Assembly (NCBI GenBank): GCA_029202385.1
Contig: CP119314.1
Location: 1,366,501-1,430,500 of the forward strand
DNA length: 64,000 nucleotides
Direction: 5' to 3'
DNA from: Candidatus Sphingomonas phytovorans
GTDB lineage: Bacteria; Pseudomonadota; Alphaproteobacteria; Sphingomonadales; Sphingomonadaceae
Under the pieces are notes generated by a model that was not told the origin of the DNA, ran no database searches, and saw only the letters and a list, made by a program, of their open reading frames with translations. Shown piece by piece: positions 1 to 64,000 of the stretch. A program made the translations under genes and the position numbers. Each line of letters starts with the position of its first letter. Positions within the stretch are counted from its first letter, which is position 1.

Positions 1-316
1 GCGTCGCCGGCCGAGCCATGCCGCGCACCGGATGGCCCATCGCATGATAGACCTGCCGCAGATCGTCGATGCCGTGGCAATGATCGGCATGGTCGTGAGT
101 CCAGATCACCGCGTCGACCGTCGCGACATCGGCCGCCAGCAGCTGCTCGCGCATGTCGGGGCTCGTATCGACCAGGACCCGGGTCGTCCCGGTCTCGACC
201 AGGATCGAGGCCCGCAGCCGACGGTTGCGCGGCTCGGCCGGATCGCAATCGCCCCAGTCATTGCCGATGCGCGGCACGCCCGAGGATGTGCCAGATCCGA
301 GGATCCGGACTTTCAC
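1..316 (-). CDS. MBL-fold metallo-hydrolase, 3' end outside window
   Basis: The 105 visible codons begin VKVRILGSGTSSGVPRIG and contain the metallo-beta-lactamase signature HDHADHCHGIDD, the zinc-binding HxHxDH motif of this superfamily. The N-terminal glycine- and serine-rich strand resembles the PhnP/cyclic-phosphate phosphodiesterase branch (phosphoribosyl 1,2-cyclic phosphate phosphodiesterase), but the diagnostic C-terminal half is missing, so the substrate is not assigned. I chose GTG at 316 because it directly precedes the conserved first strand. It lies 10 bp after the tatD-like stop codon, so it is the third gene of the metG operon. Confidence 0.85.
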   Translation of the reverse strand, partial: MKVRILGSGTSSGVPRIGNDWGDCDPAEPRNRRLRASILVETGTTRVLVDTSPDMREQLLAADVATVDAVIWTHDHADHCHGIDDLRQVYHAMGHPVRGMARPAT

Positions 317-326
317 GCCTTCACTC

Positions 327-1103
327 TCACGCGGTCGTCTTGGCAAACAATGCGTGAAAGTTCTCGGCCGTCTTTTCCGCCAGCACCGACACATCCTCGC
401 CGCGCAGCTTGGCCAGGAACTCGGCAGTATCGGCCACGAACGCTGGTTCGCCGGTTTTCCCGCGATGCGGCACTGGCGCAAGGAAAGGCGCATCGGTTTC
501 GATCAGCAGCCGCTCGATCGGCAACCGCGCGGCGGTTTCCTGCAGGTCCTTGGCATTCTTGAACGTCACGATGCCTGAAATGGAGATATAAAGGCCCAGT
601 TCCAGCGCGATATCGGCAAAAGCTCCGCTCGCCGTGAAGCAATGGATCACGCCGGGATAGGCGCCCTTCCCCATTTCCTCGCGCAGGATCTCGGCGGTAT
701 CGTCCTCGGCGTCACGCGTATGCACGACGATCGGCAGGCCGGTCTCGCGCGCCGCCGCGATATGCGCGCGGAAACTCGCCCGCTGCCGCTCGCGGTCGCT
801 GTGATCGTAATAATAGTCGAGCCCGCTCTCGCCGATCCCGACGACTCGCGGATGCGCCGCGCGCTCCACCAGCCGCGCCGTGCCCACATCGGGATGCTGG
901 TCGGCCTCATGCGGATGGATGCCAACGGTCGCCCACACGTCCGGCTCGCGCTCGGCCGTGCCGATCACCGCATCCCACTCGCTCTCGCGCGTGGAGATAT
1001 TGAGCATGGCGGACACGCCCCGGGCCCTGGCGCGGGCCAGTATCTCGGGCTGCTGCTCGTGCAGCCCCTTGTAGTTCAGGTGGCAATGACTGTCGGCGAA
1101 CAT
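327..1103 (-). CDS. tatD: TatD-family metal-dependent hydrolase (DNase)
   Basis: 258 residues, the usual length for TatD/YcfH proteins, which are TIM-barrel metal-dependent hydrolases acting as 3'-5' exonucleases or deoxyribonucleases in the cytoplasm. The N-terminal DSHCHL metal-binding motif is present, followed by GESGLDYY, HTRDAEDD, the IHCFTAS histidine motif and the C-terminal ETDAPFLAP aspartate motif. The start codon overlaps the metG stop by one base (TGATG), so the two are translationally coupled. The metG-tatD-MBL order is common in alphaproteobacteria. The symbol is a family-level assignment. Confidence 0.93.
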   Translation of the reverse strand: MFADSHCHLNYKGLHEQQPEILARARARGVSAMLNISTRESEWDAVIGTAEREPDVWATVGIHPHEADQHPDVGTARLVERAAHPRVVGIGESGLDYYYDHSDRERQRASFRAHIAAARETGLPIVVHTRDAEDDTAEILREEMGKGAYPGVIHCFTASGAFADIALELGLYISISGIVTFKNAKDLQETAARLPIERLLIETDAPFLAPVPHRGKTGEPAFVADTAEFLAKLRGEDVSVLAEKTAENFHALFAKTTA

Positions 1104-2650
1104 CAGGCGGCCTCCGTCAGCTCCAGCCGCGGGAACACCCCGCTCGGCGCCGGCAGCACCGTGCCCGCCACCACTGGCACGCCCAGTGAATCGAAGTTTC
1201 GCGCGCCGGTCTCCTGGCCAAGCAGATCAAGCAACCGGTCAGCGCCATCCGGGATCGCCCAGCGCGCCATGATCGCGATCCGCCGGATCGCCTCGATCGT
1301 CAGGTGCAGGATCGCGTCGGCCCGGGCGGGATCGGTCTTGCGCACGCTCCAGGGTGCTGCGTCGGCGAAATACTGATTCGTATCGCGCGCCGCCGCCCAG
1401 ACCGCTTCGAGTGCATTGTGAAGCGCCAGATCCTTCATTGCAGCGTGCAGCCCGGCCTCGGCAGCCTCGATACTGGCCATCAGCGCGTTGTCCGGATCAG
1501 TCCGTGGGCCCGATTCAGGCACCACGCCGTCGCAATTCTTGGCGATGATCGACAGGCACCGCTGCGCCAGGTTACCGAAATTATTCGCCAGATCGGCATT
1601 GCACCGCGTGACGATCGCCTCTTCCGAATAGCTGCCATCCTGGCCGAAGCTCACCTCCCGCAACAGGAAATAGCGCAGCGCGTCGACACCGAAGCGGTCG
1701 ACCAGTTCCATCGGGTCGGTGACGTTGCCGACCGATTTCGACATCTTCTCGCCGCGGTTGAGCAGAAAGCCGTGCCCGAACACCTGTTTCGGCAGCGCCA
1801 GCTTCGCCGACATCAGGAAAGCCGGCCAGTAAACGGCGTGAAAACGCACGATATCCTTGCCGATCACATGCAGGTCCGCCGGCCAGTAGCGCGCCAGGTC
1901 GGCCGCATTGTCCGGATAGCCCGCCCCGGTCAGGTAATTGGTCAGCGCGTCGACCCAGACATACATGACATGCCCGGGGCTGCCCGGCACCTTCACGCCC
2001 CAGTCGAAGCTGGTCCGCGACACCGACAGATCGGAAAGCCCACCCTCGACGAAGCGCATCACCTCGTTGCGCCGGGCCTCCGGCCGGATGAACTCGGGAT
2101 GGGACTCGTACAGGTCGAGCAGCGGTTGTTGATATTTCGACAGCCGGAAGAACCACGTCTCCTCGACCGTCCATTCCACCGGCGTGCCCTGCGGGGAAAG
2201 CTTGGCCCCTTCCCCGCCCTTCTCGTCGGCGACCAGTTCTTTCTCGTCGTAGAACGCTTCGTCGCGGACTGAATACCAGCCCTCATATTTGTCCATGTAC
2301 AGGTCGCCGGCAGCTTCCATCGCCTGCCAGATCGCAGCGCTCGCGGCATGGTGCGCCGGTTCGACGGTGCGGATGAACCGATCGTAGGAAATGTTCAGGC
2401 GATCGTCCATTTCCTTGAAATAGGACGACATCTCGTCGGCAAGCGCGCGCGTCTCGACACCACGGTCACGTGCTGTCTGGACCATTTTCAGGCCATGTTC
2501 ATCGGTGCCGGTCTGGAACCGCACGTCGCGCCCGGCCTGACGGTGATAGCGCGCGATCGCGTCGGTCGCGATCGCCTCATAAGCGTGGCCGATATGCGGC
2601 CGCCCGTTCGGATAGCTGATCGCGGTGGTGATGTAATAAGGCTGACCCAT
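1103..2650 (-). CDS. metG: methionyl-tRNA synthetase
   Basis: 515 residues. Class I aminoacyl-tRNA synthetase that charges tRNA-Met with methionine using ATP. The HIGH motif is seen as PHIGHAYEA near residue 18 and the second signature as GEKMSKS near residue 300. TGTDEHG and the tryptophan-rich connective region WFFRLSKYQ are typical. The length matches the shorter MetRS form that lacks the C-terminal EMAP-like tRNA-binding domain; I see no CxxC zinc knuckle pairs in the connective peptide. It is the first gene of the minus-strand operon with tatD and the MBL hydrolase. In the holB-first order of other bacteria these genes can be linked; here holB and tmk lie 6 kb away. Confidence 0.97.
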   Translation of the reverse strand: MGQPYYITTAISYPNGRPHIGHAYEAIATDAIARYHRQAGRDVRFQTGTDEHGLKMVQTARDRGVETRALADEMSSYFKEMDDRLNISYDRFIRTVEPAHHAASAAIWQAMEAAGDLYMDKYEGWYSVRDEAFYDEKELVADEKGGEGAKLSPQGTPVEWTVEETWFFRLSKYQQPLLDLYESHPEFIRPEARRNEVMRFVEGGLSDLSVSRTSFDWGVKVPGSPGHVMYVWVDALTNYLTGAGYPDNAADLARYWPADLHVIGKDIVRFHAVYWPAFLMSAKLALPKQVFGHGFLLNRGEKMSKSVGNVTDPMELVDRFGVDALRYFLLREVSFGQDGSYSEEAIVTRCNADLANNFGNLAQRCLSIIAKNCDGVVPESGPRTDPDNALMASIEAAEAGLHAAMKDLALHNALEAVWAAARDTNQYFADAAPWSVRKTDPARADAILHLTIEAIRRIAIMARWAIPDGADRLLDLLGQETGARNFDSLGVPVVAGTVLPAPSGVFPRLELTEAA

Positions 2651-3026
2651 GCCGGCCTCCTAGCGCGGTTGCCGCGCGATTAGAACCACCCGGCGCCGAC
2701 GTTTCTGTCGTGGAGATCGCGCCGGCATTCCAGACCAGATCGAAAGACATCAAGTGTCATGCCATCACGCTCACAGAATATCGGCAGTTTAATATAAAAT
2801 GCGCTGTCGTTTTTCATCACCACGATGAACAATATCGACGACCCCGCAAGCAGATCGTTGAATCTTTGATTAATTAATAACTACATCTCAGCATATTAAA
2901 CAAAAATGATGCGAAAATGACAAGACTGTATTGCTTATATTACAATCACTGTAACATTTCTGACCTTCATACTGTGTAGCGGCCACGAAGTCGGGACGGG
3001 ATGTCTCGCTTAAGGGGAATCTACAC
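2651..3026 (+). promoter_or_regulatory. AT-rich divergent promoter region, metG / TonB receptor
   Basis: 376 bp without a gene between two divergent starts. The part from about 2780 to 2970 is much richer in A+T than the flanks (runs such as TTGATTAATTAATAAC and TTGCTTATATTACAAT), which fits a regulated promoter of the receptor gene. The ribosome binding site AAGGGGA sits just upstream of the receptor ATG. I cannot assign a specific operator; no clear Fur-type palindrome was recognised. Confidence 0.5.
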
Positions 3027-5474
3027 ATGCACAATCCCAAAGCCTTCCGGCTTCAGCTGTTGCTGGGCGGCGCCCTGCTGGCGACCATGGCGTCGCCGGC
3101 CCTGGCCGAAACCGCCCCGCCGGCACAGCCTGTCGCGGACGAAGCCAAGCCGGCCGACGCGGCCCCGGCTGATAGCGGACAGATCGCGGATATCGTCGTG
3201 ACCGCGTTGAAGCGCGAGACCAACCTCCAGAAGACGCCGATCGCGATCTCCGTGGTCAGCCCCGAGGTGATCGCCGACCGGCACGTGCAGAGCCTGATCG
3301 ACCTGGCGGACGGTGCCGTCCCCTCGCTCCGGATCGCGACCTTCGAGGCGCGCCAGTCGGCGCTGACCGTCGGCATCCGCGGCATCGTACCGTTCGACGC
3401 CAACCAGACGGCCCGCGACCAGGGCGTCGGCGTCTATATCGACGGTATCTATCTCGGCCGCCAGCAGGGCCTCAACGCCGCCCTGTTCGATGTCGAGCGC
3501 GTCGAAGTGCTTCGCGGCCCGCAGGGAACGCTGTTCGGTCGCAACACCGAAGGCGGCGCACTGAGCATCGTCACCAAGGCCCCGACCGGCGAATTCGGCG
3601 GCCGCGTCTCGGGCGGTATCGGCAATTACGGGCAATATGACGGGCAGGTCCATCTCGACCTCCCCGCATTCCACAATTTCGCGGTCAAGCTGGACGGCGT
3701 GATCCAGCACCAGGATCCGACGGTCAAGGATCCGCTCGCGGGCCAGATCGGCTGGAATGCCTATAATCGTGTCGGTGGCCGCATCGCCGCGCGCTGGCAG
3801 CCCTTTGACGGCTTCACCGCCGACTTCTCGTTCGACAAGGCCAAGGACGAGAACACGCCTTTCTTCAGCCAGCTGATCAACTATAACCCGCTTGGCCGCA
3901 CCGTTGGCGTGTACACCGGCACCACGCTTGGGCCGCCCCCCGGCGGCACCTGCACCCCGGCCTGCATCGCACCGTTGTCGCCCCTGGTCGGCATCCACCC
4001 GGATCGTCAGGACGTCGCCGATGTCGGCGTGCCGCAGCAATACAGCGTCGACAGGACCAGCGGAGAAAGCGCCAAGCTCTCCTACAAGGTCTCGCCAGCA
4101 CTTGAGCTTCGCTCGATCACCGCGTGGCGCAAGGTTTCCACCAACCAGTGGGATAACTCGGGCGGTCCGGAGCGGGTTCAGTTCGTGCCGAACGGCAAGA
4201 CCAGCCGCTACAGCCTCTCGGACCTCTATCAGAACCAGTTCAGCCAGGAATTCCAGGCGGTCGGCAGCTTCGCCCAGGTCGATTACGTGGCAGGACTGTA
4301 CTATTTCAACGAAGAGGCCCGGGAATCGGCAGCGACCCCGTCTTCGATCCAGTGGAACGCAAACGGCACCGCCTATACGATCCTTCCCTCCCAGGTGTTC
4401 GGACCGATCAACTCCAACAATCAGGGCTGGGACTATAACTCGCGCTTCCTGCAGCGTGCCAGTGTCAACCGCACCCGCAGCTACGCGGCCTATGGCCAGG
4501 CAACCTACACGCCTGACTTCGCCGATGCCCTGCATCTGACGGTCGGCGGCCGCTACACCAAGGACAAGCGCGACGGCGTCCTCTACATGGTGTCGGGCGT
4601 GCCGACGAACTATCAGCTCCATTATGACCGGGGCCGGTTCGACCCGATGGTCACACTGGCGTTTGACGCGACGCCGGACGTCAATCTCTACGCCAAATAT
4701 TCGACTGGCTTCCGTGCCGGTGGCGCGAACGACCGCTCGTCGAATTTCTCCGCTTTCGGTCCGGAATCGGTGAAGGCCTACGAGATCGGCGCGAAGATGG
4801 ACCTGTTCAATCGCAAGGTTCGCATCAACCTCGCCGGATACATCATGGATCGGTCGGGAACTCAGATCGACTTCGACAATGTCGACACCAACCAGTTCCT
4901 GCCCGGCACCACGACGCCTAACCCGAACTTCAACCTGCATACCGAGAACACGGCCAATGCGCCGGGTATCTCCAAGATCCGGGGCGTCGAGGTTGACGTT
5001 ACCGCGCGGCCGATCGAGCATCTGACGCTCGGTGCGTCCTATGCCTATACCTACACCAACGTGCCGCTGACGCCGAACCCCAACCCGGGGCCGACGTTCG
5101 GCGTGCTGACCCAGGTGTTCGTGGTCTATACCCCGCGCAACGCGGCGTCCGGCTATATCGATTACGAAGTGCCGGTCGGTGGCAGCGATGCGAAGCTTCG
5201 CCTGCACCTGGATGCCAACTACGCTGACCCGAACTACAGCTTCCAGGCCGAAAACGTGAAGACCGACTCAAGCTTCATCGTCAACGGCCGCCTCGCGCTG
5301 GCTGGCGTTCAGATCGGCGACGCCAACAAGGCGACCTTCTCGGTCTGGACGCGCAACCTGTTCAACGAGCAGCACATCTATCGCCGCTCGGGCGCCAACG
5401 ACGCGGTGCTGGGCAGCTATGCCAACTTCAACACGCCGCGGACCTTCGGCGGCGAAGTGAGCGTCAATTTCTGA
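3027..5474 (+). CDS. TonB-dependent outer-membrane receptor
   Basis: 815 residues. The first about 27 residues form a signal peptide (hydrophobic LLLGGALLATMASPALA, cleavage after ALA). A short Ala/Pro-rich linker leads to a TonB-box-like DIVVTALKR and the plug domain, which includes QTPIAISVV-like and VEVLRGPQGTLFGRNTEGGALSIVT segments. The C-terminal part is a long beta-barrel with alternating aromatic strands ending in FGGEVSVNF, a typical terminal F strand. Family knowledge: these receptors import siderophores, glycans, lipids or aromatic compounds using TonB energy. The substrate cannot be read from sequence. The strong plug match and FRAGGANDRS barrel segment resemble the large sphingomonad receptor group. 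It stands alone, followed by a clear terminator. Confidence 0.95.
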   Translation: MHNPKAFRLQLLLGGALLATMASPALAETAPPAQPVADEAKPADAAPADSGQIADIVVTALKRETNLQKTPIAISVVSPEVIADRHVQSLIDLADGAVPSLRIATFEARQSALTVGIRGIVPFDANQTARDQGVGVYIDGIYLGRQQGLNAALFDVERVEVLRGPQGTLFGRNTEGGALSIVTKAPTGEFGGRVSGGIGNYGQYDGQVHLDLPAFHNFAVKLDGVIQHQDPTVKDPLAGQIGWNAYNRVGGRIAARWQPFDGFTADFSFDKAKDENTPFFSQLINYNPLGRTVGVYTGTTLGPPPGGTCTPACIAPLSPLVGIHPDRQDVADVGVPQQYSVDRTSGESAKLSYKVSPALELRSITAWRKVSTNQWDNSGGPERVQFVPNGKTSRYSLSDLYQNQFSQEFQAVGSFAQVDYVAGLYYFNEEARESAATPSSIQWNANGTAYTILPSQVFGPINSNNQGWDYNSRFLQRASVNRTRSYAAYGQATYTPDFADALHLTVGGRYTKDKRDGVLYMVSGVPTNYQLHYDRGRFDPMVTLAFDATPDVNLYAKYSTGFRAGGANDRSSNFSAFGPESVKAYEIGAKMDLFNRKVRINLAGYIMDRSGTQIDFDNVDTNQFLPGTTTPNPNFNLHTENTANAPGISKIRGVEVDVTARPIEHLTLGASYAYTYTNVPLTPNPNPGPTFGVLTQVFVVYTPRNAASGYIDYEVPVGGSDAKLRLHLDANYADPNYSFQAENVKTDSSFIVNGRLALAGVQIGDANKATFSVWTRNLFNEQHIYRRSGANDAVLGSYANFNTPRTFGGEVSVNF

Positions 5475-5546
5475 ACCATCGTGTCGGGCATCCCTGTGGT
5501 GCCCGGAACGGTCAGGCGAAAGCCTGGACTGACGATCTACCGACCC

Positions 5547-5582
5547 GGCCCGGGTGGCTCACGCCACCCGGGCCTTTCTTTT
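5547..5582 (+). terminator. Rho-independent terminator of TonB receptor gene
   Basis: Perfect 12-bp inverted repeat GGCCCGGGTGGC / GCCACCCGGGCC with a 4-nt loop (TCAC), followed by TTTCTTTT. It begins 72 bp after the receptor stop and sits against the convergent kinase gene. Confidence 0.93.
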
Positions 5583-5584
5583 GT

Positions 5585-6919
5585 TCAGCGCTGAGGTGGC
5601 AACACGACCACGGCGCGCAGGCCGGGCGCCGCATCCTCCAGGATGAGCGTGCCGTCATGCAGTCGCGCGATCGCATCGACCAGGGTCAGGCCCAGTCCCT
5701 GCCCCGCCGGCTTGCCCTCCGCCTCGAGCCGCCCGAAGCGCCGGATCACCGTGTCATGCTCGGCCGCCGGAATGCCCGGCCCATTATCCGCGACGATCAC
5801 CGCGACCGAATTTCTGCGACGCTCCGTGCTCACCATGATCCGGGTGCCCCGCGGCGTATGCCGGATGGCGTTCTCGATCAGGTTGACGAGCATCTGGCGC
5901 AACAGGTTCGGATCCCCCCGTACCGGCAGGCTGTCGGTGATATCGAGGTGCAGCGGACGCCCTTCTTCCTCGGCGACCAGTCTCAGCGACTCTCCGGTCT
6001 CACGCGCGAGGTCGCCCAGATCCACATCGGCAAAACGCTCGCGCCGGTGGCCGCCCTCTATCTCCCACAACCGCAACAGGCTCCCGAACAGGTCGATGAT
6101 CTGGTCGGTCTGCGCCAGGATATCGGCAATGTCGGCGCCGATCGGCTCCCCCTCGGAACGCCGCGCAATGGCGGCGGTGCGGGCACGCAGCCGGGCCAAC
6201 GGGCTTTTGAGCTCATGGGTGACGTCCCTGGCAGCGTGCTTGATGTTCGCCATGAGATCGTCGATCCGGTCGAGCATCTTGTTGAAGGCAGCTGCCTGCT
6301 GGTCGAATTCGCTGCGAGTCCCGTCCAGCGGGATCCGGCTTTTCAGGTCACCGTCCATCACCGCATCGACGGTGCGTTGCATGGCCCGCATCCGTCCGCC
6401 GATCACCGTCATGATACCGACGGCGCCACCGATCAGCATCAGGGTCGTAATGCCGAGCCCGAACAGTTGGACGCGGAACAAGAGGCTGTCGAAGCTTTCG
6501 ACGACGTCGTTGTCGGAGACGACCACCAGAGTGGCGCCACCGGTAGCCGTTCGGGCCAGCGCGCGGCCATGCATCACGCCCTCGACCTGGGCGTCCTCGC
6601 CGAAATTGGAATAGCCGATCGGCGGCAGGCGTTTCAGGCGCAAATTGCCGCCGATTCGCCGCCCTTCCCGGTCAACCAGCATGTAGAACAGGTCGGCGGT
6701 GTCATGCTCGCGTTGCGCGGCGGCGATCCGCTCGATCATCTCCCCTTGAGGAATCCCACCGCCGCTGATCGCGCTTGCCTCGCTCGCCAGGCGACGGTCG
6801 ACCTCCTTGAGCAGGGCTGCGCTGTCGATGGCGTAGTTGACGGTACGGATCGCCACCAGCGCGACCAGGAAGACGACCACATAGACCGTCATGATCGCGC
6901 GGAGGGATCTCGGCCGCAT
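5585..6919 (-). CDS. membrane sensor histidine kinase
   Basis: 444 residues. Transmembrane segment 1 at about residues 9-30, a periplasmic sensor region to about 148, transmembrane segment 2 at about 150-175, then HAMP (to about 226), dimerisation/phosphoacceptor domain with ARDVTHELKSPLARL (His235) and a HATPase domain with NLIENAIRHTP, DNGPGI and GQGLGLTLV boxes. It autophosphorylates on the histidine and passes phosphate to the response regulator encoded directly upstream; the two genes are separated by a single base. The signal sensed is unknown. The convergent TonB receptor gene next door may be coincidental. Confidence 0.95.
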   Translation of the reverse strand: MRPRSLRAIMTVYVVVFLVALVAIRTVNYAIDSAALLKEVDRRLASEASAISGGGIPQGEMIERIAAAQREHDTADLFYMLVDREGRRIGGNLRLKRLPPIGYSNFGEDAQVEGVMHGRALARTATGGATLVVVSDNDVVESFDSLLFRVQLFGLGITTLMLIGGAVGIMTVIGGRMRAMQRTVDAVMDGDLKSRIPLDGTRSEFDQQAAAFNKMLDRIDDLMANIKHAARDVTHELKSPLARLRARTAAIARRSEGEPIGADIADILAQTDQIIDLFGSLLRLWEIEGGHRRERFADVDLGDLARETGESLRLVAEEEGRPLHLDITDSLPVRGDPNLLRQMLVNLIENAIRHTPRGTRIMVSTERRRNSVAVIVADNGPGIPAAEHDTVIRRFGRLEAEGKPAGQGLGLTLVDAIARLHDGTLILEDAAPGLRAVVVLPPQR

Positions 6920-6920
6920 G

Positions 6921-7613
6921 TCAGTCCCCGCCCGTGTCCGTCCGATCGGTGATCATGTACCCGACCCCGCGGATGGTGGCGATCGGGTCCCGCTCGCCCG
7001 GCTGGTTCAGATGGAGCCTGAGGTGGCGGATATAGGATTCGATGATGTTCGTCGTCGGCTCGAAATCATATTTCCAGACATTCTGATAGAACATCTGCCG
7101 GGTGACGATGCTGTTGGCGTTCCGCACAAGCTCGCACAGCACCTGGAATTCCAGCTTCGGCAGGACGAGCACGCGACCGGCCCGCGTGGCGCGGTACTTG
7201 ACCTCGTTCACCTCGATATCGCCGACCCGCATGATACCGGAATCGCTCGTTCTGGCCGCCCGCCGGACGATCGCCCGCAGCCGGGCGTCGATCTCGGCCG
7301 GTGCCGCCGGCTTGACCAGATAATCGTCGGCCCCGGCGTCCAGACCGATCAGCCGCTGTTCCAGATCGGCAAGCGCGGTGAGCATGATGATCGGCACATC
7401 GATATCGCGGTCGCGCAGCAGCTTGGCGACCCCCACCCCGTCGACATAGGGCAGCATGATATCGAGCAGCACCGCCTCGAACCTGCCGTCCGTGGCAATG
7501 GCCAGCGCCGCACGGCCGTCAGCCGCCACGACCGCTTCATGGCCCAGCTCTTCAAGGTCGGCGACAAGCTGTTTCGCCGCGCGCGGATCATCCTCCACGA
7601 CCAGAAGTCGCAT
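6921..7613 (-). CDS. OmpR/PhoB-family response regulator
   Basis: 230 residues. Receiver domain with VVEDDP acidic pocket, phosphoacceptor Asp51 in LLDIMLP and a conserved lysine in YLVKPAAPAEI. The C-terminal winged-helix DNA-binding domain (about residues 130-225) contains TRQMFYQNVW and RGVGYMI. It is the first gene of the two-gene operon with the sensor kinase. Target genes cannot be told from the sequence. Confidence 0.95.
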   Translation of the reverse strand: MRLLVVEDDPRAAKQLVADLEELGHEAVVAADGRAALAIATDGRFEAVLLDIMLPYVDGVGVAKLLRDRDIDVPIIMLTALADLEQRLIGLDAGADDYLVKPAAPAEIDARLRAIVRRAARTSDSGIMRVGDIEVNEVKYRATRAGRVLVLPKLEFQVLCELVRNANSIVTRQMFYQNVWKYDFEPTTNIIESYIRHLRLHLNQPGERDPIATIRGVGYMITDRTDTGGD

Positions 7614-7769
7614 CTCTGTCGGCCCTCAATGGGAAATCGGGAATGTCTCCCTTATCCTTTGCGCGGTCTTTCTCAACCTCGGTGACGGGAACCGCCATGC
7701 GGCGCGGATACATTGGCGTGTCCGCTCGCGCCAATGGCGGACATTTCAAAATCGCGGTAGAGGGTCGTG

Positions 7770-8102
7770 ATGGGCGTTCATGGAAGCTGTCACTGCGGTA
7801 ACGTGCGGATAGAGGTGCCGAGCCAGCCGGAATGGGTGGCGGACTGTAATTGCTCCCTCTGTCGTCGACTGGCATGGCGCGTGGCGTACTTCCCGCCGGA
7901 ACAGGTGAAGATTTCAGGCGAGACGACCGCCTATATCTGGGGCGATCGAATGATCGGCATTCACCACTGCCCAATCTGCGGCTGCGGTACTCACTGGCAG
8001 ACCCTTGGAGAAGATTTCGGGAAAATGGGCATCAACGCCCGTTTGCTCGACACATTCGACGAAGAGATCGTCGAGGTGAGGAAGGTCGACAACGCGGATT
8101 AG
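7770..8102 (+). CDS. GFA/CENP-V-family zinc-binding protein
   Basis: About 110 residues. The arrangement GSCHCGNVRIE, CNCSLCRR and CPICGCGTHW gives the cysteine pairs that bind zinc in the GFA (glutathione-dependent formaldehyde-activating enzyme-like) fold. Family members often have unknown small-molecule roles. I prefer the ATG at 7770 over the GTG at 7767 because an AGAGGG Shine-Dalgarno lies 5-6 bases upstream. A start-less ORF fragment continues in the same frame after the TAG stop. Confidence 0.9.
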   Translation: MGVHGSCHCGNVRIEVPSQPEWVADCNCSLCRRLAWRVAYFPPEQVKISGETTAYIWGDRMIGIHHCPICGCGTHWQTLGEDFGKMGINARLLDTFDEEIVEVRKVDNAD

Positions 8103-8381
8103 GTCAGTCGCTGGCATGCGCTTTCCCTCCTTGCCGCCAGCCGGTTACCGAAGAAGCTGATCCCGCCGATCAACTCGCGCCGCAATGACGGCTGGTGGGA
8201 CCTTTACGATGTCTCGGTGCGGCCGGACATCATCACGGCAACCTATCGCCTGAACGGCCTGAACAAGCCACGCATCACGATCGATTGCCGCAGCGGGCGG
8301 ATAACCGTGCAGGGCTCCTATAATTACGGTTTCCGCGGCACCTGCGACATGATCGACGGACGAAATCACCGGCGCTTCTGA
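8103..8381 (+). pseudogene. start-less ORF remnant of small basic protein
   Basis: 92 codons stay open in the frame directly after the GFA stop and read as a protein-like sequence: PKKLIPPINSRRNDGWWDL, then VSVRPDIITATYRLNG and RITIDCRSGRITVQGSYNYG, with two cysteines late in the sequence. No ATG or TTG start lies in frame; the first usable in-frame start is a GTG at 8217, which would give only about 54 residues. It therefore looks like the 3' part of a gene that has lost its start. A signal peptide would be expected on such a small Trp/Tyr-rich domain, but none is seen. I do not recognise the family. Confidence 0.5.
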
Positions 8382-8712
8382 TCCGGTGTCGCCCGCTACG
8401 CCGGGGAGAATGATTCAACATTGCCGCCGATACCGGCAGCGTGGCGCAGGACAGGGCCGGTCGGCTCCTGTCCCGCTCTTTCACATGACGATGATATTGG
8501 ACGATCCGGTTCGACCGTGATCACACTCGAATGGCGGTATTTCCGTCCTGTTCGCATCGGTTTTTCCGCTGTTATGCCATAACAGGGAAAACACTCCCCA
8601 ACCGATTGAAAAGGCACCGGGATTTTGGCCAGAAAATCCACCATAACAGCGGAAGAAAAAATTGAATGGCCCAACAGGCGAAAACGCGCCGCTGTTGAAG
8701 GGAATCCCGGGT
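8382..8712. repeat. intergenic region with AACAGGGA-type repeats
   Basis: 331 bp without a gene. It holds a near-palindrome at 8562-8591, with CTGTTAT / ATAACAG arms around a 3-nt loop followed by GGGAAAA. A related copy ATAACAGCGGAA starts at 8643 and a weaker GCTGTTGAAGGGAA lies near 8690. The same AACAGGGA core recurs at 53739-53887. The patch lies at the 3' ends of flanking genes, which suggests a dispersed intergenic repeat rather than a promoter. Confidence 0.6.
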
Positions 8713-9693
8713 CTATGCCTCGGCGAGCTTCGCCACCAGCCCGGCCATTTCATAGACCGTCGCCTGCGAATCCAGCGACAATCCCCGGGCGGTCGCGGCC
8801 AGTGCCCGCGCCGCGTCATAGCTGTCGAGCGCCGTCTGCAATCGCCGTCCCCGTCGGGACGGCGCTACTGAGGCAATGAACGCGGGCGCGCGATCGAGAA
8901 ATGCCTCGTAGCGCGGCTGGGCCGCCTTGGGCGCGAGCATCTTGGCCAGCCTGCTGCGCCGCGCGTTGCCGGGATCGCCATCGCGCGCGATCGCAGCCAT
9001 GGCGTCATCGAGCTTGGCCAGATCAAGTCCGGCAAAGCCGAGCGCCCGGCCCGGCGCGCCCTGTCCCGCCTTGACCAGTGCGGCGATCTCAGCCTCGTCG
9101 CATTCGGGCAGCGTGCGGCGGAGCACGCCGGCCATCGCCACTTCGTCGAGCGGGTCGAAGCGCAGCAGCCGGCATCGCGACCGGATCGTCGGCAGCAACC
9201 GACCCGGGGCATGGCTGATCAGCAGGAAGATCGTGCCGGCGGGCGGTTCTTCCAGGTTCTTGAGCAGGGCGTTCGCCCCGCCCCGCTCCAGATCGTCGAT
9301 CGCGTCGATCAGCACCATGCGCCGCGACGACATTGACGGCGTGGTCGCGAACATCGGCTGGAGCGATCTGACCTGCGCGATCGTGATGCTCCGCGCGAGA
9401 TCCTGCCCCGGCTTGTCGGCGTCCTTGGGCTGGCGCGCCAGTTCGCGATAATCGGGATGCGATCCCGCGGCGACCAGCGATCGGGTCCGGTCGCCCTCCG
9501 GCACGTCGAAGCCTGGTGGCAGCGTGCCTGGCGAAGCGCCTTCGGCCAGAAGCCGAAGCGCCGCCGCCCGGGCGAAGCTCGCCTTGCCGACACCCTCGGG
9601 CCCGGCGAACAGCCAGGCATGGTGCAACGCCCCGCTCGCCATCGCTGCCGCGAAGGCAGCGTGCGCCGCTTCATTGCCGACCGGCAACGTCAT
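8713..9693 (-). CDS. holB: DNA polymerase III delta' subunit
   Basis: 326 residues. Clamp-loader AAA+ protein: HHAWLFAGPEGVGKASFA is the degenerate Walker A region near residue 24, followed by the RRMVLIDAIDDL Walker B-like strand and NALLKNLEEPP and SRCRLLRF, the classical delta'/DnaX motifs. The Cys4 zinc module typical of many delta' proteins is absent in this sequence. Its start overlaps the tmk stop by 4 bp (ATGA), and the tmk-holB pair is a standard arrangement. Confidence 0.94.
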   Translation of the reverse strand: MTLPVGNEAAHAAFAAAMASGALHHAWLFAGPEGVGKASFARAAALRLLAEGASPGTLPPGFDVPEGDRTRSLVAAGSHPDYRELARQPKDADKPGQDLARSITIAQVRSLQPMFATTPSMSSRRMVLIDAIDDLERGGANALLKNLEEPPAGTIFLLISHAPGRLLPTIRSRCRLLRFDPLDEVAMAGVLRRTLPECDEAEIAALVKAGQGAPGRALGFAGLDLAKLDDAMAAIARDGDPGNARRSRLAKMLAPKAAQPRYEAFLDRAPAFIASVAPSRRGRRLQTALDSYDAARALAATARGLSLDSQATVYEMAGLVAKLAEA

Positions 9694-10319
9694 GGCAGCA
9701 GGTCGCCGAGATCGGCGAGCAGCGCTTCGGTCACCGTCTCGGGCGTGCCCGACGCGTCGATCAGCCGTACCCGTTCGGGCTCATGCTCCGCGAATCGCCG
9801 GAACGCGGCGGCGACGTCGGCATGGAAGGCATCACCCCGAGCCGCGAAGCGATCCGCCCCAACGCCGTCACGCACCTCGGCGCGGGCGCGGCCCTGTTCG
9901 GGCGGCACTTCGAGCACGAAAGTACGATCGGGCAAAAGGCCGCGCGATCCGAACGCGTGGAGCGCCAGCACGGCGGCATCATCGATCCCGCCCGCAACGC
10001 CCTGATAGGCGCGCGAGCTGTCGATGAAGCGGTCGCAGATCACCCAGGTGCCGGCGCCGACAGCCGGGCGGATCAGCTTCTCGACATGGTCGGCGCGCGC
10101 CGCCGCGAACAACAGCGCCTCGCTGTGGGGGCTCCAGCGCTTGACGTCGCCTTGCATCAGCAGAGCGCGGATCGCCTCCGCGCCCTCGCTGCCGCCAGGC
10201 TCGCGAGTCACCAGCGTCTCGATGCCGCGTGCGCCCAGCGCCTCGGCCAGCCGCTTCGCCTGAGTCGATTTGCCGGCCCCTTCCCCGCCCTCGAGCGAGA
10301 TGAAGCGCCCGGTCGTCAC
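9690..10319 (-). CDS. tmk: thymidylate kinase
   Basis: 209 residues. Phosphorylates dTMP to dTDP with ATP. The P-loop is GGEGAGKSTQAKRL near residues 10-22, followed by the DRF motif (WVICDRFIDSS) and the DRTFVLEVPPEQGRAR LID-region segment. Overlaps both neighbours by 4 bp (dacA-type gene upstream, holB downstream), so the three genes form a tight operon. Confidence 0.96.
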   Translation of the reverse strand: MTTGRFISLEGGEGAGKSTQAKRLAEALGARGIETLVTREPGGSEGAEAIRALLMQGDVKRWSPHSEALLFAAARADHVEKLIRPAVGAGTWVICDRFIDSSRAYQGVAGGIDDAAVLALHAFGSRGLLPDRTFVLEVPPEQGRARAEVRDGVGADRFAARGDAFHADVAAAFRRFAEHEPERVRLIDASGTPETVTEALLADLGDLLP

Positions 10320-11485
10320 CCGCCGAACAGGCTCTTGAGGCCCGCCCAGGCCCGGCCGAAGAAGCCCGCCTCGCCGACATCGGTCTCCGCGACCAGCGGC
10401 AATCGCTGCGGCTGCATGTCGGGCGTCGTCACCACCAGGTCGGCGATATGCTGGCCGGCCTTGATCGGCGCCTTGATCGGGCCGTCATAGACCACGCGCA
10501 GCTGGATATCGGGCGAGACGCCTGCGGGCAGCGTCGCGGTCAGGTTGGTCGGCGCGACCAGCCCGACGGTGCGCGAATCGCCGAGCTGCACCTCGGCGGT
10601 CTCGACCTTGCGGCCCTTCGTCACGAGCGGCTTGGACTGCCAGGCACGGAAACCCCAGTTCATGAACTTGACCGATTCCTCGATCCGCTGGTTCGAGCTG
10701 GTCAGGCCGGCCATCACCATCACCAGGCGACGGCCATTCTGCTGGGCAGAGCCGGTGAAACCATAGCCTGCCTCATCGGTATGGCCGGTCTTGAGCCCGT
10801 CGGCACCGGCGACGCGGCCGAGCAGCGGATCGCGATTGGCCTGGGTGATGTCCGCGCCCGCGCCCAGGGTCTTGCCCCAGGTGAAGTTCGGGAGGGAGTA
10901 GAACTTCTTGTAGAGTTGCGGATGATCCTGGATCGTCGCCGCCGCTAGCTTGGCCAGGTCGCGCGCCGTGACATAGGTCACGCCATTGTCCGGCCAGCCG
11001 TTCGAATTGCCGAAATGGCTGTTGGTCAGGCCGAGCTTCGCCGCCCGCTGGTTCATCAGATTGGCAAAGGCTTCCTCGGTCCCCGAGATACCCTCGGCCA
11101 GCACGACGCAGGCGTCATTCCCCGAGAGGGTGACGATACCCTTCAGCAGATTCTCGACGCTCACCTTTTCGCCGGGTGAAAGAAACATGGTCGAGCCCGC
11201 TGCGGGGCCATGCCATTTCTTCCATGTGTCGGGGCTGACCTCGATCTGCTTGTCGAGCTTCAGTTCGCCGCTCCTGATCAGGTCGAACGCCACATAGACG
11301 GTCATCATCTTGGCCATCGATGCCGGCGGCATGCGGCGATCCGGGTCCTTCGAATACAGGATCGCGCCGGTCGAAAGGTCCTGCAGGAACGCGACGGGTG
11401 CCGGCGTCGGGAAATCGGGCGCGGCGGCGACGCCGGGGCAGGCCAACACGATCGCGAGGGCGGAGGCGGCGAGCAGTTTCTTCAT
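10316..11485 (-). CDS. D-alanyl-D-alanine carboxypeptidase (PBP5/6 type)
   Basis: 389 residues. An N-terminal signal peptide (KKLLAASALAIVLACPGVAAA) exports it to the periplasm. The S11 peptidase motifs are all present: SMAK (SxxK) with the active-site serine, SGN (SxN), and KTGHTDEAGY (KTG). A C-terminal beta-rich PBP5-like domain follows (RKVETAEVQLGD onward), and the protein ends FGRAWAGLKSLFGG, a short amphipathic tail that in PBP5 anchors to the membrane. It trims pentapeptide stems in peptidoglycan. It is the first gene before tmk and holB and sits after the RlpA-like gene, a cell-wall cluster. Confidence 0.95.
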   Translation of the reverse strand: MKKLLAASALAIVLACPGVAAAPDFPTPAPVAFLQDLSTGAILYSKDPDRRMPPASMAKMMTVYVAFDLIRSGELKLDKQIEVSPDTWKKWHGPAAGSTMFLSPGEKVSVENLLKGIVTLSGNDACVVLAEGISGTEEAFANLMNQRAAKLGLTNSHFGNSNGWPDNGVTYVTARDLAKLAAATIQDHPQLYKKFYSLPNFTWGKTLGAGADITQANRDPLLGRVAGADGLKTGHTDEAGYGFTGSAQQNGRRLVMVMAGLTSSNQRIEESVKFMNWGFRAWQSKPLVTKGRKVETAEVQLGDSRTVGLVAPTNLTATLPAGVSPDIQLRVVYDGPIKAPIKAGQHIADLVVTTPDMQPQRLPLVAETDVGEAGFFGRAWAGLKSLFGG

Positions 11486-11512
11486 GACAACAGGTCCGTG
11501 ACGCTAAGGGGG

Positions 11513-12451
11513 TTACTCGATATGCAGGATGCGGGCATCGGCATAGCCGTGCCGGGCCGCCTCGTCACGTGCGCGCTTGGCGCTCGCTGCGTCGGCGAAG
11601 GGGCCGATCTGGACGCGGAACAGGGCGCCGGCCGGGGCGATCCGCCCGCCGACCTGACGCGCGGCGGTCTGGGCCCGCTCCCGCGTCGAGAAGGCAGCAA
11701 CCTGGACGAGATAGCCGGACCGGCTCGGCGCTGTCTTGGCGGGCTCGGGAGACGGCGGGGAATAGCGTGCGCCCGGGGGTGGTGCGACAGTGCGTGCGGG
11801 GCGTGCGGGCACCGGGGGAGCTGATGCGCGCACCGGTACCGGCGCCATCCGAGCGGGCAGCTTCCGGCGCAGCGCCGTCAGCAGCGATTGTGGCGCGTCC
11901 ATCCTCGCCGACGCGGTGTGGCCTGATCGAAGCGCATTCTGGTCCTGGGGCGACGGCGTCACCAGCCGGACACGCACCGGAGCGCCTTCGCCCACGCCGA
12001 GCTGTTGCGCGGCTGCCGGCGACAGATCGACGATTCGGCCACCCGAACCCTGTGTCGCGACCAAGGCGATGATGGTCCGCCCGGTATCGAGCGCGGTCAG
12101 CTCGACATAGGAACCGACCGGCAATGTCGCATGCGCGACGCTGACCGATCCTGCGGCCGCACCGCCACCGTCGAACGAGCCGGCATAGCCGACCGTGTCG
12201 TACCGCTGTTCCTGCCCTGACGTCCCGCGCGGCCCAGTGCTTTGCGGCAGATCCGCCGGTGGTGCCTCCTGGTCGAGTGTCGATGCCGGCACCACTGCTC
12301 GGGGAGAATCGGGCGCCATCGGAGTTGGTCCGACGCGCTGCCCCCCGGCGGGCGCCGCAGCCATGAACGGGGTTCCCGCATGACCCTCGCTGCCACCGAA
12401 TGCAACGAGCAGGAAAGCCAGCGCGACCGTGCCGCTATCGTTCAACGGCAT
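11513..12451 (-). CDS. rlpA: RlpA-like septal protein with SPOR domain
   Basis: 312 residues from the ATG at 12451 (an upstream ATG at 12478 would add nine residues that spoil the signal peptide). A hydrophobic leader (TVALAFLLVAFGGSEGHA) is followed by a Pro-rich linker, a double-psi beta-barrel with SVAHATLPVGSYVELTAL and GRIVDLSPAAAQQLG, and a C-terminal SPOR domain (YLVQVAAFSTRERA ... FRVQIGPFADAASA) that binds denuded glycan at the septum. The usual RlpA catalytic stretch with NDRGP is replaced by ALVATQGSG, so lytic activity is doubtful. The gene overlaps the end of the transglycosylase gene by 17 bp. Confidence 0.82.
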   Translation of the reverse strand: MPLNDSGTVALAFLLVAFGGSEGHAGTPFMAAAPAGGQRVGPTPMAPDSPRAVVPASTLDQEAPPADLPQSTGPRGTSGQEQRYDTVGYAGSFDGGGAAAGSVSVAHATLPVGSYVELTALDTGRTIIALVATQGSGGRIVDLSPAAAQQLGVGEGAPVRVRLVTPSPQDQNALRSGHTASARMDAPQSLLTALRRKLPARMAPVPVRASAPPVPARPARTVAPPPGARYSPPSPEPAKTAPSRSGYLVQVAAFSTRERAQTAARQVGGRIAPAGALFRVQIGPFADAASAKRARDEAARHGYADARILHIE

Positions 12452-13484
12452 CAGCCAGCAACCCCACGGAAAGCGCATAGAAATTCGAGCAATTATAGTC
12501 GAGGATCACCCGGTAGTTGCCGGTTAGCAGATAGGCGGTCTTGCCCGGCCCGTCCGGCTCCATCAGCGTCGCCAGAACATTGTCCGCCGGCCAGTTGCGC
12601 GTCTCCGGCACCAGCCCCATCGCGCGCCATTCCGCCATCGTCTTCCAGCCGCTATGCCGCGCGAACACCCTCGGGCAGCGGGGCGAAACGGTGCGATTGA
12701 CGATCTGGTTGCGATCGAACCCCGGCGGTACGCTTACTGCAAGGCCCCACGGTTGCCCCGGCCGCCACCCGGCATTGGCGAAATAATTGCCGATCGACGC
12801 CAGCGTATCCGCCTCGCTCGTCCAGATATCGACGCGCCCGTCCCCGTCCCCGTCACGCGCGAGGCGCAGATAGATCGACGGCAGGAATTGCGGCCCGCCG
12901 GTGGCGCCTGCCCAACTGCCCTTCAACTGCGAGATCGGCACGCCCCGGTCGACCATCAACAACGCAGAGATGAATTCGTCGGCGAACAGCTCCCGACGCC
13001 GCCCCTCATAAGCGAGCGTGGCGAGGGCGCGCGGCAAGTCGAACCCGCCCATCACCTTGCCGTAATTGGTTTCATGGCCCCAGATCGCGACCATGATCGA
13101 TTCGGGCACGCCAGTCTCGCGCTCGATCCGAGCGAGGCGTCCGCGCTGGGCGAGATAGGCCTGCCGCCCGCGCGTGATCCGCGCCGTGTCGACATGCTGC
13201 GCCTTGTACGGCGCAAAATTCGGAACCGCCGACGGATTGTTGGCCGCGCCGGGCTGAGCCCGGTCGAGCTCGATCACACGGGTATTGAGCGTGAGCCCCG
13301 GCATTACCGCATCGAGCGTCGCGCGGCTGACGCCCCGCGCCTCGGCCTGACTGCGAAGCGTACGCAGATAGGCCTGAAAGCCGGCCTCATCCTGCGCGAC
13401 AGCCGAACCGCTCGCCCCGAAACACAGGATCGCGGCCAGTACCCCGCTTGCCATCCTGCTCAACCATGTGGAGAAATCCCGCAT
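12435..13484 (-). CDS. MltB-family lytic murein transglycosylase
   Basis: 349 residues. Signal peptide to about residue 30 (VLAAILCFGASGSAVAQ). The SLT_2/MltB core carries the catalytic glutamate in MVAIWGHETNYGKVMG, then GSWAGATGGPQFLPS and DGDGDGRVDIWTSEAD, a conserved motif of this subfamily. It cleaves the glycan strands of peptidoglycan to give 1,6-anhydro ends. The C-terminal peptidoglycan-binding domain of longer relatives is not present. It is the last gene before the genomic island. Confidence 0.93.
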   Translation of the reverse strand: MRDFSTWLSRMASGVLAAILCFGASGSAVAQDEAGFQAYLRTLRSQAEARGVSRATLDAVMPGLTLNTRVIELDRAQPGAANNPSAVPNFAPYKAQHVDTARITRGRQAYLAQRGRLARIERETGVPESIMVAIWGHETNYGKVMGGFDLPRALATLAYEGRRRELFADEFISALLMVDRGVPISQLKGSWAGATGGPQFLPSIYLRLARDGDGDGRVDIWTSEADTLASIGNYFANAGWRPGQPWGLAVSVPPGFDRNQIVNRTVSPRCPRVFARHSGWKTMAEWRAMGLVPETRNWPADNVLATLMEPDGPGKTAYLLTGNYRVILDYNCSNFYALSVGLLADAVER

Positions 13485-13578
13485 GGCAGGACTCTGCCAC
13501 AGGCCCCGCGCGACATGAACCCCTTATAGTCGTGGCCCTTGCACAAAACAGCGCTCACGCACTAAGCGCATTCCCAGC

Positions 13579-13619
13579 GGAGAGGTGGCCGAGTGGTTTA
13601 AGGCAGCGGTCTTGAAAAC
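13579..13619 (+). pseudogene. 5' half of host tRNA-Ser(UGA), split by island
   Basis: Acceptor strand GGAGAGG, D-arm GCCGAGTGGTTTAAGGC and the 5' anticodon stem GCGGT with loop CTTGAAA are normal for tRNA-Ser. After CTTGAAAAC the sequence changes to TAACGG, so the 3' anticodon stem, variable arm, T arm and acceptor complement are missing. Those pieces are found at 26202-26259. Joining the two at the shared CTTGAAAAC restores a full tRNA-Ser with a 7-bp acceptor stem and a matching anticodon stem (GCGGT / ACCGC). Confidence 0.92.
13611..13619 (+). repeat. attL core CTTGAAAAC
   Basis: Nine bases identical to the core at 26202-26210. It covers the anticodon loop of the target tRNA-Ser, a known crossover location for tyrosine integrases. 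A third copy lies at 13795-13803, inside the island's own tRNA-Ser. Confidence 0.82.
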
Positions 13620-13727
13620 TAACGGTGGTTTCGGCGCTCGGCGGCACGGACTGGCGAAAAAGGAGCGTAGTTAGAATCGCTTAGCGGCGGGTCGGGAAAT
13701 GGCTAAAGCGAGCGGCAGCGCCGCCAT

Positions 13728-13743
13728 CTAGCAGATTTCTAGC
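13728..13743 (+). promoter_or_regulatory. putative integrase arm site, left
   Basis: CTAGCAGATTTCTAGC, 109 bp inside the left core. It matches CTAGCGCATTTCTAGC at 26065-26080, about 120 bp inside the right core, at 14 of 16 positions and in the same orientation. Such paired sites at similar distances from the core are what arm-type binding sites of a lambda-like integrase would look like. This is an inference from position and repetition. Confidence 0.45.
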
Positions 13744-13762
13744 CGCGCCGCTGAATCGGTAT

Positions 13763-13852
13763 GGAAGAGTGTCCGAGTGGTTTAAGGAACTGGTCTTGAA
13801 AACCAGCGACGGGGCAACCCGTCCGTGGGTTCGAATCCCACCTCTTCCGCCA
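13763..13852 (+). tRNA. tRNA-Ser(UGA), complete, island-borne
   Basis: Acceptor stem GGAAGAG / CTCTTCC, D arm, anticodon stem-loop CTGGT-CTTGAAA-ACCAG with anticodon TGA, a long class II variable arm (GACGGG / CCCGTC), T arm GTGGGTTCGAATCCCAC, discriminator G and an encoded CCA (13850-13852). It decodes UCA and, by wobble, other UCN codons. It differs at many positions from the split host tRNA, so it is not a simple duplication. Its position inside the left end suggests it stands in for the tRNA broken by the integration. The 110 bp before it (13620-13727) shows no coding signal. Confidence 0.96.
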
Positions 13853-13893
13853 TCCCCGTCATCGCGTCGTGGGGGCTATGCAGGTGCTTCTCG

Positions 13894-14649
13894 TCAGAAC
13901 GGCACATCGTCATCGAGGTCGCTGTCAAACGGGGAGGCCAACGACGAAGCCAGCTTCCTCGGAGCGCTAAGAGCCTTAGCCGGGGCCACCGCCGGAAGCT
14001 GCTTGGTTTCGTCTTCGGCAGCCTTCGCTTCTGCGACCGTCTGCATAATACTAGTAGTCAGCTTATGGGTGATGTCTGCCGACGCCCAGAGCGTGCCGGG
14101 AACGCTTAGGATCAAATAAGCCAAACGTGCGACGGCCAACATATTAAGCCGACGCTTCTCCAGTTCAGCTTCAAAGGCATCGAGTTTCTTTAATAGACCC
14201 TCACGCTTAGCGGCGCTCATATTGCCATTCTCAATGCATTGCTTGAGCCCGCTAAGATACGTTCTTAGTTGATCTTTTGTCTTGGGTAGAACCTCAACAG
14301 AATCACGTTTCGCGCGAAGGCTATTATCCAATATCAATTGCGTGACATAGTGATCTAAATCAGATTTGAATTGACGATGATCTGTGTCTCGAAAATTGGA
14401 ATATTGAGGCACCTCCATCGAATAAAATGGCTCAATCTCGAAACGTTTCGCAGCCGCGACAACCACGTTCATAAAACTGTAGCGAAGCTCTTCGATCTTC
14501 TGCCACTCATACTGATTTTCCGGATCAAGCGCACCAATTTTGGTGGAAAGGCTCCGTTGAGTTGCGTTGACGAGCTGCATAAACGCCATGCGCGGATCTT
14601 CGTCGAGATCGTCAAGTTCGTCCTGATTAACAAATTCCAGAATGCTCAT
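13894..14649 (-). CDS. unknown protein with SSB-like C-terminal tail
   Basis: 251 residues from the ATG beginning MSILEFVNQDELDDLDEDP (longer in-frame starts reach 14724). Mostly helical by composition, with a charged helix-rich middle (MSAAKREGLLKKLDAFEAE), a hydrophobic patch LAYLILSVPGTLWASADI, then a disordered Ala/Pro/Ser-rich stretch that ends exactly in DSDLDDDVPF. That ending matches the acidic C-terminal tip of bacterial single-stranded DNA-binding protein (consensus DDDIPF), which docks SSB partners such as RecQ, PriA, exonuclease I or primase. There is no OB fold here, so it is not an SSB. It is transcribed divergently from the metallopeptidase-caspase operon. Codon use and lower G+C mark it as island DNA. 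Function unknown. Confidence 0.78.
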   Translation of the reverse strand: MSILEFVNQDELDDLDEDPRMAFMQLVNATQRSLSTKIGALDPENQYEWQKIEELRYSFMNVVVAAAKRFEIEPFYSMEVPQYSNFRDTDHRQFKSDLDHYVTQLILDNSLRAKRDSVEVLPKTKDQLRTYLSGLKQCIENGNMSAAKREGLLKKLDAFEAELEKRRLNMLAVARLAYLILSVPGTLWASADITHKLTTSIMQTVAEAKAAEDETKQLPAVAPAKALSAPRKLASSLASPFDSDLDDDVPF

Positions 14650-14884
14650 CGGCCACACGCCCCCACTGATGCCCTCTATTGCGATCGGTAGCATGAACAT
14701 CCGAAATTTCCCAGACGTTCTCACTTCGTTCTAGGGCGTCGTGCTGCGAACCAAAGCGTGTCATCCCATACGCCGCCGCTTTTCCATAGCAACCTGAAGT
14801 CCCGTTGATACAAATCGCCAGCAATACAGAGGATCGATACGACAGCAACTTGTCGATACCCATCGTGCACGTCATTAGTGTGGA

Positions 14885-15799
14885 ATGGAGAACGTGAAAA
14901 CAGACGGACCAACTGGCGGCCCCGATTTGACAGGCGAACAACTCGCGCGTGCCGTGGCGGCCGATTTTGAATCCTTCTTTCTACCATGGGGGCCGCTCGA
15001 AGTGAGGATTGCTGTGGAGGCAGCTCATAGCGCGTGTATCCGGCGCAGCGGTGACGAAACACGGATTGTCATTCCACCTGATATGGCACGCGAGGAGATC
15101 GACAGTCCTGATCGACTCTTCTTTCATCTGCTCATCCTAAGCCACGAGTTAGCCCATCTGGTGCACCGGCACCTTTATGCCGGGGTCCAAGAGGCAGCCG
15201 ATTATCGTGCCCTCGAATATTGGGCGGATTTTTATGGCGCGAAAGTGATGATGACGCTGGTGACCTTTGGGGAGCGCGTGAACAAAATTTTCCGCGTATT
15301 CTTTCCTGCCACGCACTTTTTCGAGGCGGCATTGGAGAGTGTCGGACGAGCAGTCGGACGACTCGTTGAAACCGTTTATACGGACGACGATCGTTATCCG
15401 CCTAAGCTGCTCAGGGTAGGCCTGACCTCCAATGGGGTGACCTCGTTCCTACGCCATGACATGATCAATCCCCCGCCCATTTGGTATTTCAGTGTATTCA
15501 AGCGCGTATTTGCCTCCCAGCCGGTTCGCGAGCTGATGCTTCTGTATCCCGAACAGATGGACCTTAACGTGGACCCGATTGAACGCGCCCGGAAGTGGCA
15601 CCGCGAAATGCAGGGCGATAAGATCGCGATCACGCCATGGTTTAAGCCAGAGGTCGTCATCTATCTCCACACCAGCTTCGATCAGACAGATGAGGAGAGG
15701 GCCGCCTCGGAGCGGATGCGCCTCGAAGAATTGCAGGCTGCCGGTTATCTGCTCAACGAGCCGAAACCCGGCGGAAGTGAAGCGGATGCACGGTTGTAA
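14885..15799 (+). CDS. HExxH metallopeptidase, island cargo
   Basis: 304 residues. SHELAHLVHRHL (His87, Glu88, His91) is a zincin HExxH motif, followed by ALEYWADFYGAK where Glu111 (ExxAD pattern) is a plausible third zinc ligand. The rest is not recognised; two segments (VMMTLVTFGERVNKIFRVFF and LESVGRAVGRLVETV) are amphipathic rather than clearly membrane spanning, and no signal peptide is seen, so it probably acts in the cytoplasm. The start may instead be the GTG at 14894, which has GGAG just upstream. It is the first of three co-directional genes leading to the caspase-like protease. Related HExxH proteins occur in toxin-antitoxin regulators and defence modules, but the role here is inferred from context only. 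Confidence 0.82.
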   Translation: MENVKTDGPTGGPDLTGEQLARAVAADFESFFLPWGPLEVRIAVEAAHSACIRRSGDETRIVIPPDMAREEIDSPDRLFFHLLILSHELAHLVHRHLYAGVQEAADYRALEYWADFYGAKVMMTLVTFGERVNKIFRVFFPATHFFEAALESVGRAVGRLVETVYTDDDRYPPKLLRVGLTSNGVTSFLRHDMINPPPIWYFSVFKRVFASQPVRELMLLYPEQMDLNVDPIERARKWHREMQGDKIAITPWFKPEVVIYLHTSFDQTDEERAASERMRLEELQAAGYLLNEPKPGGSEADARL

Positions 15800-15851
15800 C
15801 CTTAGCGCAAGCGTTCTTGGAATGATCGCACCCCATCGATAGATTTTGGTT

Positions 15852-16517
15852 ATGGTAGAAAGCCTGATGCCCGAAAGAGTTGAACAAACGGAGACGCCTG
15901 ATCCACGCATTTTTTGCTTCGAGCGAGATGAAGATGATCGCGCATTCGAAACCTCTGTGACCGCCCTAATGGGAAGGATGCAGGAGCAGTCGCGCCAGAT
16001 GTTCATTAACGAGCACAATGTTCTTCGTATGAATCATGGCGCAAACTGGGTCCATTCGGCGCGCGACGCAGAGCCTGACACAACGATGCACAGCATTTCT
16101 GCGGAATGGACGATCCCATTCGCAGGGATCGCGGAGAACGATCTGAATCTGATTGCTCAGACCATTCTCCCCGTGAACGAGGAGATGGAGCGCCAGTTCG
16201 CCCAAAACATATATGGCGTGATGGGTGCGGCAGCGGAAAAGGTCGGCAACGTTGTCGATGCCAAGGAGGCCGGATCGTTCGCGCTTTCGATGCTGGAGAT
16301 GTTCCGAAAGATTGAGTTTGGTGTCGATCGTGACGGAAATGTCTCGATGCCTCAGATACATGTCGGGCCGGGTATGTATGAGCGCATTGTAAGCGAAATG
16401 CAGGACGTGCCGCCCGAACTTTCTGCGGAGATCGAACGGGTAAAAGCGGAGAAAATTCAGCTAGCTCTGGACCGAGAGGTCGAACGGAAGGCCAAGTTTA
16501 AGCGGGCGAGCGGATGA
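15852..16517 (+). CDS. unknown protein between metallopeptidase and caspase
   Basis: About 221 residues from the ATG at 15852 (TTG at 15846 and ATG at 15867 are alternatives, none with a strong ribosome site). Acidic N-terminus, a central segment SAEWTIPFAGIAENDLNLI, then GVMGAAAEKVGNVVDAKEAG and a highly charged C-terminal helix (AEIERVKAEKIQLALDREVE). No domain recognised; no signal peptide or membrane segment. The stop overlaps the caspase gene start by 4 bp (ATGA), which implies co-translation and a functional tie, for example as a substrate, inhibitor or sensor of the protease. It does not look like a bacterial gasdermin to me. Confidence 0.75.
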   Translation: MVESLMPERVEQTETPDPRIFCFERDEDDRAFETSVTALMGRMQEQSRQMFINEHNVLRMNHGANWVHSARDAEPDTTMHSISAEWTIPFAGIAENDLNLIAQTILPVNEEMERQFAQNIYGVMGAAAEKVGNVVDAKEAGSFALSMLEMFRKIEFGVDRDGNVSMPQIHVGPGMYERIVSEMQDVPPELSAEIERVKAEKIQLALDREVERKAKFKRASG

Positions 16518-18415
16518 GTGGGCGTGCGCTGATCGCCATTGGTTGTAACGGCTATGAACATCTGAACCCATTGACTGGCGCGGAAGCCGATGCCGCCGGA
16601 ATTTACGATGCGCTCATACAGCCCCAGATCGGTGACTATGATGTCTCGCGATCATACATCTTGCGCTCTCCCTCTCTCCAAGAAGTGCGCGACACCCTAA
16701 CTACGACCTTATTTTCCGGTGAGGCACTGGACACGCTGACCATCGCTTTCGCCGGTCACGGCGCCGTTAGCGGGGGCAGCTTCTACATGGCGCTGCGCGA
16801 TTCACGAGGGCAAGCCTTGTCCGCCACTGCGCTGTCGCTGGCGGACCTATTTCGGATGATCGCCGAGGCCGGCCCCAAGCAGACCTATCTCATTATCGAT
16901 GCTTGCCAATCCGGCGGGTTGATTGCGGACCTCAATGTGATCCTTAAATCGGAGGTTATGGGGGAGCTTGGGACACCCGGCGTCACCTTGCTAGCAACGG
17001 CTGCATCTAATGAATCTGCCGTGGAAATCGGCGGCCATGGAATAGGCACGGCGGCGCTACTCCAATGCATTCGGGGCGAGATCTTTCTTCAGGACAGCAA
17101 TCCCGCGCTCGACCTTGTCGAAATTGGGCGCGCGGTGTCGCAGCGCCTCAGCGCGGCGGGCGAGCAGACGCCGGTGGTCTGGGGCCTCAATCTTTATGGT
17201 CCGTCAAGCTTCAGCAAGAACCCGCATGTGGGTACCGGAAATGCGCCGCTCAGAAGCGTGCTGGCCGGATGGCCCGATGCCAAGAGCGCGGCGGCGATTC
17301 GATCAAACTTGCCGCGCCTCTGGGAGCCTTATGTCGCCCTGACTCGGCGATGGGACCCGAGGGGATTTGTCGACCGGCTTTCGCCACTGCTTGATCAATT
17401 ACAATACAATCCAATGGTGCTTCTGAACTTGAGTGAGCGCGTCTCGGAAGCTTGCGCAGCTCAGGCCCGGGAGGCGCGAGACCGGTTTCGTGAGATTGAG
17501 GTTCAGGCGGCCTGCATCGTCGCATTGCTCCCATATTCGTCGCAGCCCGCCGTGGCCGATCAACTTGTCCGGCAATGTGTCGAGCTTGGCGTACAGGTTG
17601 AAGTGGCCTTGCAGGAGGTGATCGCCGCCGCCGAAGCATATCAATATGCACTGGTAACCGGCGGTCTTGGCGATCTCTACTATCTACCTATCCGTATCTC
17701 AAAATTGCTCGGCTGGAGCGGTTTTGCGATCCATGTGAGACTGTTGACTGGCAACGATCCCGGACCGGCTAAAGCTGTGCTCTCGGGTCTCCTGGAAAAG
17801 GTATTTGAGACTTACTCGCTTTCGCTTGTGGCGATGAGCGACTGTCAGGCGTCATTTCTCATTGCAGCAATAACGGCTTGCTCTCGCGTCGGCCTCATCG
17901 ATGAAGCCGAGCGATTGCTGGGGCATTATTTCGCGTCCGTCGTGAGTTGCGGGGGTAAGATTGCGCGGACTGATCTCGATCCCTCTAGGGTCCTCTCCTA
18001 TTTGGTAGCGCGCAGCAGTCCGCCAATCGGGCTCGGCCTCGACGTGATCGCGCAGCCCACCGAACTCGTGCTTGCGCTTCTGCGCTTGTCACGGCTAGCC
18101 GACCTTACTGACGAGTTCGACCTCGCTCTTTCCGAACTCGATCACCTAGCACTTAACGCTTATCTGCCTGATGACTATCGGCAGTTCGGCGACGAGCATA
18201 TCGCCAATGGTGTGAATGCTGTATTCCACATCGGGCATGATTTCTGGCGCGTGACTGACCTCGAATCTGCTTGGCCAGCATTTCCCAGTCCCGCGGATGC
18301 GGGCACATCCATGGCGTCCCTGTTGGCGTCCCTCATTTTCCCGGACCGATGCCCTTGGTTTCTCTTACCTGTCCCCTCGCTCGTCGAAGGCAACCCGCTA
18401 ACGGGTATTGATTAG
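16514..18415 (+). CDS. caspase-like (C14) protease with helical C-terminal region
   Basis: 633 residues. The N-terminal about 230 residues are a caspase/metacaspase-type domain: ALIAIGCNGYEHLNPLTGAEADA, catalytic histidine in TIAFAGHGAVSGG (His82) and catalytic cysteine in YLIIDACQSGGL (Cys131). The remaining about 400 residues are predicted alpha-helical with repeat-like leucine/alanine spacing (VADQLVRQCVELGVQVEVAL, AVLSGLLEKVFETYSLSL), fitting a TPR-like or armadillo-like sensor scaffold, though no repeat consensus is clear. Prokaryotic caspase homologues often act as effectors in antiphage and abortive-infection systems. Last gene of the three-gene unit; overlaps the preceding gene by 4 bp. 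Confidence 0.88.
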   Translation: MSGRALIAIGCNGYEHLNPLTGAEADAAGIYDALIQPQIGDYDVSRSYILRSPSLQEVRDTLTTTLFSGEALDTLTIAFAGHGAVSGGSFYMALRDSRGQALSATALSLADLFRMIAEAGPKQTYLIIDACQSGGLIADLNVILKSEVMGELGTPGVTLLATAASNESAVEIGGHGIGTAALLQCIRGEIFLQDSNPALDLVEIGRAVSQRLSAAGEQTPVVWGLNLYGPSSFSKNPHVGTGNAPLRSVLAGWPDAKSAAAIRSNLPRLWEPYVALTRRWDPRGFVDRLSPLLDQLQYNPMVLLNLSERVSEACAAQAREARDRFREIEVQAACIVALLPYSSQPAVADQLVRQCVELGVQVEVALQEVIAAAEAYQYALVTGGLGDLYYLPIRISKLLGWSGFAIHVRLLTGNDPGPAKAVLSGLLEKVFETYSLSLVAMSDCQASFLIAAITACSRVGLIDEAERLLGHYFASVVSCGGKIARTDLDPSRVLSYLVARSSPPIGLGLDVIAQPTELVLALLRLSRLADLTDEFDLALSELDHLALNAYLPDDYRQFGDEHIANGVNAVFHIGHDFWRVTDLESAWPAFPSPADAGTSMASLLASLIFPDRCPWFLLPVPSLVEGNPLTGID

Positions 18416-18426
18416 CCCCACGGAAA

Positions 18427-19095
18427 TCATCCGACCTTTTCGGCATAAAACGTCAAGAGGTTTTCAAGGAACGTTTTGGCAATATCCTTCTCGTCAAAGG
18501 TCGCCGCGCGCCTGCTGCCTTCGACCTTGATCGCGATGGATCTGGCGTGAGCGATAGCCTCCATATCCTCGACGGACACATAGGCGAGGCCGGTTTCGCG
18601 GAGGCCGGATGATGCCGACCGACTCATGGAATTATATTGGATGCGGTCACCAAATGCGGCCCCTGCCTGCAAGAACGAGGCGGAAACGCGTTTCGAGCCA
18701 TCGATTATGAATATGATACTCTGCGGTGTGCCGATGCTGTTGGGCGATCCGTAGGTGGTGTCGATTTCCGTCTCATTGTGGAAGAAGAAGCCGACCCTTG
18801 CGATCTTTCCGTCCGCTCGATTCCGCATCACCAACGGCTCAAGGTAGAGCCCCTGCCCGTTGATGTAGATTCCCCCGGCTGGAGATTTCTTGGAGATACG
18901 ATTGTTCAGCCCCATAAACGTGATCGTCGGGGCATCGGAGAATCGGTCGTCTGTTTGCTCGATCTTGAATTTGCCAGGACCGAAAAGACCTTGCGCGGAT
19001 GCCGGAGCGGTCAACGCCATACTCCCGGCAAACATAATCCCGACGCTGACCAGCTTTCCAAGCGTTCGCATATGGCGGTGGTTACGCAACGTCAT
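18427..19095 (-). CDS. unknown exported protein
   Basis: 222 residues from the ATG at 19095, which has GGAG nine bases upstream; an ATG at 19071 is possible. Signal peptide LGKLVSVGIMFAGSMALTAPASAQG with an AxA-type cleavage site. The mature part has a beta-rich look (PTITFMGLNNRISKKS, GFFFHNETEID, SIIFIIDGSKRVSASF) and no recognised domain. It overlaps the end of the PH-domain gene by 14 bp and is probably co-transcribed with it from the palindrome-controlled promoter. It converges on the caspase gene with 11 bp between stops. Confidence 0.72.
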   Translation of the reverse strand: MTLRNHRHMRTLGKLVSVGIMFAGSMALTAPASAQGLFGPGKFKIEQTDDRFSDAPTITFMGLNNRISKKSPAGGIYINGQGLYLEPLVMRNRADGKIARVGFFFHNETEIDTTYGSPNSIGTPQSIIFIIDGSKRVSASFLQAGAAFGDRIQYNSMSRSASSGLRETGLAYVSVEDMEAIAHARSIAIKVEGSRRAATFDEKDIAKTFLENLLTFYAEKVG

Positions 19096-19579
19096 ATTCA
19101 CGCACTCCCACGCGCCTGCGAGCAGCTTCCACACGGGAACGCAGTTCCTCCCGCAGCGAGCGGGCATCTTCGACATTATTGATCTGAAAGGTCGTTCTCC
19201 GCCCCTCGCCTACGCCCGTCGCATCGGACGAGATAACCGAAAGATCGCCGTTACCGAAGAACTGCTGCACCAGCGAGAAATGGACCTTGATGTCCTTGAT
19301 CCGGTAGAGTTCGATTTCCTCCTCGCTGCGCATGAGAATACCGCGCCGCATGAAAAGGCGGTCACCCTCCAGCCAATAAAGGCTGGTGCGGTTAATCAAC
19401 GTCTTCAAGGCGAGAATCGGAAGCGTCACAACCCCCGCCCCGCCCATAGTGAGCAGCGTTATCGCGATCATAAACCAGCCAGTTGCCGACTTGAGCAAAA
19501 AGGCTTTTGTCGAAGAACGAAACTCGATTGTGCTGGATGATATGTTGGCTCTTATGTCCCTGAACGCGGCGGTCGCCAT
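19082..19579 (-). CDS. bacterial PH-domain membrane protein
   Basis: 165 residues from the ATG at 19579, which has AAGGAG seven bases upstream (longer reading to 19609 is unlikely). Two transmembrane segments at about residues 30-60 (GWFMIAITLLTMGGAGVVTLPILAL) precede a bacterial PH-like (bPH_2, YdbS-type) domain: LYWLEGDRLFMRRGILMRSEEEIELYRIKDIKV, followed by a beta strand and GRRTTFQINNVEDARSL, the classic end of this fold. Role unknown; such proteins sit at the inner membrane. Divergent from the XRE regulator gene. Confidence 0.85.
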   Translation of the reverse strand: MATAAFRDIRANISSSTIEFRSSTKAFLLKSATGWFMIAITLLTMGGAGVVTLPILALKTLINRTSLYWLEGDRLFMRRGILMRSEEEIELYRIKDIKVHFSLVQQFFGNGDLSVISSDATGVGEGRRTTFQINNVEDARSLREELRSRVEAARRRVGVREYDVA

Positions 19580-19635
19580 GGTATTCTCCTTCGTCTGGCA
19601 TGACCCCAAAATAGCCCTCAGAAGTTAATAGGGAC

Positions 19636-19655
19636 TATATTCCCTAGAGAATATA
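19636..19655. promoter_or_regulatory. operator palindrome between PH and XRE genes
   Basis: TATATTCCCTAGAGAATATA is a 20-bp palindrome with one mismatched pair, and GGG/CCC triplets flank it symmetrically a few bases out. It lies in the 100-bp divergent promoter region, overlaps plausible -10 sequences for both directions, and is the natural binding site for the 72-residue XRE protein encoded immediately to the right. Confidence 0.75.
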
Positions 19656-19679
19656 TACCCGACCGCCATCCATTGTCAG

Positions 19680-19898
19680 ATGGACGACTGGCGCGGCATT
19701 GTCGGGATGAATGTGAGGCGATTCCGCCAGCGCGCCCAATTGACGCAGGAACAACTGGCATTCGCGGCGGAGATCGACCTCACGTATGTCGGCGGTATAG
19801 AACGCGGGAAGCGCAACCCGTCCGTTCTGGTTCTGGTCAGGATTGCAGCGGCGCTTGGCACGGAACCAGCCGAATTGCTCAAGGCTGTTTCCAAATAG
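19680..19898 (+). CDS. XRE-family transcriptional regulator
   Basis: 72 residues. A single helix-turn-helix domain covers most of the protein: VRRFRQRAQLTQEQLAFAAE, then DLTYVGGIERGKRNPSV and LVRIAAALGTEPAELL. It resembles compact repressors such as those in restriction-modification controllers and mobile elements. It probably binds the palindrome at 19636-19655 and regulates itself and the PH-domain operon. Confidence 0.93.
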   Translation: MDDWRGIVGMNVRRFRQRAQLTQEQLAFAAEIDLTYVGGIERGKRNPSVLVLVRIAAALGTEPAELLKAVSK

Positions 19899-20363
19899 GC
19901 AGAATTGCGAAGATCAGCGATCCGGCGTTAATGTGTTAATTTCTGCATTAGTCATATCTATGAATCGCTTGCGGGCATAAGCTCCTGTTTCCTTTATGTT
20001 TATTTGAAGGCCGCCGCTGCATCCAGAAGTTGGCGTATGGCGCGGCGGCGAAATGGGGCGATTACAGCGCTGACTCGCGGCAGGGGTATGCACTTGGGGC
20101 GGCAACCCCTGTTTCGTGCCCCAGCGCCCGGCGCTGTCGGCCTGTGCGGCACCTTACGGCGCGCGCAACGCACCTCCCCACAAGCTGGCGGCAGTTTTTC
20201 GCGTGAATGTCGGTGGCTGATGCGCGTTGGAAAAGGTGCGTTGCCCCTAAAGGGGTAACCCAGCTACGCACCCTGCGGGGTGCTGCTGGCCCCTGTGGGG
20301 TTCGGGGCGCGTTAAAGGGCGACAATACACCCCCAACGCGCCCTAGGTGCGTGGCAACGCCCC
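19899..20363. other. non-coding region with nested hairpins; possible island origin
   Basis: 465 bp with no credible gene. The right part contains four copies of one heptamer in alternating orientation: ACGCACC at 20168, GGTGCGT at 20235, ACGCACC at 20266 and GGTGCGT at 20346. The middle pair encloses a second palindrome CCCCTAAAGGGG (20244-20255). A 9-bp inverted repeat GGGCGCGTT / AACGCGCCC lies at 20305-20313 and 20335-20343, just after the primase-helicase stop, and could end its transcript. Position next to a replication protein makes an origin plausible; this is inference. Confidence 0.5.
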
Positions 20364-22301
20364 TCACTGCGTCACCATATAGACGTTGCCCGAAGGAGCC
20401 TTTTCGTCGGCATCTACCAGGCGGCTTGCCGCCCGCAGCCTGTGGATCGCGTCGCGAAGCCTGACCTGCGTGAGCTTGCGCTCTTGGTTCATCTGGTTGG
20501 CGCGCTGCCCTTCCAGCGACCTGCCGCTGGGATATTCGCCATTCTCGACCGCACGCTTCACCCATTCCCAAACGAACTGTTCGTCTTCCGCGTCCTCGGC
20601 ACTCCTGTCCTGTTTGAACGGATGGTCAGCGCCAGGCGCTTCTTCCGCTGGCATGGGTGCGACAACGAGTGACGACATATAGTCGCCGTCCTCGTCCATT
20701 CCGATCTGGACCACTTCCAGCCGGAACCGCGTTCGAGCGCCGGTGCTGCCGTCCTTCACCTTCGCGAGGACAAATTCAGCCGCGAGCGCTGGGTCGTCCT
20801 TGTCGCGCTGGCACTCAATCACAAAATCCATCGCCGCATGGAGGCCGGACCAGCCGCGCATCCCGCGCGAACTGTCTTTGCCACTGTGATGGATCAGCAA
20901 GACAACGCCGCCAAGCCGCAATTGCAGGTCGCGGAAAATGCTGATCATCTCCGCCATCGCGCTGCTATTCTCGTCAATGCCTGCCGAAGCGTGCGCGAGC
21001 GTGTCAATGCACAACACCCCACCAGCCCAGCCCTGCTCCGTCAGCGTCGCGACCAAGGTGTCCCGGTCCGCCTGCTCGCGCAGATTGATCGGTTCCATGA
21101 TGACCGAAATGTTGGTTCGCACATCATCGGGCGGGATGACCGAAAACAACATTTCCGGGTTCTGCCGTGCCGCCTGCGCCAGCCGCCATGCTTTCACGCG
21201 ATTGGGGATGCCACCTTGCCCTTCGAATGGGACATAGACGGCGGGAGCAGCCCGCACCCGATTGCCGAACCACTCGTTTCCGTTCGAGATGTGGGCCATC
21301 AAGTCGAGAGTGAGGAAAGATTTGAAGGTGCCAGAGTCACCATAAATCGCACCGATACCGGCATCGGGAATAATTCGCTTCACCAGCCACCGCAACGCAG
21401 GGAGCCGGTCCAAGTCGCCATCACTGAGCAGGCGGAAATGGCGCTGACTGTGTGGTGGCGGCCCCTGCCACAACAGTCCCGCCGCCATCGTCTGTCCGTG
21501 CTGAACGCTCGCGGCGTCGTTGGCGAGGTGCTGCATGGCTAGAGCCATGGTAGATTGTGCGTAGTCGATTCGCTTTGCCTTCTTCCGCTCACCGAGCTTC
21601 GACATACGGAACGTGCCCCAGCATTCACCGGGGGATTCGGTGAGCGGCCGGAGCAGCTTGACAAGGGCCAAGTCTGCCTCCGATTGCGAAGGGTAACGTC
21701 CTTCCCAGTCCCCACCGAACAAGCGCCCCAGCTCCCCATCGTCCTCTGCCGCGCGTGTCGCCGCGCTCCAATCCACGTGATCTTCGCCCCAAAGCTCAAT
21801 CTTAGCGGGCGGCTCTGGCACCATCAGCGATACCATGTTGGTGAGCAGCGCCTGCCGTTCTGCGATAGGATGGTCCCTCACGACATTGCCGGTACAGATC
21901 ATGAAGCGCGCCTGCGAATACACTTCCACGCCATCACGGCGCTTGCCCTCGCCGATCTTGCCCCTCACCCAAACATGAAAGCCGCGCCCGGACTGGGAAT
22001 GCTCGGTGTAGCTGTCGAACTGATCGATGATGGACTGATAGCGATCAAGGGCTTCGCGCGATGTGCCATCCTTCACATCCATATCGATGCACGAATATGG
22101 ATCGTCCGCCGTCTGCACATATCCGATGCCGCAACCTCGCGCGGCTGCACTGCGGCTGGCGGTGACGAAATCCGTCCACGTGGCGGGATCGGTAACGCTG
22201 GCGGGGCGACCATCCGCCGTCAGGGGACGCTTGTTCTGCTCTGCCAGACACCATTGCGGGCGTTCACGAAGCTCTGCGGGAATACGAGACCAATCAGTCA
22301 T
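20364..22301 (-). CDS. primase-polymerase / RepA-like helicase fusion
   Basis: 645 residues from the ATG at 22301, which has GGGAGG seven bases upstream. The N-terminal about 160 residues look like an archaeo-eukaryotic primase/NrS-1-type polymerase domain: CIDMDVKDG (Asp73, Asp75 as metal ligands), SGRGFHVWVRG and ARFMICTGN. The central part is a RecA-fold ATPase of the RepA/AAA_25 type: Walker A GDSGTFKS at 321-328, Walker B GGVLCIDT at about 427-434, then VVLLIHHSGKDSSRGMRGWSG. A short winged-helix-like tail follows. Such proteins start replication of satellites, plasmids and integrative elements. It sits beside the AlpA-like gene and a hairpin-rich region. Confidence 0.87.
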   Translation of the reverse strand: MTDWSRIPAELRERPQWCLAEQNKRPLTADGRPASVTDPATWTDFVTASRSAAARGCGIGYVQTADDPYSCIDMDVKDGTSREALDRYQSIIDQFDSYTEHSQSGRGFHVWVRGKIGEGKRRDGVEVYSQARFMICTGNVVRDHPIAERQALLTNMVSLMVPEPPAKIELWGEDHVDWSAATRAAEDDGELGRLFGGDWEGRYPSQSEADLALVKLLRPLTESPGECWGTFRMSKLGERKKAKRIDYAQSTMALAMQHLANDAASVQHGQTMAAGLLWQGPPPHSQRHFRLLSDGDLDRLPALRWLVKRIIPDAGIGAIYGDSGTFKSFLTLDLMAHISNGNEWFGNRVRAAPAVYVPFEGQGGIPNRVKAWRLAQAARQNPEMLFSVIPPDDVRTNISVIMEPINLREQADRDTLVATLTEQGWAGGVLCIDTLAHASAGIDENSSAMAEMISIFRDLQLRLGGVVLLIHHSGKDSSRGMRGWSGLHAAMDFVIECQRDKDDPALAAEFVLAKVKDGSTGARTRFRLEVVQIGMDEDGDYMSSLVVAPMPAEEAPGADHPFKQDRSAEDAEDEQFVWEWVKRAVENGEYPSGRSLEGQRANQMNQERKLTQVRLRDAIHRLRAASRLVDADEKAPSGNVYMVTQ

Positions 22302-22464
22302 GACGGGCCTCCCTGCCGGTGGAGGTAGGATGGGATTTTCGCGCAACGCCGCCTGCATCCGGCAAATTTTTACGCGGCGCGAATTTCTCGAATAGTTCGA
22401 AACACGTTGATGTTTGCGACCTATCGCCGCTTTCTGTTACGCTGCTGTGCACGGTGATACTCCG

Positions 22465-22498
22465 GCGGCAGGACATGGTGAACGCCCGGTCCTGCCGC
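22465..22498. terminator. 10-bp stem hairpin downstream of alpA-like gene
   Basis: Perfect inverted repeat GCGGCAGGAC / GTCCTGCCGC with a 14-nt loop, between the AlpA-like gene stop and the helicase gene start. There is no T-run, so it may attenuate rather than end transcription. Confidence 0.4.
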
Positions 22499-22515
22499 TA
22501 TTCATGAGGAAAGGG

Positions 22516-22770
22516 TCAGGCGGCGATTTGCTCGCTGGTGCTGTATCGCGCCCCGGTCGCCAGCCATGCCAGCACGTCGCGTTCAGCATACCGGACGATA
22601 CGAGTTCCGGGCGGGGCGAAATGACGGAGGGGAGTACCGCGCCCTCGGTAGCCTTCGAGGGTATCGACCGACACGCCGATAAGTTTGGCGCATTCCTTGG
22701 GATCGAGGGGACGCCCTTTGGGCGTATAATTGAACAGCTCGCAAAGCTGCTCGAAAGACAGGTCAGACAT
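22516..22770 (-). CDS. AlpA/MerR-like excisionase-type DNA-binding protein
   Basis: 84 residues from the internal ATG (MSDLSFEQL). DPKECAKLIGVSVDTLEGYRGRGTPL is a helix-turn-helix of the MerR/AlpA/excisionase type, followed by IVRYAERDVLAWL, the typical wing and recognition end. In satellites and islands such proteins control the integrase or act as recombination directionality factors. It is the gene directly upstream of the primase-helicase gene on the same strand. Confidence 0.88.
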   Translation of the reverse strand: MSDLSFEQLCELFNYTPKGRPLDPKECAKLIGVSVDTLEGYRGRGTPLRHFAPPGTRIVRYAERDVLAWLATGARYSTSEQIAA

Positions 22771-23040
22771 ACACGCAACTCCGCGCATCCCGCCAATGGC
22801 AGGTCCGTCATGCCTCCGAGTTTTGTGTCGTCACCTGCCCCAGTCGGCATCGGGGGTGTCCGGGGCCTAGGGGGCTTTCACCCTTGCGCCTCACCGGCTT
22901 GCGTCTCTGGAATTTTCCTCGTGGGTACGCCCCAGTGCGGCGCTGTCACCTGTAGGTAACGGTGAAAACCTTATGCTACCGGCAGCCAGTCGCGCAACCC
23001 CGTTTACCTTGTTTATTTTCGTCGCCGGGACGATCAATTA

Positions 23041-23880
23041 TCAATGTCCTAGAATAGTTTCCATTCGACCTTGCAGAGCGTTCGCCAAGGCTGTTCGTCC
23101 CTCCGCGTTGTTCAAATATCGGATATATCGCAGGTGACGAAGATCGAACGGAATATCATGCTCGCTCTGCGTGATGAGGATGACCTCTCGCCCCAGCGTG
23201 TGAGCAATACCTGCCTCATAAAACACGTTCGGATTTCGGCCCGAGCAGTCGCAGATCACCACGCGAGAGCGGTCGATGAGCGATACCACGTCTTGGATAA
23301 TCGCCGGGTTTTCCCAAATGTCATCTGCTCGACGGCAGCGTAGGCCCGCATTGTCAGCGGCAAGCTGGATCGCCGCATAGACATCGTTAAATCCGGCATC
23401 AAAGGGCATCATTGCGGACGCAAGCGTCGGTTCAATATTCTCATGTTCGGCAATTTGAAACACCGTCGGGCGTTGGCGGCGCGGTCGGACATTGCGAAGA
23501 AGAAAACGGTAAAGGTCCACCTCCTTCACTGCCCAATGATTGCGCGAAAACTCAAAGTCGTGAGGCATATCCAGTGCGTTGCGGTTCGCCCAGATTAAAC
23601 TGTTCTGCAATGGCGGCACATCGGCATCTAGCGCATATTCAAAATGAATCTCGCGGTTGGCGATACGCGCCCGTGTGATTGAACCAACGTGACAGACCTG
23701 CTCTTCGTTACCTTCATTCATGAATAAGCATGGCAATCGGGTGAGTCGGTCGAGGGCAGGATTACCACCGTCACGGAACTGATCGGCAATACGCTCATCG
23801 GTATATTCAAACATCCGGCTCAAAGGGAGCGTCCCGGTATTATCGCCCCACTCAAACCAGCGCATAATCAGATTGAACAT
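23041..23880 (-). CDS. protein with C-terminal nucleoside deoxyribosyltransferase/TIR-like domain
   Basis: 279 residues. The N-terminal half (about 1-140) is unknown, with the pieces LPCLFMNEGNEEQVC and FEFSRNHWAVKEVDL. The C-terminal about 130 residues show the NDT/TIR-like Rossmann pattern: ASAMMPFDAGFNDVYAAI, CRRADDIWENPAIIQDV, SRVVICDCSGRNPNVFYEAG (with the candidate catalytic glutamate in YEAGIAH) and EVILITQSEHDIPFDLRHL. Relatives hydrolyse N-glycosidic bonds of nucleosides or NAD and several are effectors of antiphage systems. Island position supports that reading; activity is inferred. A 10-G tract sits in its ribosome-site position. Confidence 0.83.
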   Translation of the reverse strand: MFNLIMRWFEWGDNTGTLPLSRMFEYTDERIADQFRDGGNPALDRLTRLPCLFMNEGNEEQVCHVGSITRARIANREIHFEYALDADVPPLQNSLIWANRNALDMPHDFEFSRNHWAVKEVDLYRFLLRNVRPRRQRPTVFQIAEHENIEPTLASAMMPFDAGFNDVYAAIQLAADNAGLRCRRADDIWENPAIIQDVVSLIDRSRVVICDCSGRNPNVFYEAGIAHTLGREVILITQSEHDIPFDLRHLRYIRYLNNAEGRTALANALQGRMETILGH

Positions 23881-23885
23881 TTATG

Positions 23886-23895
23886 CCCCCCCCCC
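23886..23895 (-). repeat. poly-G(10) tract in ribosome-site position
   Basis: Ten consecutive C on the plus strand, that is G10 on the coding strand, ending five bases before the start codon of the deoxyribosyltransferase/TIR-like gene. It takes the place of the Shine-Dalgarno sequence. Homopolymers of this length can slip during replication and change expression. The rest of 23896-24171 shows no credible gene. Confidence 0.7.
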
Positions 23896-24171
23896 AAGTC
23901 TCTCCTACATTGCGAGATTAGCCTGCGAATGTCACGGCTTAGCTGCACCGATATGCGACCGCCGCACACAATGGCCCAGCGTCGCCTGCTGGGGGCGATC
24001 AGCACCGTGCCGCCGTACACCGGCTCCCCTTGCCGGCCAAGGCTGTGCGCGAGTCTACGTGGCCCCAGTTATCTGCGAGGGCAGTTCATCTGCGCCAATC
24101 GCTTTCGCGTTTTCCAATTCAATATGCGCGGGGCGGTAGGCTCAGATCGTCTTTGCGTATAGATATTAGAC

Positions 24172-24780
24172 ATGAGCGGACGATCATTGGATGACTTCAA
24201 TCATGAAAGGCAGGCACTGGATGCCGCGCACGCACAAAATGAAGCTGGGCGAGATGCCTTCATAGCCTTGGCGCACACCGCTTTGTTTGCGGCATCTGTA
24301 TCATTCGTAGGCGACGTTGCGCCAATAACAGAAGCGATTTGGCGACCGGCATTGATCCTAGGCTGGTCCGCTGACGTCGTGGGCCTTCTCGCACTCACCT
24401 TTAGCTTTGGCGCTGCCCGTAAGGCTATCGACGCACGCCGAGCGGCATTGAATGATCCCGATCCACCGAACGACCGCATTTGTGAGTGGCTTAATGCAAC
24501 AGCGCTCTGGTCTTTTCCTGTCGCCCTTCTATGTTTGTTCTCGTTCGTCACTGCAAATGTGGTTCATGCCGATGTCCGACAAACCAAGCCCTCCGATACC
24601 GCCGAATTACGAGAGACGGGGAGCAGTGCCGCCCCCGCGAGCGCCAGCGCACGGAGGCATATCCAAACCAGCAAGCGGAGTGATCCCGGCACCACGAGCA
24701 CCGGCGGCACCGCCACCCCCTCCGCCGCCCCCCAAGAAGTAAGTGCGCACGGCGCGGAACCTATCCGATCAGAGCAATAG
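24172..24780 (+). CDS. multi-spanning membrane protein, island cargo
   Basis: 202 residues. Three to four hydrophobic segments: DAFIALAHTALFAASVSFVG, a long ILGWSADVVGLLALTFSFGA and WSFPVALLCLFSFVTANVV. After about residue 133 the frame turns into low-complexity Ser/Thr/Ala sequence, exactly where a second reading frame opens (24572-24742). No family is assigned. The stop lies 4 bp from the convergent integrase stop. Confidence 0.7.
   Translation: MSGRSLDDFNHERQALDAAHAQNEAGRDAFIALAHTALFAASVSFVGDVAPITEAIWRPALILGWSADVVGLLALTFSFGAARKAIDARRAALNDPDPPNDRICEWLNATALWSFPVALLCLFSFVTANVVHADVRQTKPSDTAELRETGSSAAPASASARRHIQTSKRSDPGTTSTGGTATPSAAPQEVSAHGAEPIRSEQ
24572..24742 (+). CDS. proline-rich micro-ORF overlapping the membrane protein gene
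   Basis: 56 residues in the frame other than the membrane gene, starting MSDKPSPPIPPNYERRGAV and ending in eight prolines then KK. It is wholly inside the 3' third of the membrane gene. The proline-rich, soluble composition looks like a designed linear motif, while the overlapping part of the membrane gene reads as low-complexity filler, suggesting this frame is the one under selection there. An upstream in-frame ATG at 24452 would give 96 residues but adds sequence that is just a shadow of the membrane gene. Confidence 0.55.
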   Translation: MSDKPSPPIPPNYERRGAVPPPRAPAHGGISKPASGVIPAPRAPAAPPPPPPPPKK

Positions 24781-24784
24781 CCAA

Positions 24785-26053
24785 TCAGGCCCGCAGTGCT
24801 ACGACGTTCCCGCCGTTCGCCTTCTCCGCCTGCTCCTCGATCCAATCCGCAATGCGCTGGGCTTCGGGCTTGAGATATTGCAGGCGTGAGGTTTCAAGAT
24901 AGTGCTTGGCAGTGACGGAACTGTTCGGAATGTGGTTCGTCAGCAACTCAATCTTCGTGAAGTCCACGGCGCAGTTTGCAACGCCGATGGTGATGTAGGT
25001 GCGTCGTAGATCGTGGTTCGTGACTTTGGTCCCGGCGACCTCGCTGATCTTCCGGCGCGTGTCGCGCGGGTCGATGATGTGGCCCGATCGCGACCACGAG
25101 GCGAACACATGCGGATTGCCTTCTACCCTTGCCCGTGATTCCAGCAGCGAAACCGCTTGCGACGACAGCGGGAGCCACACCGGATTACGGTTCTTTGGGT
25201 CGGGCAGATGGAACCAACCTTCCTCCAGATTAACGCGATCCCATGTGAGCGAGGCGGCTTCCTTGAGGCGGCACCCGGTCAGCAGCAAGAACATCGACAG
25301 GTCGATGGCAGCGAGGGTCTCGCGGTTGTGGGTCTCGCCGCGCCACTGTTCCAGTGCGTTCCATACCGCGCCGACCTTGGAGTCGGGCACGCGACTGGTG
25401 CGCGGCTTCAACTGAATCCAATCGTCCTTGAGCGCCCCGACAGGGTTGTGCGTGATGACGGGCGAGCCATCCGAACGCCGATAGCGACGGCTGGCGAAGT
25501 TAATCAGAGCGCGAAGCACTGCAAATCCTTGATTCGCTTGGCCCGGTGCCCCTGCCTTCCCGCGCAAGCCCTTCGTCAGCATGTCGCGATAGCGCTTCCG
25601 CACATCGTCCTCGCTGATGGACGCGATGGGCTTGGACAGCCACGCCTCAAACGTGGTCGTCACATGGCGCTCGATCACGTCTGCGCTCGAACCCTTCAAC
25701 TTGCCCGGTCGGTCCTTGTAGGCGTCAGCCACATCGCGGAGTGTCACCGCCACGGCGGCGTCGTGCTTCTTGGCATCGCGCGGGTCGATTCCCTCTCGCA
25801 TGTCCTGCAACAGCTTCTGCGCCCGCTTGCGCGCAGCGTCCTCGGTGTAGGTGCCGTATGCGCCAATAGTGAATTGGATCGACTTACCGGCAACCCTTCC
25901 CATGACGATGAACACCCGGCGCGGCGGCTTCCCCGGTGCTGGGGGTGGAGCCACCCGCAACCCATAGCCCTTCACCGCCTCGTCCCAATGGACCTGATAA
26001 CCCTTCTCCGGGGCTTGAACCTTGTCGATAAACGCCTTGGTGAGCTTCACCAT
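24785..26053 (-). CDS. int: tyrosine-type site-specific integrase
   Basis: 422 residues from the ATG at 26053, preceded by AAGGAGG. An N-terminal DUF4102-like arm-binding domain (about 1-95: VHWDEAVKGYGLRV ... QFTIGAYGTYTEDAARKRA), a core-binding SAM-like domain (about 105-190) and a catalytic domain with Arg262 (TGCRLKEAA), His347/Arg350 (NHDLRRTY), His374 and nucleophile Tyr385 (AKHYLET). This is the P4-type integrase layout of islands that insert in tRNA genes. It lies about 150 bp from the right att core, as expected. Confidence 0.96.
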   Translation of the reverse strand: MVKLTKAFIDKVQAPEKGYQVHWDEAVKGYGLRVAPPPAPGKPPRRVFIVMGRVAGKSIQFTIGAYGTYTEDAARKRAQKLLQDMREGIDPRDAKKHDAAVAVTLRDVADAYKDRPGKLKGSSADVIERHVTTTFEAWLSKPIASISEDDVRKRYRDMLTKGLRGKAGAPGQANQGFAVLRALINFASRRYRRSDGSPVITHNPVGALKDDWIQLKPRTSRVPDSKVGAVWNALEQWRGETHNRETLAAIDLSMFLLLTGCRLKEAASLTWDRVNLEEGWFHLPDPKNRNPVWLPLSSQAVSLLESRARVEGNPHVFASWSRSGHIIDPRDTRRKISEVAGTKVTNHDLRRTYITIGVANCAVDFTKIELLTNHIPNSSVTAKHYLETSRLQYLKPEAQRIADWIEEQAEKANGGNVVALRA

Positions 26054-26064
26054 ATGACCTCCTT

Positions 26065-26080
26065 CTAGCGCATTTCTAGC
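26065..26080 (+). promoter_or_regulatory. putative integrase arm site, right
   Basis: CTAGCGCATTTCTAGC, matching the left-end site at 13728-13743 in 14 of 16 positions. It sits just upstream of the integrase ribosome site, so binding there could also repress the integrase gene. A 14-bp direct repeat CAGTGCTACGACGT occurs nearby at 26089-26102 and again at 24794-24807 at the other end of the integrase gene. Confidence 0.45.
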
Positions 26081-26201
26081 ACGCGGCACAGTGCTACGAC
26101 GTGCTGCCACGAGGCTGCAAGGAGGTTATATTATTGATTCATAAGGCGTTTTAAGGCATCTGCGTGCCACTACAGGTTACTGCCGGGTCGGGTGTCCCAA
26201 A

Positions 26202-26259
<58 letters not shown>

Positions 26260-26328
26260 CATGCCGCCGTGCGGCTGCACGCACAGTCCCAGCATGCGCC
26301 ATCGCGTGAGCAATCATCGGCGACTTTT

Positions 26329-28104
26329 CTACAGCCGTTCCATCCGGAGCCACGCCCGATCGCCCTGCCACGCACGCTGGAGCGCCTGCCGTGCTGCAGC
26401 AGCTTCAAGCATATGCCCTTGCGCCTTCTCGCTTTCGACGAGACCATAGAGCGCCCAGCCATTTCTGGGCGTCTGCGCAAGGGCCGCACGAAAGGCCTGG
26501 CTGGCCTCATCATAAAGCCCCGCCTGGTAAAGGGCTGCGCCAAGAGACTGATTCACCGGGTAATACCAGTAGGGCGGCTCCTGGTATGGGATCTTCGCCT
26601 CAAGCGCGATAGCTTCGCGGTAAAGGCCTATGGCCTTGTCATAGCGTTTCTCCGCATAGGCAAGGCGGCCGCGTGCGACTGCTGCGGCAAGCGAGAGAAG
26701 ATCCGGCGCTGGCACGCCCTGCTCGATCATGCCAGCGAATATTCTGGACGTCCGAAGCTTGGTAAGAGCGGCAAGCTCGCGCTCGACACCTTCGCTGTCG
26801 CGCCGCTGCGCCTTGGCGACAGCGCGAGCGTACAGCCGCATCGCCGCAGCATAGGGGAGTCGCGGGTCGGGAGCGGGCATCGCCAGTATCGCTTCCGGCT
26901 CGGCGAACTGCGCCATTGTCAGAAAGGGCGCGGCGTCGATCGCCTGTATCCACGCGATCCGCGCGGAAGTCTCGGGATCGAGGACTTTCTGCAGGCGTCG
27001 TACCTCGGCGATCGCTGTCCGCATGTCGCCCGCCAGTTGTGCCGAGGTCACGATGAAGTGGATGTTGTGGGGATAATAGCCGTAGCGGACGAGGCTTTGA
27101 TCATTGGTGTCGCGAATGAAAGCTTCGTCGGATCGCGCCGCTGCGATATTGACACGGATCGCATCCGAATAGCGCCCCACCAGTTGATATATATGCCCGG
27201 GCATATGAACCAGATGGCCCGCGCTCGGAGCAATTGGCCGCGCGAGCCGATCGGCCGCAGCTTCGGCGCGACGCGGGGCGGCGCTGTTCTCCATGAGATG
27301 GATGTAGAGATGCGCGGCCTGGAGACTGGCGGGGTTGCGGGCGAGTACCGTCTCGATCAGCCGGACCGCCTCGCCGCTCCGCCCCACCGGCGTACGTTTG
27401 TCCAGCTGCCAATAATTCCAGGGACTGGTATTCATCACAGCTTCGGCTGCGAGCACTGCAACATTGTCATCCCAGGGGAAATGACGGACTGCATCGAGCA
27501 TCGCATCGGCATAGGCAGCATCGAGAACGGCACGATCGCTCTTCGCGTCGCGGGAGTAACGACGCGAGATCGCCTCGATGAGCACCCGCTCGAGCGACGA
27601 GGCGTTCGTGCCCAGCACCCGTGCGCGATCCATCGCCGTCAGAGCGGTGTCACGATCACGATCGTCCATTGGGGCGTTGATGTTGGGACCCAGAGCGAGC
27701 GCTTCTCCCCACCAGCACATCGCGCAGCCGGGATCGAGCCGTTGTGCCGCGCGGAACGAACGAACCGCGCCGGCGTGGTTGAAGCCATAAGTGAGCAACA
27801 GCCCCTGATTGAAATAGCGCCGCGCCTGCTCGCTCGACGTCGAGACCGGTAAACTGGAGACTGAGAGATCGGCATAGAGCGGTATTGGACTGGAAGCCGC
27901 TCCAACAGGTCCAGTGACCGCGCTGGTCAGCATCAGTTCGCGTTTCAACGCGGACGCCATCGCCTTGCCGCCGCAAAGCGAGGAAGCAAGCTGGCTAGGA
28001 TCAAGCATCGCCAAGGCCGCAGGAGAGAAGGCAAGCCCAGGCGAGAAGCTGGTGAGAACGCCTCCCATTCCGGCGAGTATGATGCTTTTCAACAGCTTGT
28101 ACAT
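26329..28104 (-). CDS. exported tetratricopeptide-repeat protein
   Basis: 591 residues from the ATG of MYKLLKSIILAG; a longer reading to 28137 adds a charged stretch before the hydrophobic leader. Leader or membrane anchor at about residues 4-30. TPR-like helices appear at ARRYFNQGLLLTYGFNHAGAVRSFRAAQRLDP and again near the C-terminus at AALYQAGLYDEASQAFRAAL. Conserved segments CAMCWWGEALALGPNIN and HLVHMPGHIYQLVGRY mark a known but uncharacterised family of large TPR proteins. Histidines in HLYIHLMEN and HMPGHIY may bind metal. Immediately outside the island. Confidence 0.85.
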   Translation of the reverse strand: MYKLLKSIILAGMGGVLTSFSPGLAFSPAALAMLDPSQLASSLCGGKAMASALKRELMLTSAVTGPVGAASSPIPLYADLSVSSLPVSTSSEQARRYFNQGLLLTYGFNHAGAVRSFRAAQRLDPGCAMCWWGEALALGPNINAPMDDRDRDTALTAMDRARVLGTNASSLERVLIEAISRRYSRDAKSDRAVLDAAYADAMLDAVRHFPWDDNVAVLAAEAVMNTSPWNYWQLDKRTPVGRSGEAVRLIETVLARNPASLQAAHLYIHLMENSAAPRRAEAAADRLARPIAPSAGHLVHMPGHIYQLVGRYSDAIRVNIAAARSDEAFIRDTNDQSLVRYGYYPHNIHFIVTSAQLAGDMRTAIAEVRRLQKVLDPETSARIAWIQAIDAAPFLTMAQFAEPEAILAMPAPDPRLPYAAAMRLYARAVAKAQRRDSEGVERELAALTKLRTSRIFAGMIEQGVPAPDLLSLAAAVARGRLAYAEKRYDKAIGLYREAIALEAKIPYQEPPYWYYPVNQSLGAALYQAGLYDEASQAFRAALAQTPRNGWALYGLVESEKAQGHMLEAAAARQALQRAWQGDRAWLRMERL

Positions 28105-28374
28105 TCCAGCAACCCTTGGTCGAGAGGGGGGTGCCAACGAGACGTTACTTCATGGTAACATTTCGAGTTCGATATCTCAACTTTGCGTCCACGGCACATT
28201 CCCACTGCCTGGAGTCGGTCGTGGTCTGATTAAGGTTCAATTCGAACTGGCCGATAACCGCTAAACTTATCGAGCATCGGTCCGCACTACGGCCGGTCCA
28301 TTCGATAGTCATGGCGACACTCATGTGCCGGTTGCCAAATGCCCCGGGGTTGCGTGGGTTCGACGGAAGCGCGC

Positions 28375-28713
28375 TCAGGCAGCGCGAGGCTGTGGCTGCA
28401 TTCCATGATCGACCAGCGTCGCAAAATCGCCGTCGTCGAGCGGATGCTGGAATTGGCAGCCAGCCTCGAAATCATCCGCCCACATGATCGTCGCAGCCAC
28501 CTGACCGAGCCTCGGCAGGGTCAGCCAGATCATCGAGCCCTTGCGCAGGCTTGAATAGGTATGAAGCCGCGCGCCGTGAAGCGACACGTCTGTCACCTTG
28601 CACAGAGCACGATCGAACCCGCCGCGCCCGATGCGCGCGTCGAGTGACACCGGTGCACGCGGGCTACGCCGGCGTCCGTTGCTCATAGCTGGTTCGAATT
28701 CTGCGGCGAACAT
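28375..28713 (-). CDS. PilZ-domain protein
   Basis: 112 residues. RRRSPRAPVSLDARI gives the RxxxR element and VTDVSLHGARLHT the D/NxSxxG element that bind cyclic di-GMP in PilZ domains; ADDFEAGCQFQHPLDD completes the barrel. A GAGGGA ribosome site precedes the start. It likely senses c-di-GMP; partner unknown. The 270 bp upstream of the TPR gene (28105-28374) shows no gene. Confidence 0.88.
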   Translation of the reverse strand: MFAAEFEPAMSNGRRRSPRAPVSLDARIGRGGFDRALCKVTDVSLHGARLHTYSSLRKGSMIWLTLPRLGQVAATIMWADDFEAGCQFQHPLDDGDFATLVDHGMQPQPRAA

Positions 28714-28793
28714 GGCTTCCCTCTCGCATTGTGCGACGAGGGAAAGCCTAGTCCTCGATAGCTAACGCGCCATTAACGACGGCGCGCGCCATC

Positions 28794-29024
28794 TTACTTC
28801 TTGTTGAGCGTCAGCCCGCCAAAGCGCTTGTTGAAGCGCGCGACCTGGCCGCCTGAATCAAGCATCGTACCGCGGCCGCCGGTCCATGCCGGATGCGCGA
28901 GCGGATCGATGTCGAGCGTCATCAAATCGCCTTCCTTGCCCCAGGTCGAGCGGGTCTCGAACTGGGTGCCATCGGTCATCTGCACCTTGATGGTGTGATA
29001 ATCGGGATGAATATCTTTTCTCAC
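28794..29024 (-). CDS. rpmE: 50S ribosomal protein L31
   Basis: 76 residues from a GTG start with GGAGAA just upstream ([19 protein letters not shown]). [17 protein letters not shown] and HPAWTGGRG are typical of alphaproteobacterial L31. The zinc-binding cysteines of the C+ form are absent, so this is the zinc-independent form. Confidence 0.95.
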
Positions 29025-29119
29025 GTCGAATTCTCCGGAAAGCCGCTGGTTTCCGACCAGCAGCGAAGGCGCGGCCCCTAACAGAGGGCCGCGCCGAGTG
29101 CAACCTGTGGGTGTTTGCG

Positions 29120-29596
29120 TCAAGCCTTAGGGGGATCGGTGATCATCGCCATGAACTTCGCTTCGGCGGCGAGCTTGCCGTCGATCGTCGTACGTCCAGC
29201 GAATTTGGTGGCGCGGGCGCTCTTCTGCACGATCTCGACCTCAAGGCGCAGCAACACGCCGGGTTCGACCGGCTTGCGGAACTTCACCTCGTCGATCGAC
29301 ATGAAATAGACGAGCTTGCCGGAGCCGGCGAGGCCGAGCGATTCGACCGCCAGGATTCCAGCCGCCTGTGCCATCGCCTCGACGATCAACACGCCGGGCA
29401 TGATCGGACGTCCGGGGAAATGCCCCTGGAAGAAGCTCTCGTTGATCGTCACCGCCTTGATCGCCGCGATCGACCGGTCGAGGATCAGTTCCTCGACACG
29501 GTCGACCAGCAGCATCGGGTAACGATGGGGGAGCGCCGCCATGACCCGCCCGATATCGAGCGGGCCGAGCGCCCCCGTCGCAACCGCCTCGGTCAC
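29120..29596 (-). CDS. fabZ: 3-hydroxyacyl-ACP dehydratase
   Basis: 158 residues from the GTG that overlaps the ompH stop (GTGA). Dehydrates 3-hydroxyacyl-ACP in fatty acid synthesis. [13 protein letters not shown] and [20 protein letters not shown] contain the catalytic histidine and glutamate of the hotdog fold. In this order (bamA-ompH-fabZ) it normally precedes lpxA in other bacteria; here rpmE follows and lpxA is not in view. Confidence 0.96.
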
Positions 29597-30288
29597 CGGC
29601 CCTTCGGCGGCGTCGTTGCAGGACGTCCGGCAGGCGCCGCAGGCGCGGGAGCGGCAGCGGGTGCACCCTGGGCCTGCTGACCCTGCTGGGGCTTGGGCTG
29701 CCATGCGACAGGCGGTGGCACCGCGACGCTGGTCAGGGTACGATCGATCTCGGCGCTCACCGCCGGCGTGATGTCGGCAGCGGCGTCGCCGAGCATCAGC
29801 ACCGCTTCCGGCTTCACGATAAGACCGACCTTGCGGGTCTTAACCACGCTGCTGACAGCATCGGCGATCTTGGAACCGACCTGCTCCTGCAAATACAGGC
29901 GCGCGCGGGTGACGGGTTGCAATATGCGGCCGAGTTCAGCCTGACCGGCTGTCTGCTTCTGCTCGATCTGGGCGAGTTCCGGGCGCTTGCTGTCGCGGGC
30001 GCGCTGAATCTCTTCCTGCGAAAGCTGGCCATCGCCATTGGCATCGAGCGCCTTCAGCAGCGGCTGGATCTCGGCATTGATCGCCTCGTTGCGCGCCTTC
30101 GCCTGATCGATCTGTGCCTTGTAGGTGGTATCGATCGTCGTCCAGGTAGTGGTCCAGACCTTGGAATTCTGCATGGCGGCGTCGGGATCGAGCATCGCAA
30201 CGGTCTGTGCCTGGGCCCCCGCCACGCCGAACACGAAACCTGGCACGACAAGCGCCGTGGCAAGCAGAACCTTCTTGTACGTCTTCAT
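29593..30288 (-). CDS. skp: OmpH/Skp-family periplasmic chaperone with EF-hand-like loop
   Basis: 231 residues. Signal peptide ending AGAQAQ. The Skp-type coiled region ([22 protein letters not shown] ... [21 protein letters not shown]) and the body [13 protein letters not shown] fit OmpH. It holds outer-membrane proteins in solution on their way to BamA, encoded directly upstream (TGATG overlap). Unusual: an insertion [12 protein letters not shown] at about residues 81-92 reads as a perfect 12-residue EF-hand calcium loop. The C-terminus is a Pro/Ala/Gln-rich tail. Confidence 0.93.
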
Positions 30289-33089
30289 CAGAATTGTGTC
30301 CCTACGTTGAATGTAACGAGCTTGGTATCGTCGCTCGGGTCTTTGAGCAAAGCATAAGCAACGTCGATACGAAGCGGCCCGAACGGCGAGTTCCAGTTGA
30401 CGCCCGCTCCGACCGACAGCCGGGGCTTGGCGGAATCACCACCGAAACGTTCGAGAAACGGCTGTACCGTCCGGAGAGCAGGAGCGTTTACCGATGTGCC
30501 GGCGCAATCAGTGCCCCCGAGCGTCGCAGAATAGCCGACTTTACACGTCGTGGTGAGGCCCGCATGATCTGCGTCGGTCGTCGGGACGGTGAATAGCGGA
30601 TTGCCGTTGTTAAACAGCTGCGTCTCGAGCGGCAGGACCGTCTTCTTGCCCGTGAACGGATCGACGAAGACCGGAAAAGTCGCAGTCGGCAGCGGCCGGG
30701 TGATACCGAACAACGCGCCGGCCTGGACGTAGATAGACGGGCGCAAGCCCATCTCGCGCGCACCGGCACCGAGCGGAATCTCCATCTCGAGCCGGCCCAG
30801 ATAATAAGCCCGGCCACCCAGGGCGTCATCGACGAACTGCGTACGGTCGGTCTGCAGCGTCTGGTTCCCGGTCGTCTGGTCCGTGATATAATTGATGCGC
30901 TGGACTCGTGGGCCGACGCCGCGGATATCGAAGCCGCGGAAATCGGGCTCGCCGAGATAGAAGCGGTCGGTGATGCGAACACTGTCGATGCCCGGTCCAC
31001 GGCTGCTCTCGAGCGATTTGATATACCCGCCCTCGGCATTCGCCGAGAGGATGAAGCCGCTGCCAAGACCCCAGTATTTTGCGCCCTCGAAGCGGGTGCG
31101 GACATATCTCACGTCACCACCAAGACCGGCGAAATCGGCACTGAAGACCAGCCGCTTGCCTGCGCTTGGCCGCAAGCGGCTGTTGAGGCTGTCATTGATC
31201 AGCGAGAAACCGACCGACGAGGTAACGCGGTTGCCGATCGCGTCGCAGAGATAGCGCCCTGCCAGCAATGGATCGCAAGCGTTACCAGTAAAATAGGTCG
31301 ACTTGTCGAGCCCGACCTGATCGTAGGACACGCCATAGCGACCTGACAGCGACCAATATTCGGTCAGCGGCAGGCCCGCGCGAATCTGGAAGCCGGTCGA
31401 AACCTGGGTGTAGGTCGTCTGACGTTGATCGCCGACATAGTTGAAGGCATTGTAATCGCGGCGGAAGATGTCGCCACCGATCGCGATGTTCTTGTCGAAC
31501 AAATAAGGCTCGGTGAAGCCCACCTCGACCGATTTCGAGTAGCTTGAATAGTTGACGCTGGCGCGCAGTTCCTGCCCCTTGCCGCGGAAGTTGCGCTGGC
31601 GGATCGAGGCCTGGATGATAAATTTCTCAAGGCTGGAATAGCCTGCGGAAAGCGACAGTTCGCCAGTCGATTTCTCTTCGACGTTCGCTGCCAGCACTAC
31701 ACGGTCGGGCGCCGATCCCTGCGTTTTCTTGATCTCGAACTTCTCCTGGAAGAAGCCGAGCGAGTTGATGCGATCCTGCGAACGCTTCAGCTGGAAGCTG
31801 TTGAAGGCGTCGCCCTCTGACAGGCGGATCTCGCGCCGGATCACCTTGTCCTGGGTCTGAGTGTTGCCGTTGATCTCGATCCGCTCGACATAGGAGCGCT
31901 GGGCCGCAGCGATGTGGAAATTGATCCCCATCGTCAGCGTTTCTTTGTCGCGGTTGAACTCCGGGTTCACTTCGGTGAAGGCATAGCCGAACAGGCCGGT
32001 CGATTCGCTCAGGCTATCGACCGAATCCTCGACCTGCTTCGCGTTGTACCACTCGCCCTTCTTCATCGGCAGCGTGGCGGCAAGGCGCTTGTTGTCGAAG
32101 TCGCGGATATCGCTGTCGACCGACACTTCACCAAATTTGTAGCGAGGACCTTCCTCGACCACATAGGTGATGATGAAGTCTTTCTTGTCCGGAGTCAGTT
32201 CTGCGACCGCTGACGTCACGCGGAAGTCGGCATAGCCGTTGGTCAGGTAGAACTGACGCATCTTCTGCTGGTCATAGGCCATGCGATCCTGATCGTAGCT
32301 CGTGTTCGAGCTCAGGAGCGTGCTGAGGCGCGCCTGCTTCGTCGCCATCTCGCCGCGCAGCTTGCTGTCGGAGAACACCTCGTTGCCGAGGATATTGATC
32401 TGGCGGACCTTCGATTTCGGGCCCTCGGTGATCTCGAAGACGACGTCGACGCGATTCTGGTCGAGCGCAACCATCTTCGGCTCGACGACCGCAGCGAAGC
32501 GGCCCTGGCGACGGTATAGTTCGACGATGCGGCCGACATCCTGACGGACGGCGGTGCGCGTGAAGATCTGCCGCGGAGCGAGCTTGATCTCCTTCTTGAT
32601 CTTGTCTTCCTTCAGTCGCTTGTTGCCCTCGAGCAGCACGCGGTTGATCACCGGATTCTCCCGGATCCGCAGCACGATCTCGCCCGATTCGGCACCGCTG
32701 ATCGACACATCGGCGAACAGATCGCTGGCGTAGAGATCCTTGATCGCCTGATCGAGCGTCTCGTTGGTGAAGGACGTGCCGACGCGGAGCTTGGTATAGG
32801 AAAGCACGGTATCGGATTCGATGCGCTGCGATCCTTCGACCCGCAACGACTTGATCGTCCGGGTCACGGGGGGAGCCACCGGAACTGAATCAGGCTGAGC
32901 GGGAGCTGCTGCGGCCGGTGCTGCCTGTCCCCGAGCTGGTGCAGCTGGTGCCGCCCTACCGCGGGCTGGTGCAGCCTGGCCCGCAGCCGCCTGGGCGCTC
33001 GCGGCCATCGGCACGCCCGACAACATCGTGCCTGTAAGAAGCACGACGGTGGCGCGGGCGCCGAATGATGTAACCTTGATCGCTGTCAC
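30288..33089 (-). CDS. bamA: outer-membrane protein assembly factor BamA
   Basis: 933 residues. Signal peptide, then a low-complexity Ala/Pro/Arg/Gln-rich stretch of about 45 residues before the first POTRA domain (IKSLRVEGSQRIESDTVLSY). Five POTRA repeats follow, then the C-terminal barrel with FRGFDIRGVGPR containing the conserved lid-loop RGF motif and a terminal strand ending in phenylalanine (LVTFNVGTQF). It inserts beta-barrels into the outer membrane. The linker is longer than in E. coli. Confidence 0.97.
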   Translation of the reverse strand: MTAIKVTSFGARATVVLLTGTMLSGVPMAASAQAAAGQAAPARGRAAPAAPARGQAAPAAAAPAQPDSVPVAPPVTRTIKSLRVEGSQRIESDTVLSYTKLRVGTSFTNETLDQAIKDLYASDLFADVSISGAESGEIVLRIRENPVINRVLLEGNKRLKEDKIKKEIKLAPRQIFTRTAVRQDVGRIVELYRRQGRFAAVVEPKMVALDQNRVDVVFEITEGPKSKVRQINILGNEVFSDSKLRGEMATKQARLSTLLSSNTSYDQDRMAYDQQKMRQFYLTNGYADFRVTSAVAELTPDKKDFIITYVVEEGPRYKFGEVSVDSDIRDFDNKRLAATLPMKKGEWYNAKQVEDSVDSLSESTGLFGYAFTEVNPEFNRDKETLTMGINFHIAAAQRSYVERIEINGNTQTQDKVIRREIRLSEGDAFNSFQLKRSQDRINSLGFFQEKFEIKKTQGSAPDRVVLAANVEEKSTGELSLSAGYSSLEKFIIQASIRQRNFRGKGQELRASVNYSSYSKSVEVGFTEPYLFDKNIAIGGDIFRRDYNAFNYVGDQRQTTYTQVSTGFQIRAGLPLTEYWSLSGRYGVSYDQVGLDKSTYFTGNACDPLLAGRYLCDAIGNRVTSSVGFSLINDSLNSRLRPSAGKRLVFSADFAGLGGDVRYVRTRFEGAKYWGLGSGFILSANAEGGYIKSLESSRGPGIDSVRITDRFYLGEPDFRGFDIRGVGPRVQRINYITDQTTGNQTLQTDRTQFVDDALGGRAYYLGRLEMEIPLGAGAREMGLRPSIYVQAGALFGITRPLPTATFPVFVDPFTGKKTVLPLETQLFNNGNPLFTVPTTDADHAGLTTTCKVGYSATLGGTDCAGTSVNAPALRTVQPFLERFGGDSAKPRLSVGAGVNWNSPFGPLRIDVAYALLKDPSDDTKLVTFNVGTQF

Positions 33090-33151
33090 TATCCCACCCC
33101 AGTCGGAGAAAATATGCGGGCCGCCTATCCGCTAGCCCTGCCTCAACCACG

Positions 33152-34285
33152 TCAGCCGATCAACCCGGCCAAATTGTTCCACAGGCCAAACGAACCCAGA
33201 TCGTTGAACGTCACCAGCAGCATCAGGGCAAGCAATGCCGCAAGGCCGCCGCGAAACGCCCATTCCTGCACTTCGGGCCCGACCGGCTTACGCCGAACCG
33301 CTTCGATCGCGTAGAAGAACAAATGGCCGCCATCCAGCATAGGAACTGGCAAGAGGTTGATGAATCCCAGATTAATCGACACCAGCGCTATCAACCAGAC
33401 AAAGGCCGGCGCGCCGAGGGTCAATTGCTCGCCGGACACTTTGGCGATGCTCAGCGGCCCGCCCAGTTCCTTGACCGAGCGGCGTCCCGTGATGACCTGT
33501 CCGAGCGTCTCGACCATCATGCTGACGATCTCGCCGGTCTGGCGCACGGCGACTGCGGGCGCCTCGATCAGGCTTACGGTCACCAGGACCGGGCGTGCAC
33601 TGGCGATACCCAGTCGGCCGACACGATATTCGTTGCCGAACCGGTCGCGCTCCACGTCGGTTCCGACCACCGCGTCGCGCGACATCGGCGTGGCGCCGCG
33701 CATGAAATCAATTCTCACCCGCTCGCCGGCGCGAATCCGCACATAGCGGACCATGTCGTCGAAGGTTTCGACAGAGCGCCCGCTTAACGCGACGACGCGA
33801 TCGCCTGCCTGCAGTCCGGCCTTGGCCGCGGCGCTGTCGGCAGCGATGGCGCCGGCGACGGTCGGCGTACGGCTGTCGCCATAAGCGACCGCGAACCCGG
33901 CAAGGATAAGGATGGCGATCACGAAATTGGTGACTGGCCCGGCCGCGACGATGATCGCGCGTTGCCATACCGGCTTGGAAGGAAAGGTCCGCGCCCGCTC
34001 TTCCGGCGGCAACATCAACCAGTCGGCATCGGGCACGCTCGCCGGGTTCATGTCACCGGCAAAGCGCACATAGCCCCCAAGCGGAAGCCAGCCGAATTTC
34101 CAGCGCGTACCGCGCCTGTCGGTCACACCGAAGATCTCGCGACCAAAGCCGATCGAGAAAGCCTCGACCTTCACGCCGAACAGGCGGCCGGCAAGGTAGT
34201 GGCCCATCTCATGAAGGAACACGAGCGGCCCGATGACGAGCGCAAAGGCCAGAATGGTCAGCAACAGGCCGGGGCTAGTGATCAA
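33152..34285 (-). CDS. rseP: site-2 zinc protease RseP
   Basis: 377 residues. LVFLHEMGHYLAGR is the membrane HExxH zinc motif of S2P proteases; a PDZ domain follows (AKAGLQAGDRVVALSGRSVETFDD), then FINLLPVPMLDGGHLFF, which carries the second catalytic aspartate motif. It cleaves membrane-bound anti-sigma factors and signal-peptide remnants. Its start overlaps the dxr stop by 4 bp. Confidence 0.96.
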   Translation of the reverse strand: MITSPGLLLTILAFALVIGPLVFLHEMGHYLAGRLFGVKVEAFSIGFGREIFGVTDRRGTRWKFGWLPLGGYVRFAGDMNPASVPDADWLMLPPEERARTFPSKPVWQRAIIVAAGPVTNFVIAILILAGFAVAYGDSRTPTVAGAIAADSAAAKAGLQAGDRVVALSGRSVETFDDMVRYVRIRAGERVRIDFMRGATPMSRDAVVGTDVERDRFGNEYRVGRLGIASARPVLVTVSLIEAPAVAVRQTGEIVSMMVETLGQVITGRRSVKELGGPLSIAKVSGEQLTLGAPAFVWLIALVSINLGFINLLPVPMLDGGHLFFYAIEAVRRKPVGPEVQEWAFRGGLAALLALMLLVTFNDLGSFGLWNNLAGLIG

Positions 34286-35439
34286 GCGACGCAGTCCTTT
34301 ACACGCTCGCCCGCGAGCCTTCGCGCTTCCGCGTCCACCATCAGGACGTCATCAAGCGTATCGGGGGCGGGCGGATCGTAGCGATCAAGGGTATCGGCGA
34401 CGATTGCGGCAATTTCGAGGAAGCCGATCTGGCGCGCCAGGAACGCCGCAACCGCAATCTCGTTGGCTGCATTGAGGATCGCCGGCTTGGCGCCGCCCGC
34501 GTCGAGTGCATGGCGCGCCAGCGCGAGCGCGGGAAATCGCGCGGGATCCGGCGCCTCGAAATCAAGTCGGCCGATCGAGACCAGGTCCAACGGCGCCATC
34601 GGCGTTTCCATCCTGTCCGGCCAGGCAAGGCAATGCGCGATCGGCGTACGCATATCGGGCGGCCCAAGCTGAGCAAGCGTCGATCCGTCGACATATTCGA
34701 CCATCGAATGAATCACCGATTGCCGGTGCAGGATGATCTCGATCCGGTCGGTCGGTATCGGAAACAGCCGCGCCGCCTCGATCAGTTCGAGTCCCTTGTT
34801 CATCATCGTCGCGGAATCGATCGATATCTTGGCGCCCATCGACCAGTTGGGATGTGCCACCGCCTGTTCGGGCGTGACGCCACGCATCTGCTCCGTCGTC
34901 CATTCGCGGAATGGCCCGCCGCTCGCCGTGAGGATGATACGGCGCACGCGGCCAGCCTGCGCCGCATCGAAGCACTGGAAGATGGCATTATGTTCGGAGT
35001 CCGCCGGCAACAGGGTCGCGCCGTGATGCGCGGCCGCGGCCAGAATCACGTCACCCGCCGATACCAGAGGTTCCTTGTTGGCGAGCACCACGGTACCGCC
35101 CTGCTCCACCGCCGCCATGACCGGCTCGAGACCGGCGCAGCCGACGATCGCCGCCATCGTCCAGTCGGCGCCGAGATCGGCGGTCCGGCAGACCTCCTCG
35201 GGACCGCCCGCGCAGTGGATATTGGTACCCGCCAACGCGTCTCGCAGTGCCGGAAGGCAGGTCTCGTCGGCAATTACCGCCACCCGCGCGCGGGTACGGA
35301 TCGCCGCGGCCGCCAGCTTCGCTACATCGCGATGAGCGGTCAGCGCAAATACCTCGAAACGATCGGGCTCCCGCTCGATCAGGTCGAGCGTGGAACTGCC
35401 GACCGATCCGGTTGCGCCAAGGATGGTAATTGTCTTCAT
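34282..35439 (-). CDS. dxr: 1-deoxy-D-xylulose 5-phosphate reductoisomerase
   Basis: 385 residues from the ATG that overlaps the cdsA stop by 4 bp. Converts DXP to MEP, the committed step of the non-mevalonate isoprenoid pathway, using NADPH. TITILGATGSVGSSTLDLI is the NADPH-binding start, with VLANKEPLVSAG, DSEHNAIFQ, ASGGPFREW and MGAKISIDSATMMNKGLE as active-site segments. In the lipid part of the envelope operon; its product feeds UppS. Confidence 0.97.
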   Translation of the reverse strand: MKTITILGATGSVGSSTLDLIEREPDRFEVFALTAHRDVAKLAAAAIRTRARVAVIADETCLPALRDALAGTNIHCAGGPEEVCRTADLGADWTMAAIVGCAGLEPVMAAVEQGGTVVLANKEPLVSAGDVILAAAAHHGATLLPADSEHNAIFQCFDAAQAGRVRRIILTASGGPFREWTTEQMRGVTPEQAVAHPNWSMGAKISIDSATMMNKGLELIEAARLFPIPTDRIEIILHRQSVIHSMVEYVDGSTLAQLGPPDMRTPIAHCLAWPDRMETPMAPLDLVSIGRLDFEAPDPARFPALALARHALDAGGAKPAILNAANEIAVAAFLARQIGFLEIAAIVADTLDRYDPPAPDTLDDVLMVDAEARRLAGERVKDCVA

Positions 35440-36230
35440 GAATAGAATCTCGGGAGAATGACCAGCAGCGCGGCTACCGGCGCGACAGGCACCAGTCCGT
35501 CGAGACGATCGAGCACGCCGCCATGCCCGGGCAGGAGGTTTCCGCTGTCCTTTACCCCCGCCCGCCGTTTCAGCCAGCTTTCGAACAGGTCCCCGCCCTG
35601 CGCCAGTACCGCCAGCACCGGCGTAGCAAGCGTCAACCGCCATGGCAGACCGTAGAATACGTGCATTGCCGCACCAAACGCACCAGCCAGCAGGACGCCC
35701 CCGGCAAGGCCCGCCCATGTCTTGTTCGGGCTGATCAGGGGCGCCAGCTTGGGGCCACCGATCGCACGGCCGCTGAAATAGGCGCCAATGTCGCAGACCC
35801 ACACCAGAGCAAGCGCCCAGAAAGTGAAGACGATCCCCTCTTCCTGCCGGCGGATCAGCAGCAGCGCGAGGATGGGCAATCCGACATAAACCCCCCCCAG
35901 AGCAAGGGCCGGGCGGCGCTGCACGATAACGATAAAGAACGCCGCTGCCGCAATCAGCCCCAGCGCAAAGAAATCAGGCCCCGCGGCCATCGGCGCCATG
36001 ATCGCCAGCGGCACGGACAAGGCAAATTGGGCCAGTCGCTTCTGCGATGCCGTCGCACCGTCTAGATCGGCCCATTCGCCCATCATGAAAATACCGAGTA
36101 CTGAACACAATACCCAGAATATCGCATCGCCGAACCACAAGGCGGTGACGGCGACAGCGACCAAGCCGAGGCCGACGACCGTACGGAGCGCCAGGTCGGA
36201 CGGTCGCTTGGTCGGTGATGTAGTGTTCAC
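35436..36230 (-). CDS. cdsA: phosphatidate cytidylyltransferase
   Basis: 264 residues, with six to eight membrane helices. Makes CDP-diacylglycerol from phosphatidate and CTP. The C-terminal signature is present as SPNKTWAGLAGG ... GDLFESWLKRRAGVKDSGNLLPGHGGVLDRLDGL. Overlaps uppS and dxr by 4 bp on each side. Confidence 0.96.
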   Translation of the reverse strand: MNTTSPTKRPSDLALRTVVGLGLVAVAVTALWFGDAIFWVLCSVLGIFMMGEWADLDGATASQKRLAQFALSVPLAIMAPMAAGPDFFALGLIAAAAFFIVIVQRRPALALGGVYVGLPILALLLIRRQEEGIVFTFWALALVWVCDIGAYFSGRAIGGPKLAPLISPNKTWAGLAGGVLLAGAFGAAMHVFYGLPWRLTLATPVLAVLAQGGDLFESWLKRRAGVKDSGNLLPGHGGVLDRLDGLVPVAPVAALLVILPRFYS

Positions 36231-36949
36231 AAGCCTCCGAAACGACGCTGGCGATTGCCGAACGCCGCCACTGCGTCGGCCAGGGTGGTCGCATCGAAAT
36301 CAGGCCATAAGGTGTCGACGAACAGCAACTCGGCATAGGCCGCCTGCCAGAGCAGGAAGTTCGACAAGCGAATCTCGCCTGAGGTGCGGATCAGCAGGTC
36401 GAGCGGCGGCAGGTCGCTGGTGTCGAGTTCAGCCTCGATCGCCGCCGTGTCGATCGCCGACGGATCGAGCGTGCCGTCGCGCGCCTTTTCGGCAAGACGC
36501 CGCGCCGCTGCGGCGATCTCTGCCTGAGCGCCATAGTTTAGCGCGATCACCAGAATCGGGCCGGTATTGGCCGCCGTCCGCGCGATCGCATCTTCAACCA
36601 GCGTGACCAGATCCGGCGAGAAACGGCGATAATCGCCGATTACGCGCAGTTGGACATTTTCACGCACCATCTCGTCCAGGTCGGTGCGGATGAACAGCCG
36701 CAACAGACCCATCAGGTCGCTCACCTCATCCTCGGGCCGGCGCCAGTTTTCCGACGAGAAGGCGTAGAGCGTCAGCGCCTCGATTCCCATCGCGCGCGCC
36801 GCACGGGACACCCGGCGCACCGCTTCGACGCCCTGGCGATGCCCGGCGACGCGAGGCAGGTGCCGCTTCTTCGCCCAGCGGCCATTGCCGTCCATGATGA
36901 TCGCGACGTGGCGCGGCAACCCCGCGCCTCCCGCCGGGATCGGTGCCAT
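36227..36949 (-). CDS. uppS: undecaprenyl diphosphate synthase
   Basis: 240 residues from ATG at 36949. Builds the C55 lipid carrier from farnesyl diphosphate and isopentenyl diphosphate. HVAIIMDGNGRWAKKRHLPRV carries the catalytic aspartate region, TLYAFSSENWRRP and LLIRTSGEIRLSNFLLWQAAY are the other signatures. A GTG at 36967 that overlaps the frr stop is an alternative start with AAGGAA upstream; it adds six residues. Confidence 0.96.
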   Translation of the reverse strand: MAPIPAGGAGLPRHVAIIMDGNGRWAKKRHLPRVAGHRQGVEAVRRVSRAARAMGIEALTLYAFSSENWRRPEDEVSDLMGLLRLFIRTDLDEMVRENVQLRVIGDYRRFSPDLVTLVEDAIARTAANTGPILVIALNYGAQAEIAAAARRLAEKARDGTLDPSAIDTAAIEAELDTSDLPPLDLLIRTSGEIRLSNFLLWQAAYAELLFVDTLWPDFDATTLADAVAAFGNRQRRFGGL

Positions 36950-36963
36950 GGCGGGCGACGAGC

Positions 36964-37521
36964 TCACTTGCCCAGGATTTCCTTTTCCTTGGCCGAAGCG
37001 GCTGCGTCGATATCGGCGATCGTGCTGTCGGTCAGCTTCTGCACCTCGGTCTCGTGGCGCTTGCGCTCGTCTTCGGAGAAGACGCCCTTCTTCTCGTCGG
37101 CCTTCAGATTGTCCATGCCGTCGCGGCGCACGTTGCGCGCGGCGATGCGTGCCTTCTCGGCATATTGTCCGGCAAGCTTCGCCAGTTCCTTCCGGCGTTC
37201 CTCGGTCAGGTCCGGGATTGGGAGGCGGAGCGTGGTGCCGTCGACGATCGGGTTCAGGCCGAGCCCGGCTGAGCGAATCGCCTTGTCGGCCGGGCCGACG
37301 TTCGACTTGTCCCATACCTGCACCGACAGCATGCGCGGTTCGGGCGCCGACACGGTCGCGATGGTGTTCAGCGGCATGTGCGAACCATAGACCTCGACGG
37401 TCACGGGATCGAGCAGCGACGTCGAGGCACGGCCGGTGCGCAAGCCCCCCAGATCGTGCTTCAGCGCGTCGACACTGCCGGCCATGCGGCGTTCGAGATC
37501 GACCTTGTCATAGGCGGCCAT
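36964..37521 (-). CDS. frr: ribosome recycling factor
   Basis: 185 residues, the normal length. Splits post-termination ribosomes together with [40 protein letters not shown] and [21 protein letters not shown] are family-typical. Starts within the last 14 bp of pyrH. Confidence 0.97.
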
Positions 37522-38263
37522 TGGCTTCCTCCTCTTCGTTTCTGACGATCGTCGACGTCCCCTCACCCCGCAGGACGGCGGCGAGATTGCCTTCGCCGCG
37601 AATGTTGAAGACAACGATCGGAATATTGTTCTCGCGGCACAATGCCACGGCAGCGGCATCCATTACCTTGAGGTTGTCGGCAAGCACCCGGCCAAAGCTC
37701 AGGCTCTCATAACGGGTGGCGGTCGGCACGATCTTGGGATCGGCATTGTACACGCCATCGACGCTGGTGCCCTTGAACAGAGCATTGCAGTTCATCTCAG
37801 CGGCGCGAAGCGCGGCTGCAGTATCGGTGGTGAAGAACGGGTTGCCGGTGCCGGCCGCGAAGATCACGATCCGGCCCTTCTCGATATGCCGCTCGGCACG
37901 CCGGCGGATATAGGGCTCGCACACACTCGCCATCGGGATCGCTGACTGGACGCGGGTCTGCACGCCGATCTTTTCCAGCGCGTTCTGCACCGCCAGCGCG
38001 TTCATCACGGTCGCCAGCATGCCCATATAGTCAGCGCTGGTGCGATCGAAGCCCTTGGCCGCCGCGGCGAGCCCGCGGAAGATATTGCCGCCGCCGACGA
38101 CCAGGCATAATTCATGCCCTGCCTCCTTGGCTGCCTTGATCTCGCCCGCGACGCGGTCGACGGTCGCCGGGTCGATACCGAACTGGTTCGGCCCCATCAG
38201 GACCTCGCCAGACAATTTCAGCAAAATGCGTTTGAAGCGCGGTATTGTCACAAGTTCCAACAT
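37508..38263 (-). CDS. pyrH: uridylate kinase
   Basis: 251 residues from ATG ([17 protein letters not shown]). Amino-acid-kinase-fold hexameric enzyme making UDP from [39 protein letters not shown] and [17 protein letters not shown] are characteristic. First gene of the pyrH-frr-uppS-cdsA-dxr-rseP-bamA-ompH-fabZ run; promoter presumably in 38264-38400. Confidence 0.96.
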
Positions 38264-38399
38264 GCTGAGGGCCGGGGCGGCGCGAACCTTAGTAGCGCGC
38301 CAGCGCGATGCCAAGCGATGATACCGCCCGCGAACGGTGCAAAACCGATGCACCCTTCAGCCGAAAGCGTTATATCACAGCTATTTAAATAACAACATA

Positions 38400-38436
38400 T
38401 AAGAAGGGCGAGGCCCGGCAATGCCGAACCTCGCCC
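38400..38436 (-). terminator. terminator after tsf
   Basis: GGGCGAGG / CCTCGCCC arms (38406-38413 and 38429-38436) with an inner CGGC/GCCG stem, followed on the minus strand by TTCTT. It separates the rpsB-tsf transcript from pyrH. Confidence 0.85.
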
Positions 38437-38457
38437 TCATATTCGGTATCGAAGCGA

Positions 38458-39378
38458 TCAGACGCCGGCAGCAGCCGCGACTTCAGCCGCGAAATCGCTG
38501 ACTTCCTTCTCGATGCCCTCGCCGAGCTGGAAGCGGACATAGTCCTTAAGCTCGATCGACTTGCCGGCCGCCTTGGCAGCATTGGCGACGACGTCGGAGA
38601 TCTTGGTCTTGCCATCCATCACCAGCAGCTGGCTGACCAACGCGTTTTCCTTGCGGTACTTGGCGATCGACCCTTCCACCATCTTGGCGACGATGTCAGC
38701 GGGCTTGCCCGATTCGGCTGCCTTCTCGGTCGCGATCGCGCGCTCGCGCTCGATGATCTCGGGGTCGAGGCCGTCCTCGTTGAGCGCCAGCGGGAAGGCA
38801 GCGGCGATATGCATCGCAATCTGCTTGCCCAGCGGCTCGAGCACATCGGCACCGGCTTCGCTCTCGAGCGCGACCAGCACGCCGATCTTGCCGAGGCCCG
38901 CGGCGGCTGCGTTGTGGACATAAGGAACAACCGCGCCCGATGTCACTTCGAGCCGCTTGGCGCGACGGATCGTCTGGTTCTCGCCGATCGTCGCGATGTT
39001 GTTGGTCAGGATCTCCTCGACGGTCTTGTCGCCGAGCTGCGCAGCCTTGATCGTGTCGATCGAATCGCCAAGCTCGAGCGCGACCGAGGTCACGTCACGG
39101 ACGAACGTCTGGAACTGGATGTTCTTGGCGACGAAGTCGGTCTCGGAATTGACTTCAACCGCAGCGCCCTTGGTGCCGGACACCTCGATGCCGACAAGGC
39201 CTTCGGCCGCGGTGCGGCTCGACTTCTTGGCGGCGGCGGCGAGGCCCTTGGTACGCAGCCAGTCCATCGCGGCGGTCATGTCGCCGTTGTTTTCCGTCAG
39301 CGCCTTCTTGCAGTCCATCATGCCCGCGCCGCTCTTCTCGCGCAGATCCTTCACTGCTGCTGCCGTGATCTCGGCCAT
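38458..39378 (-). CDS. tsf: translation elongation factor Ts
   Basis: 306 residues. Nucleotide exchange factor for EF-Tu. [19 protein letters not shown] in the N-terminal UBA-like domain and [13 protein letters not shown] are diagnostic. Follows rpsB with an 86-bp gap that contains a hairpin. Confidence 0.98.
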
Positions 39379-39412
39379 GTCTCTTGTCCTCTTGTGCTTC
39401 GGATATGGTTGC

Positions 39413-39444
39413 GGACGGGGAAGGGCCTGCGCCCTACCCCGTCC
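39413..39444 (-). terminator. hairpin between rpsB and tsf
   Basis: GGACGGGG / CCCCGTCC with an inner AGGGC / GCCCT stem. No T-run follows, so it may act as an attenuator or RNA-processing site that sets different rpsB and tsf levels. Confidence 0.45.
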
Positions 39445-39464
39445 GTATGTCAGTTCGGCGACGC

Positions 39465-40340
39465 TCAGGCGTCGAGCTGGCGCTCTTCCTCGGCTGCAAC
39501 GGTCTCGTCGGCCGCCGGAGTGACAGCTTCAGGTGCCGCTGCGGGCGTGAAATCGATCGCTTCGACCGGCGCGGCGGCAGGCGCCGGCTCGACGGTCAGC
39601 GCTTCCTCGACGGGCGGAGCCTCCATTGAGCCGACATCGACGCGACGCGCCATCTGCTCATGGCCACCGCGGGTCGCTGCGATAGCGATCGCCTCGCAAT
39701 ACAGGCGGATGGCGCGGCTGGCGTCGTCATTGGCAGGCACCGGGAACGCGATACCGTCCGGCGACACGTTCGAATCGAGGATCGCCACCACCGGGATACC
39801 CAGCGTGTTGGCTTCCTTGATCGCCAGCTCTTCCTTGTTGGCGTCGATCACGAACATCACGTCCGGGATGCCGCCCATGTCGCGGATGCCGCCGAGCGAA
39901 AGCTCGAGCTTGTCCTTCTCGCGGGTGAGCTGAAGCACTTCCTTCTTGGTCAGGCCGTGCGTGTCGCCCGAAAGCTGCTCTTCGAGCGTCTTGAGGCGCT
40001 TGATCGAGTTGGAGATGGTCTTCCAGTTGGTGAGCATGCCGCCCAGCCAGCGATGGTTGACGAAATGCTGGCCCGAACGGCGGGCCGCGTCGGCGACGGG
40101 CTCCTGCGCCTGGCGCTTGGTGCCGACGAACAGCACCTTGCCGCCCGCCGCGACCGAGGCGTTCACAAATTCGAGAGCGCGTGCGAACAGCGGCACGGTC
40201 TGCGAGAGATCGAGGATATGGACGCCGTTGCGGTCGCCGAAGATGTAGGGCTTCATCTTCGGGTTCCAGCGGTGGGTCTGGTGGCCGAAGTGCGCGCCCG
40301 TTTCGAGCAATTGCTGCATGGTGACGACAGGTGCCGCCAT
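39465..40340 (-). CDS. rpsB: 30S ribosomal protein S2
   Basis: 291 residues from the ATG preceded by [28 protein letters not shown] and [13 protein letters not shown] are family hallmarks. The C-terminus carries about 50 extra Ala/Glu/Pro-rich residues, common in alphaproteobacteria. Confidence 0.97.
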
Positions 40341-40469
40341 AAGGTAGTTCCTTTCCGGTTGTGCCTCTGGGAAGCGAGTAATCCGGACTGCTCCGGACAC
40401 CGGCGATGTGTGCTTCCCATGCGGTGTGAAGGCGCGGCCTCTAGCTGAGCCTCTGTTGGAAATCAAGCA

Positions 40470-40499
40470 TTGACAATGGGAACATCAAGAGAACATAAA
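40470..40499 (+). promoter_or_regulatory. SOS promoter: LexA box within a sigma-70-like promoter
   Basis: GAACATCAAGAGAAC at 40480-40494 fits the alphaproteobacterial LexA box GAAC-N7-GAAC exactly. It lies between TTGACA (40470-40475) and a -10-like CATAAA (40494-40499), where a bound repressor would block RNA polymerase. The recA box at 56831-56845 follows the same consensus. Confidence 0.85.
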
Positions 40500-40586
40500 G
40501 TGACCGCAACAGGGACATGGAACGGAACGCAAGGCTCCGCGGTTCTCCGGCTTCGGTTTCTGCCCACGCAATCAGGGAGTTGGGCA

Positions 40587-40829
40587 ATGATGGCAGTTCT
40601 CGGCATGGTGGTTTTCGCTGGCGCCTTTGCTGCGGCGGCGTGGGTGTTCGCGTTCACGCTCGTTCCGGCATTGCCCCGAATCGTGGCGTTGCTCCGCGGC
40701 GAGGCTGATCCGGCCCATGTGATCGCCCCGATGCTGACTCTCAGCGACCGCCAGCTTCGCGCCCGGGTTCGTCCGGTGCCGGCAGCGGCAATTGCGGCTC
40801 GGTCGCGGGCGTTCCGCGCAGCCGCCTGA
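40587..40829 (+). CDS. SOS-controlled small membrane protein
   Basis: 80 residues from ATG at 40587, with GGGAG seven bases upstream; reading from 40470 is possible but would start inside the LexA-controlled promoter. One transmembrane segment (GMVVFAGAFAAAAWVFAFTLVPAL) and a basic, Arg/Ala-rich cytoplasmic tail. No recognised domain. A LexA box about 100 bp upstream makes DNA damage the likely inducer. Small SOS membrane proteins such as Caulobacter SidA stop division; similarity in kind, not in sequence. Its last 89 bp overlap pssA on the other strand. Confidence 0.75.
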   Translation: MMAVLGMVVFAGAFAAAAWVFAFTLVPALPRIVALLRGEADPAHVIAPMLTLSDRQLRARVRPVPAAAIAARSRAFRAAA

Positions 40830-41607
40830 CCCGCCGATAGGCAGTGACGCTGAACGGCATCGATCCAAGATAGGCAATGCAGACGGCCGTCAGCGTGTGC
40901 CAGGGTGCCGAAATCAGCGCCGCGCCGAGCAGCACGACGATTGCGATCGCCTCGAATCTTATGTTGTTGCGAAGCCTGAGCGACGACCAGCTATAGGTCG
41001 CAATGCTCGACACCATGAGCATGGCGATGATCGCGACCCAGGGCGCAACCAGCCAGGGCGAGCGCAACAACGGCTGATCGTTCCAGAAGGACAGATAGAG
41101 CGGCAGCATCGCCAGCCCCGCGCCAGCGGGTGCAGGGATGCCCGTCAGGAACCCGGCCGATTTATGCGGCTGCTCGGTCACATCGATATTGGCGTTGAAG
41201 CGGGCAAGGCGCAGCGCGCAGAATACCGCGAACACCAGCGCGACCAGCCATCCGAGGCGCGGAATATCCTTCAGCGACCAGAGGTAGACGATCAGCGCCG
41301 GCGACACCCCGAACGATATGGCATCGGACAGAGAATCGAGTTCGGCGCCAAACCGGCTCTCGCCGCGCACCAGTCGGGCGACGCTGCCGTCCAGCCCGTC
41401 GAGTACACCGGCGATCATGATCATCGTCACCGCCATCTCCCACTGGGCGGAGATGGCAAAACGGATGCCGGTCAGGCCGAAGCACAGCGCCAGCGCGGTG
41501 ACTGCATTGGGGGCAACCGCGCGAAGCGGCAGGCCACGGGGCGACCGCCTCCGGAGCGGATGCCTCACAGGGAGCGGCTCGCCATCTGGAAGCAGGTCAT
41601 TGGGCAA
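40741..41607 (-). CDS. pssA: CDP-diacylglycerol-serine O-phosphatidyltransferase
   Basis: 288 residues with several membrane helices. Makes phosphatidylserine from CDP-diacylglycerol. The CDP-alcohol phosphotransferase motif DG-x2-AR-x8-G-x3-D-x3-D is met by [20 protein letters not shown] followed by LDSLSD. Overlaps psd by 11 bp, as usual for this pair. Confidence 0.95.
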
Positions 41608-42343
41608 TACCGGTCGCCGCGCTCACGCCGGGGCGTCCAAGGACCGTCTCACCTGCGACGCTACGCTGGCCAAGTGAGACCTGGGGGGCGATATCGTCGG
41701 GAAGATAGACATCGACCCGGCTGCCGAAACGGATCAGGCCAACGCGCTGGCCGGTCGCGACCATATCGCCGGGCTTTACGAAGCCGACGATCCGCCGCGC
41801 GACGAGGCCCGCGATCTGAGTGAAGCCGATGCGGCGCGTGTTTCCGTTTGAGTCCGGGCGGCTCTCGACCACGATATGCTGGCGCTCATTCTCCTCGCTT
41901 GCCTTATCCAGATCTGCATTGAGGAATTTGCCGGAGATATAGACGACCTGACGAATCGTTCCGGCGATCGGCGTGCGGTTGATGTGCACGTCGAACACCG
42001 ACATGAAGATGGAGACGCGTATCAGTGGCGCGTCGCCCAGGCCATTCTCGCCGGCCAGCTCGCGCGGTACCGGCATGCGCTGGATCATCGTGATCAGCCC
42101 GTCGGCGGGAGCGATGATCAGCCCCTCCCCTTGTGGCGTGACGCGCACCGGATCGCGGAAGAACGCCGCCACCCAGACGGTAAGGCCGACCAGCGGCCAC
42201 GCCATGAACCAGCCGAACCACCAGAGCGCCAGGAGCGTGACAGCGCCCGAGACGAGAACATATTTGCGCCCCTCGGGGTGCATGTCGGGAAGGCGCCATT
42301 TAATCGCGGGGGTGCCCGACGGCGGCGTGTCTGATGAAGCCAT
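41597..42343 (-). CDS. psd: phosphatidylserine decarboxylase
   Basis: 248 residues. Converts phosphatidylserine to phosphatidylethanolamine, using a pyruvoyl group made by self-cleavage at the Gly-Ser in [15 protein letters not shown]-terminal membrane segments ([20 protein letters not shown]). First gene of the psd-pssA operon. Confidence 0.95.
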
Positions 42344-42528
42344 CGGCCCGGTCTATCTCCTGCGCGATCCCAAGACAATGACCGGGCGGGATTGAAGGGT
42401 TGCGATTGAGGGGAGCGATGAGGCGATCAGCGGGCATGCCCGAGAGAAGGTCGCCACGACGATGTTGATCCGCGCCGACCTTCCTCCTAGACGCTCACCG
42501 AAACCTCCCCTCTGGAAAGCGAGTATCG

Positions 42529-43754
42529 ATGGCGAAGATCAAGGTAAAAACGCCTGTCGTGGAGATCGACGGCGACGAGATGACGCGGATCATCTGGCAA
42601 TGGATTCGTGAGCGCCTGATCCTTCCCTATCTCGATATCGACCTCGATTATTACGACCTCGGCATCCAGAAGCGCGACGCGACCGACGACAAGATCACTG
42701 TCGACAGCGCCCGCGCCATCCAGAAGTACGGCGTCGGCGTGAAGTGCGCTACGATCACCCCCGACGAGGCGCGGGTCGAGGAATTCGGCCTCAAGAAGAT
42801 GTGGAAGTCGCCCAACGGCACGATCCGCAACATCCTGGGCGGCGTCGATCTTCCGCGAGCCGATCGTGATGCCGAACGTGCCCCGGCTGATCCCGGGCTG
42901 GACTCATCCGATCGTCGTCGGCCGCCACGCGTTCGGCGACCAGTATCGCGCGACCGACTTCGCGTCCCCGGCCCCGGCAAGCTGCGCCTCGATGTTCGAG
43001 GGCGACGACGGCACCGTCATCGACGAGGAAGTGTTCCAGTTCCCGGTCGCCGGGCGTCGCCATGGCGATGTACAACCTCGACGATTCGATCCGCGATTTC
43101 GCCCGCGCGTCGATGCACTACGGCCTCAACCGCGGCTGGCCGGTCTATCTCTCGACCAAGAACACCATCCTCAAGGCCTATGACGGCCGCTTCAAGGACA
43201 TGTTCGCCGAGGTGTTCGAGAGCGAGTTCAAGGATCGAGTTCAGGGAAGCGGGCATCGTCTACGAGCACCGCCTGATCGACGACATGGTCGCGTCGCGCG
43301 CTGAAGTGGCATGGCGAATTCGTCTGGGCCTGCAAGAACTACGACGGCGACGTCCAGTCGGACCAGGTCGCCCAGGGCTTCGGCTCGCTCGGCCTGATGA
43401 CCTCGGTGCTGCTCACGCCCGACGGCAAGACGGTCGAGGCGGAAGCCGCGCACGGCACCGTCACCCGCCATTTCCGCATGCACGAGCAAGGCAAGGCGAC
43501 GTCGACCAACCCGATCGCGTCGATCTTCGCCTGGACCGGCGGCCTGAAGTATCGCGGCAAGTTCGACGGCACCCCCGAGGTGACCGAGTTCGCCGAGACT
43601 GCTCGAGAAGGTCTGCGTCGACACGGTCGAAAGCGGCAAGATGACCAAGGATCTCGCGATCCTGATCGGCCCGGATCAGCCCTGGATGACCACGGAGCAG
43701 TTCTTCGAGGAGGTTCGCATCAACCTCGAACAGGCGATGGGAAGCTCGAAATAA
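42529..43754 (+). pseudogene. icd: NADP isocitrate dehydrogenase with five +1 frameshifts
   Basis: The start [20 protein letters not shown] and the end [13 protein letters not shown] are intact and the coding signal never stops being icd-like, but the frame moves five times. Each break fits one extra base: about 42847 (GTC-G-ATC), 43041-43055, 43235 (GGA-T-CGAG), 43296-43300 and 43600 (GAC-T-GCTC). Removing five bases gives 1221 bp, 406 residues, the normal length. Family segments survive between breaks, for example [65 protein letters not shown] and [13 protein letters not shown]. The reaction is isocitrate to 2-oxoglutarate in the TCA cycle. Either a recent pseudogene or a cluster of base-calling errors. 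Confidence 0.9.
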
Positions 43755-43949
43755 CCCATGACAACACCGCCACCGCGTCCGGATCGGGCGCGGCGGCGAT
43801 GTTCATGCCCTCACAGCCGCCCCTGATGCGCGGGCAATATCGCGTGGCGGCGGCACAAACGCCCGGCTGACGGCAAACCAAACCGATAATCGACATATCG
43901 CCGCCACTCATCGGCTGACAAAGTCGTTTCGCCATGCCTAAATACCCCC

Positions 43950-45725
43950 ATGGCGATGGGATTGGACAATAAGGGCTTCAGCGACGCACTCGTCATTCTT
44001 GGCGCTGCGGGACTGGTTATTCCGGCATTTGCTCGGCTGAAGATCAGCCCGGTGATCGGGTTCATTCTGGTCGGCCTGCTGGTCGGCCCTTCGGGTCTCG
44101 GCGCGCTCGTCCACGAATATCCGTGGCTCTACTACCTCACCATCTCGGACGCGCACGCGATCGAGCCGTTCGCCGAATTCGGCATTATCCTGCTGCTTTT
44201 CTCGATCGGGCTCGAGTTGTCGCTGAAGCGCCTCTGGTCGATGCGGAGGCTGGTGTTCGGCACCGGCGCCGCCGAACTGCTTGGGTCCGGCCTCATCATC
44301 GGCGTAGCCATCCATCTGACCGGACAAAGCTGGCCCGGGGCGATCGGCCTCGGTCTGGCGCTCGCCCTCTCCTCAACCGCGCTCGTCCTGCCGATCGCGG
44401 GCACGAGCAGTCCGGTCGGCCGGTCCGCCTTCGCGATGCTGCTGTTCGAGGATCTCGCGCTCGTCCCGATCATCTTCGCGCTGGCAGCGCTCGGCCCAGG
44501 CGCGGGTGAAGGCTTGAGCGCGATCGCCGGCGTGATCATCGGCGGCATCCTGACGATCGCCGCGATGTTCATCGGCGGGCGGGTGATCCTGCCGCGGCTC
44601 TTCGCCCAGGCCGCGCGGACCAAGAGCCCGGAACTGTTCCTTGCCGCCTCGCTGCTTGTGGTGATCGTCGCGAGCCTCGCCACGACCGCTGTCGGACTCT
44701 CGCCCATCGTCGGTGCGCTGCTGGCCGGCGTGCTGATCGCCGAGACCGACTATCACAGCGAAGTCGAGGTGATGACCGCGCCCTTCAAGGGCCTGGCGCT
44801 CGGCGTGTTCCTGATCACCGTCGGCATGAGCCTTGACCTTTCCTCGATCCTCGAGAACTGGCCTGCGCTGCTGGCGGCGATCGTCGCCGTGGTCGCGGTA
44901 AAGGCGCTGGTGACGTTCGGCCTGCTCAAGTTCGCGGGCATCCGCAACGGAGTAGCGGCCGAAACAGGCCTGTTGATGGGGAGCCCGTCCGAAACCACGC
45001 TGATCGTGCTCGGCACGGCGGCGCAGGCGAGGCTGATCATGCCGGACACGGCGAGTTTCTGGCAGACGGTCACCGCCATAGGCCTGACCATCACGCCCCT
45101 GCTCGCCTGGCTCGGCCAGCGCGTGGCCCGAAGGATCGAACTGCGTGGCGGCAGCAACGAATCCGAAGCGGAAATTCCCACGGCAGGGCCCGGCACAGTG
45201 GTGATCGGCTTCGGCCGCGTCGGGCGCATGGTGGCCGATATGCTCAAGGTGCATGACCAGCCCTTCATTGCCGTCGAGGCCGATATCGACGCGGTCAAGG
45301 CAGCACGAGCGGAAGGATATCCCGTCATCTTCGGCGATGTCGCCCGGTCGGAACTGGTCGACCGGCTCAATCTCGGTCGTGCCAAGGCGCTGATCCTGAC
45401 GATGGACGATCCGGTCCTGTCAGTGCAGCTCACCCGCCGCGTGCGCAGCTGGGTGCCCAACCTCACGATCGTCGCCCGCGCCCGCGATACCGCCCATGCG
45501 GCTGAACTTTATCGCGCTGGCGCCACCGACGCCGTGCCAGAAACGCTGGAAAGCTCGCTTCAATTGTCGGAGGCGCTTCTGGTCGATCTCGGCATTGCCG
45601 TTGGTCCGGTCATCGCCTCGATCCACGAAAAGCGCGACGAGTTGCGCAAGGAGATCAAGGAAGCAGCGGACATGGTGCGCGAGCCGCGCCTGCGCCGCGC
45701 TCGCAAGGCAGCGATCGAGACCTGA
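43950..45725 (+). CDS. CPA2-family cation:proton antiporter with RCK domain (KefB/YbaL-like)
   Basis: 591 residues. About 12 membrane helices in the first 390 residues, with the family segments PVIGFILVGLLVGPSGLG, LEDLALVPIIFAL and LSPIVGALLAGVLIAETDY. Then a RCK/TrkA-N Rossmann domain: TVVIGFGRVGRMVADML ... AVEADIDAVKAARAEGYPVIFGD. It likely exchanges K+ or Na+ for protons at the inner membrane under nucleotide control. The 195 bp between icd and this gene shows nothing notable. Confidence 0.93.
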   Translation: MAMGLDNKGFSDALVILGAAGLVIPAFARLKISPVIGFILVGLLVGPSGLGALVHEYPWLYYLTISDAHAIEPFAEFGIILLLFSIGLELSLKRLWSMRRLVFGTGAAELLGSGLIIGVAIHLTGQSWPGAIGLGLALALSSTALVLPIAGTSSPVGRSAFAMLLFEDLALVPIIFALAALGPGAGEGLSAIAGVIIGGILTIAAMFIGGRVILPRLFAQAARTKSPELFLAASLLVVIVASLATTAVGLSPIVGALLAGVLIAETDYHSEVEVMTAPFKGLALGVFLITVGMSLDLSSILENWPALLAAIVAVVAVKALVTFGLLKFAGIRNGVAAETGLLMGSPSETTLIVLGTAAQARLIMPDTASFWQTVTAIGLTITPLLAWLGQRVARRIELRGGSNESEAEIPTAGPGTVVIGFGRVGRMVADMLKVHDQPFIAVEADIDAVKAARAEGYPVIFGDVARSELVDRLNLGRAKALILTMDDPVLSVQLTRRVRSWVPNLTIVARARDTAHAAELYRAGATDAVPETLESSLQLSEALLVDLGIAVGPVIASIHEKRDELRKEIKEAADMVREPRLRRARKAAIET

Positions 45726-45742
45726 TTCCCCGATAACATCGA

Positions 45743-47479
45743 TCAGCCCTGGGTCGCCGTCCCGGCCACGACATAGAGGGTAATCAACATCCCGGCCAGC
45801 ACGGCGCCGGGCCGATGGCTGCCGGTGCGGCTCCAGCCAAAGGTCATGACCGCTGCGACAGCGGCCAGCACCGGCACGAACTGGATCGCGATGATGGTCG
45901 ACAGCGGATCGAATCCGGTCGCCAGGGTGCCCGTCGCGAAGAATGCGCCATAGACCAGACCGAGCAGCGCGGCGAACCCGCCACACAGTACCAGCATGGG
46001 CGAGACATAGCGCACCACACCATGGTCATCCGCGACCGTCAGCGAGCTCAGCACCCTTCCCGTCATCAGGAAGGCGACTGTCATCGGCACGATGTAGATC
46101 AGCGCGATCAGCCATTGCCGGATGCTCGGCGGCTTGATCGCCATGATCCAGAAGCGGAGATCGGTCATCAGCAATCGCTGCACCAATGCCAGAACCAGAT
46201 AGGCCACCAACGTCACGGCAAGCGCGAGCAGGATCGTCTTCAACCAATCGATTCCAGTTTCCCGTCCGGCCGATCGCCCTCGCCCGAAGAACCAGGTCAG
46301 CCCCGCCCCCACCAGCGCCCACACCGTCACCTGGGTCGTTACCGTCTGCGGCAGGAACGCCGTCGCCGGCACCAGCAGGAATATCCCGATGAAGACCGGG
46401 AAGAAGATCAGCACCGGCACCACGGCGGCGATCGCCGCCCGACGCCACCATCGCGCGTCCCGAGCGGGCAACGTCGCGACGGGGTTGCCCCGCAGCGACG
46501 CAAAGAAGGGAAGCGCCAGCATCAGATCGAACAGCCCCAGCACCAGCGGCACAAAGCCGAGCAGGCCGAGGCCGGTGCCAATCTCCTTCCAGAACCATAT
46601 CTGATCCCCCGCCGGACGCGGATGACCGCCGGAAAGCGTGCGAGCGAACCAGTCGGTTGCGGCGCCGATCGCCGCCGCCGAGATATGATCACCCGGATGT
46701 GTCGTCGACGGCTGCACCAGATATCGCGCCGTTCCCGCCGGGATCGAGCCATAGAGCCTACCCGCCTGCACCGCTTCCGACGTGCCGAACAGCTGCTTCA
46801 GCTTCACGCTTTGCCCGACATCCATGGCGCGCCCGACACCCCACATCAGTTGGGAGAATTCGTCATAGCGGCTATAGACCAGTCCCAGATTGCGCGGCCA
46901 TCCGGGCGTGCCTTCCTTCGCATAAGGCGCGCCGGTGGACGATCCCTCAAGCACGATCGAGCGATAGGCATCGGGCATCGCCGCCGCCGCCGCGAGCACA
47001 GTCCAGCCGCCCATGCTGTGCCCCTCAAGCCCGATCTGGTCCTTGTCGACGAACGGCAGCGAGCGAAGATAGGCGAGCCCGTCCGGCCCGCCAAAGCCAT
47101 TCGAGAATGCCTTGCCGCCGCTATAGCCATGGCCGGTCTGGTCCATCGCCAGCACGACATAGCCGCGCCGGGCGAACTCGATCGCAAAGCCGTCCTGCGT
47201 CTCGCGCGAATTGATATAGCCGTGCACCGCCAGGATGCCGGGCGCTGGCGTTGTCGGTGTTGCACTTGTCGGAACGTAGAGAAGCGCGCTCATCTCGGTG
47301 CCGCCGGCGCCGTTGAAACGGATATCGCTCACCCGGACGCCGCCGGAGGTCTGGATCGCACTTGCGAGCAGTGCCCCGCCCAGGATCATTACCATGCCGA
47401 TCGCCGCCAGCATCCAGCGCGGCCATCGCCGGGCCGGGAGCGGTTCGAGCCCGACCGAATCCTGCTGCTGGCTATCCAT
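45743..47479 (-). CDS. alpha/beta hydrolase fused to a polytopic membrane domain
   Basis: 578 residues from ATG at 47479, which has GGGAGGG upstream. One N-terminal membrane helix, an alpha/beta-hydrolase domain with ILAVHGYINSRETQ, DQTGHGYSGG and the nucleophile elbow GLEGHSMGGWTVL, then about eight hydrophobic helices in the C-terminal half (for example LLGFVPLVLGLFDLMLALPFF, LVLCGGFAALLGLVYGAFFA). Peptidase S9/DLH-like hydrolase domain facing the periplasm or cytoplasm; substrate unknown. Stop-to-stop distance to the antiporter gene is 17 bp. Confidence 0.87.
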   Translation of the reverse strand: MDSQQQDSVGLEPLPARRWPRWMLAAIGMVMILGGALLASAIQTSGGVRVSDIRFNGAGGTEMSALLYVPTSATPTTPAPGILAVHGYINSRETQDGFAIEFARRGYVVLAMDQTGHGYSGGKAFSNGFGGPDGLAYLRSLPFVDKDQIGLEGHSMGGWTVLAAAAAMPDAYRSIVLEGSSTGAPYAKEGTPGWPRNLGLVYSRYDEFSQLMWGVGRAMDVGQSVKLKQLFGTSEAVQAGRLYGSIPAGTARYLVQPSTTHPGDHISAAAIGAATDWFARTLSGGHPRPAGDQIWFWKEIGTGLGLLGFVPLVLGLFDLMLALPFFASLRGNPVATLPARDARWWRRAAIAAVVPVLIFFPVFIGIFLLVPATAFLPQTVTTQVTVWALVGAGLTWFFGRGRSAGRETGIDWLKTILLALAVTLVAYLVLALVQRLLMTDLRFWIMAIKPPSIRQWLIALIYIVPMTVAFLMTGRVLSSLTVADDHGVVRYVSPMLVLCGGFAALLGLVYGAFFATGTLATGFDPLSTIIAIQFVPVLAAVAAVMTFGWSRTGSHRPGAVLAGMLITLYVVAGTATQG

Positions 47480-47589
47480 CGCATCCCTCCCCTTCGGGCG
47501 CGGTCGCGGGGCGCCGGCGCTCTCCGACGATGTCATGCGCCACTGCACGAACCGATGTCAAAGCCGCCCGTGCGTTCTAAGAAGCCCCC

Positions 47590-48351
47590 ATGTGTGTCCT
47601 GGCCTTTGCGTGGCAAGCGCATCCTCGCTGGCGGCTTCTGCTGACCGGCAACCGCGACGAACTCCATGCCCGACCGGCTCAGCCGCTTGAGCGCTGGCAG
47701 GAACCGGATCATCTGCTTGCCGGACGCGATCTCCAGTCTGGCGGGACCTGGCTCGGCGTGTCCGAACAGGGCCGCCTTGCCGTGGTCACCAACCTACGCG
47801 GCTTTGGCTTGCCGGAGCCCGGCCTGGCCTCGCGCGGGGCGCTGGTGACGGACTATCTGGCGGGGAACGGTCCTTATGCGGATGCGCTCACCGCTGATCT
47901 TTCGGTCTTCAATCCGGTCAACCTGATCGTGGCTGACCGGCGAGGAGCACATTTCCTCTCGAACCGGCCGGATATCACGCGAAGCACCCTCGCTTCGGGC
48001 CTGTACGGCTTGTCGAACGGACGGCTCGACGAGCCGTGGCCCAAGACAATGCGGCTCAAGTCACGGCTGCTCGACTGGATCACCGGCGACGCGATCGATC
48101 CCGAATTGCTGTTCGATGGCTTGCGGGAACAGATCCTGCCCGACATCGGCCTAGAACCCCACACGCCTTCCGATGTGCCGCAGGAACCGCTTCATTCGCC
48201 GATCTTCATCAGCAATCCGGTCTATGGCACACGGTGCAGCACCATAGTGGCAATCGACATGTCGGGACGCGGCGTCATCATGGAACGACGCTTCTCGGCC
48301 GATGGCGACGAGACCGGCAGGACGAGCCTGCCCTTCTCCTGGCCTGAATGA
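47590..48351 (+). CDS. NRDE/TANGO2-family protein
   Basis: 253 residues. MCVLAFAWQAHPRWRLLL followed by TGNRDELHARP gives the NRDE motif and an N-terminal cysteine (Cys2) as in N-terminal nucleophile-like proteins. DGRISDLGGTWLG-type region is seen as AGRDLQSGGTWLGVSEQGR. Function poorly defined; eukaryotic TANGO2 is linked to lipid and heme handling. Converges on alaS. Confidence 0.92.
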   Translation: MCVLAFAWQAHPRWRLLLTGNRDELHARPAQPLERWQEPDHLLAGRDLQSGGTWLGVSEQGRLAVVTNLRGFGLPEPGLASRGALVTDYLAGNGPYADALTADLSVFNPVNLIVADRRGAHFLSNRPDITRSTLASGLYGLSNGRLDEPWPKTMRLKSRLLDWITGDAIDPELLFDGLREQILPDIGLEPHTPSDVPQEPLHSPIFISNPVYGTRCSTIVAIDMSGRGVIMERRFSADGDETGRTSLPFSWPE

Positions 48352-48360
48352 CATCAAGGT

Positions 48361-51018
48361 TCAGGCGGTTGCCTGACCCTCGGCAAGGGCTGCCCTAATC
48401 GCGTCGATCGCCTCGGCGCCCTTCGATCCGTCGGGGCCGCCGCCCTGCGCCATGTCGGGCCGGCCACCGCCGCCCTGCCCGCCGAGCACGGCGACCGCAC
48501 GACGGAGGAGGTCGACAGCGCTGTAAGTCGCAACCAGATCGTCGGTAACCCCAACCGCAATCGAAGCACGCCCCTCATTGACCGCGACCATCACCGCGAC
48601 GCCCGATCCGATCCGTTGCTTGGTCTCGTCGACCGCGCCGCGCAGGCCCTTGGCATCGAAATCCTGGACGACCTGGCCGACGAAGCTGACCCCGCCGACC
48701 TGCTCCGGCCCGGCCGCAGTGGCGGAGCCGCCGCCAAGTGCCAGCGCCTTCTTCGCCTCGGCCAGTTCACGTTCCAGCCGCCGCCGGTCTTCGACCAATG
48801 CGGCGACACGTGCCGGCACGTCATCGGGCGATGTCTTGAGCGCCGCCGCCGCGTCGCGCAGCTTCTCGTCGCGCGCAGTGAACCACTGCCGCGCAGCCTC
48901 TCCGGTCAGCGCCTCGATTCGCCTGATCCCGCTCGACACCGCGCTCTCGCCGATCACCTTGAACAGGCCGATGTCGCCGAGTTGCTTCACATGAGTGCCG
49001 CCGCAGAGTTCGAGCGAATAGGTCCTGTCGCCCTCGCGACCCATCGAAACGACTCGAACCTCGTCGCCATATTTCTCGCCGAACAGCGCCATCGCACCCT
49101 CGTCGATCGCCTCTTCGGGCGTCATCAGCCGGGTCGAGACTTCGCCATTCGCGCGGATATGCCGGTTCACATCGGCTTCCACCTCGGCGATGCGGAGCGG
49201 CTCGATCGCGGTGGGCTGGGAGAAATCGAAGCGAAGCCGGTCAGGCGCGACCAGGCTTCCCTTCTGCGCCACATGCAGGCCCAGGCGCTGGCGCAGTGCC
49301 TCGTGCAGCAGGTGAGTCGCGGAGTGGTTAGCGCGGATTGCACCGCGACGGCCCTGGTCGACGGTCAGTCGCACGGCATCGCCAATAGCGACCTCGCCGG
49401 CCTCGACATAGAGACGATGCGCCCAGAGGCGGCCGAGATGCTTCTGCGTATCCTGGATCGAACCGCGCAGTCCCTTCTCGCTGCCGATCGACCCGGCATC
49501 GCCTACCTGGCCGCCACTCTCGCCGTAGAAGGGGGTCTGGTTGACAACCAGGTCGACCGTATCGCCCGGGCCGGCGCGATCGACCCGCTGACCATCCCTG
49601 ACCAGCGCGATAACCTGACCTTCGCCCTCTTCGGCGCTGTAGCCGATGAACTCGGTACCGCCGGTTTCCTCGGCGATGTCGAACCAGATCTCGTCCGAGG
49701 CGCGGTCGCCCGAACCCTTCCAGGCGGCACGCGCAGCGCGCTTCTGCTCCGCCATCGCCGTGTCGAAGCCCGCACGATCCACGCCGAAGCCCTGCGCCCG
49801 CAACGCGTCCTCGGTCAGATCATAGGGGAAGCCGAACGTATCGTAGAGCTTGAACGCGGTTTCACCCGCCAGGGTCGCTCCAGGCACCATGCCGGCTGTC
49901 GCTTCATCCAGCAGGCGCAAGCCGTTGGTCAGCGTGCGGCGGAACTGGGTTTCCTCCTGCAGCAGGGTGGCCTCGATCGAAGCCTGCGCGCGCAGCAGTT
50001 CGGGATAGGCGGTGCCCATCTCAGCGATGAGCGACGGCACCAGCCGGTGCATCAGCGGCTCCTTCGCCCCGAGCAGATGCGCATGCCGCATCGCGCGGCG
50101 CATGATCCGGCGAAGCACATAGCCCCGGCCTTCGTTCGCCGGCAGCACGCCGTCAGCGACGAGGAAGCCCGAAGCGCGCAGATGATCGGCAATAACGCGG
50201 TGGCTCGCCTGGGTCGGGCCGGTGCTGGCGGTACGGGTCAGCGCGCTCGATTCGGCGATCAGCGCCTTGAACGTGTCGGTGTCGTAATTGTCGTGCACGC
50301 CCTGCAGCACCGCCGCGACGCGCTCCAGCCCCATGCCGGTGTCGATCGACGGGCGCGGCAGATCGGCCCGGGTGCCGTCAGCCGATTGCTCGAACTGCAT
50401 GAACACCAGGTTCCAGATCTCGACGAATCGGTCCCCATCCTCGTCAGGGCTGCCGGGAGGGCCGCCGGGGATATGATCGCCATGATCGTAGAATATCTCG
50501 GAACAGGGGCCGCACGGCCCCGTATCGCCCATCGACCAGAAATTGTCCGAAGTGGCGATGCGGATGATCCGGCTCTCGGGCAGGCCGGCGATCCGGCGCC
50601 AGAGGTCGAAAGCCTCGTCGTCCGTATGATAGACGGTGACGGTCAGCCGGTCGGGCGAGATGCCCCATTCCTTCGTGATCAGATTCCAGGCGAGCGAGAT
50701 CGCGCGCTCCTTGAAATAATCGCCGAACGAGAAGTTCCCGAGCATTTCGAAGAAGGTATGGTGCCGCGCCGTATAGCCGACATTGTCGAGATCATTGTGC
50801 TTGCCGCCCGCGCGCACGCATTTCTGCGACGAGGTTGCGGTCGAATAGGGGCGCGTTTCAAGGCCGGTGAACACATTCTTGAACGGCACCATGCCCGCAT
50901 TGACGAACATCAGCGTCGGATCATTGTGCGGCACAAGCGGCGCGGACGGGACGCGCGCATGTCCCTCGGCTTCGAAATAGTCGAGGAAGGATCGGCGGAT
51001 GTCGTTGGTCGATGTCAT
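48361..51018 (-). CDS. alaS: alanyl-tRNA synthetase
   Basis: 885 residues from ATG at 51018 ([15 protein letters not shown]). Class II catalytic domain with [21 protein letters not shown] and [21 protein letters not shown]; editing domain with [12 protein letters not shown] and [17 protein letters not shown]-terminal DHHA1 domain ending [18 protein letters not shown]. Complete. Confidence 0.98.
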
Positions 51019-51060
51019 GGGCGGCGATTTAAGCGGGACTTCGCGCCTTGCCAAGGAACA

Positions 51061-52317
51061 TCACCCGAACGGGGCGTCGATCGTCGTCGGAGGCTGCGAA
51101 AACCATTTCGGGCCAGCCGGGGTCATGTGAAAACAATCCTCCAGCCGTACCCCGAACTTGCCCGGCAGATAGAGCCCCGGCTCATCCGAAAAACACATGC
51201 CAACGGCCAGCGGCGTAGCCTCGCCATGGACCAGATTGACCGGCTCATGCCCGTCCAGCCCGATGCCGTGGCCGGTGCGGTGCGACAGGCCCGGCAGCTT
51301 GTAGCGCGGGCCATAGCCAAGCGCTTCATAGCGGCGACGGACGGCGTCATCGACGCTCCCGGCTGCCGCCCCGAGCTTCGCGGCGGCGAACGCGGTCGCC
51401 TGGCCCTCGCGCACATGATCCCACACTTTGCGCTGCTCGGCATTTGCGGTGCCGAACACGAAAGTGCGCGAGACATCCGACTGATATCCCTGCGCCGTGC
51501 AGCCGCAGTCCATCAGGACCACCTGCCCGTCCGCCACGACCTGCGGCGCGCGGCTGCCATGCGGATAGGCCGCGGCCTCGCCGATCAGGACCAGCGCGAA
51601 TTCGGGATCGCCGCCCAGCTTTCGCGTCGCCGCGTTCATCAGTGCGCCGATATCGGCCGGCTTCATGCCTTTCTCGATTCGCGGATATGTCCAGCGATAG
51701 GCGGCGATCGTCACATCGGTCGCAGTCTGCATCAGCGCGATCTCGGGCGCTGTCTTGATCATGCGGCAACCGCGCACGACCGGATTGGCGGAGACGAGTT
51801 TCGCGCCCGGCAGCGCCCGGGCGAGGCCGTTCACCGCGAAATAGCGCAGGGTCTCCTCGATCCCGATCGGGCGCGCGGCGAGCTTGCGATCCTTCAGGAA
51901 GCCGGCGACGACGACCAGCGGGTCCTCATCCTCCTGCCACACCCGCACCTCCGCCGGCACGCCGAGCGTCTGGCGAACGGACGGTTCCTCGAAAAAGGGC
52001 GTGACGATGCACGGGTCGCCCTCGACCGGCAGCACCGCGGCGGTCAGCCGTTCGCTCCGACCCCAGCGAACGCCCGTGAAATAGATCAGCGACGATCCGG
52101 GCTCGATCAGCACCGCACCGATCCCATTTGCCTTCATCAGGCCCTGCGCGCGCGCGATTCGGGCCCGGCGCTCTTCAGCGCCGATCGGCGCCGTGCCCGC
52201 TGTGATGTCGTTCAGCGCGGAAAGATCAGGTTCGGCCGCCCGGAGGATCGACGGCACGGCGAGCAACGAAAGACCCGTCACCGCGCCGCCGAGCAACTCG
52301 CGTTTCGTCACCAGCAT
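51061..52317 (-). CDS. exported M24 (Xaa-Pro aminopeptidase-like) metallopeptidase
   Basis: 418 residues from ATG at 52317, AAAGAGG upstream. Signal sequence TKRELLGGAVTGLSLLAVPSILRAA, with a KR pair that suggests Tat export. The pita-bread fold carries all five metal ligands: MDCGC (Asp), SDVSRTF (Asp), HRTGHGIGLDGH (His), SDEPGLYL (Glu) and RLEDCFH (Glu). Probably removes residues before proline from peptides. Confidence 0.92.
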   Translation of the reverse strand: MLVTKRELLGGAVTGLSLLAVPSILRAAEPDLSALNDITAGTAPIGAEERRARIARAQGLMKANGIGAVLIEPGSSLIYFTGVRWGRSERLTAAVLPVEGDPCIVTPFFEEPSVRQTLGVPAEVRVWQEDEDPLVVVAGFLKDRKLAARPIGIEETLRYFAVNGLARALPGAKLVSANPVVRGCRMIKTAPEIALMQTATDVTIAAYRWTYPRIEKGMKPADIGALMNAATRKLGGDPEFALVLIGEAAAYPHGSRAPQVVADGQVVLMDCGCTAQGYQSDVSRTFVFGTANAEQRKVWDHVREGQATAFAAAKLGAAAGSVDDAVRRRYEALGYGPRYKLPGLSHRTGHGIGLDGHEPVNLVHGEATPLAVGMCFSDEPGLYLPGKFGVRLEDCFHMTPAGPKWFSQPPTTIDAPFG

Positions 52318-52412
52318 AGGGCCTCTTTCCGTTTGTTGCGTCCGGACATAAGGCGCTTGACCGCGCGGCCGCAATCCCCTTCCCTGCCGCGCAAATCTCC
52401 GGGGACATCTTC

Positions 52413-53705
52413 ATGGCCAAGCGCCTTACGCTCTACATCGTTATCGGCCTGGTGCTTGGGCTCGTCGTCGGCTGGGGTCTGCATCTCGCGATAGACGACA
52501 ACACCCCGGCCTCCGCGGCCGCACTGGAAAAGATCGCCGGCTATTTCTCGATCGTCACGACGCTCTTCCTGCGGCTGATCAAGATGATCATCGCGCCACT
52601 GGTCTTCTCGACGCTTGTCGTCGGCATCGCGCATATGGGGGATACCGGCGCGCTGGGCCGTGTCGGCCTTCGCTCGCTCGCCTGGTTCATCTGTGCAAGC
52701 CTGTTGTCGCTGACGCTGGGGCTCATCCTGGTCAACATCCTGCAACCCGGTGTCGGCCTCGGCCTGCCGATCCCGCCCGTCAATGCGGATGCAGGCATCG
52801 TGAAGACCGGCTTCAACCTGAAGGATTTCGTTACCCACGTCGTCCCGTCCTCGATGATCGAGGCGATGTCGACCAACGAGATCATCCAGATCGTGGTCTT
52901 CTCCGTCTTCGTCGGCGTCGCGATCACGGCGGTCGGCGACAAGGCGGCCCCTCTGGTCCGCGCGCTGGAGGGGCTGGTCGCGGTGATGCTGCAGATCACC
53001 AACTATGTGATGCGCTTCGCCCCGTTCGCCGTGTTCGCCGCGGTCGCCAGTACGCTCGCCGAACGCGGACCCGGCGTGCTCGCCGATCTCGGCTATTTCA
53101 TCCTCTCCTTCTATATCGCGCTCCTGCTGCTCTGGCTGCTGCTGATCGGGCTCGGCTACCTCTTCATCGGCAAGCGGACCTCGCTGCTGGTACGCTATAT
53201 CCGCGATCCCCTGATCCTCGCCTTCACGACCGCCTCGTCAGAGGCAGCCTATCCCCGCACCCTCGAGGCGCTCGACCGGTTCGGCGTGCCGCCGAAGATC
53301 GGCAGCTTCGTGTTGCCGCTCGGCTATTCGTTCAATCTCGACGGATCGATGATGTACATGACGTTCGCGTCGCTGTTCATCGCCCAGGCCTATGGCGTCC
53401 ACCTCTCGCTCGGCGAGCAGATTACCATGCTGCTGGTGCTGATGGTCACGTCGAAGGGGATTGCCGGCGTCCCGCGCGCAAGCCTGGTGGTGATCGCGGC
53501 CACGCTGTCGCTGTTCAAGATCCCCGAGGCAGGGCTGCTGCTGATCCTCGCGGTCGACCATTTCCTCGACATGGGGCGTTCAGCCACCAACGTGGTCGGC
53601 AACGCCATCGCAGCAAGCGTGGTGGCGAAATGGGAGGGCGATCTCGACCCGATCGAGCCTGCCGACATCGATCCGCCACAGGCGCCATCGAAGGGCGTGC
53701 TTTAA
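52413..53705 (+). CDS. dicarboxylate/amino acid:cation symporter (DAACS)
   Basis: 430 residues, eight or more membrane helices. Elevator-type transporter with the characteristic hairpin and motif: LRLIKMIIAPLVFSTLVVGIAHMG, TASSEAAYPRTLEALDRFG (a serine-rich hairpin), PLGYSFNLDGSMMYMTFAS and the late VDHFLDMGRSATNVVGN. Takes up C4-dicarboxylates, glutamate or similar with Na+ or H+. Followed by a strong terminator. Confidence 0.94.
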   Translation: MAKRLTLYIVIGLVLGLVVGWGLHLAIDDNTPASAAALEKIAGYFSIVTTLFLRLIKMIIAPLVFSTLVVGIAHMGDTGALGRVGLRSLAWFICASLLSLTLGLILVNILQPGVGLGLPIPPVNADAGIVKTGFNLKDFVTHVVPSSMIEAMSTNEIIQIVVFSVFVGVAITAVGDKAAPLVRALEGLVAVMLQITNYVMRFAPFAVFAAVASTLAERGPGVLADLGYFILSFYIALLLLWLLLIGLGYLFIGKRTSLLVRYIRDPLILAFTTASSEAAYPRTLEALDRFGVPPKIGSFVLPLGYSFNLDGSMMYMTFASLFIAQAYGVHLSLGEQITMLLVLMVTSKGIAGVPRASLVVIAATLSLFKIPEAGLLLILAVDHFLDMGRSATNVVGNAIAASVVAKWEGDLDPIEPADIDPPQAPSKGVL

Positions 53706-53716
53706 AAAGCCCGAGG

Positions 53717-53758
53717 AAATTCCCTGTTCCGGGCCAGTAACAGGGAATTTCTTTTTTT
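53717..53758 (+). terminator. terminator of symporter gene, built from AACAGGGA repeat
   Basis: 12-bp arms AAATTCCCTGTT / AACAGGGAATTT with a 10-nt loop, followed by CTTTTTTT. The arms are the same AACAGGGA motif that is repeated just downstream and at 8562-8591. Confidence 0.9.
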
Positions 53759-53786
53759 ATCCGGCTTGCAGCGGATTATTCGAATA

Positions 53787-53887
53787 TTCCTGTTTAATAT
53801 CAATTCAGTATAACAGATTCCCTGTTATCCGAGAACAGGGAATTCAGGCGCGGATAACAGGGAAAATTCAGCGCCGAACAGGGATAT
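53787..53887. repeat. cluster of AACAGGGA motifs in both orientations
   Basis: Copies read TTCCTGTT (53787, weak), TTCCCTGTTAT (53818-53828), AACAGGGAATT (53834-53844), ATAACAGGGAAAA (from 53854) and GAACAGGGATAT (53877-53887). The spacing is irregular and direction alternates. The 291-bp gap from 53706 to the next gene holds no other feature I can name. Confidence 0.7.
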
Positions 53888-53996
53888 CTGCGGCGTATAG
53901 CGATGAGAAAGAGCCCGCCGGTTCCCGAGGGTTCCGCGCAGCCCCTATCCTGCAGCCAGCGTTCACCACATTGAATCAACCGAGCTCGATCAGCGC

Positions 53997-54629
53997 TCAG
54001 GCATAGGCATAGGGCCCGCCCTTTGCCAAAGCCGCCCGATAGGCCGGACGGGCGTGGATCCGGTCGAGCCAGGCGATGGTATGCGGCCGCGAGCCATCGA
54101 GCCCGGCACGGTTGCGCGCTGCCTCGAGCGGGAAGCTCATCATGATATCGGCACCGGTGATCTCCTCCCCCGCAAACCAGGGACGCTGAGCGAGTTCGGA
54201 TTCGACATAGTCAAGATGCACGTCGATCATCGGCTGGATGCGCTTCGCCGCCTTCTTGCCGAGGAACGGGATACGATTGACGACGAGCAGCACGAGCAGG
54301 GGCGGCATCAGCGACCCTTCGGCATAATGCAGGAACTGGCGGTAACGGAGGACCGAATCGCGGTGCGGCAGCGGCCCGAGCCTCCCGTCGGCCTTCTCGA
54401 CCAGATAATCGATGATCGCGCCGGTTTCCACGATCACCCGGCCGTCGTCGCTGTCCTCAATGACCGGCGATTTGCCGAGCGGATGGACCTTCTTCAACTC
54501 GGGCGGCGCGAGCATGGTCTGCTTGTTGCGCTCGTAGCGCTTGACCTCATACGGCATGCCCAGTTCCTCGAGCATCCACAGGACGCGCTGGGAGCGGGAG
54601 TTTTCGAGATGGTGGACGATGATCGTCAC
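53997..54629 (-). CDS. glutathione S-transferase family protein
   Basis: 210 residues from GTG at 54629, with AGAGAGAGGA upstream. Thioredoxin-like N-terminal domain (IIVHHLENSRSQRVLWMLEE, then HPLGKSPVIED with the cis-proline and DSDDGRVIVETGAIIDYL) and an all-helical C-terminal domain ending LDRIHARPAYRAALAKG. Detoxification role by family; substrate unknown. Confidence 0.93.
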   Translation of the reverse strand: MTIIVHHLENSRSQRVLWMLEELGMPYEVKRYERNKQTMLAPPELKKVHPLGKSPVIEDSDDGRVIVETGAIIDYLVEKADGRLGPLPHRDSVLRYRQFLHYAEGSLMPPLLVLLVVNRIPFLGKKAAKRIQPMIDVHLDYVESELAQRPWFAGEEITGADIMMSFPLEAARNRAGLDGSRPHTIAWLDRIHARPAYRAALAKGGPYAYA

Positions 54630-54642
54630 GGCAATCCTCTCT

Positions 54643-55479
54643 CTATCCGTCGTTATGCGCAGACCATAACCACGCCGCAGCCGGGAAATCCACGGCATCG
54701 TCGACATGGTGCCGCGCGATGACCGCCTCGACCCGATCAAGCATTGCCGCCCGCTCCCCGACCGGTGCCTGGCGAAGGATCGGCGCAACCGGCCCGATAC
54801 GCTGGAACAGGCTCAATGCATCGGCAACCGGAGCGGCGCCCTCGCCAGCGCGATAGGAGAACTCGACTGGCCGGCAATCGATCCGCGACCATCCCGCCGC
54901 GGTCAGCAAAGCGCGAACGGCATCGGGATCTGCGAAGGCGAAAGGCCCGGGCACATAGCCGGTGGAGGGGGGCGGCAACTCCCCCTGGGCAGCGACGACA
55001 AGCTCCGTTGCCCAGGGATTGAGCGTGGTGGCCCTGAAACAGGAGAAGACGAGGCCAGCGTCCGGCACGGTTCCGCCGCGCAATGCCGATAAAGCGGCAA
55101 CCGGATCGGGGAAGAACATCACTCCGTGACGCGAGACGAGCAGGTCGACCGGCGCCAGACCGGCGAGATGCTCTTCCGCCGGTCCACAGCGGAAAGAAAG
55201 ATTGTCGAGCCCCTGGCCACGCCCGGTCGCGATCTCGACAAGGCTGGGCGATATATCCACCCCGACCACCTGCCTGCCGGGCAGCGCCCCGGCGATCGCC
55301 AGGCTGGTGGTGCCGGCACCACAGCCGATATCGACGATCGCCGCGCTGCCGGAGAGAGCCATATCGAGGATCGCGGCGTTCAACTGCGTCGCCAGCCCGG
55401 CAAAAATGCGATCAGTCCGGCGCCATTCGGCCGCCCAGACATCGCCTATCGACCCTGACCAGTCACTCGCGGTCGTCAT
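54643..55479 (-). CDS. class I SAM-dependent methyltransferase
   Basis: 278 residues from ATG at 55479, GGAGAAAG upstream. Motif I is VDIGCGAGTTSLAIAGALPG, then VVGVDISPSLVEIA and the catalytic-domain strand VDLLVSRHGVMFF. Acceptor unknown. 13 bp before the GST gene on the same strand, so probably co-transcribed. Confidence 0.9.
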   Translation of the reverse strand: MTTASDWSGSIGDVWAAEWRRTDRIFAGLATQLNAAILDMALSGSAAIVDIGCGAGTTSLAIAGALPGRQVVGVDISPSLVEIATGRGQGLDNLSFRCGPAEEHLAGLAPVDLLVSRHGVMFFPDPVAALSALRGGTVPDAGLVFSCFRATTLNPWATELVVAAQGELPPPSTGYVPGPFAFADPDAVRALLTAAGWSRIDCRPVEFSYRAGEGAAPVADALSLFQRIGPVAPILRQAPVGERAAMLDRVEAVIARHHVDDAVDFPAAAWLWSAHNDG

Positions 55480-55593
55480 GTTCTTTCTCCGCGCCGGGCG
55501 ATCGTTCATGGGGCCGGCCCGAACAGCCCTATCCCGCGGTCGCCATGCAGGCTAGCGCTGCGGCGTTCCAAAAATTCCATGGCCCGAAATATG

Positions 55594-55621
55594 AAAGGCC
55601 CGCCAACGCAGGCGGGCCTTT
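55594..55621 (-). terminator. recA terminator
   Basis: AAAGGCCCGCC / GGCGGGCCTTT, 11-bp arms, 6-nt loop. It lies 41 bp beyond the recA stop codon. Confidence 0.88.
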
Positions 55622-55661
55622 CCGGGTTTTGCGACGGGAGAACGCCGCGTAAAATCAGCTC

Positions 55662-56753
55662 TCAGAGTTCGTCGTCGTCCTCGGCATCGGGACCGGCCAT
55701 CATCTCTTCGGCCACCTTGTCGGTACGAGCCCGGATCGCCTTTTCGAGGCGATCGGCCATTTCGGGATTCTCTTTGAGGAAATTCTTCGAATTCTCGCGG
55801 CCCTGGCCGATGCGGACGCTGTCGTAGCTGAACCACGCGCCCGATTTCTCGACCAGCCCGGCCTTCACGCCGAGATCGAGGATCTCGCCGATCTTGGAAA
55901 CGCCCTGGCCGTACATGATGTCGAACTCGACCTGCTTGAACGGCGGCGCGACCTTGTTCTTGACGACCTTCACCCGGGTGGTGTTGCCGATGATCTCCTC
56001 ACGATCCTTGATCTGGCCGGTGCGGCGGATGTCGAGGCGGACCGAAGCATAGAATTTCAGCGCGTTGCCGCCCGTCGTCGTCTCCGGGTTGCCGTACATC
56101 ACGCCGATCTTCATGCGGAGCTGGTTGATGAAGATCACCATGCAGCGCGAGCGGCTGATCGAGCCGGTCAGCTTGCGCAGCGACTGCGACATCAGGCGGG
56201 CCTGAAGACCGACATGGCTGTCGCCCATCTCGCCCTCGATCTCGGCACGGGGCACCAGGGCCGCGACCGAATCGACCACCAGCACGTCGATCGCGTTGGA
56301 GCGGACCAGCGTATCGACGATCTCGAGCGCCTGCTCGCCGGTGTCGGGCTGCGAGACGATCAGCTCGTCGATGTTGACGCCGAGCTTCTTGGCATAGACC
56401 GGATCGAGCGCATGCTCGGCATCGACGAATGCCGCGGTACCGCCGGTCTTCTGCGCCTCGGCGATGACGTGGAGCGCGAGTGTGGTCTTGCCCGAGCTTT
56501 CCGGCCCGTAGATCTCGATCACGCGGCCGCGCGGCAGGCCGCCGACGCCGAGCGCGATGTCGAGCCCGAGCGAGCCGGTCGAGATCGCCTCGACCTGCAT
56601 GGTTTCCTTCGAGCCGAGCCGCATGGCCGACCCCTTGCCGAATGCGCGATCAATCTGTGCGAGTGCCGCGTCGAGTGCCTTGGCGCGCTCTGAGCTCGCC
56701 TTGTCGTTGGAGACTGCCATTTTGTTGTCGATGACCTTCAAAGATGCCGCCAC
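55662..56753 (-). CDS. recA: recombinase RecA
   Basis: 363 residues from GTG at 56753, which has GGAGG five bases upstream; longer readings reach 56780. Strand exchange and LexA self-cleavage co-protease. Walker [63 protein letters not shown] (loop 2), acidic DDDEL tail. The SOS box upstream confirms LexA control. Confidence 0.98.
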
Positions 56754-56830
56754 TGGAGCCTCCGTCGCTAGACTGATCACATCGCGCGTTCAATGCGTGT
56801 TGGAAGTTCCGTATACGGTTTGTTCCAAAA

Positions 56831-56845
56831 GAACAAGAGTGGAAC
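56831..56845 (-). promoter_or_regulatory. LexA box of recA
   Basis: GTTCCACTCTTGTTC on the coding strand, a full GTTC-N7-GTTC match, 78 bp before the recA start. The gene encoded on the other side is adenine deaminase, so the site lies in a divergent region. Confidence 0.9.
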
Positions 56846-56941
56846 AATAATTTTGTTGGATCCGTGAAACGACCCGTTCCGGGGTGCGGCCCCTTCTCGT
56901 TCCGGCTTGCTCCCCGATCGTGCCCGCGCGATGAAGGAGAG

Positions 56942-57955
56942 ATGACCGACCACGATTTTATTACCGGCTTGCCCAAGGCGGAACTCCATTTGCATATCGA
57001 GGGCAGCCTCGAACCCGAACTGATGTTCGCCCTGGCGCAGCGCAACAAGGTCGCGATCCCCTATGCGAGCGTCGAGGAGGTTCGCGCCGCCTACAGCTTC
57101 TCCCGGCTGCAGGATTTTCTCGACATCTATTATGCCGGCGCAAACGTGCTGCAGAAGCAGGAGGATTTTCGCGATCTCGCTGTCGCCTATTTCGATCGCG
57201 CCGCGGCCGACGGCGTCGCCCATGCCGAGATCATGTTCGATCCCCAGACCCATACCGATCGCGGCATCGCCTTCGGCACGGTGATCGAGGGCCTGCTCGC
57301 CGGCATGGCCGACGCGAACGCCCGGCACGGCATGACGTCGAAGCTGATCCTGTCCTTCCTGCGCCATCTCGACGAAGATGCCGCCTTCGCCACGCTGGCG
57401 GCGGCTGAACCGTGGCTCGACCGGATCGACGCCGTGGGGCTGGACTCGTCCGAGCTTGGCCATCCGCCCGAAAAATTCGCCCGCGTGTTCGCGGCTGCCC
57501 GCGCGAAAGGACTTCGGCTCGTCGCGCATGCCGGCGAGGAAGGACCGCCCGACTATGTCCACCAGGCGCTCGACCTGCTCGAGATCGACCGGCTCGACCA
57601 TGGCAATCGCAGCCTCGAGGATCCCGTTCTCACCGCGCGGCTGGCGCGTACCGGCATGACGCTGACGGTATGCCCGCTTTCGAACCTGAAACTGTGCGTG
57701 GTCGACGACATGGCCAATCATCCAATCGACCGGATGATCAAGGCGGGGCTTCGCGCCACGATCAATTCGGACGATCCGGCCTATTTCGGCGGTTATATCG
57801 CCGACAATTACCGGGCGGCGGCCTCCGCGCGGGGGCTCGACCGCGACGATCTGGCGCTGCTCGCCCGCAACAGCTTTCTCGGTTCCTTCCTGCCCGACGA
57901 CGCGGTGGCGGCGCATCTCGCCCGGCTCGATGCCTATGTGGAGGCAAGCCGATGA
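56942..57955 (+). CDS. adenine deaminase (fungal/Pseudomonas-type, ADA fold)
   Basis: 337 residues from ATG at 56942 with AAGGAGAG upstream. The zinc site is formed by ELHLHIEGSLEPEL, VAHAGEEGPPDY (His) and SDDPAYFGGY (Asp). PQTHTDRGIAFGTV, LDSSELGHPPEKFARVF and TVCPLSNLKLCVVDD match the adenine-deaminase branch of the adenosine deaminase superfamily, so hydrolysis of adenine to hypoxanthine is more likely than of adenosine. It is translationally coupled (ATGA) to a phosphoribosyltransferase gene. Confidence 0.88.
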   Translation: MTDHDFITGLPKAELHLHIEGSLEPELMFALAQRNKVAIPYASVEEVRAAYSFSRLQDFLDIYYAGANVLQKQEDFRDLAVAYFDRAAADGVAHAEIMFDPQTHTDRGIAFGTVIEGLLAGMADANARHGMTSKLILSFLRHLDEDAAFATLAAAEPWLDRIDAVGLDSSELGHPPEKFARVFAAARAKGLRLVAHAGEEGPPDYVHQALDLLEIDRLDHGNRSLEDPVLTARLARTGMTLTVCPLSNLKLCVVDDMANHPIDRMIKAGLRATINSDDPAYFGGYIADNYRAAASARGLDRDDLALLARNSFLGSFLPDDAVAAHLARLDAYVEASR

Positions 57956-58467
57956 CCGTTTTCACCGAGATACCGCACGAGGCGTTCGTCGCCGCCGTCC
58001 GCGCGCTTGCGACGCAACTGGCCGAGGACGACTGGAAACCGGACTTCATCATCGGTATCGGGCGCGGCGGCCTCGCCCCGGCCGTCTATCTCAGCCATGC
58101 CACCGGCATGCCGATGCTGTCGGTCGACTATTCGAGCCAGGTGAAGGATTTCGCCGACGAGCCGCTGGTCAGGCTCGCGCACCGCACCCAGGCGGGTGAA
58201 AGGCTGCTGTTCCTGGACGACATCAATGATTCGGGCCGCACCATCGGCCATCTGCGCGAAGTCCTGCGTACAGCCGGCGCGGTACCGGACAGTATTCGCT
58301 TCGCCACGTTGATCGACAACGCCAACTCGGCGCAAAGGGTCGAGTATCGCGCCCTCACGATCGACCGCACTGTCGACAAGGACTGGTTCGTCTTTCCCTG
58401 GGAAGCAGTGGCTCCCGCCCAGTCGCTGATCGAGGACGCGGCGGCAGTACCGGAACGGATCGCCTAA
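57952..58467 (+). CDS. purine phosphoribosyltransferase (hypoxanthine-type)
   Basis: 171 residues. LLFLDDINDSGRTIGHL is the PRPP-binding loop of type I phosphoribosyltransferases; FIIGIGRGGLAPAVYLS forms the pyrophosphate loop. Beside adenine deaminase, it can turn the hypoxanthine product into IMP. Its end overlaps the convergent response-regulator gene by 4 bp. Confidence 0.9.
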   Translation: MTVFTEIPHEAFVAAVRALATQLAEDDWKPDFIIGIGRGGLAPAVYLSHATGMPMLSVDYSSQVKDFADEPLVRLAHRTQAGERLLFLDDINDSGRTIGHLREVLRTAGAVPDSIRFATLIDNANSAQRVEYRALTIDRTVDKDWFVFPWEAVAPAQSLIEDAAAVPERIA

Positions 58468-58820
58468 CCGAGCGAGTCGAGCGCCCGTGATACCGCATCC
58501 ATGGTGAAGGGCTTGGACAGCGTCGGCCGGCCGCGATAGGCCTCGGCCACGCTCTCGGCCGATCCGCCGGTCGCGAGCACGAACAGCACGCCCTTCGCGG
58601 CCAGGGCGTCGGCGATCGGCCAGCTCTTCTCCCCGCCGCGCAGGTTCACGTCGAGGATCGCCGCATCGATGCCGCCCGCCTCGACCAGTTTCAGCGCATC
58701 GGCGACGTTGTCGGCCGTGCCGGCCATGGTCTTGCCGAGGACGTCGAGAAAATCCTCGAGCATCATCGCGATCAGGGGCTCGTCTTCGACGATGAGGATG
58801 TTGGTCGGGGCGGTCATCAT
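58464..58820 (-). CDS. single-domain response regulator
   Basis: 118 residues (ATG at 58820; 58817 is equally possible). Receiver domain only: ILIVEDEPLIAMMLEDFL, Asp57 in AAILDVNLRGGE, and the lysine in TLSKPFTMD. No output domain. Encoded 35 bp after cckA on the same strand, so likely in the CckA network; it is not an obvious DivK or CpdR. Confidence 0.92.
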   Translation of the reverse strand: MMTAPTNILIVEDEPLIAMMLEDFLDVLGKTMAGTADNVADALKLVEAGGIDAAILDVNLRGGEKSWPIADALAAKGVLFVLATGGSAESVAEAYRGRPTLSKPFTMDAVSRALDSLG

Positions 58821-58854
58821 CGCCCCATAATCTCCGGCGCGTATCGCCGCCAAG

Positions 58855-61263
58855 TCATTTCGCCGCCAGCACGTCCCGCGCCGCCTCGGCAAGCTGCTGT
58901 ACCGAGAAGGGCTTGGCGAGAAAGGTGACATTGTCGAGGTCGATCGACTTGCGCAACTGCTCCTCGGCATAGCCGGACATGAACAGGATCGGCAGGTCGG
59001 GGTAGCGCGAGCGGACCTGGCGAACCATGGTCGGCCCGTCCATCACCGGCATGACCACGTCGGAGATCAGCAGGTCGGGCCGCGCGCTCTTTGCCAGCAC
59101 GTCGAGCGCGACCTCGCCATTTTCCGCGGTCAGCACCGTATAGCCCTGCCGGACCAGCGCGCGCTCGGCGACGGCGCGGACCATATCCTCGTCCTCGACC
59201 AGCAGGATCGTGCCGGTACCCCACAGGTCGGTCGGCTTGTCCCTGTTCCTGGCCGGGCTTGCCGGCTTGGCGGGCTGCGACGCGGTATGGACCGGGAGGT
59301 AGATGGTGAACACCGCCCCCTGCCCGCGCCCCTGTTCCCGGTTGTCGGCGAAGATATAGCCGCCCGATTGCTTGACGATGCCATAGACGGTGGAGAGGCC
59401 AAGCCCGGTCCCCTTGCCGACATCCTTGGTGGTGAAGAAGGGTTCGAAGATCTTGGGCAATATCTCGGGCGGGATGCCGCCACCGGTATCGGCCACCTCG
59501 AGCGCGATATAATCGGCGATCGGCAGGATGTCGGACCCCATCCGGCGAACGTCGGTCGCGGTCACCGACTTGGTCTGGATCGACAATTCGCCGCCACCGC
59601 GGGGGTCCTTCGCCAGCATCGCGTCGCGCGCATTGACCGCGAGGTTGACCACGACCTGTTCGAGCTGCCCCGGATCGGCGCGCACCGGGCCCAGGTTACG
59701 GCCATGCTTCACCGTCAGCGTCACCGTCTCGCCGAGCAGGCGCTTGAGCAGGTTGGAAACCTCCGAAATCACGTCCGGCAACTGCAATACCTGCGGCACC
59801 AGGGTCTGCTGGCGGGAAAAGGCGAGAAGCTGCCGGGTCAGGCTCGCGGCCCGGTTCGAATTGGCGCGGATCTGCTGGATGTCGTCATAATCGCTGTCGC
59901 CGGGCGAATGGCGCATCAGCATCAGGTCGCAATGCCCGATGATCGCGGTCAGGATATTGTTGAAGTCATGCGCGACGCCACCGGCAAGCTGGCCGACCGC
60001 CTGCATCTTGGTCGCCTGCGCCACCTCGCGCTTGAGCCGGGTCTCCTCGCTATTGTCCTTGAGGCTGAGCAGCACCGCCGCATCGCCCAGGCCGCGCGCG
60101 CCGGCGATCGACAGCGCGACCGGCTCCTCCGGATGATCCTTCAGACGCACCGCGAGATCGGTCGAATGAGTCGCCCCGTTCGCGAAACGCCGGATCGCGT
60201 CGGCGACCACCCCCTTGTCCTCGCGCACCAGCAGATCGCCGGGATAGAGCGGCGGCGCCGCCGCATCGACCTCCGCCGCGCGCGCGAACGCATCGTTCAT
60301 CTGGAGAAAGCGACCGTCGCGATCGACCAGCGCCATGCCGAACGGCATCAGCGAGACGAGGCTACGGACATGCGCGCTGGCGCTCGCCCCGATCGCCGGC
60401 TCGCTGGCACCGCCCTCCTCATCAAGCAAGACGACCAGCATGGGCGCATCGTCGCCGTCGAGGAACGGGATCTGAAGGACTCGCAACGGGCTGCCGGTCA
60501 GCCCTTCGCGCTCGAACCGGACAAGGCCGTGACTGTCGGTGATCAGGAACCGGGCGAAGTCGCGGCCGGCAACCGCGCCTTCCTCATGCCCCATGGCGCG
60601 GGCGCGCAGTACGCGGTTCGCGGCACGTATCCGGCCGTCGGGCGCGATCAGGGCGGCCATGATCCCCGCCGCGGCAAGCCGGTCCCCGGTTGGTCCGCCG
60701 ATCACGCCTTCGACGGTGGCGGCGAGGTCAAGCGCCTCGACGCCACGGAAACGCCAGACGAGCAGATCCTCGTCCGCCCCCGCCCGCTCGATCTCCGCCC
60801 TGAGCAGCGTGCCGCGTGCAATCAGCCGGGCAACCGAGGCAGCGCCGTCACGCCAGGCGGTGCGACCGGCGGCGCCAAGGAGGTCGATTCCCGCCTCATC
60901 CACCGGCAATGCCGGGGGAGTCGGGAAACCGGCGAATAGCGCCTCATACCGGTCGTTGGCGCATACCAGGCGTCCGGCGCGATCAGTGATCGCCACCGCC
61001 TCCGGGCTGCTAGCGGCCAGCGTCCGGGCAACGCTCCAGTCGGGTTCGATGCTTTCGGCACGTCCAGATGGGAACAGCCTGCGAAACAGGAGCAGCGATC
61101 CGAGGATCACCAGGGAAGTCGCCAGGAAGGCCGCGGCGACTGGCAGGTTGCGCAGCACCACCAAAATCAGCAGCGCCGCGGTCAACCCGCACGCAGCGGC
61201 GATCAACGCCGCGCCGCGCGCCGGCGAGAGCGCTGAGGCGGAGGATGCTGGAAGGCTTGCCAT
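58855..61263 (-). CDS. cckA: hybrid sensor histidine kinase CckA
   Basis: 802 residues. Two membrane helices near the N-terminus (to about residue 60), two PAS-like regions, dimerisation domain with the phosphoacceptor in [19 protein letters not shown], HATPase with [20 protein letters not shown] and [13 protein letters not shown], and a C-terminal receiver with [11 protein letters not shown]. In alphaproteobacteria CckA drives the ChpT-CtrA cell-cycle relay. The receiver lysine is present (FLAKPFSV). Confidence 0.96.
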
Positions 61264-61366
61264 CCTGCCTCTCTTTGGCCGCGCTCAGGGACGCGTCAAG
61301 CTGCTTACAAGATGCGAACGCGCTGTATTGAGCTTGCGGCCGGTCAATGCCGAGGCCGCGAGCAGT

Positions 61367-61939
61367 TCACTGCTTCAGCCTGGCATGGGCCCGGCTGCGC
61401 CATTTGCGCGCGATCCACCAGCGCCAGCCGAGCGCCGCCGCCGCATACCCGACCACCGACAGGACCAGGGTGATGATGAACAGCCCGACGATCGTCGCGG
61501 GCCCGGCAGTCGACAGCAGCCAGTGAAGCCAGCTCGAATTCGCCGCGACCTGGGTTGCGATCGGGGCGCCCGGCACCTGCGCATCGAGATGCAGTGCCTG
61601 CTTCCCGATCCAATAGGCAGCCACCCACAGAAACGGCGTGGTGAAAGGGTTGGTGATGAAGGTCATCGCCGCGGCAACCGGGATATTGGCGCGGATCGGC
61701 AGGGCGAGCACCGCCGAGAAAGCAATCTGCGCGACCGGGAAGAGGATGCCGGTCACCATGCCGAGCGCTACGCCGCGCGGCACTGAACGGCGCGTGAACC
61801 GCCACAGGGCGGGGGCAAGGACACGGTGAGCGATCGGCCGCAACAGGCGGTTCTGCTCCATGCTCTCGCGCGTCGGCATGGTACGCTGCCACCAGGCGGC
61901 GACGCGCGTGAAAAGGCGTGGCCGCTCAGCCACGATCAC
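61367..61939 (-). CDS. DUF2062 membrane protein
   Basis: 190 residues from GTG at 61939, which has GGGAGG seven bases upstream; an earlier GTG at 61960 exists. Hydrophobic DUF2062 segments: [41 protein letters not shown] and a C-terminal helix pair ([21 protein letters not shown]). Overlaps smpB by 14 bp. Function unknown. Confidence 0.9.
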
Positions 61940-62408
61940 GCATGATCCTCCCTTGCTCACGCTTCCAGTCGCGTTCCTTGATCGTCGCGCGCTTGTCGTG
62001 GTCCTTCTTGCCCTTCGCTAGCGCCAGCTCAACCTTCGCACGTCCCTTCGAATTGAAGTAGATCATCAGCGGCACGAGCGTCATGCCCTCGCGCGCCACC
62101 GCGCCGTGCATCTTGTTTATCTCGCGCTCGTGAAGGAGCAATTTACGCGGCCGCTTGGGCTCGTGGTTGAAGCGGTTGCCATGGCTGAATTCGGGAACGT
62201 TCGAATTGATCAGCCAGACCTGGCCGTCCTTCACCTCGGCATAGCTCTCCGCGATCGACCCGGTGCCGCTGCGCAGCGACTTCACCTCGGTGCCGGTCAG
62301 GGCGATTCCGGCCTCGTAAACGGTATCGATGGCATAATCGAACCGCGCCCGCCGGTTCTCGGCGACGATCTTGGTTTTCTCGAAGACGGGGGGCTTGGGA
62401 CGGGACAT
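61926..62408 (-). CDS. smpB: SsrA-binding protein
   Basis: 160 residues. Binds tmRNA and carries it to stalled ribosomes. [41 protein letters not shown] and [20 protein letters not shown] are hallmark segments. The tmRNA gene itself is not in the window. Confidence 0.97.
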
Positions 62409-62630
62409 GGGACGCGCGATGTAGGCGCTCCCCGCGCAGAACGAAAGCGGGGTTGGTGAGGATTCGGTCGAGTTGCCGGAGTAACCGATGTTTCAGCGAG
62501 GCAAGTCCACTGATAAAACATGAAAAGATGATACCACTTCCTCGGGGGACTTGTGGTTGTTCTTGTCACCATACCGACCTGAGCCTATCCGAAACGTCGG
62601 GCAGCGTTAAGCTGCCGGCGGGGCGAACTC

Positions 62631-63482
62631 ATGTGGCTGAACAGACTCTGGAAAGTCCGAAAAGCTGCGCCCTCCACAATGGTTCGGGCACGCATAGGGT
62701 ATCTCGCCGACGGATCTTCCCGTCCCCGCGCTGACCGCATCCAGCCGGAACGGTCACTTGTCCCCTTCGAGGACAGGGAACTCCCGATTCACGACATGCG
62801 CTACGCTGCCGACCCGGCCTCGCTGTCCGACGAAGGGTTCACGCTCGTCCGGCACGAAAGCCGCGTCGCCGACTTTACTGATGCCGCTGAAGTGGAAAAG
62901 GTCTATCTCGCCGAGGTCGAGGAGCTGGTGAGGCAGGCCAGCGGCGCAACCCGGGTGTTCGCACTTCCGCGCCCGGTCCTGCGGTCCAGCCGTCACACAC
63001 CGGACGCGACCGGCATGATCACCGAGGTGCCGGCCCCGATCGCGCACACGGATTTTACCGATCGTTCGATCCAGGCAGCCGCAGCCACGGCGCTTGAACG
63101 GGCGGGCGCTACTGGCGCCGGCACAGACCGCTTCACGATCTACACCGTCTGGCGTTCGCTGCGCCCTCCTCCGCAGGACAGGCCGCTCGCCCTATGCGAC
63201 ATCCGCACGGTGGCGATGACTGACCTCGTGCGGGCGGATGCCGTCGGGAATCCGGGCAGTGCCGAAGTCGAATCGGAATTCTACCTGTTGAAAGCCAATA
63301 GCCGCCATCGCTGGTGCTATTATTCGGCCATGACACCCGACGAAGCGCTGATCTTTCGCCAGTCGGACTCACTGTCGGGCGAGCCGTCGGGGTGCCCGCA
63401 TACCAGCTTCATTCATCCGGAGAGCCAGGGAGCTGTGCCTCGCCTGAGCATCGAAGCCCGCGCATGCGTGTTCCTTGACTGA
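62631..63482 (+). CDS. CmcJ/NvfI-family oxygenase-like protein
   Basis: 283 residues (an internal ATG at 62679 may be the true start; neither has a strong ribosome site). HTDFTDRSIQAAAATALER, YTVWRSLRPPPQDRPLALCDIRTV, YYSAMTPDEALIFRQSDSL, CPHTSFIHPES and PRLSIEARACVFLD follow the order seen in CmcJ/AsaB-like proteins, a family of probable non-heme iron oxygenases used in natural-product pathways. The histidines in HTDF and PHTSF are candidate metal ligands. An acyltransferase gene follows 68 bp later. Confidence 0.85.
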   Translation: MWLNRLWKVRKAAPSTMVRARIGYLADGSSRPRADRIQPERSLVPFEDRELPIHDMRYAADPASLSDEGFTLVRHESRVADFTDAAEVEKVYLAEVEELVRQASGATRVFALPRPVLRSSRHTPDATGMITEVPAPIAHTDFTDRSIQAAAATALERAGATGAGTDRFTIYTVWRSLRPPPQDRPLALCDIRTVAMTDLVRADAVGNPGSAEVESEFYLLKANSRHRWCYYSAMTPDEALIFRQSDSLSGEPSGCPHTSFIHPESQGAVPRLSIEARACVFLD

Positions 63483-63549
63483 AGGATCGGTCTTGCCGGC
63501 ATCGGGCTCAACGGTGACGGGACAGGAATCCTTCGACCGTCATGAGGGT

Positions 63550-64000
63550 ATGAGCGCCCTGCTCACTGTTCCAGACGCCCACCGGTTCCTGACGCTCGAC
63601 GTCCTGCGCGGCATCGCCGCGATCAGCGTCCTTTTCGTCCATATCGGCTATCTCGGCGGCTATCGATGGCTGGCGCCACTTGGCTATCTCGCCGTCGATC
63701 TGTTCTTCATGATGAGCGGCCTGGTCATCGGCTATGCCTATGAACGCAAGCTGCTCGACGGCATGCGCTGGCGCAGCTTCATGGCCGTCCGGATCGCCCG
63801 CCTCTACCCCGCCCTGTTCCTTGGCGCCCTGATCGGCCTGGGTGTTCAGGTCACGCTGCACGGGACATCCGGCATTGGCTTGCATTCCCTCGGCCAGTTC
63901 TTCCTAGTGCCGGATTTCACCTCCCCGCTCCTGTTCCCGCTGAACGGCGTCATCTGGTCGCTCTTCCTCGAACTCATCGCCAATGCCGCGCATGCGGGTG
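63550..64000 (+). CDS. acyltransferase 3 family protein, 3' end outside window
   Basis: 150 codons visible from ATG at 63550 (a TTG at 63493 with AAGGA upstream is also possible). FLTLDVLRGIAAISVLFVHIGYL is the conserved start with DxLRG and the catalytic histidine, then DLFFMMSGLVIGYAYERKL and RIARLYPALFLGALIGL. Membrane O-acyltransferase; acceptor unknown. Confidence 0.92.
   Translation, partial: MSALLTVPDAHRFLTLDVLRGIAAISVLFVHIGYLGGYRWLAPLGYLAVDLFFMMSGLVIGYAYERKLLDGMRWRSFMAVRIARLYPALFLGALIGLGVQVTLHGTSGIGLHSLGQFFLVPDFTSPLLFPLNGVIWSLFLELIANAAHAG

Follow-up and report, generated by a model that had tools for sequence, protein, structure and literature searches.

Bacterial caspases are known effectors, and for only a minority of them is it understood how they are switched on. 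The locus studied here lies in a window of 64,000 nucleotides from Candidatus Sphingomonas phytovorans (the whole stretch of DNA that was analysed) and raises this question for a caspase-like protease encoded beside three other genes: which of the four act together, and what might they do? The original prediction had joined an HExxH zincin (gene B), a small protein (C) and the caspase-like protease (D), with a divergent SSB-tail protein (A), into a candidate antiphage module. All four open reading frames were found where it had placed them (Table 1). The zincin motif of B and the catalytic pair of D are both present, and the proposed translational coupling of C and D agrees with their overlap of 4 bases (ATGA).

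Table 1. Features of the C-D locus and its carrier element, in window coordinates.
Feature	Position	Strand	Remarks
5' half of split host tRNA-Ser(TGA)	13579-13619	+	Ends in shared CTTGAAAAC
Intact tRNA-Ser(TGA) inside the element	13763-13852	+	Presumably a replacement copy
Gene A, SSB-tail protein	13894-14724	-	C-terminal LDDDVPF; probable start 14649; cargo of the element, tested, outside the module
Gene B, zincin	14885-15799	+	HELAH with H87/E88; cargo of the element, tested, outside the module
Gene C, partner protein	15852-16517 (start about 15846/15852)	+	About 221 aa; directly upstream of D
Gene D, caspase-like protease	16514-18415	+	633 aa; matches to PADLOC caspase model and NF047832
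Caspase domain of D, about residues 1-230	16514-17203	+	NF047832 match at residues 7-214
His82 of D, codon CAC	16757-16759	+	Invariant in 23/23
Cys131 of D, codon TGC	16904-16906	+	Invariant in 23/23
C-terminal domain of D, probably in common with nuclease R	17204-18415	+	Suggestive profile comparison; boundary chosen by us
Tyrosine recombinase/integrase-type gene, right end of the element	24785-26110	-	Weak NCBIfam XerA-type/integrase matches, below cut-off
3' half of split host tRNA-Ser	26202-26259	+	Bounds the element

When D was used to search 84,980 species genomes, 25 loci were returned. Near-complete D matches were present in 22 of them, and in all 22, from Sphingomonas to Pseudomonas, C lies directly upstream; the same arrangement occurs in L010, L022, L023 and L029. 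The other three scan loci (L052, L054 and L055) hold only a fragment of D, with no C found. In 25 of 27 loci the reading frames of C and D share one base or more, and across 23 loci the distance matrices of the two correlate at r 0.94 (equalled in 0 of 2000 permutations), a value that still includes shared host ancestry. The D protein of Sphingobium scionense (L033) is 91% identical to that of the window, and comparison with this species indicates purifying selection on both genes (dN/dS about 0.08 each). The pair is rare: besides the window, C occurs in 3 of 99 relatives and, once chance matches are discarded (2 in the class, 1 in the phylum), in 2 of 336 class genomes and 1 of 397 phylum genomes. 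In the family to which one Pseudomonas locus belongs, it was found in 0 of 118 genomes other than the seed. Weak C-profile matches (G514, G010 and G810; E 4.7e-4 to 8.8e-4) were read and judged to be chance matches to unrelated proteins, and matches near 1e-3 were therefore left uncounted; G048 and G054 (E 9.5e-5 and 5e-6) were retained as C in view of their strong matches to other C proteins. No relatives were found in viral-contig scans with C or with its nuclease-type form, described below.

The picture differs for the two remaining genes. The HExxH motif of B and a downstream Glu are conserved in 5 of 5 aligned proteins, so B is probably an active enzyme, and it lies co-directionally with C across a gap of about 50 bases. 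Both features would suit a single defence system of B-C-D or A-B-C-D, in which a proteolytic cascade of zincin and caspase is gated by C. However, neither B nor A occurs in any of 26 C-D loci (flanks are short in L029, L034 and L035) or in the five further C loci, where C accompanies another enzyme. B is missing even beside the closely similar D of Sphingobium scionense, and it was found in 0 of 22 genomes holding scan loci, an empty search result that is weak alone. Conversely, four fetched loci of B homologues contain neither C nor D, and a viral-contig scan with B found no relatives. We therefore regard a conserved system that includes A or B as largely refuted and the cascade as hardly credible. 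The membership of B and of A proposed by the original prediction thus falls, in the case of B by the very pattern that it had named as telling against the set, and because neither gene is supported as a member, the two-protease cascade is left unsupported. Its neighbourhood check on conservation gives a divided answer, with the C-D pair kept and the four-gene set not. Of the four genes, only C and D form a module; B and A are separate cargo and bystanders to it.

D is, on the evidence of its sequence, a caspase-family cysteine protease with predicted proteolytic activity. It matches the PADLOC caspase model (E 6.7e-8) and, over residues 4-87, metacaspase-1 (profile match, E 4.5e-5), and its catalytic His and Cys lie in the GHG and DAC motifs by which the caspase superfamily (clan CD) is recognized. 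Both residues are also retained in L010, L022 and L023, beyond the aligned set. The NCBIfam model NF047832, 'caspase, EACC1-associated type', matches the window protein at E 2.5e-23 and, with an E of at most 0.01, each of the 23 D proteins compared with it. The maximum 19-residue hydropathy in 26 C proteins is 0.98, and the usual threshold for a membrane helix is 1.6. The available part of the report on EACC1-caspase (Kaur et al. 2020, PMC7159879) describes two genes, a small constant 5' component with a single membrane helix and a 3' component with an N-terminal caspase domain. C-D might accordingly be a proteobacterial variant of that system, with the same gene order and the small partner first. 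Nevertheless, window D scores 82.7 bits where the cut-off is 140, and C, which falls in no named family, has no NCBIfam match and no hydrophobic stretch of membrane-helix grade. With D below the cut-off and C without a membrane helix, we rejected EACC1 membership and hold a variant of it to be very unlikely.

C has a second partner, one that the original prediction had no means of seeing. In five genomes, C homologues lie upstream of a predicted nuclease, R, which was not found on plasmids in a plasmid scan. In the four intact R proteins, Glu46, Asp50, Gln64 and Lys66 are invariant and fit E..GKD...QxK, the active-site pattern of PD-(D/E)XK nucleases; no Pfam or PADLOC family supporting nuclease identity matched the two R proteins scanned. 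The best match of R among solved structures, calmodulin (E 0.0064), was taken as chance, and a search of solved structures with C gave no convincing relative. The caspase-type and nuclease-type subfamilies of C belong to one family (hhalign 99.3%, E 4.7e-20), with Gly63, Gly162, Glu209 and Arg212 invariant in both. In a comparison across 22 families, the C-terminal part of D finds that of R as its best foreign match, and the reverse holds too (23.8 and 25.0; the families next in rank score 18.3 and 18.6). The match is weak alone (P 0.023, probability 2.1%), and the best of 100 column shuffles came up to 23.3 against 25.3 for the pair. An earlier comparison of four proteins each gave no match. 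Taken together, the profiles are suggestive of homology between the two C-terminal parts. Since C goes with both D and R, it looks like the constant partner of effectors that retain one domain and exchange their enzyme.

The setting of the pair is mobile, as had been predicted: C and D lie on an integrative element that has divided a tRNA-Ser gene in two, with the halves as its bounds (Table 1), and a Sulfitobacter plasmid also carries the pair. The next window gene after D (18427-19176, opposite strand) has no Pfam match. At E 1e-10 or better, 140 PADLOC families matched the 80 ORFs that neighbour 20 C-D loci, compared with 7 for the 69 ORFs in 14 stretches taken elsewhere in these genomes, where 140 is a count of models, many of them redundant for one protein type, and not of ORFs matched. 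The defence-type neighbours are an association only. The mobile carriers, the overlapping genes and the order of a small gene followed by an enzyme gene are what a toxin-antitoxin pair would also present, with C as antitoxin and D as protease toxin stabilising mobile elements and any antiphage action secondary or absent. We consider this unlikely, since the association of two C subfamilies with two enzymes of common domain fits defence better, as do neighbours matching defence models, although the two readings overlap.

We consider it probable that C-D is a two-gene, translationally coupled antiphage module of the abortive-infection kind, in which D is regulated by C. D would combine its protease with a regulatory C-terminal domain, and C would bind this domain and either hold the protease off or present an infection signal to it. 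Infection would change the C-D complex, whereupon D would cleave cell proteins and the cell would be halted before phage release. In other genomes, C would gate nuclease R through what is apparently the same C-terminal domain; C and this domain would therefore be the sensing part, and the N-terminal enzyme would be exchangeable. The antiphage role originally proposed thus stands in part: a caspase coupled to a small protein, the mobile island and the defence-type neighbourhoods elsewhere speak for it, and A and B drop out. The original prediction had not recognised the set as a named defence system, and none was found for the C-D pair in the model libraries and literature searched; the module looks undescribed so far. 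With one constant partner and two enzymes, the switch could be investigated separately from the enzyme that kills, and inspecting the gene downstream of C offers a rule for finding more effectors.

What C might sense is suggested by its resemblance, weak and for the most part consistent in register, to the capsid proteins of Mu-type phages (Mu GpT-type/Phage_capsid_4). PF25209 matches 4 of 24 C proteins (best E 0.0061 with 17.3 bits, where the cut-off is 27) and SU10_MCP 1 of 5 (E 0.068), with no capsid family model over its cut-off; hhalign against capsid profiles gave scores of 25.7-28.8 (P 0.0025-0.0078). When a capsid profile was compared with 22 families, the C subfamilies ranked next after the capsids, a lead that was less clear with a deeper capsid profile. 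The capsid profile raises C, although the reverse search with the C profile over the same ORFs fails to raise capsids, and a PDB search with C gave no capsid match. Taken singly, nuclease-type C was equalled by 2 of 200 shuffles and caspase-type C gave P 0.027. For 22 C proteins, PHROGs returned nothing beyond weak single-member matches, among them one to 'major head protein' (0.09). Unlike the Mu GpT-type capsids of about 290-315 aa, C measures about 205-220 aa and is paired with effectors, and no head genes were noticed next to it in the loci that were read. It is possible, if on the doubtful side, that C is a domesticated, shortened capsid protein that acts as an immune sensor. When a phage infects, C would co-assemble with the phage's capsid protein or procapsid, or be displaced by it, and would thereby switch on whichever of D and R is docked on it through the shared domain. 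If so, a phage building block would have been turned by bacteria into a detector of phage assembly, and a bait of capsid origin with plug-in killers would make an antiphage sensor of a new kind. The same similarity, together with the integrase-, HTH- and AAA_25/weak Prim-Pol-type genes of the window element, would suit a pair that acts in the interest of the mobile element or of a phage satellite, and not of the host as such, by excluding or arresting competitors or by tampering with helper-phage heads. However, C-D loci occur in many contexts, several without a nearby integrase (by reading, uncounted), and we judge such a role to be quite unlikely.

As a probable two-gene abortive-infection module, C-D can be set beside several known systems. 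Type IV Thoeris TIR-caspase likewise uses a caspase-like effector in antiphage immunity; by reading, TIR-type genes precede C-D in Rugamonas (L036), whereas the TIR-like gene of the window is 4.6 kb off on the other strand. Canu (PMC12799240) resembles C-D in that an antiphage caspase, CanA, is held by a partner, CanB; it differs in CanC, an MBL-type nuclease encoded downstream, no such nuclease following window D, and in the Ig-like fold of CanA, C being a different constant partner. CapRel SJ46 (PMC9712102) provides a model in which the capsid protein of a phage opens an effector that is otherwise autoinhibited, but it is one fused protein with a RelA-type toxin domain and no capsid-like partner. 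EACC1-caspase (PMC7159879) shares with C-D and C-R the principle of a partner that stays constant while parts of the effector vary; there the variable part is mostly C-terminal, whereas with C it is the N-terminal enzyme that varies.

The small partner protein (C) and the caspase-like protease (D) form a conserved, coupled pair with intact catalytic residues, a nuclease-type alternative partner, purifying selection and a defence-type setting. Re-reading the ORFs of the window, whose source genome measures 5.45 Mb, confirmed the four predicted genes, which also include an SSB-tail protein (A) and an HExxH zincin (B), and the claimed coupling of C and D, whose frames share an ATGA overlap. D matched a PADLOC caspase model (E 6.7e-8), and its profile matched metacaspase-1 among solved structures (E 4.5e-5, residues 4-87). 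B gave a weak M48-type match alone in Pfam (E 0.091); its HExxH motif and downstream Glu (E..ADF motif) are kept in 5/5 aligned proteins. No family was found for C in Pfam, PADLOC or NCBIfam.

Among 100 genomes including the source, a C query recovered adjacent C and D in G008 and a distant C beside another gene in G054 and G048; a D query at E 1e-20 across 346 genomes of the order found D in the window and G008 only. Four D proteins, used as queries against 84,980 species genomes, located 25 loci, of which 22 have a near-complete D match and three only a fragment; C lay immediately upstream of D in 22 of the 22 near-complete cases, one of which (L049) has D split into three ORFs. Their hosts are Sphingomonas, Sphingobium, Mesorhizobium, 'Aliirhizobium', a Caulobacteraceae MAG, Ideonella, Rugamonas, Trinickia, Lysobacter, Stenotrophomonas and Pseudomonas. 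Additional pairs occur on a Sulfitobacter plasmid (L022), on a metagenomic scaffold filed as phage (L023) and on two IMG/VR contigs (L029 and L030). The scaffold is probably of the same lineage as the Pseudomonas locus L044, since their C scores are identical; the L030 contig ends inside D, and its C score equals that of L029. In 25 of 27 loci the C and D reading frames share one base or more, and in 17 exactly four. Two loci from Pseudomonas and Sphingobium (L054:7746-8474 and L052:7941-8771) hold D remnants comprising the C-terminal part only, without C, which suggests loss or decay of the module.

C is also paired with a different enzyme. In five genomes (G054, G048, G436, G536 and G956), a C homologue overlaps the start of a predicted nuclease, R. 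The G048 copy of R has a frameshift; the other four are intact and 542-550 aa long. Caspase-type and nuclease-type C proteins belong to a single family (hhalign 99.3%, E 4.7e-20). All four intact R proteins keep an invariant E..GKD...QxK pattern, which we take to be that of PD-(D/E)XK nucleases; scans of two R proteins returned no Pfam or PADLOC family supporting this assignment. Comparison of the C-terminal regions of D and R gave no match when four D proteins were used, and a score of 25.3 (P 0.023) with 23. In a panel of 22 families assembled from the retrieved loci, R was the top foreign match of the D C-terminal part (23.8; next 18.3) and D that of R (25.0; next 18.6), compared with 23.3 for the best of 100 column shuffles and 15.2 for the reversed control. 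On these profile comparisons, a C-terminal domain common to D and R is likely rather than proven. Gly63, Gly162, Glu209 and Arg212 are invariant in C of both types (22 sequences), the last two within its basic C-terminal tail. This tail would be the effector-docking part, since it is common to protease- and nuclease-paired C.

The original prediction joined all four genes in a candidate antiphage module and suggested that zincin and caspase act in a proteolytic cascade, one protease being gated by the other or by the small protein. The four-gene set is not kept; C-D alone is conserved. Neither A nor B was found in 26 C-D loci or five C-R loci, within flanks of 8 kb where the contig permits (short in L029, L034 and L035), and the Sphingobium scionense locus lacks both nearby, yet its D is 91% identical to that of the window. 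A search for B in the 22 genomes that hold the species-scan loci also came back negative, an empty answer that is weak evidence by itself; the same query does recover B in the source genome and in G222. In the four loci with B homologues that were read, in G222 and on plasmids of Neorhizobium, Azotobacter and Acinetobacter, neither C nor D is present; a fourth plasmid match is in Acetobacter. Members of the zincin family are solitary and occur in several Proteobacteria, both on chromosomes and on plasmids. A homologues lie on three Methylobacterium/Methylorubrum plasmids (56-58% identity); on the one read, the homologue ends in DDDIPF and adjoins a DNA methyltransferase, a phospholipase D-type gene and cas3. 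A is possibly a binder of SSB partners. Because A and B are missing from C-D and C-R loci and B homologues occur without C or D, we regard both as separate cargo.

Compared with its Sphingobium scionense counterpart, C of the window has a dN of 0.043 and a dS of 0.522; the values for D are 0.048 and 0.575, with dN of 0.017 in the caspase part of D and 0.066 in the remainder. C and D distances over 23 loci correlate at 0.94 (0/2000 permutations as high), a value not corrected for shared host ancestry. On each side of 20 loci, the two closest ORFs of at least 150 aa (80 ORFs in total) matched 140 PADLOC families at 1e-10 or better, a family count inflated by redundant models; 69 ORFs in 14 control regions of those genomes matched seven. 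The matches listed (25 of 140) include GajB helicase models, with up to six ORFs per model, and GajA (two ORFs, best E 3.6e-239). Not every UvrD-type helicase gene serves defence.

In Rugamonas (L036:5138-11122), C and D are preceded by two TIR-type genes and a small caspase and followed by another caspase-like gene. The caspase 5' of C-D matches the D profile (5e-15), the other names coming from sequence reading; a layered caspase system is possible. Two Sphingomonas-type loci that look closely related (L010:12020-18838 and L032:10113-14180) share a very large NTPase-like gene 213 bases 3' of D, followed in L010 by AAA and HNH-type genes that, as read, resemble Septu.

The predicted mobile-island setting was borne out: an integrative element of ~12.6 kb, bounded by tRNA-Ser halves, carries its own tRNA-Ser and integrase-type, AAA_25, HTH and TIR-like genes. 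The break lies in the anticodon region of tRNA-Ser(TGA), and both halves of the split gene carry CTTGAAAAC. Joining the flanks in silico yields a 90-nt tRNA-Ser(TGA) (ARAGORN), and 12 of 61 genomes searched have an uninterrupted gene of this pattern, the source genome being among those without it. The element's intact tRNA-Ser presumably replaces the split host copy. With its AAA_25 protein, weakly similar to Prim-Pol, the element may be self-replicating, as satellites are, and its TIR-like gene is a possible second defence gene.

Features of the element and its boundaries in the window
Feature	Position	Strand	Remarks
Host tRNA-Ser, 5' half	13579-13619		carries CTTGAAAAC
Element's own intact tRNA-Ser	13763-13852
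A, SSB-tail protein	13894-14724	-	protein tail LDDDVPF, SSB-like
B, zincin	14885-15799	+	HELAH, H87/E88
C, small partner protein	15852-16517	+
D, caspase-like protease	16514-18415	+	633 aa, His82/Cys131
AAA_25 protein	20364-22358	-	Pfam; weak Prim-Pol similarity
TIR-like protein	23041-23880	-	PADLOC TIR effector model, E 4e-8
Host tRNA-Ser, 3' half	26202-26259		carries CTTGAAAAC

We also compared C with phage capsid proteins. Of 24 C proteins, four matched Pfam Phage_capsid_4 (PF25209), each below the family's cut-off (best E 0.0061), and the three alignments compared (Ideonella, Lysobacter and Trinickia) agree in register within about two positions. PF25209 members were collected together with 80 IMG/VR relatives; these proteins are relatives of the Mu GpT-type capsids (PDB 8rkc, E 1.3e-10). 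When a capsid profile was searched against 769 ORFs and their reversed copies, C proteins ranked directly below the true capsids, filling eight rows in succession with seven distinct genes (best E 0.0031). A deeper profile placed C in its first three rows (best E 0.011), mixed below, and the reverse search with a C profile over the same ORFs did not bring up capsids. Profile alignment of C with capsids scored 25.7-28.8 (P 0.0025-0.0078), against at most 17.4 for 200 column shuffles and 12.6 for the reversed control. Across the 22 families, C subfamilies came next below the capsid families (25.7 and 22.7), with D third (20.3). Nuclease-type C alone aligned collinearly over 97 columns (21.0, P 0.043; 2/200 shuffles as high), and one of its five members matched another capsid family, SU10_MCP (E 0.068). 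C profiles matched no capsid among solved structures. From these alignments, distant homology of C to capsids is close to an even call.

We propose that C would hold its effector via the C-terminal domain that D and R probably share and would release it upon infection; released D would then kill or arrest the cell by proteolysis. Among the matches listed, titles and abstract starts of the open-licence literature do not describe the C-D pair, a scope that most subscription papers fall outside. C-D was considered as an EACC1-caspase system and rejected: C has no membrane helix, and D matches the NCBIfam model 'caspase, EACC1-associated type' at E 2.5e-23, yet its 82.7 bits fall below the cut-off of 140. 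A capsid protein can open the autoinhibited effector CapRel (PMC9712102), and the antiphage caspase of Canu is soluble only with a partner protein (PMC12799240); for C-D, both are analogies rather than evidence of membership.
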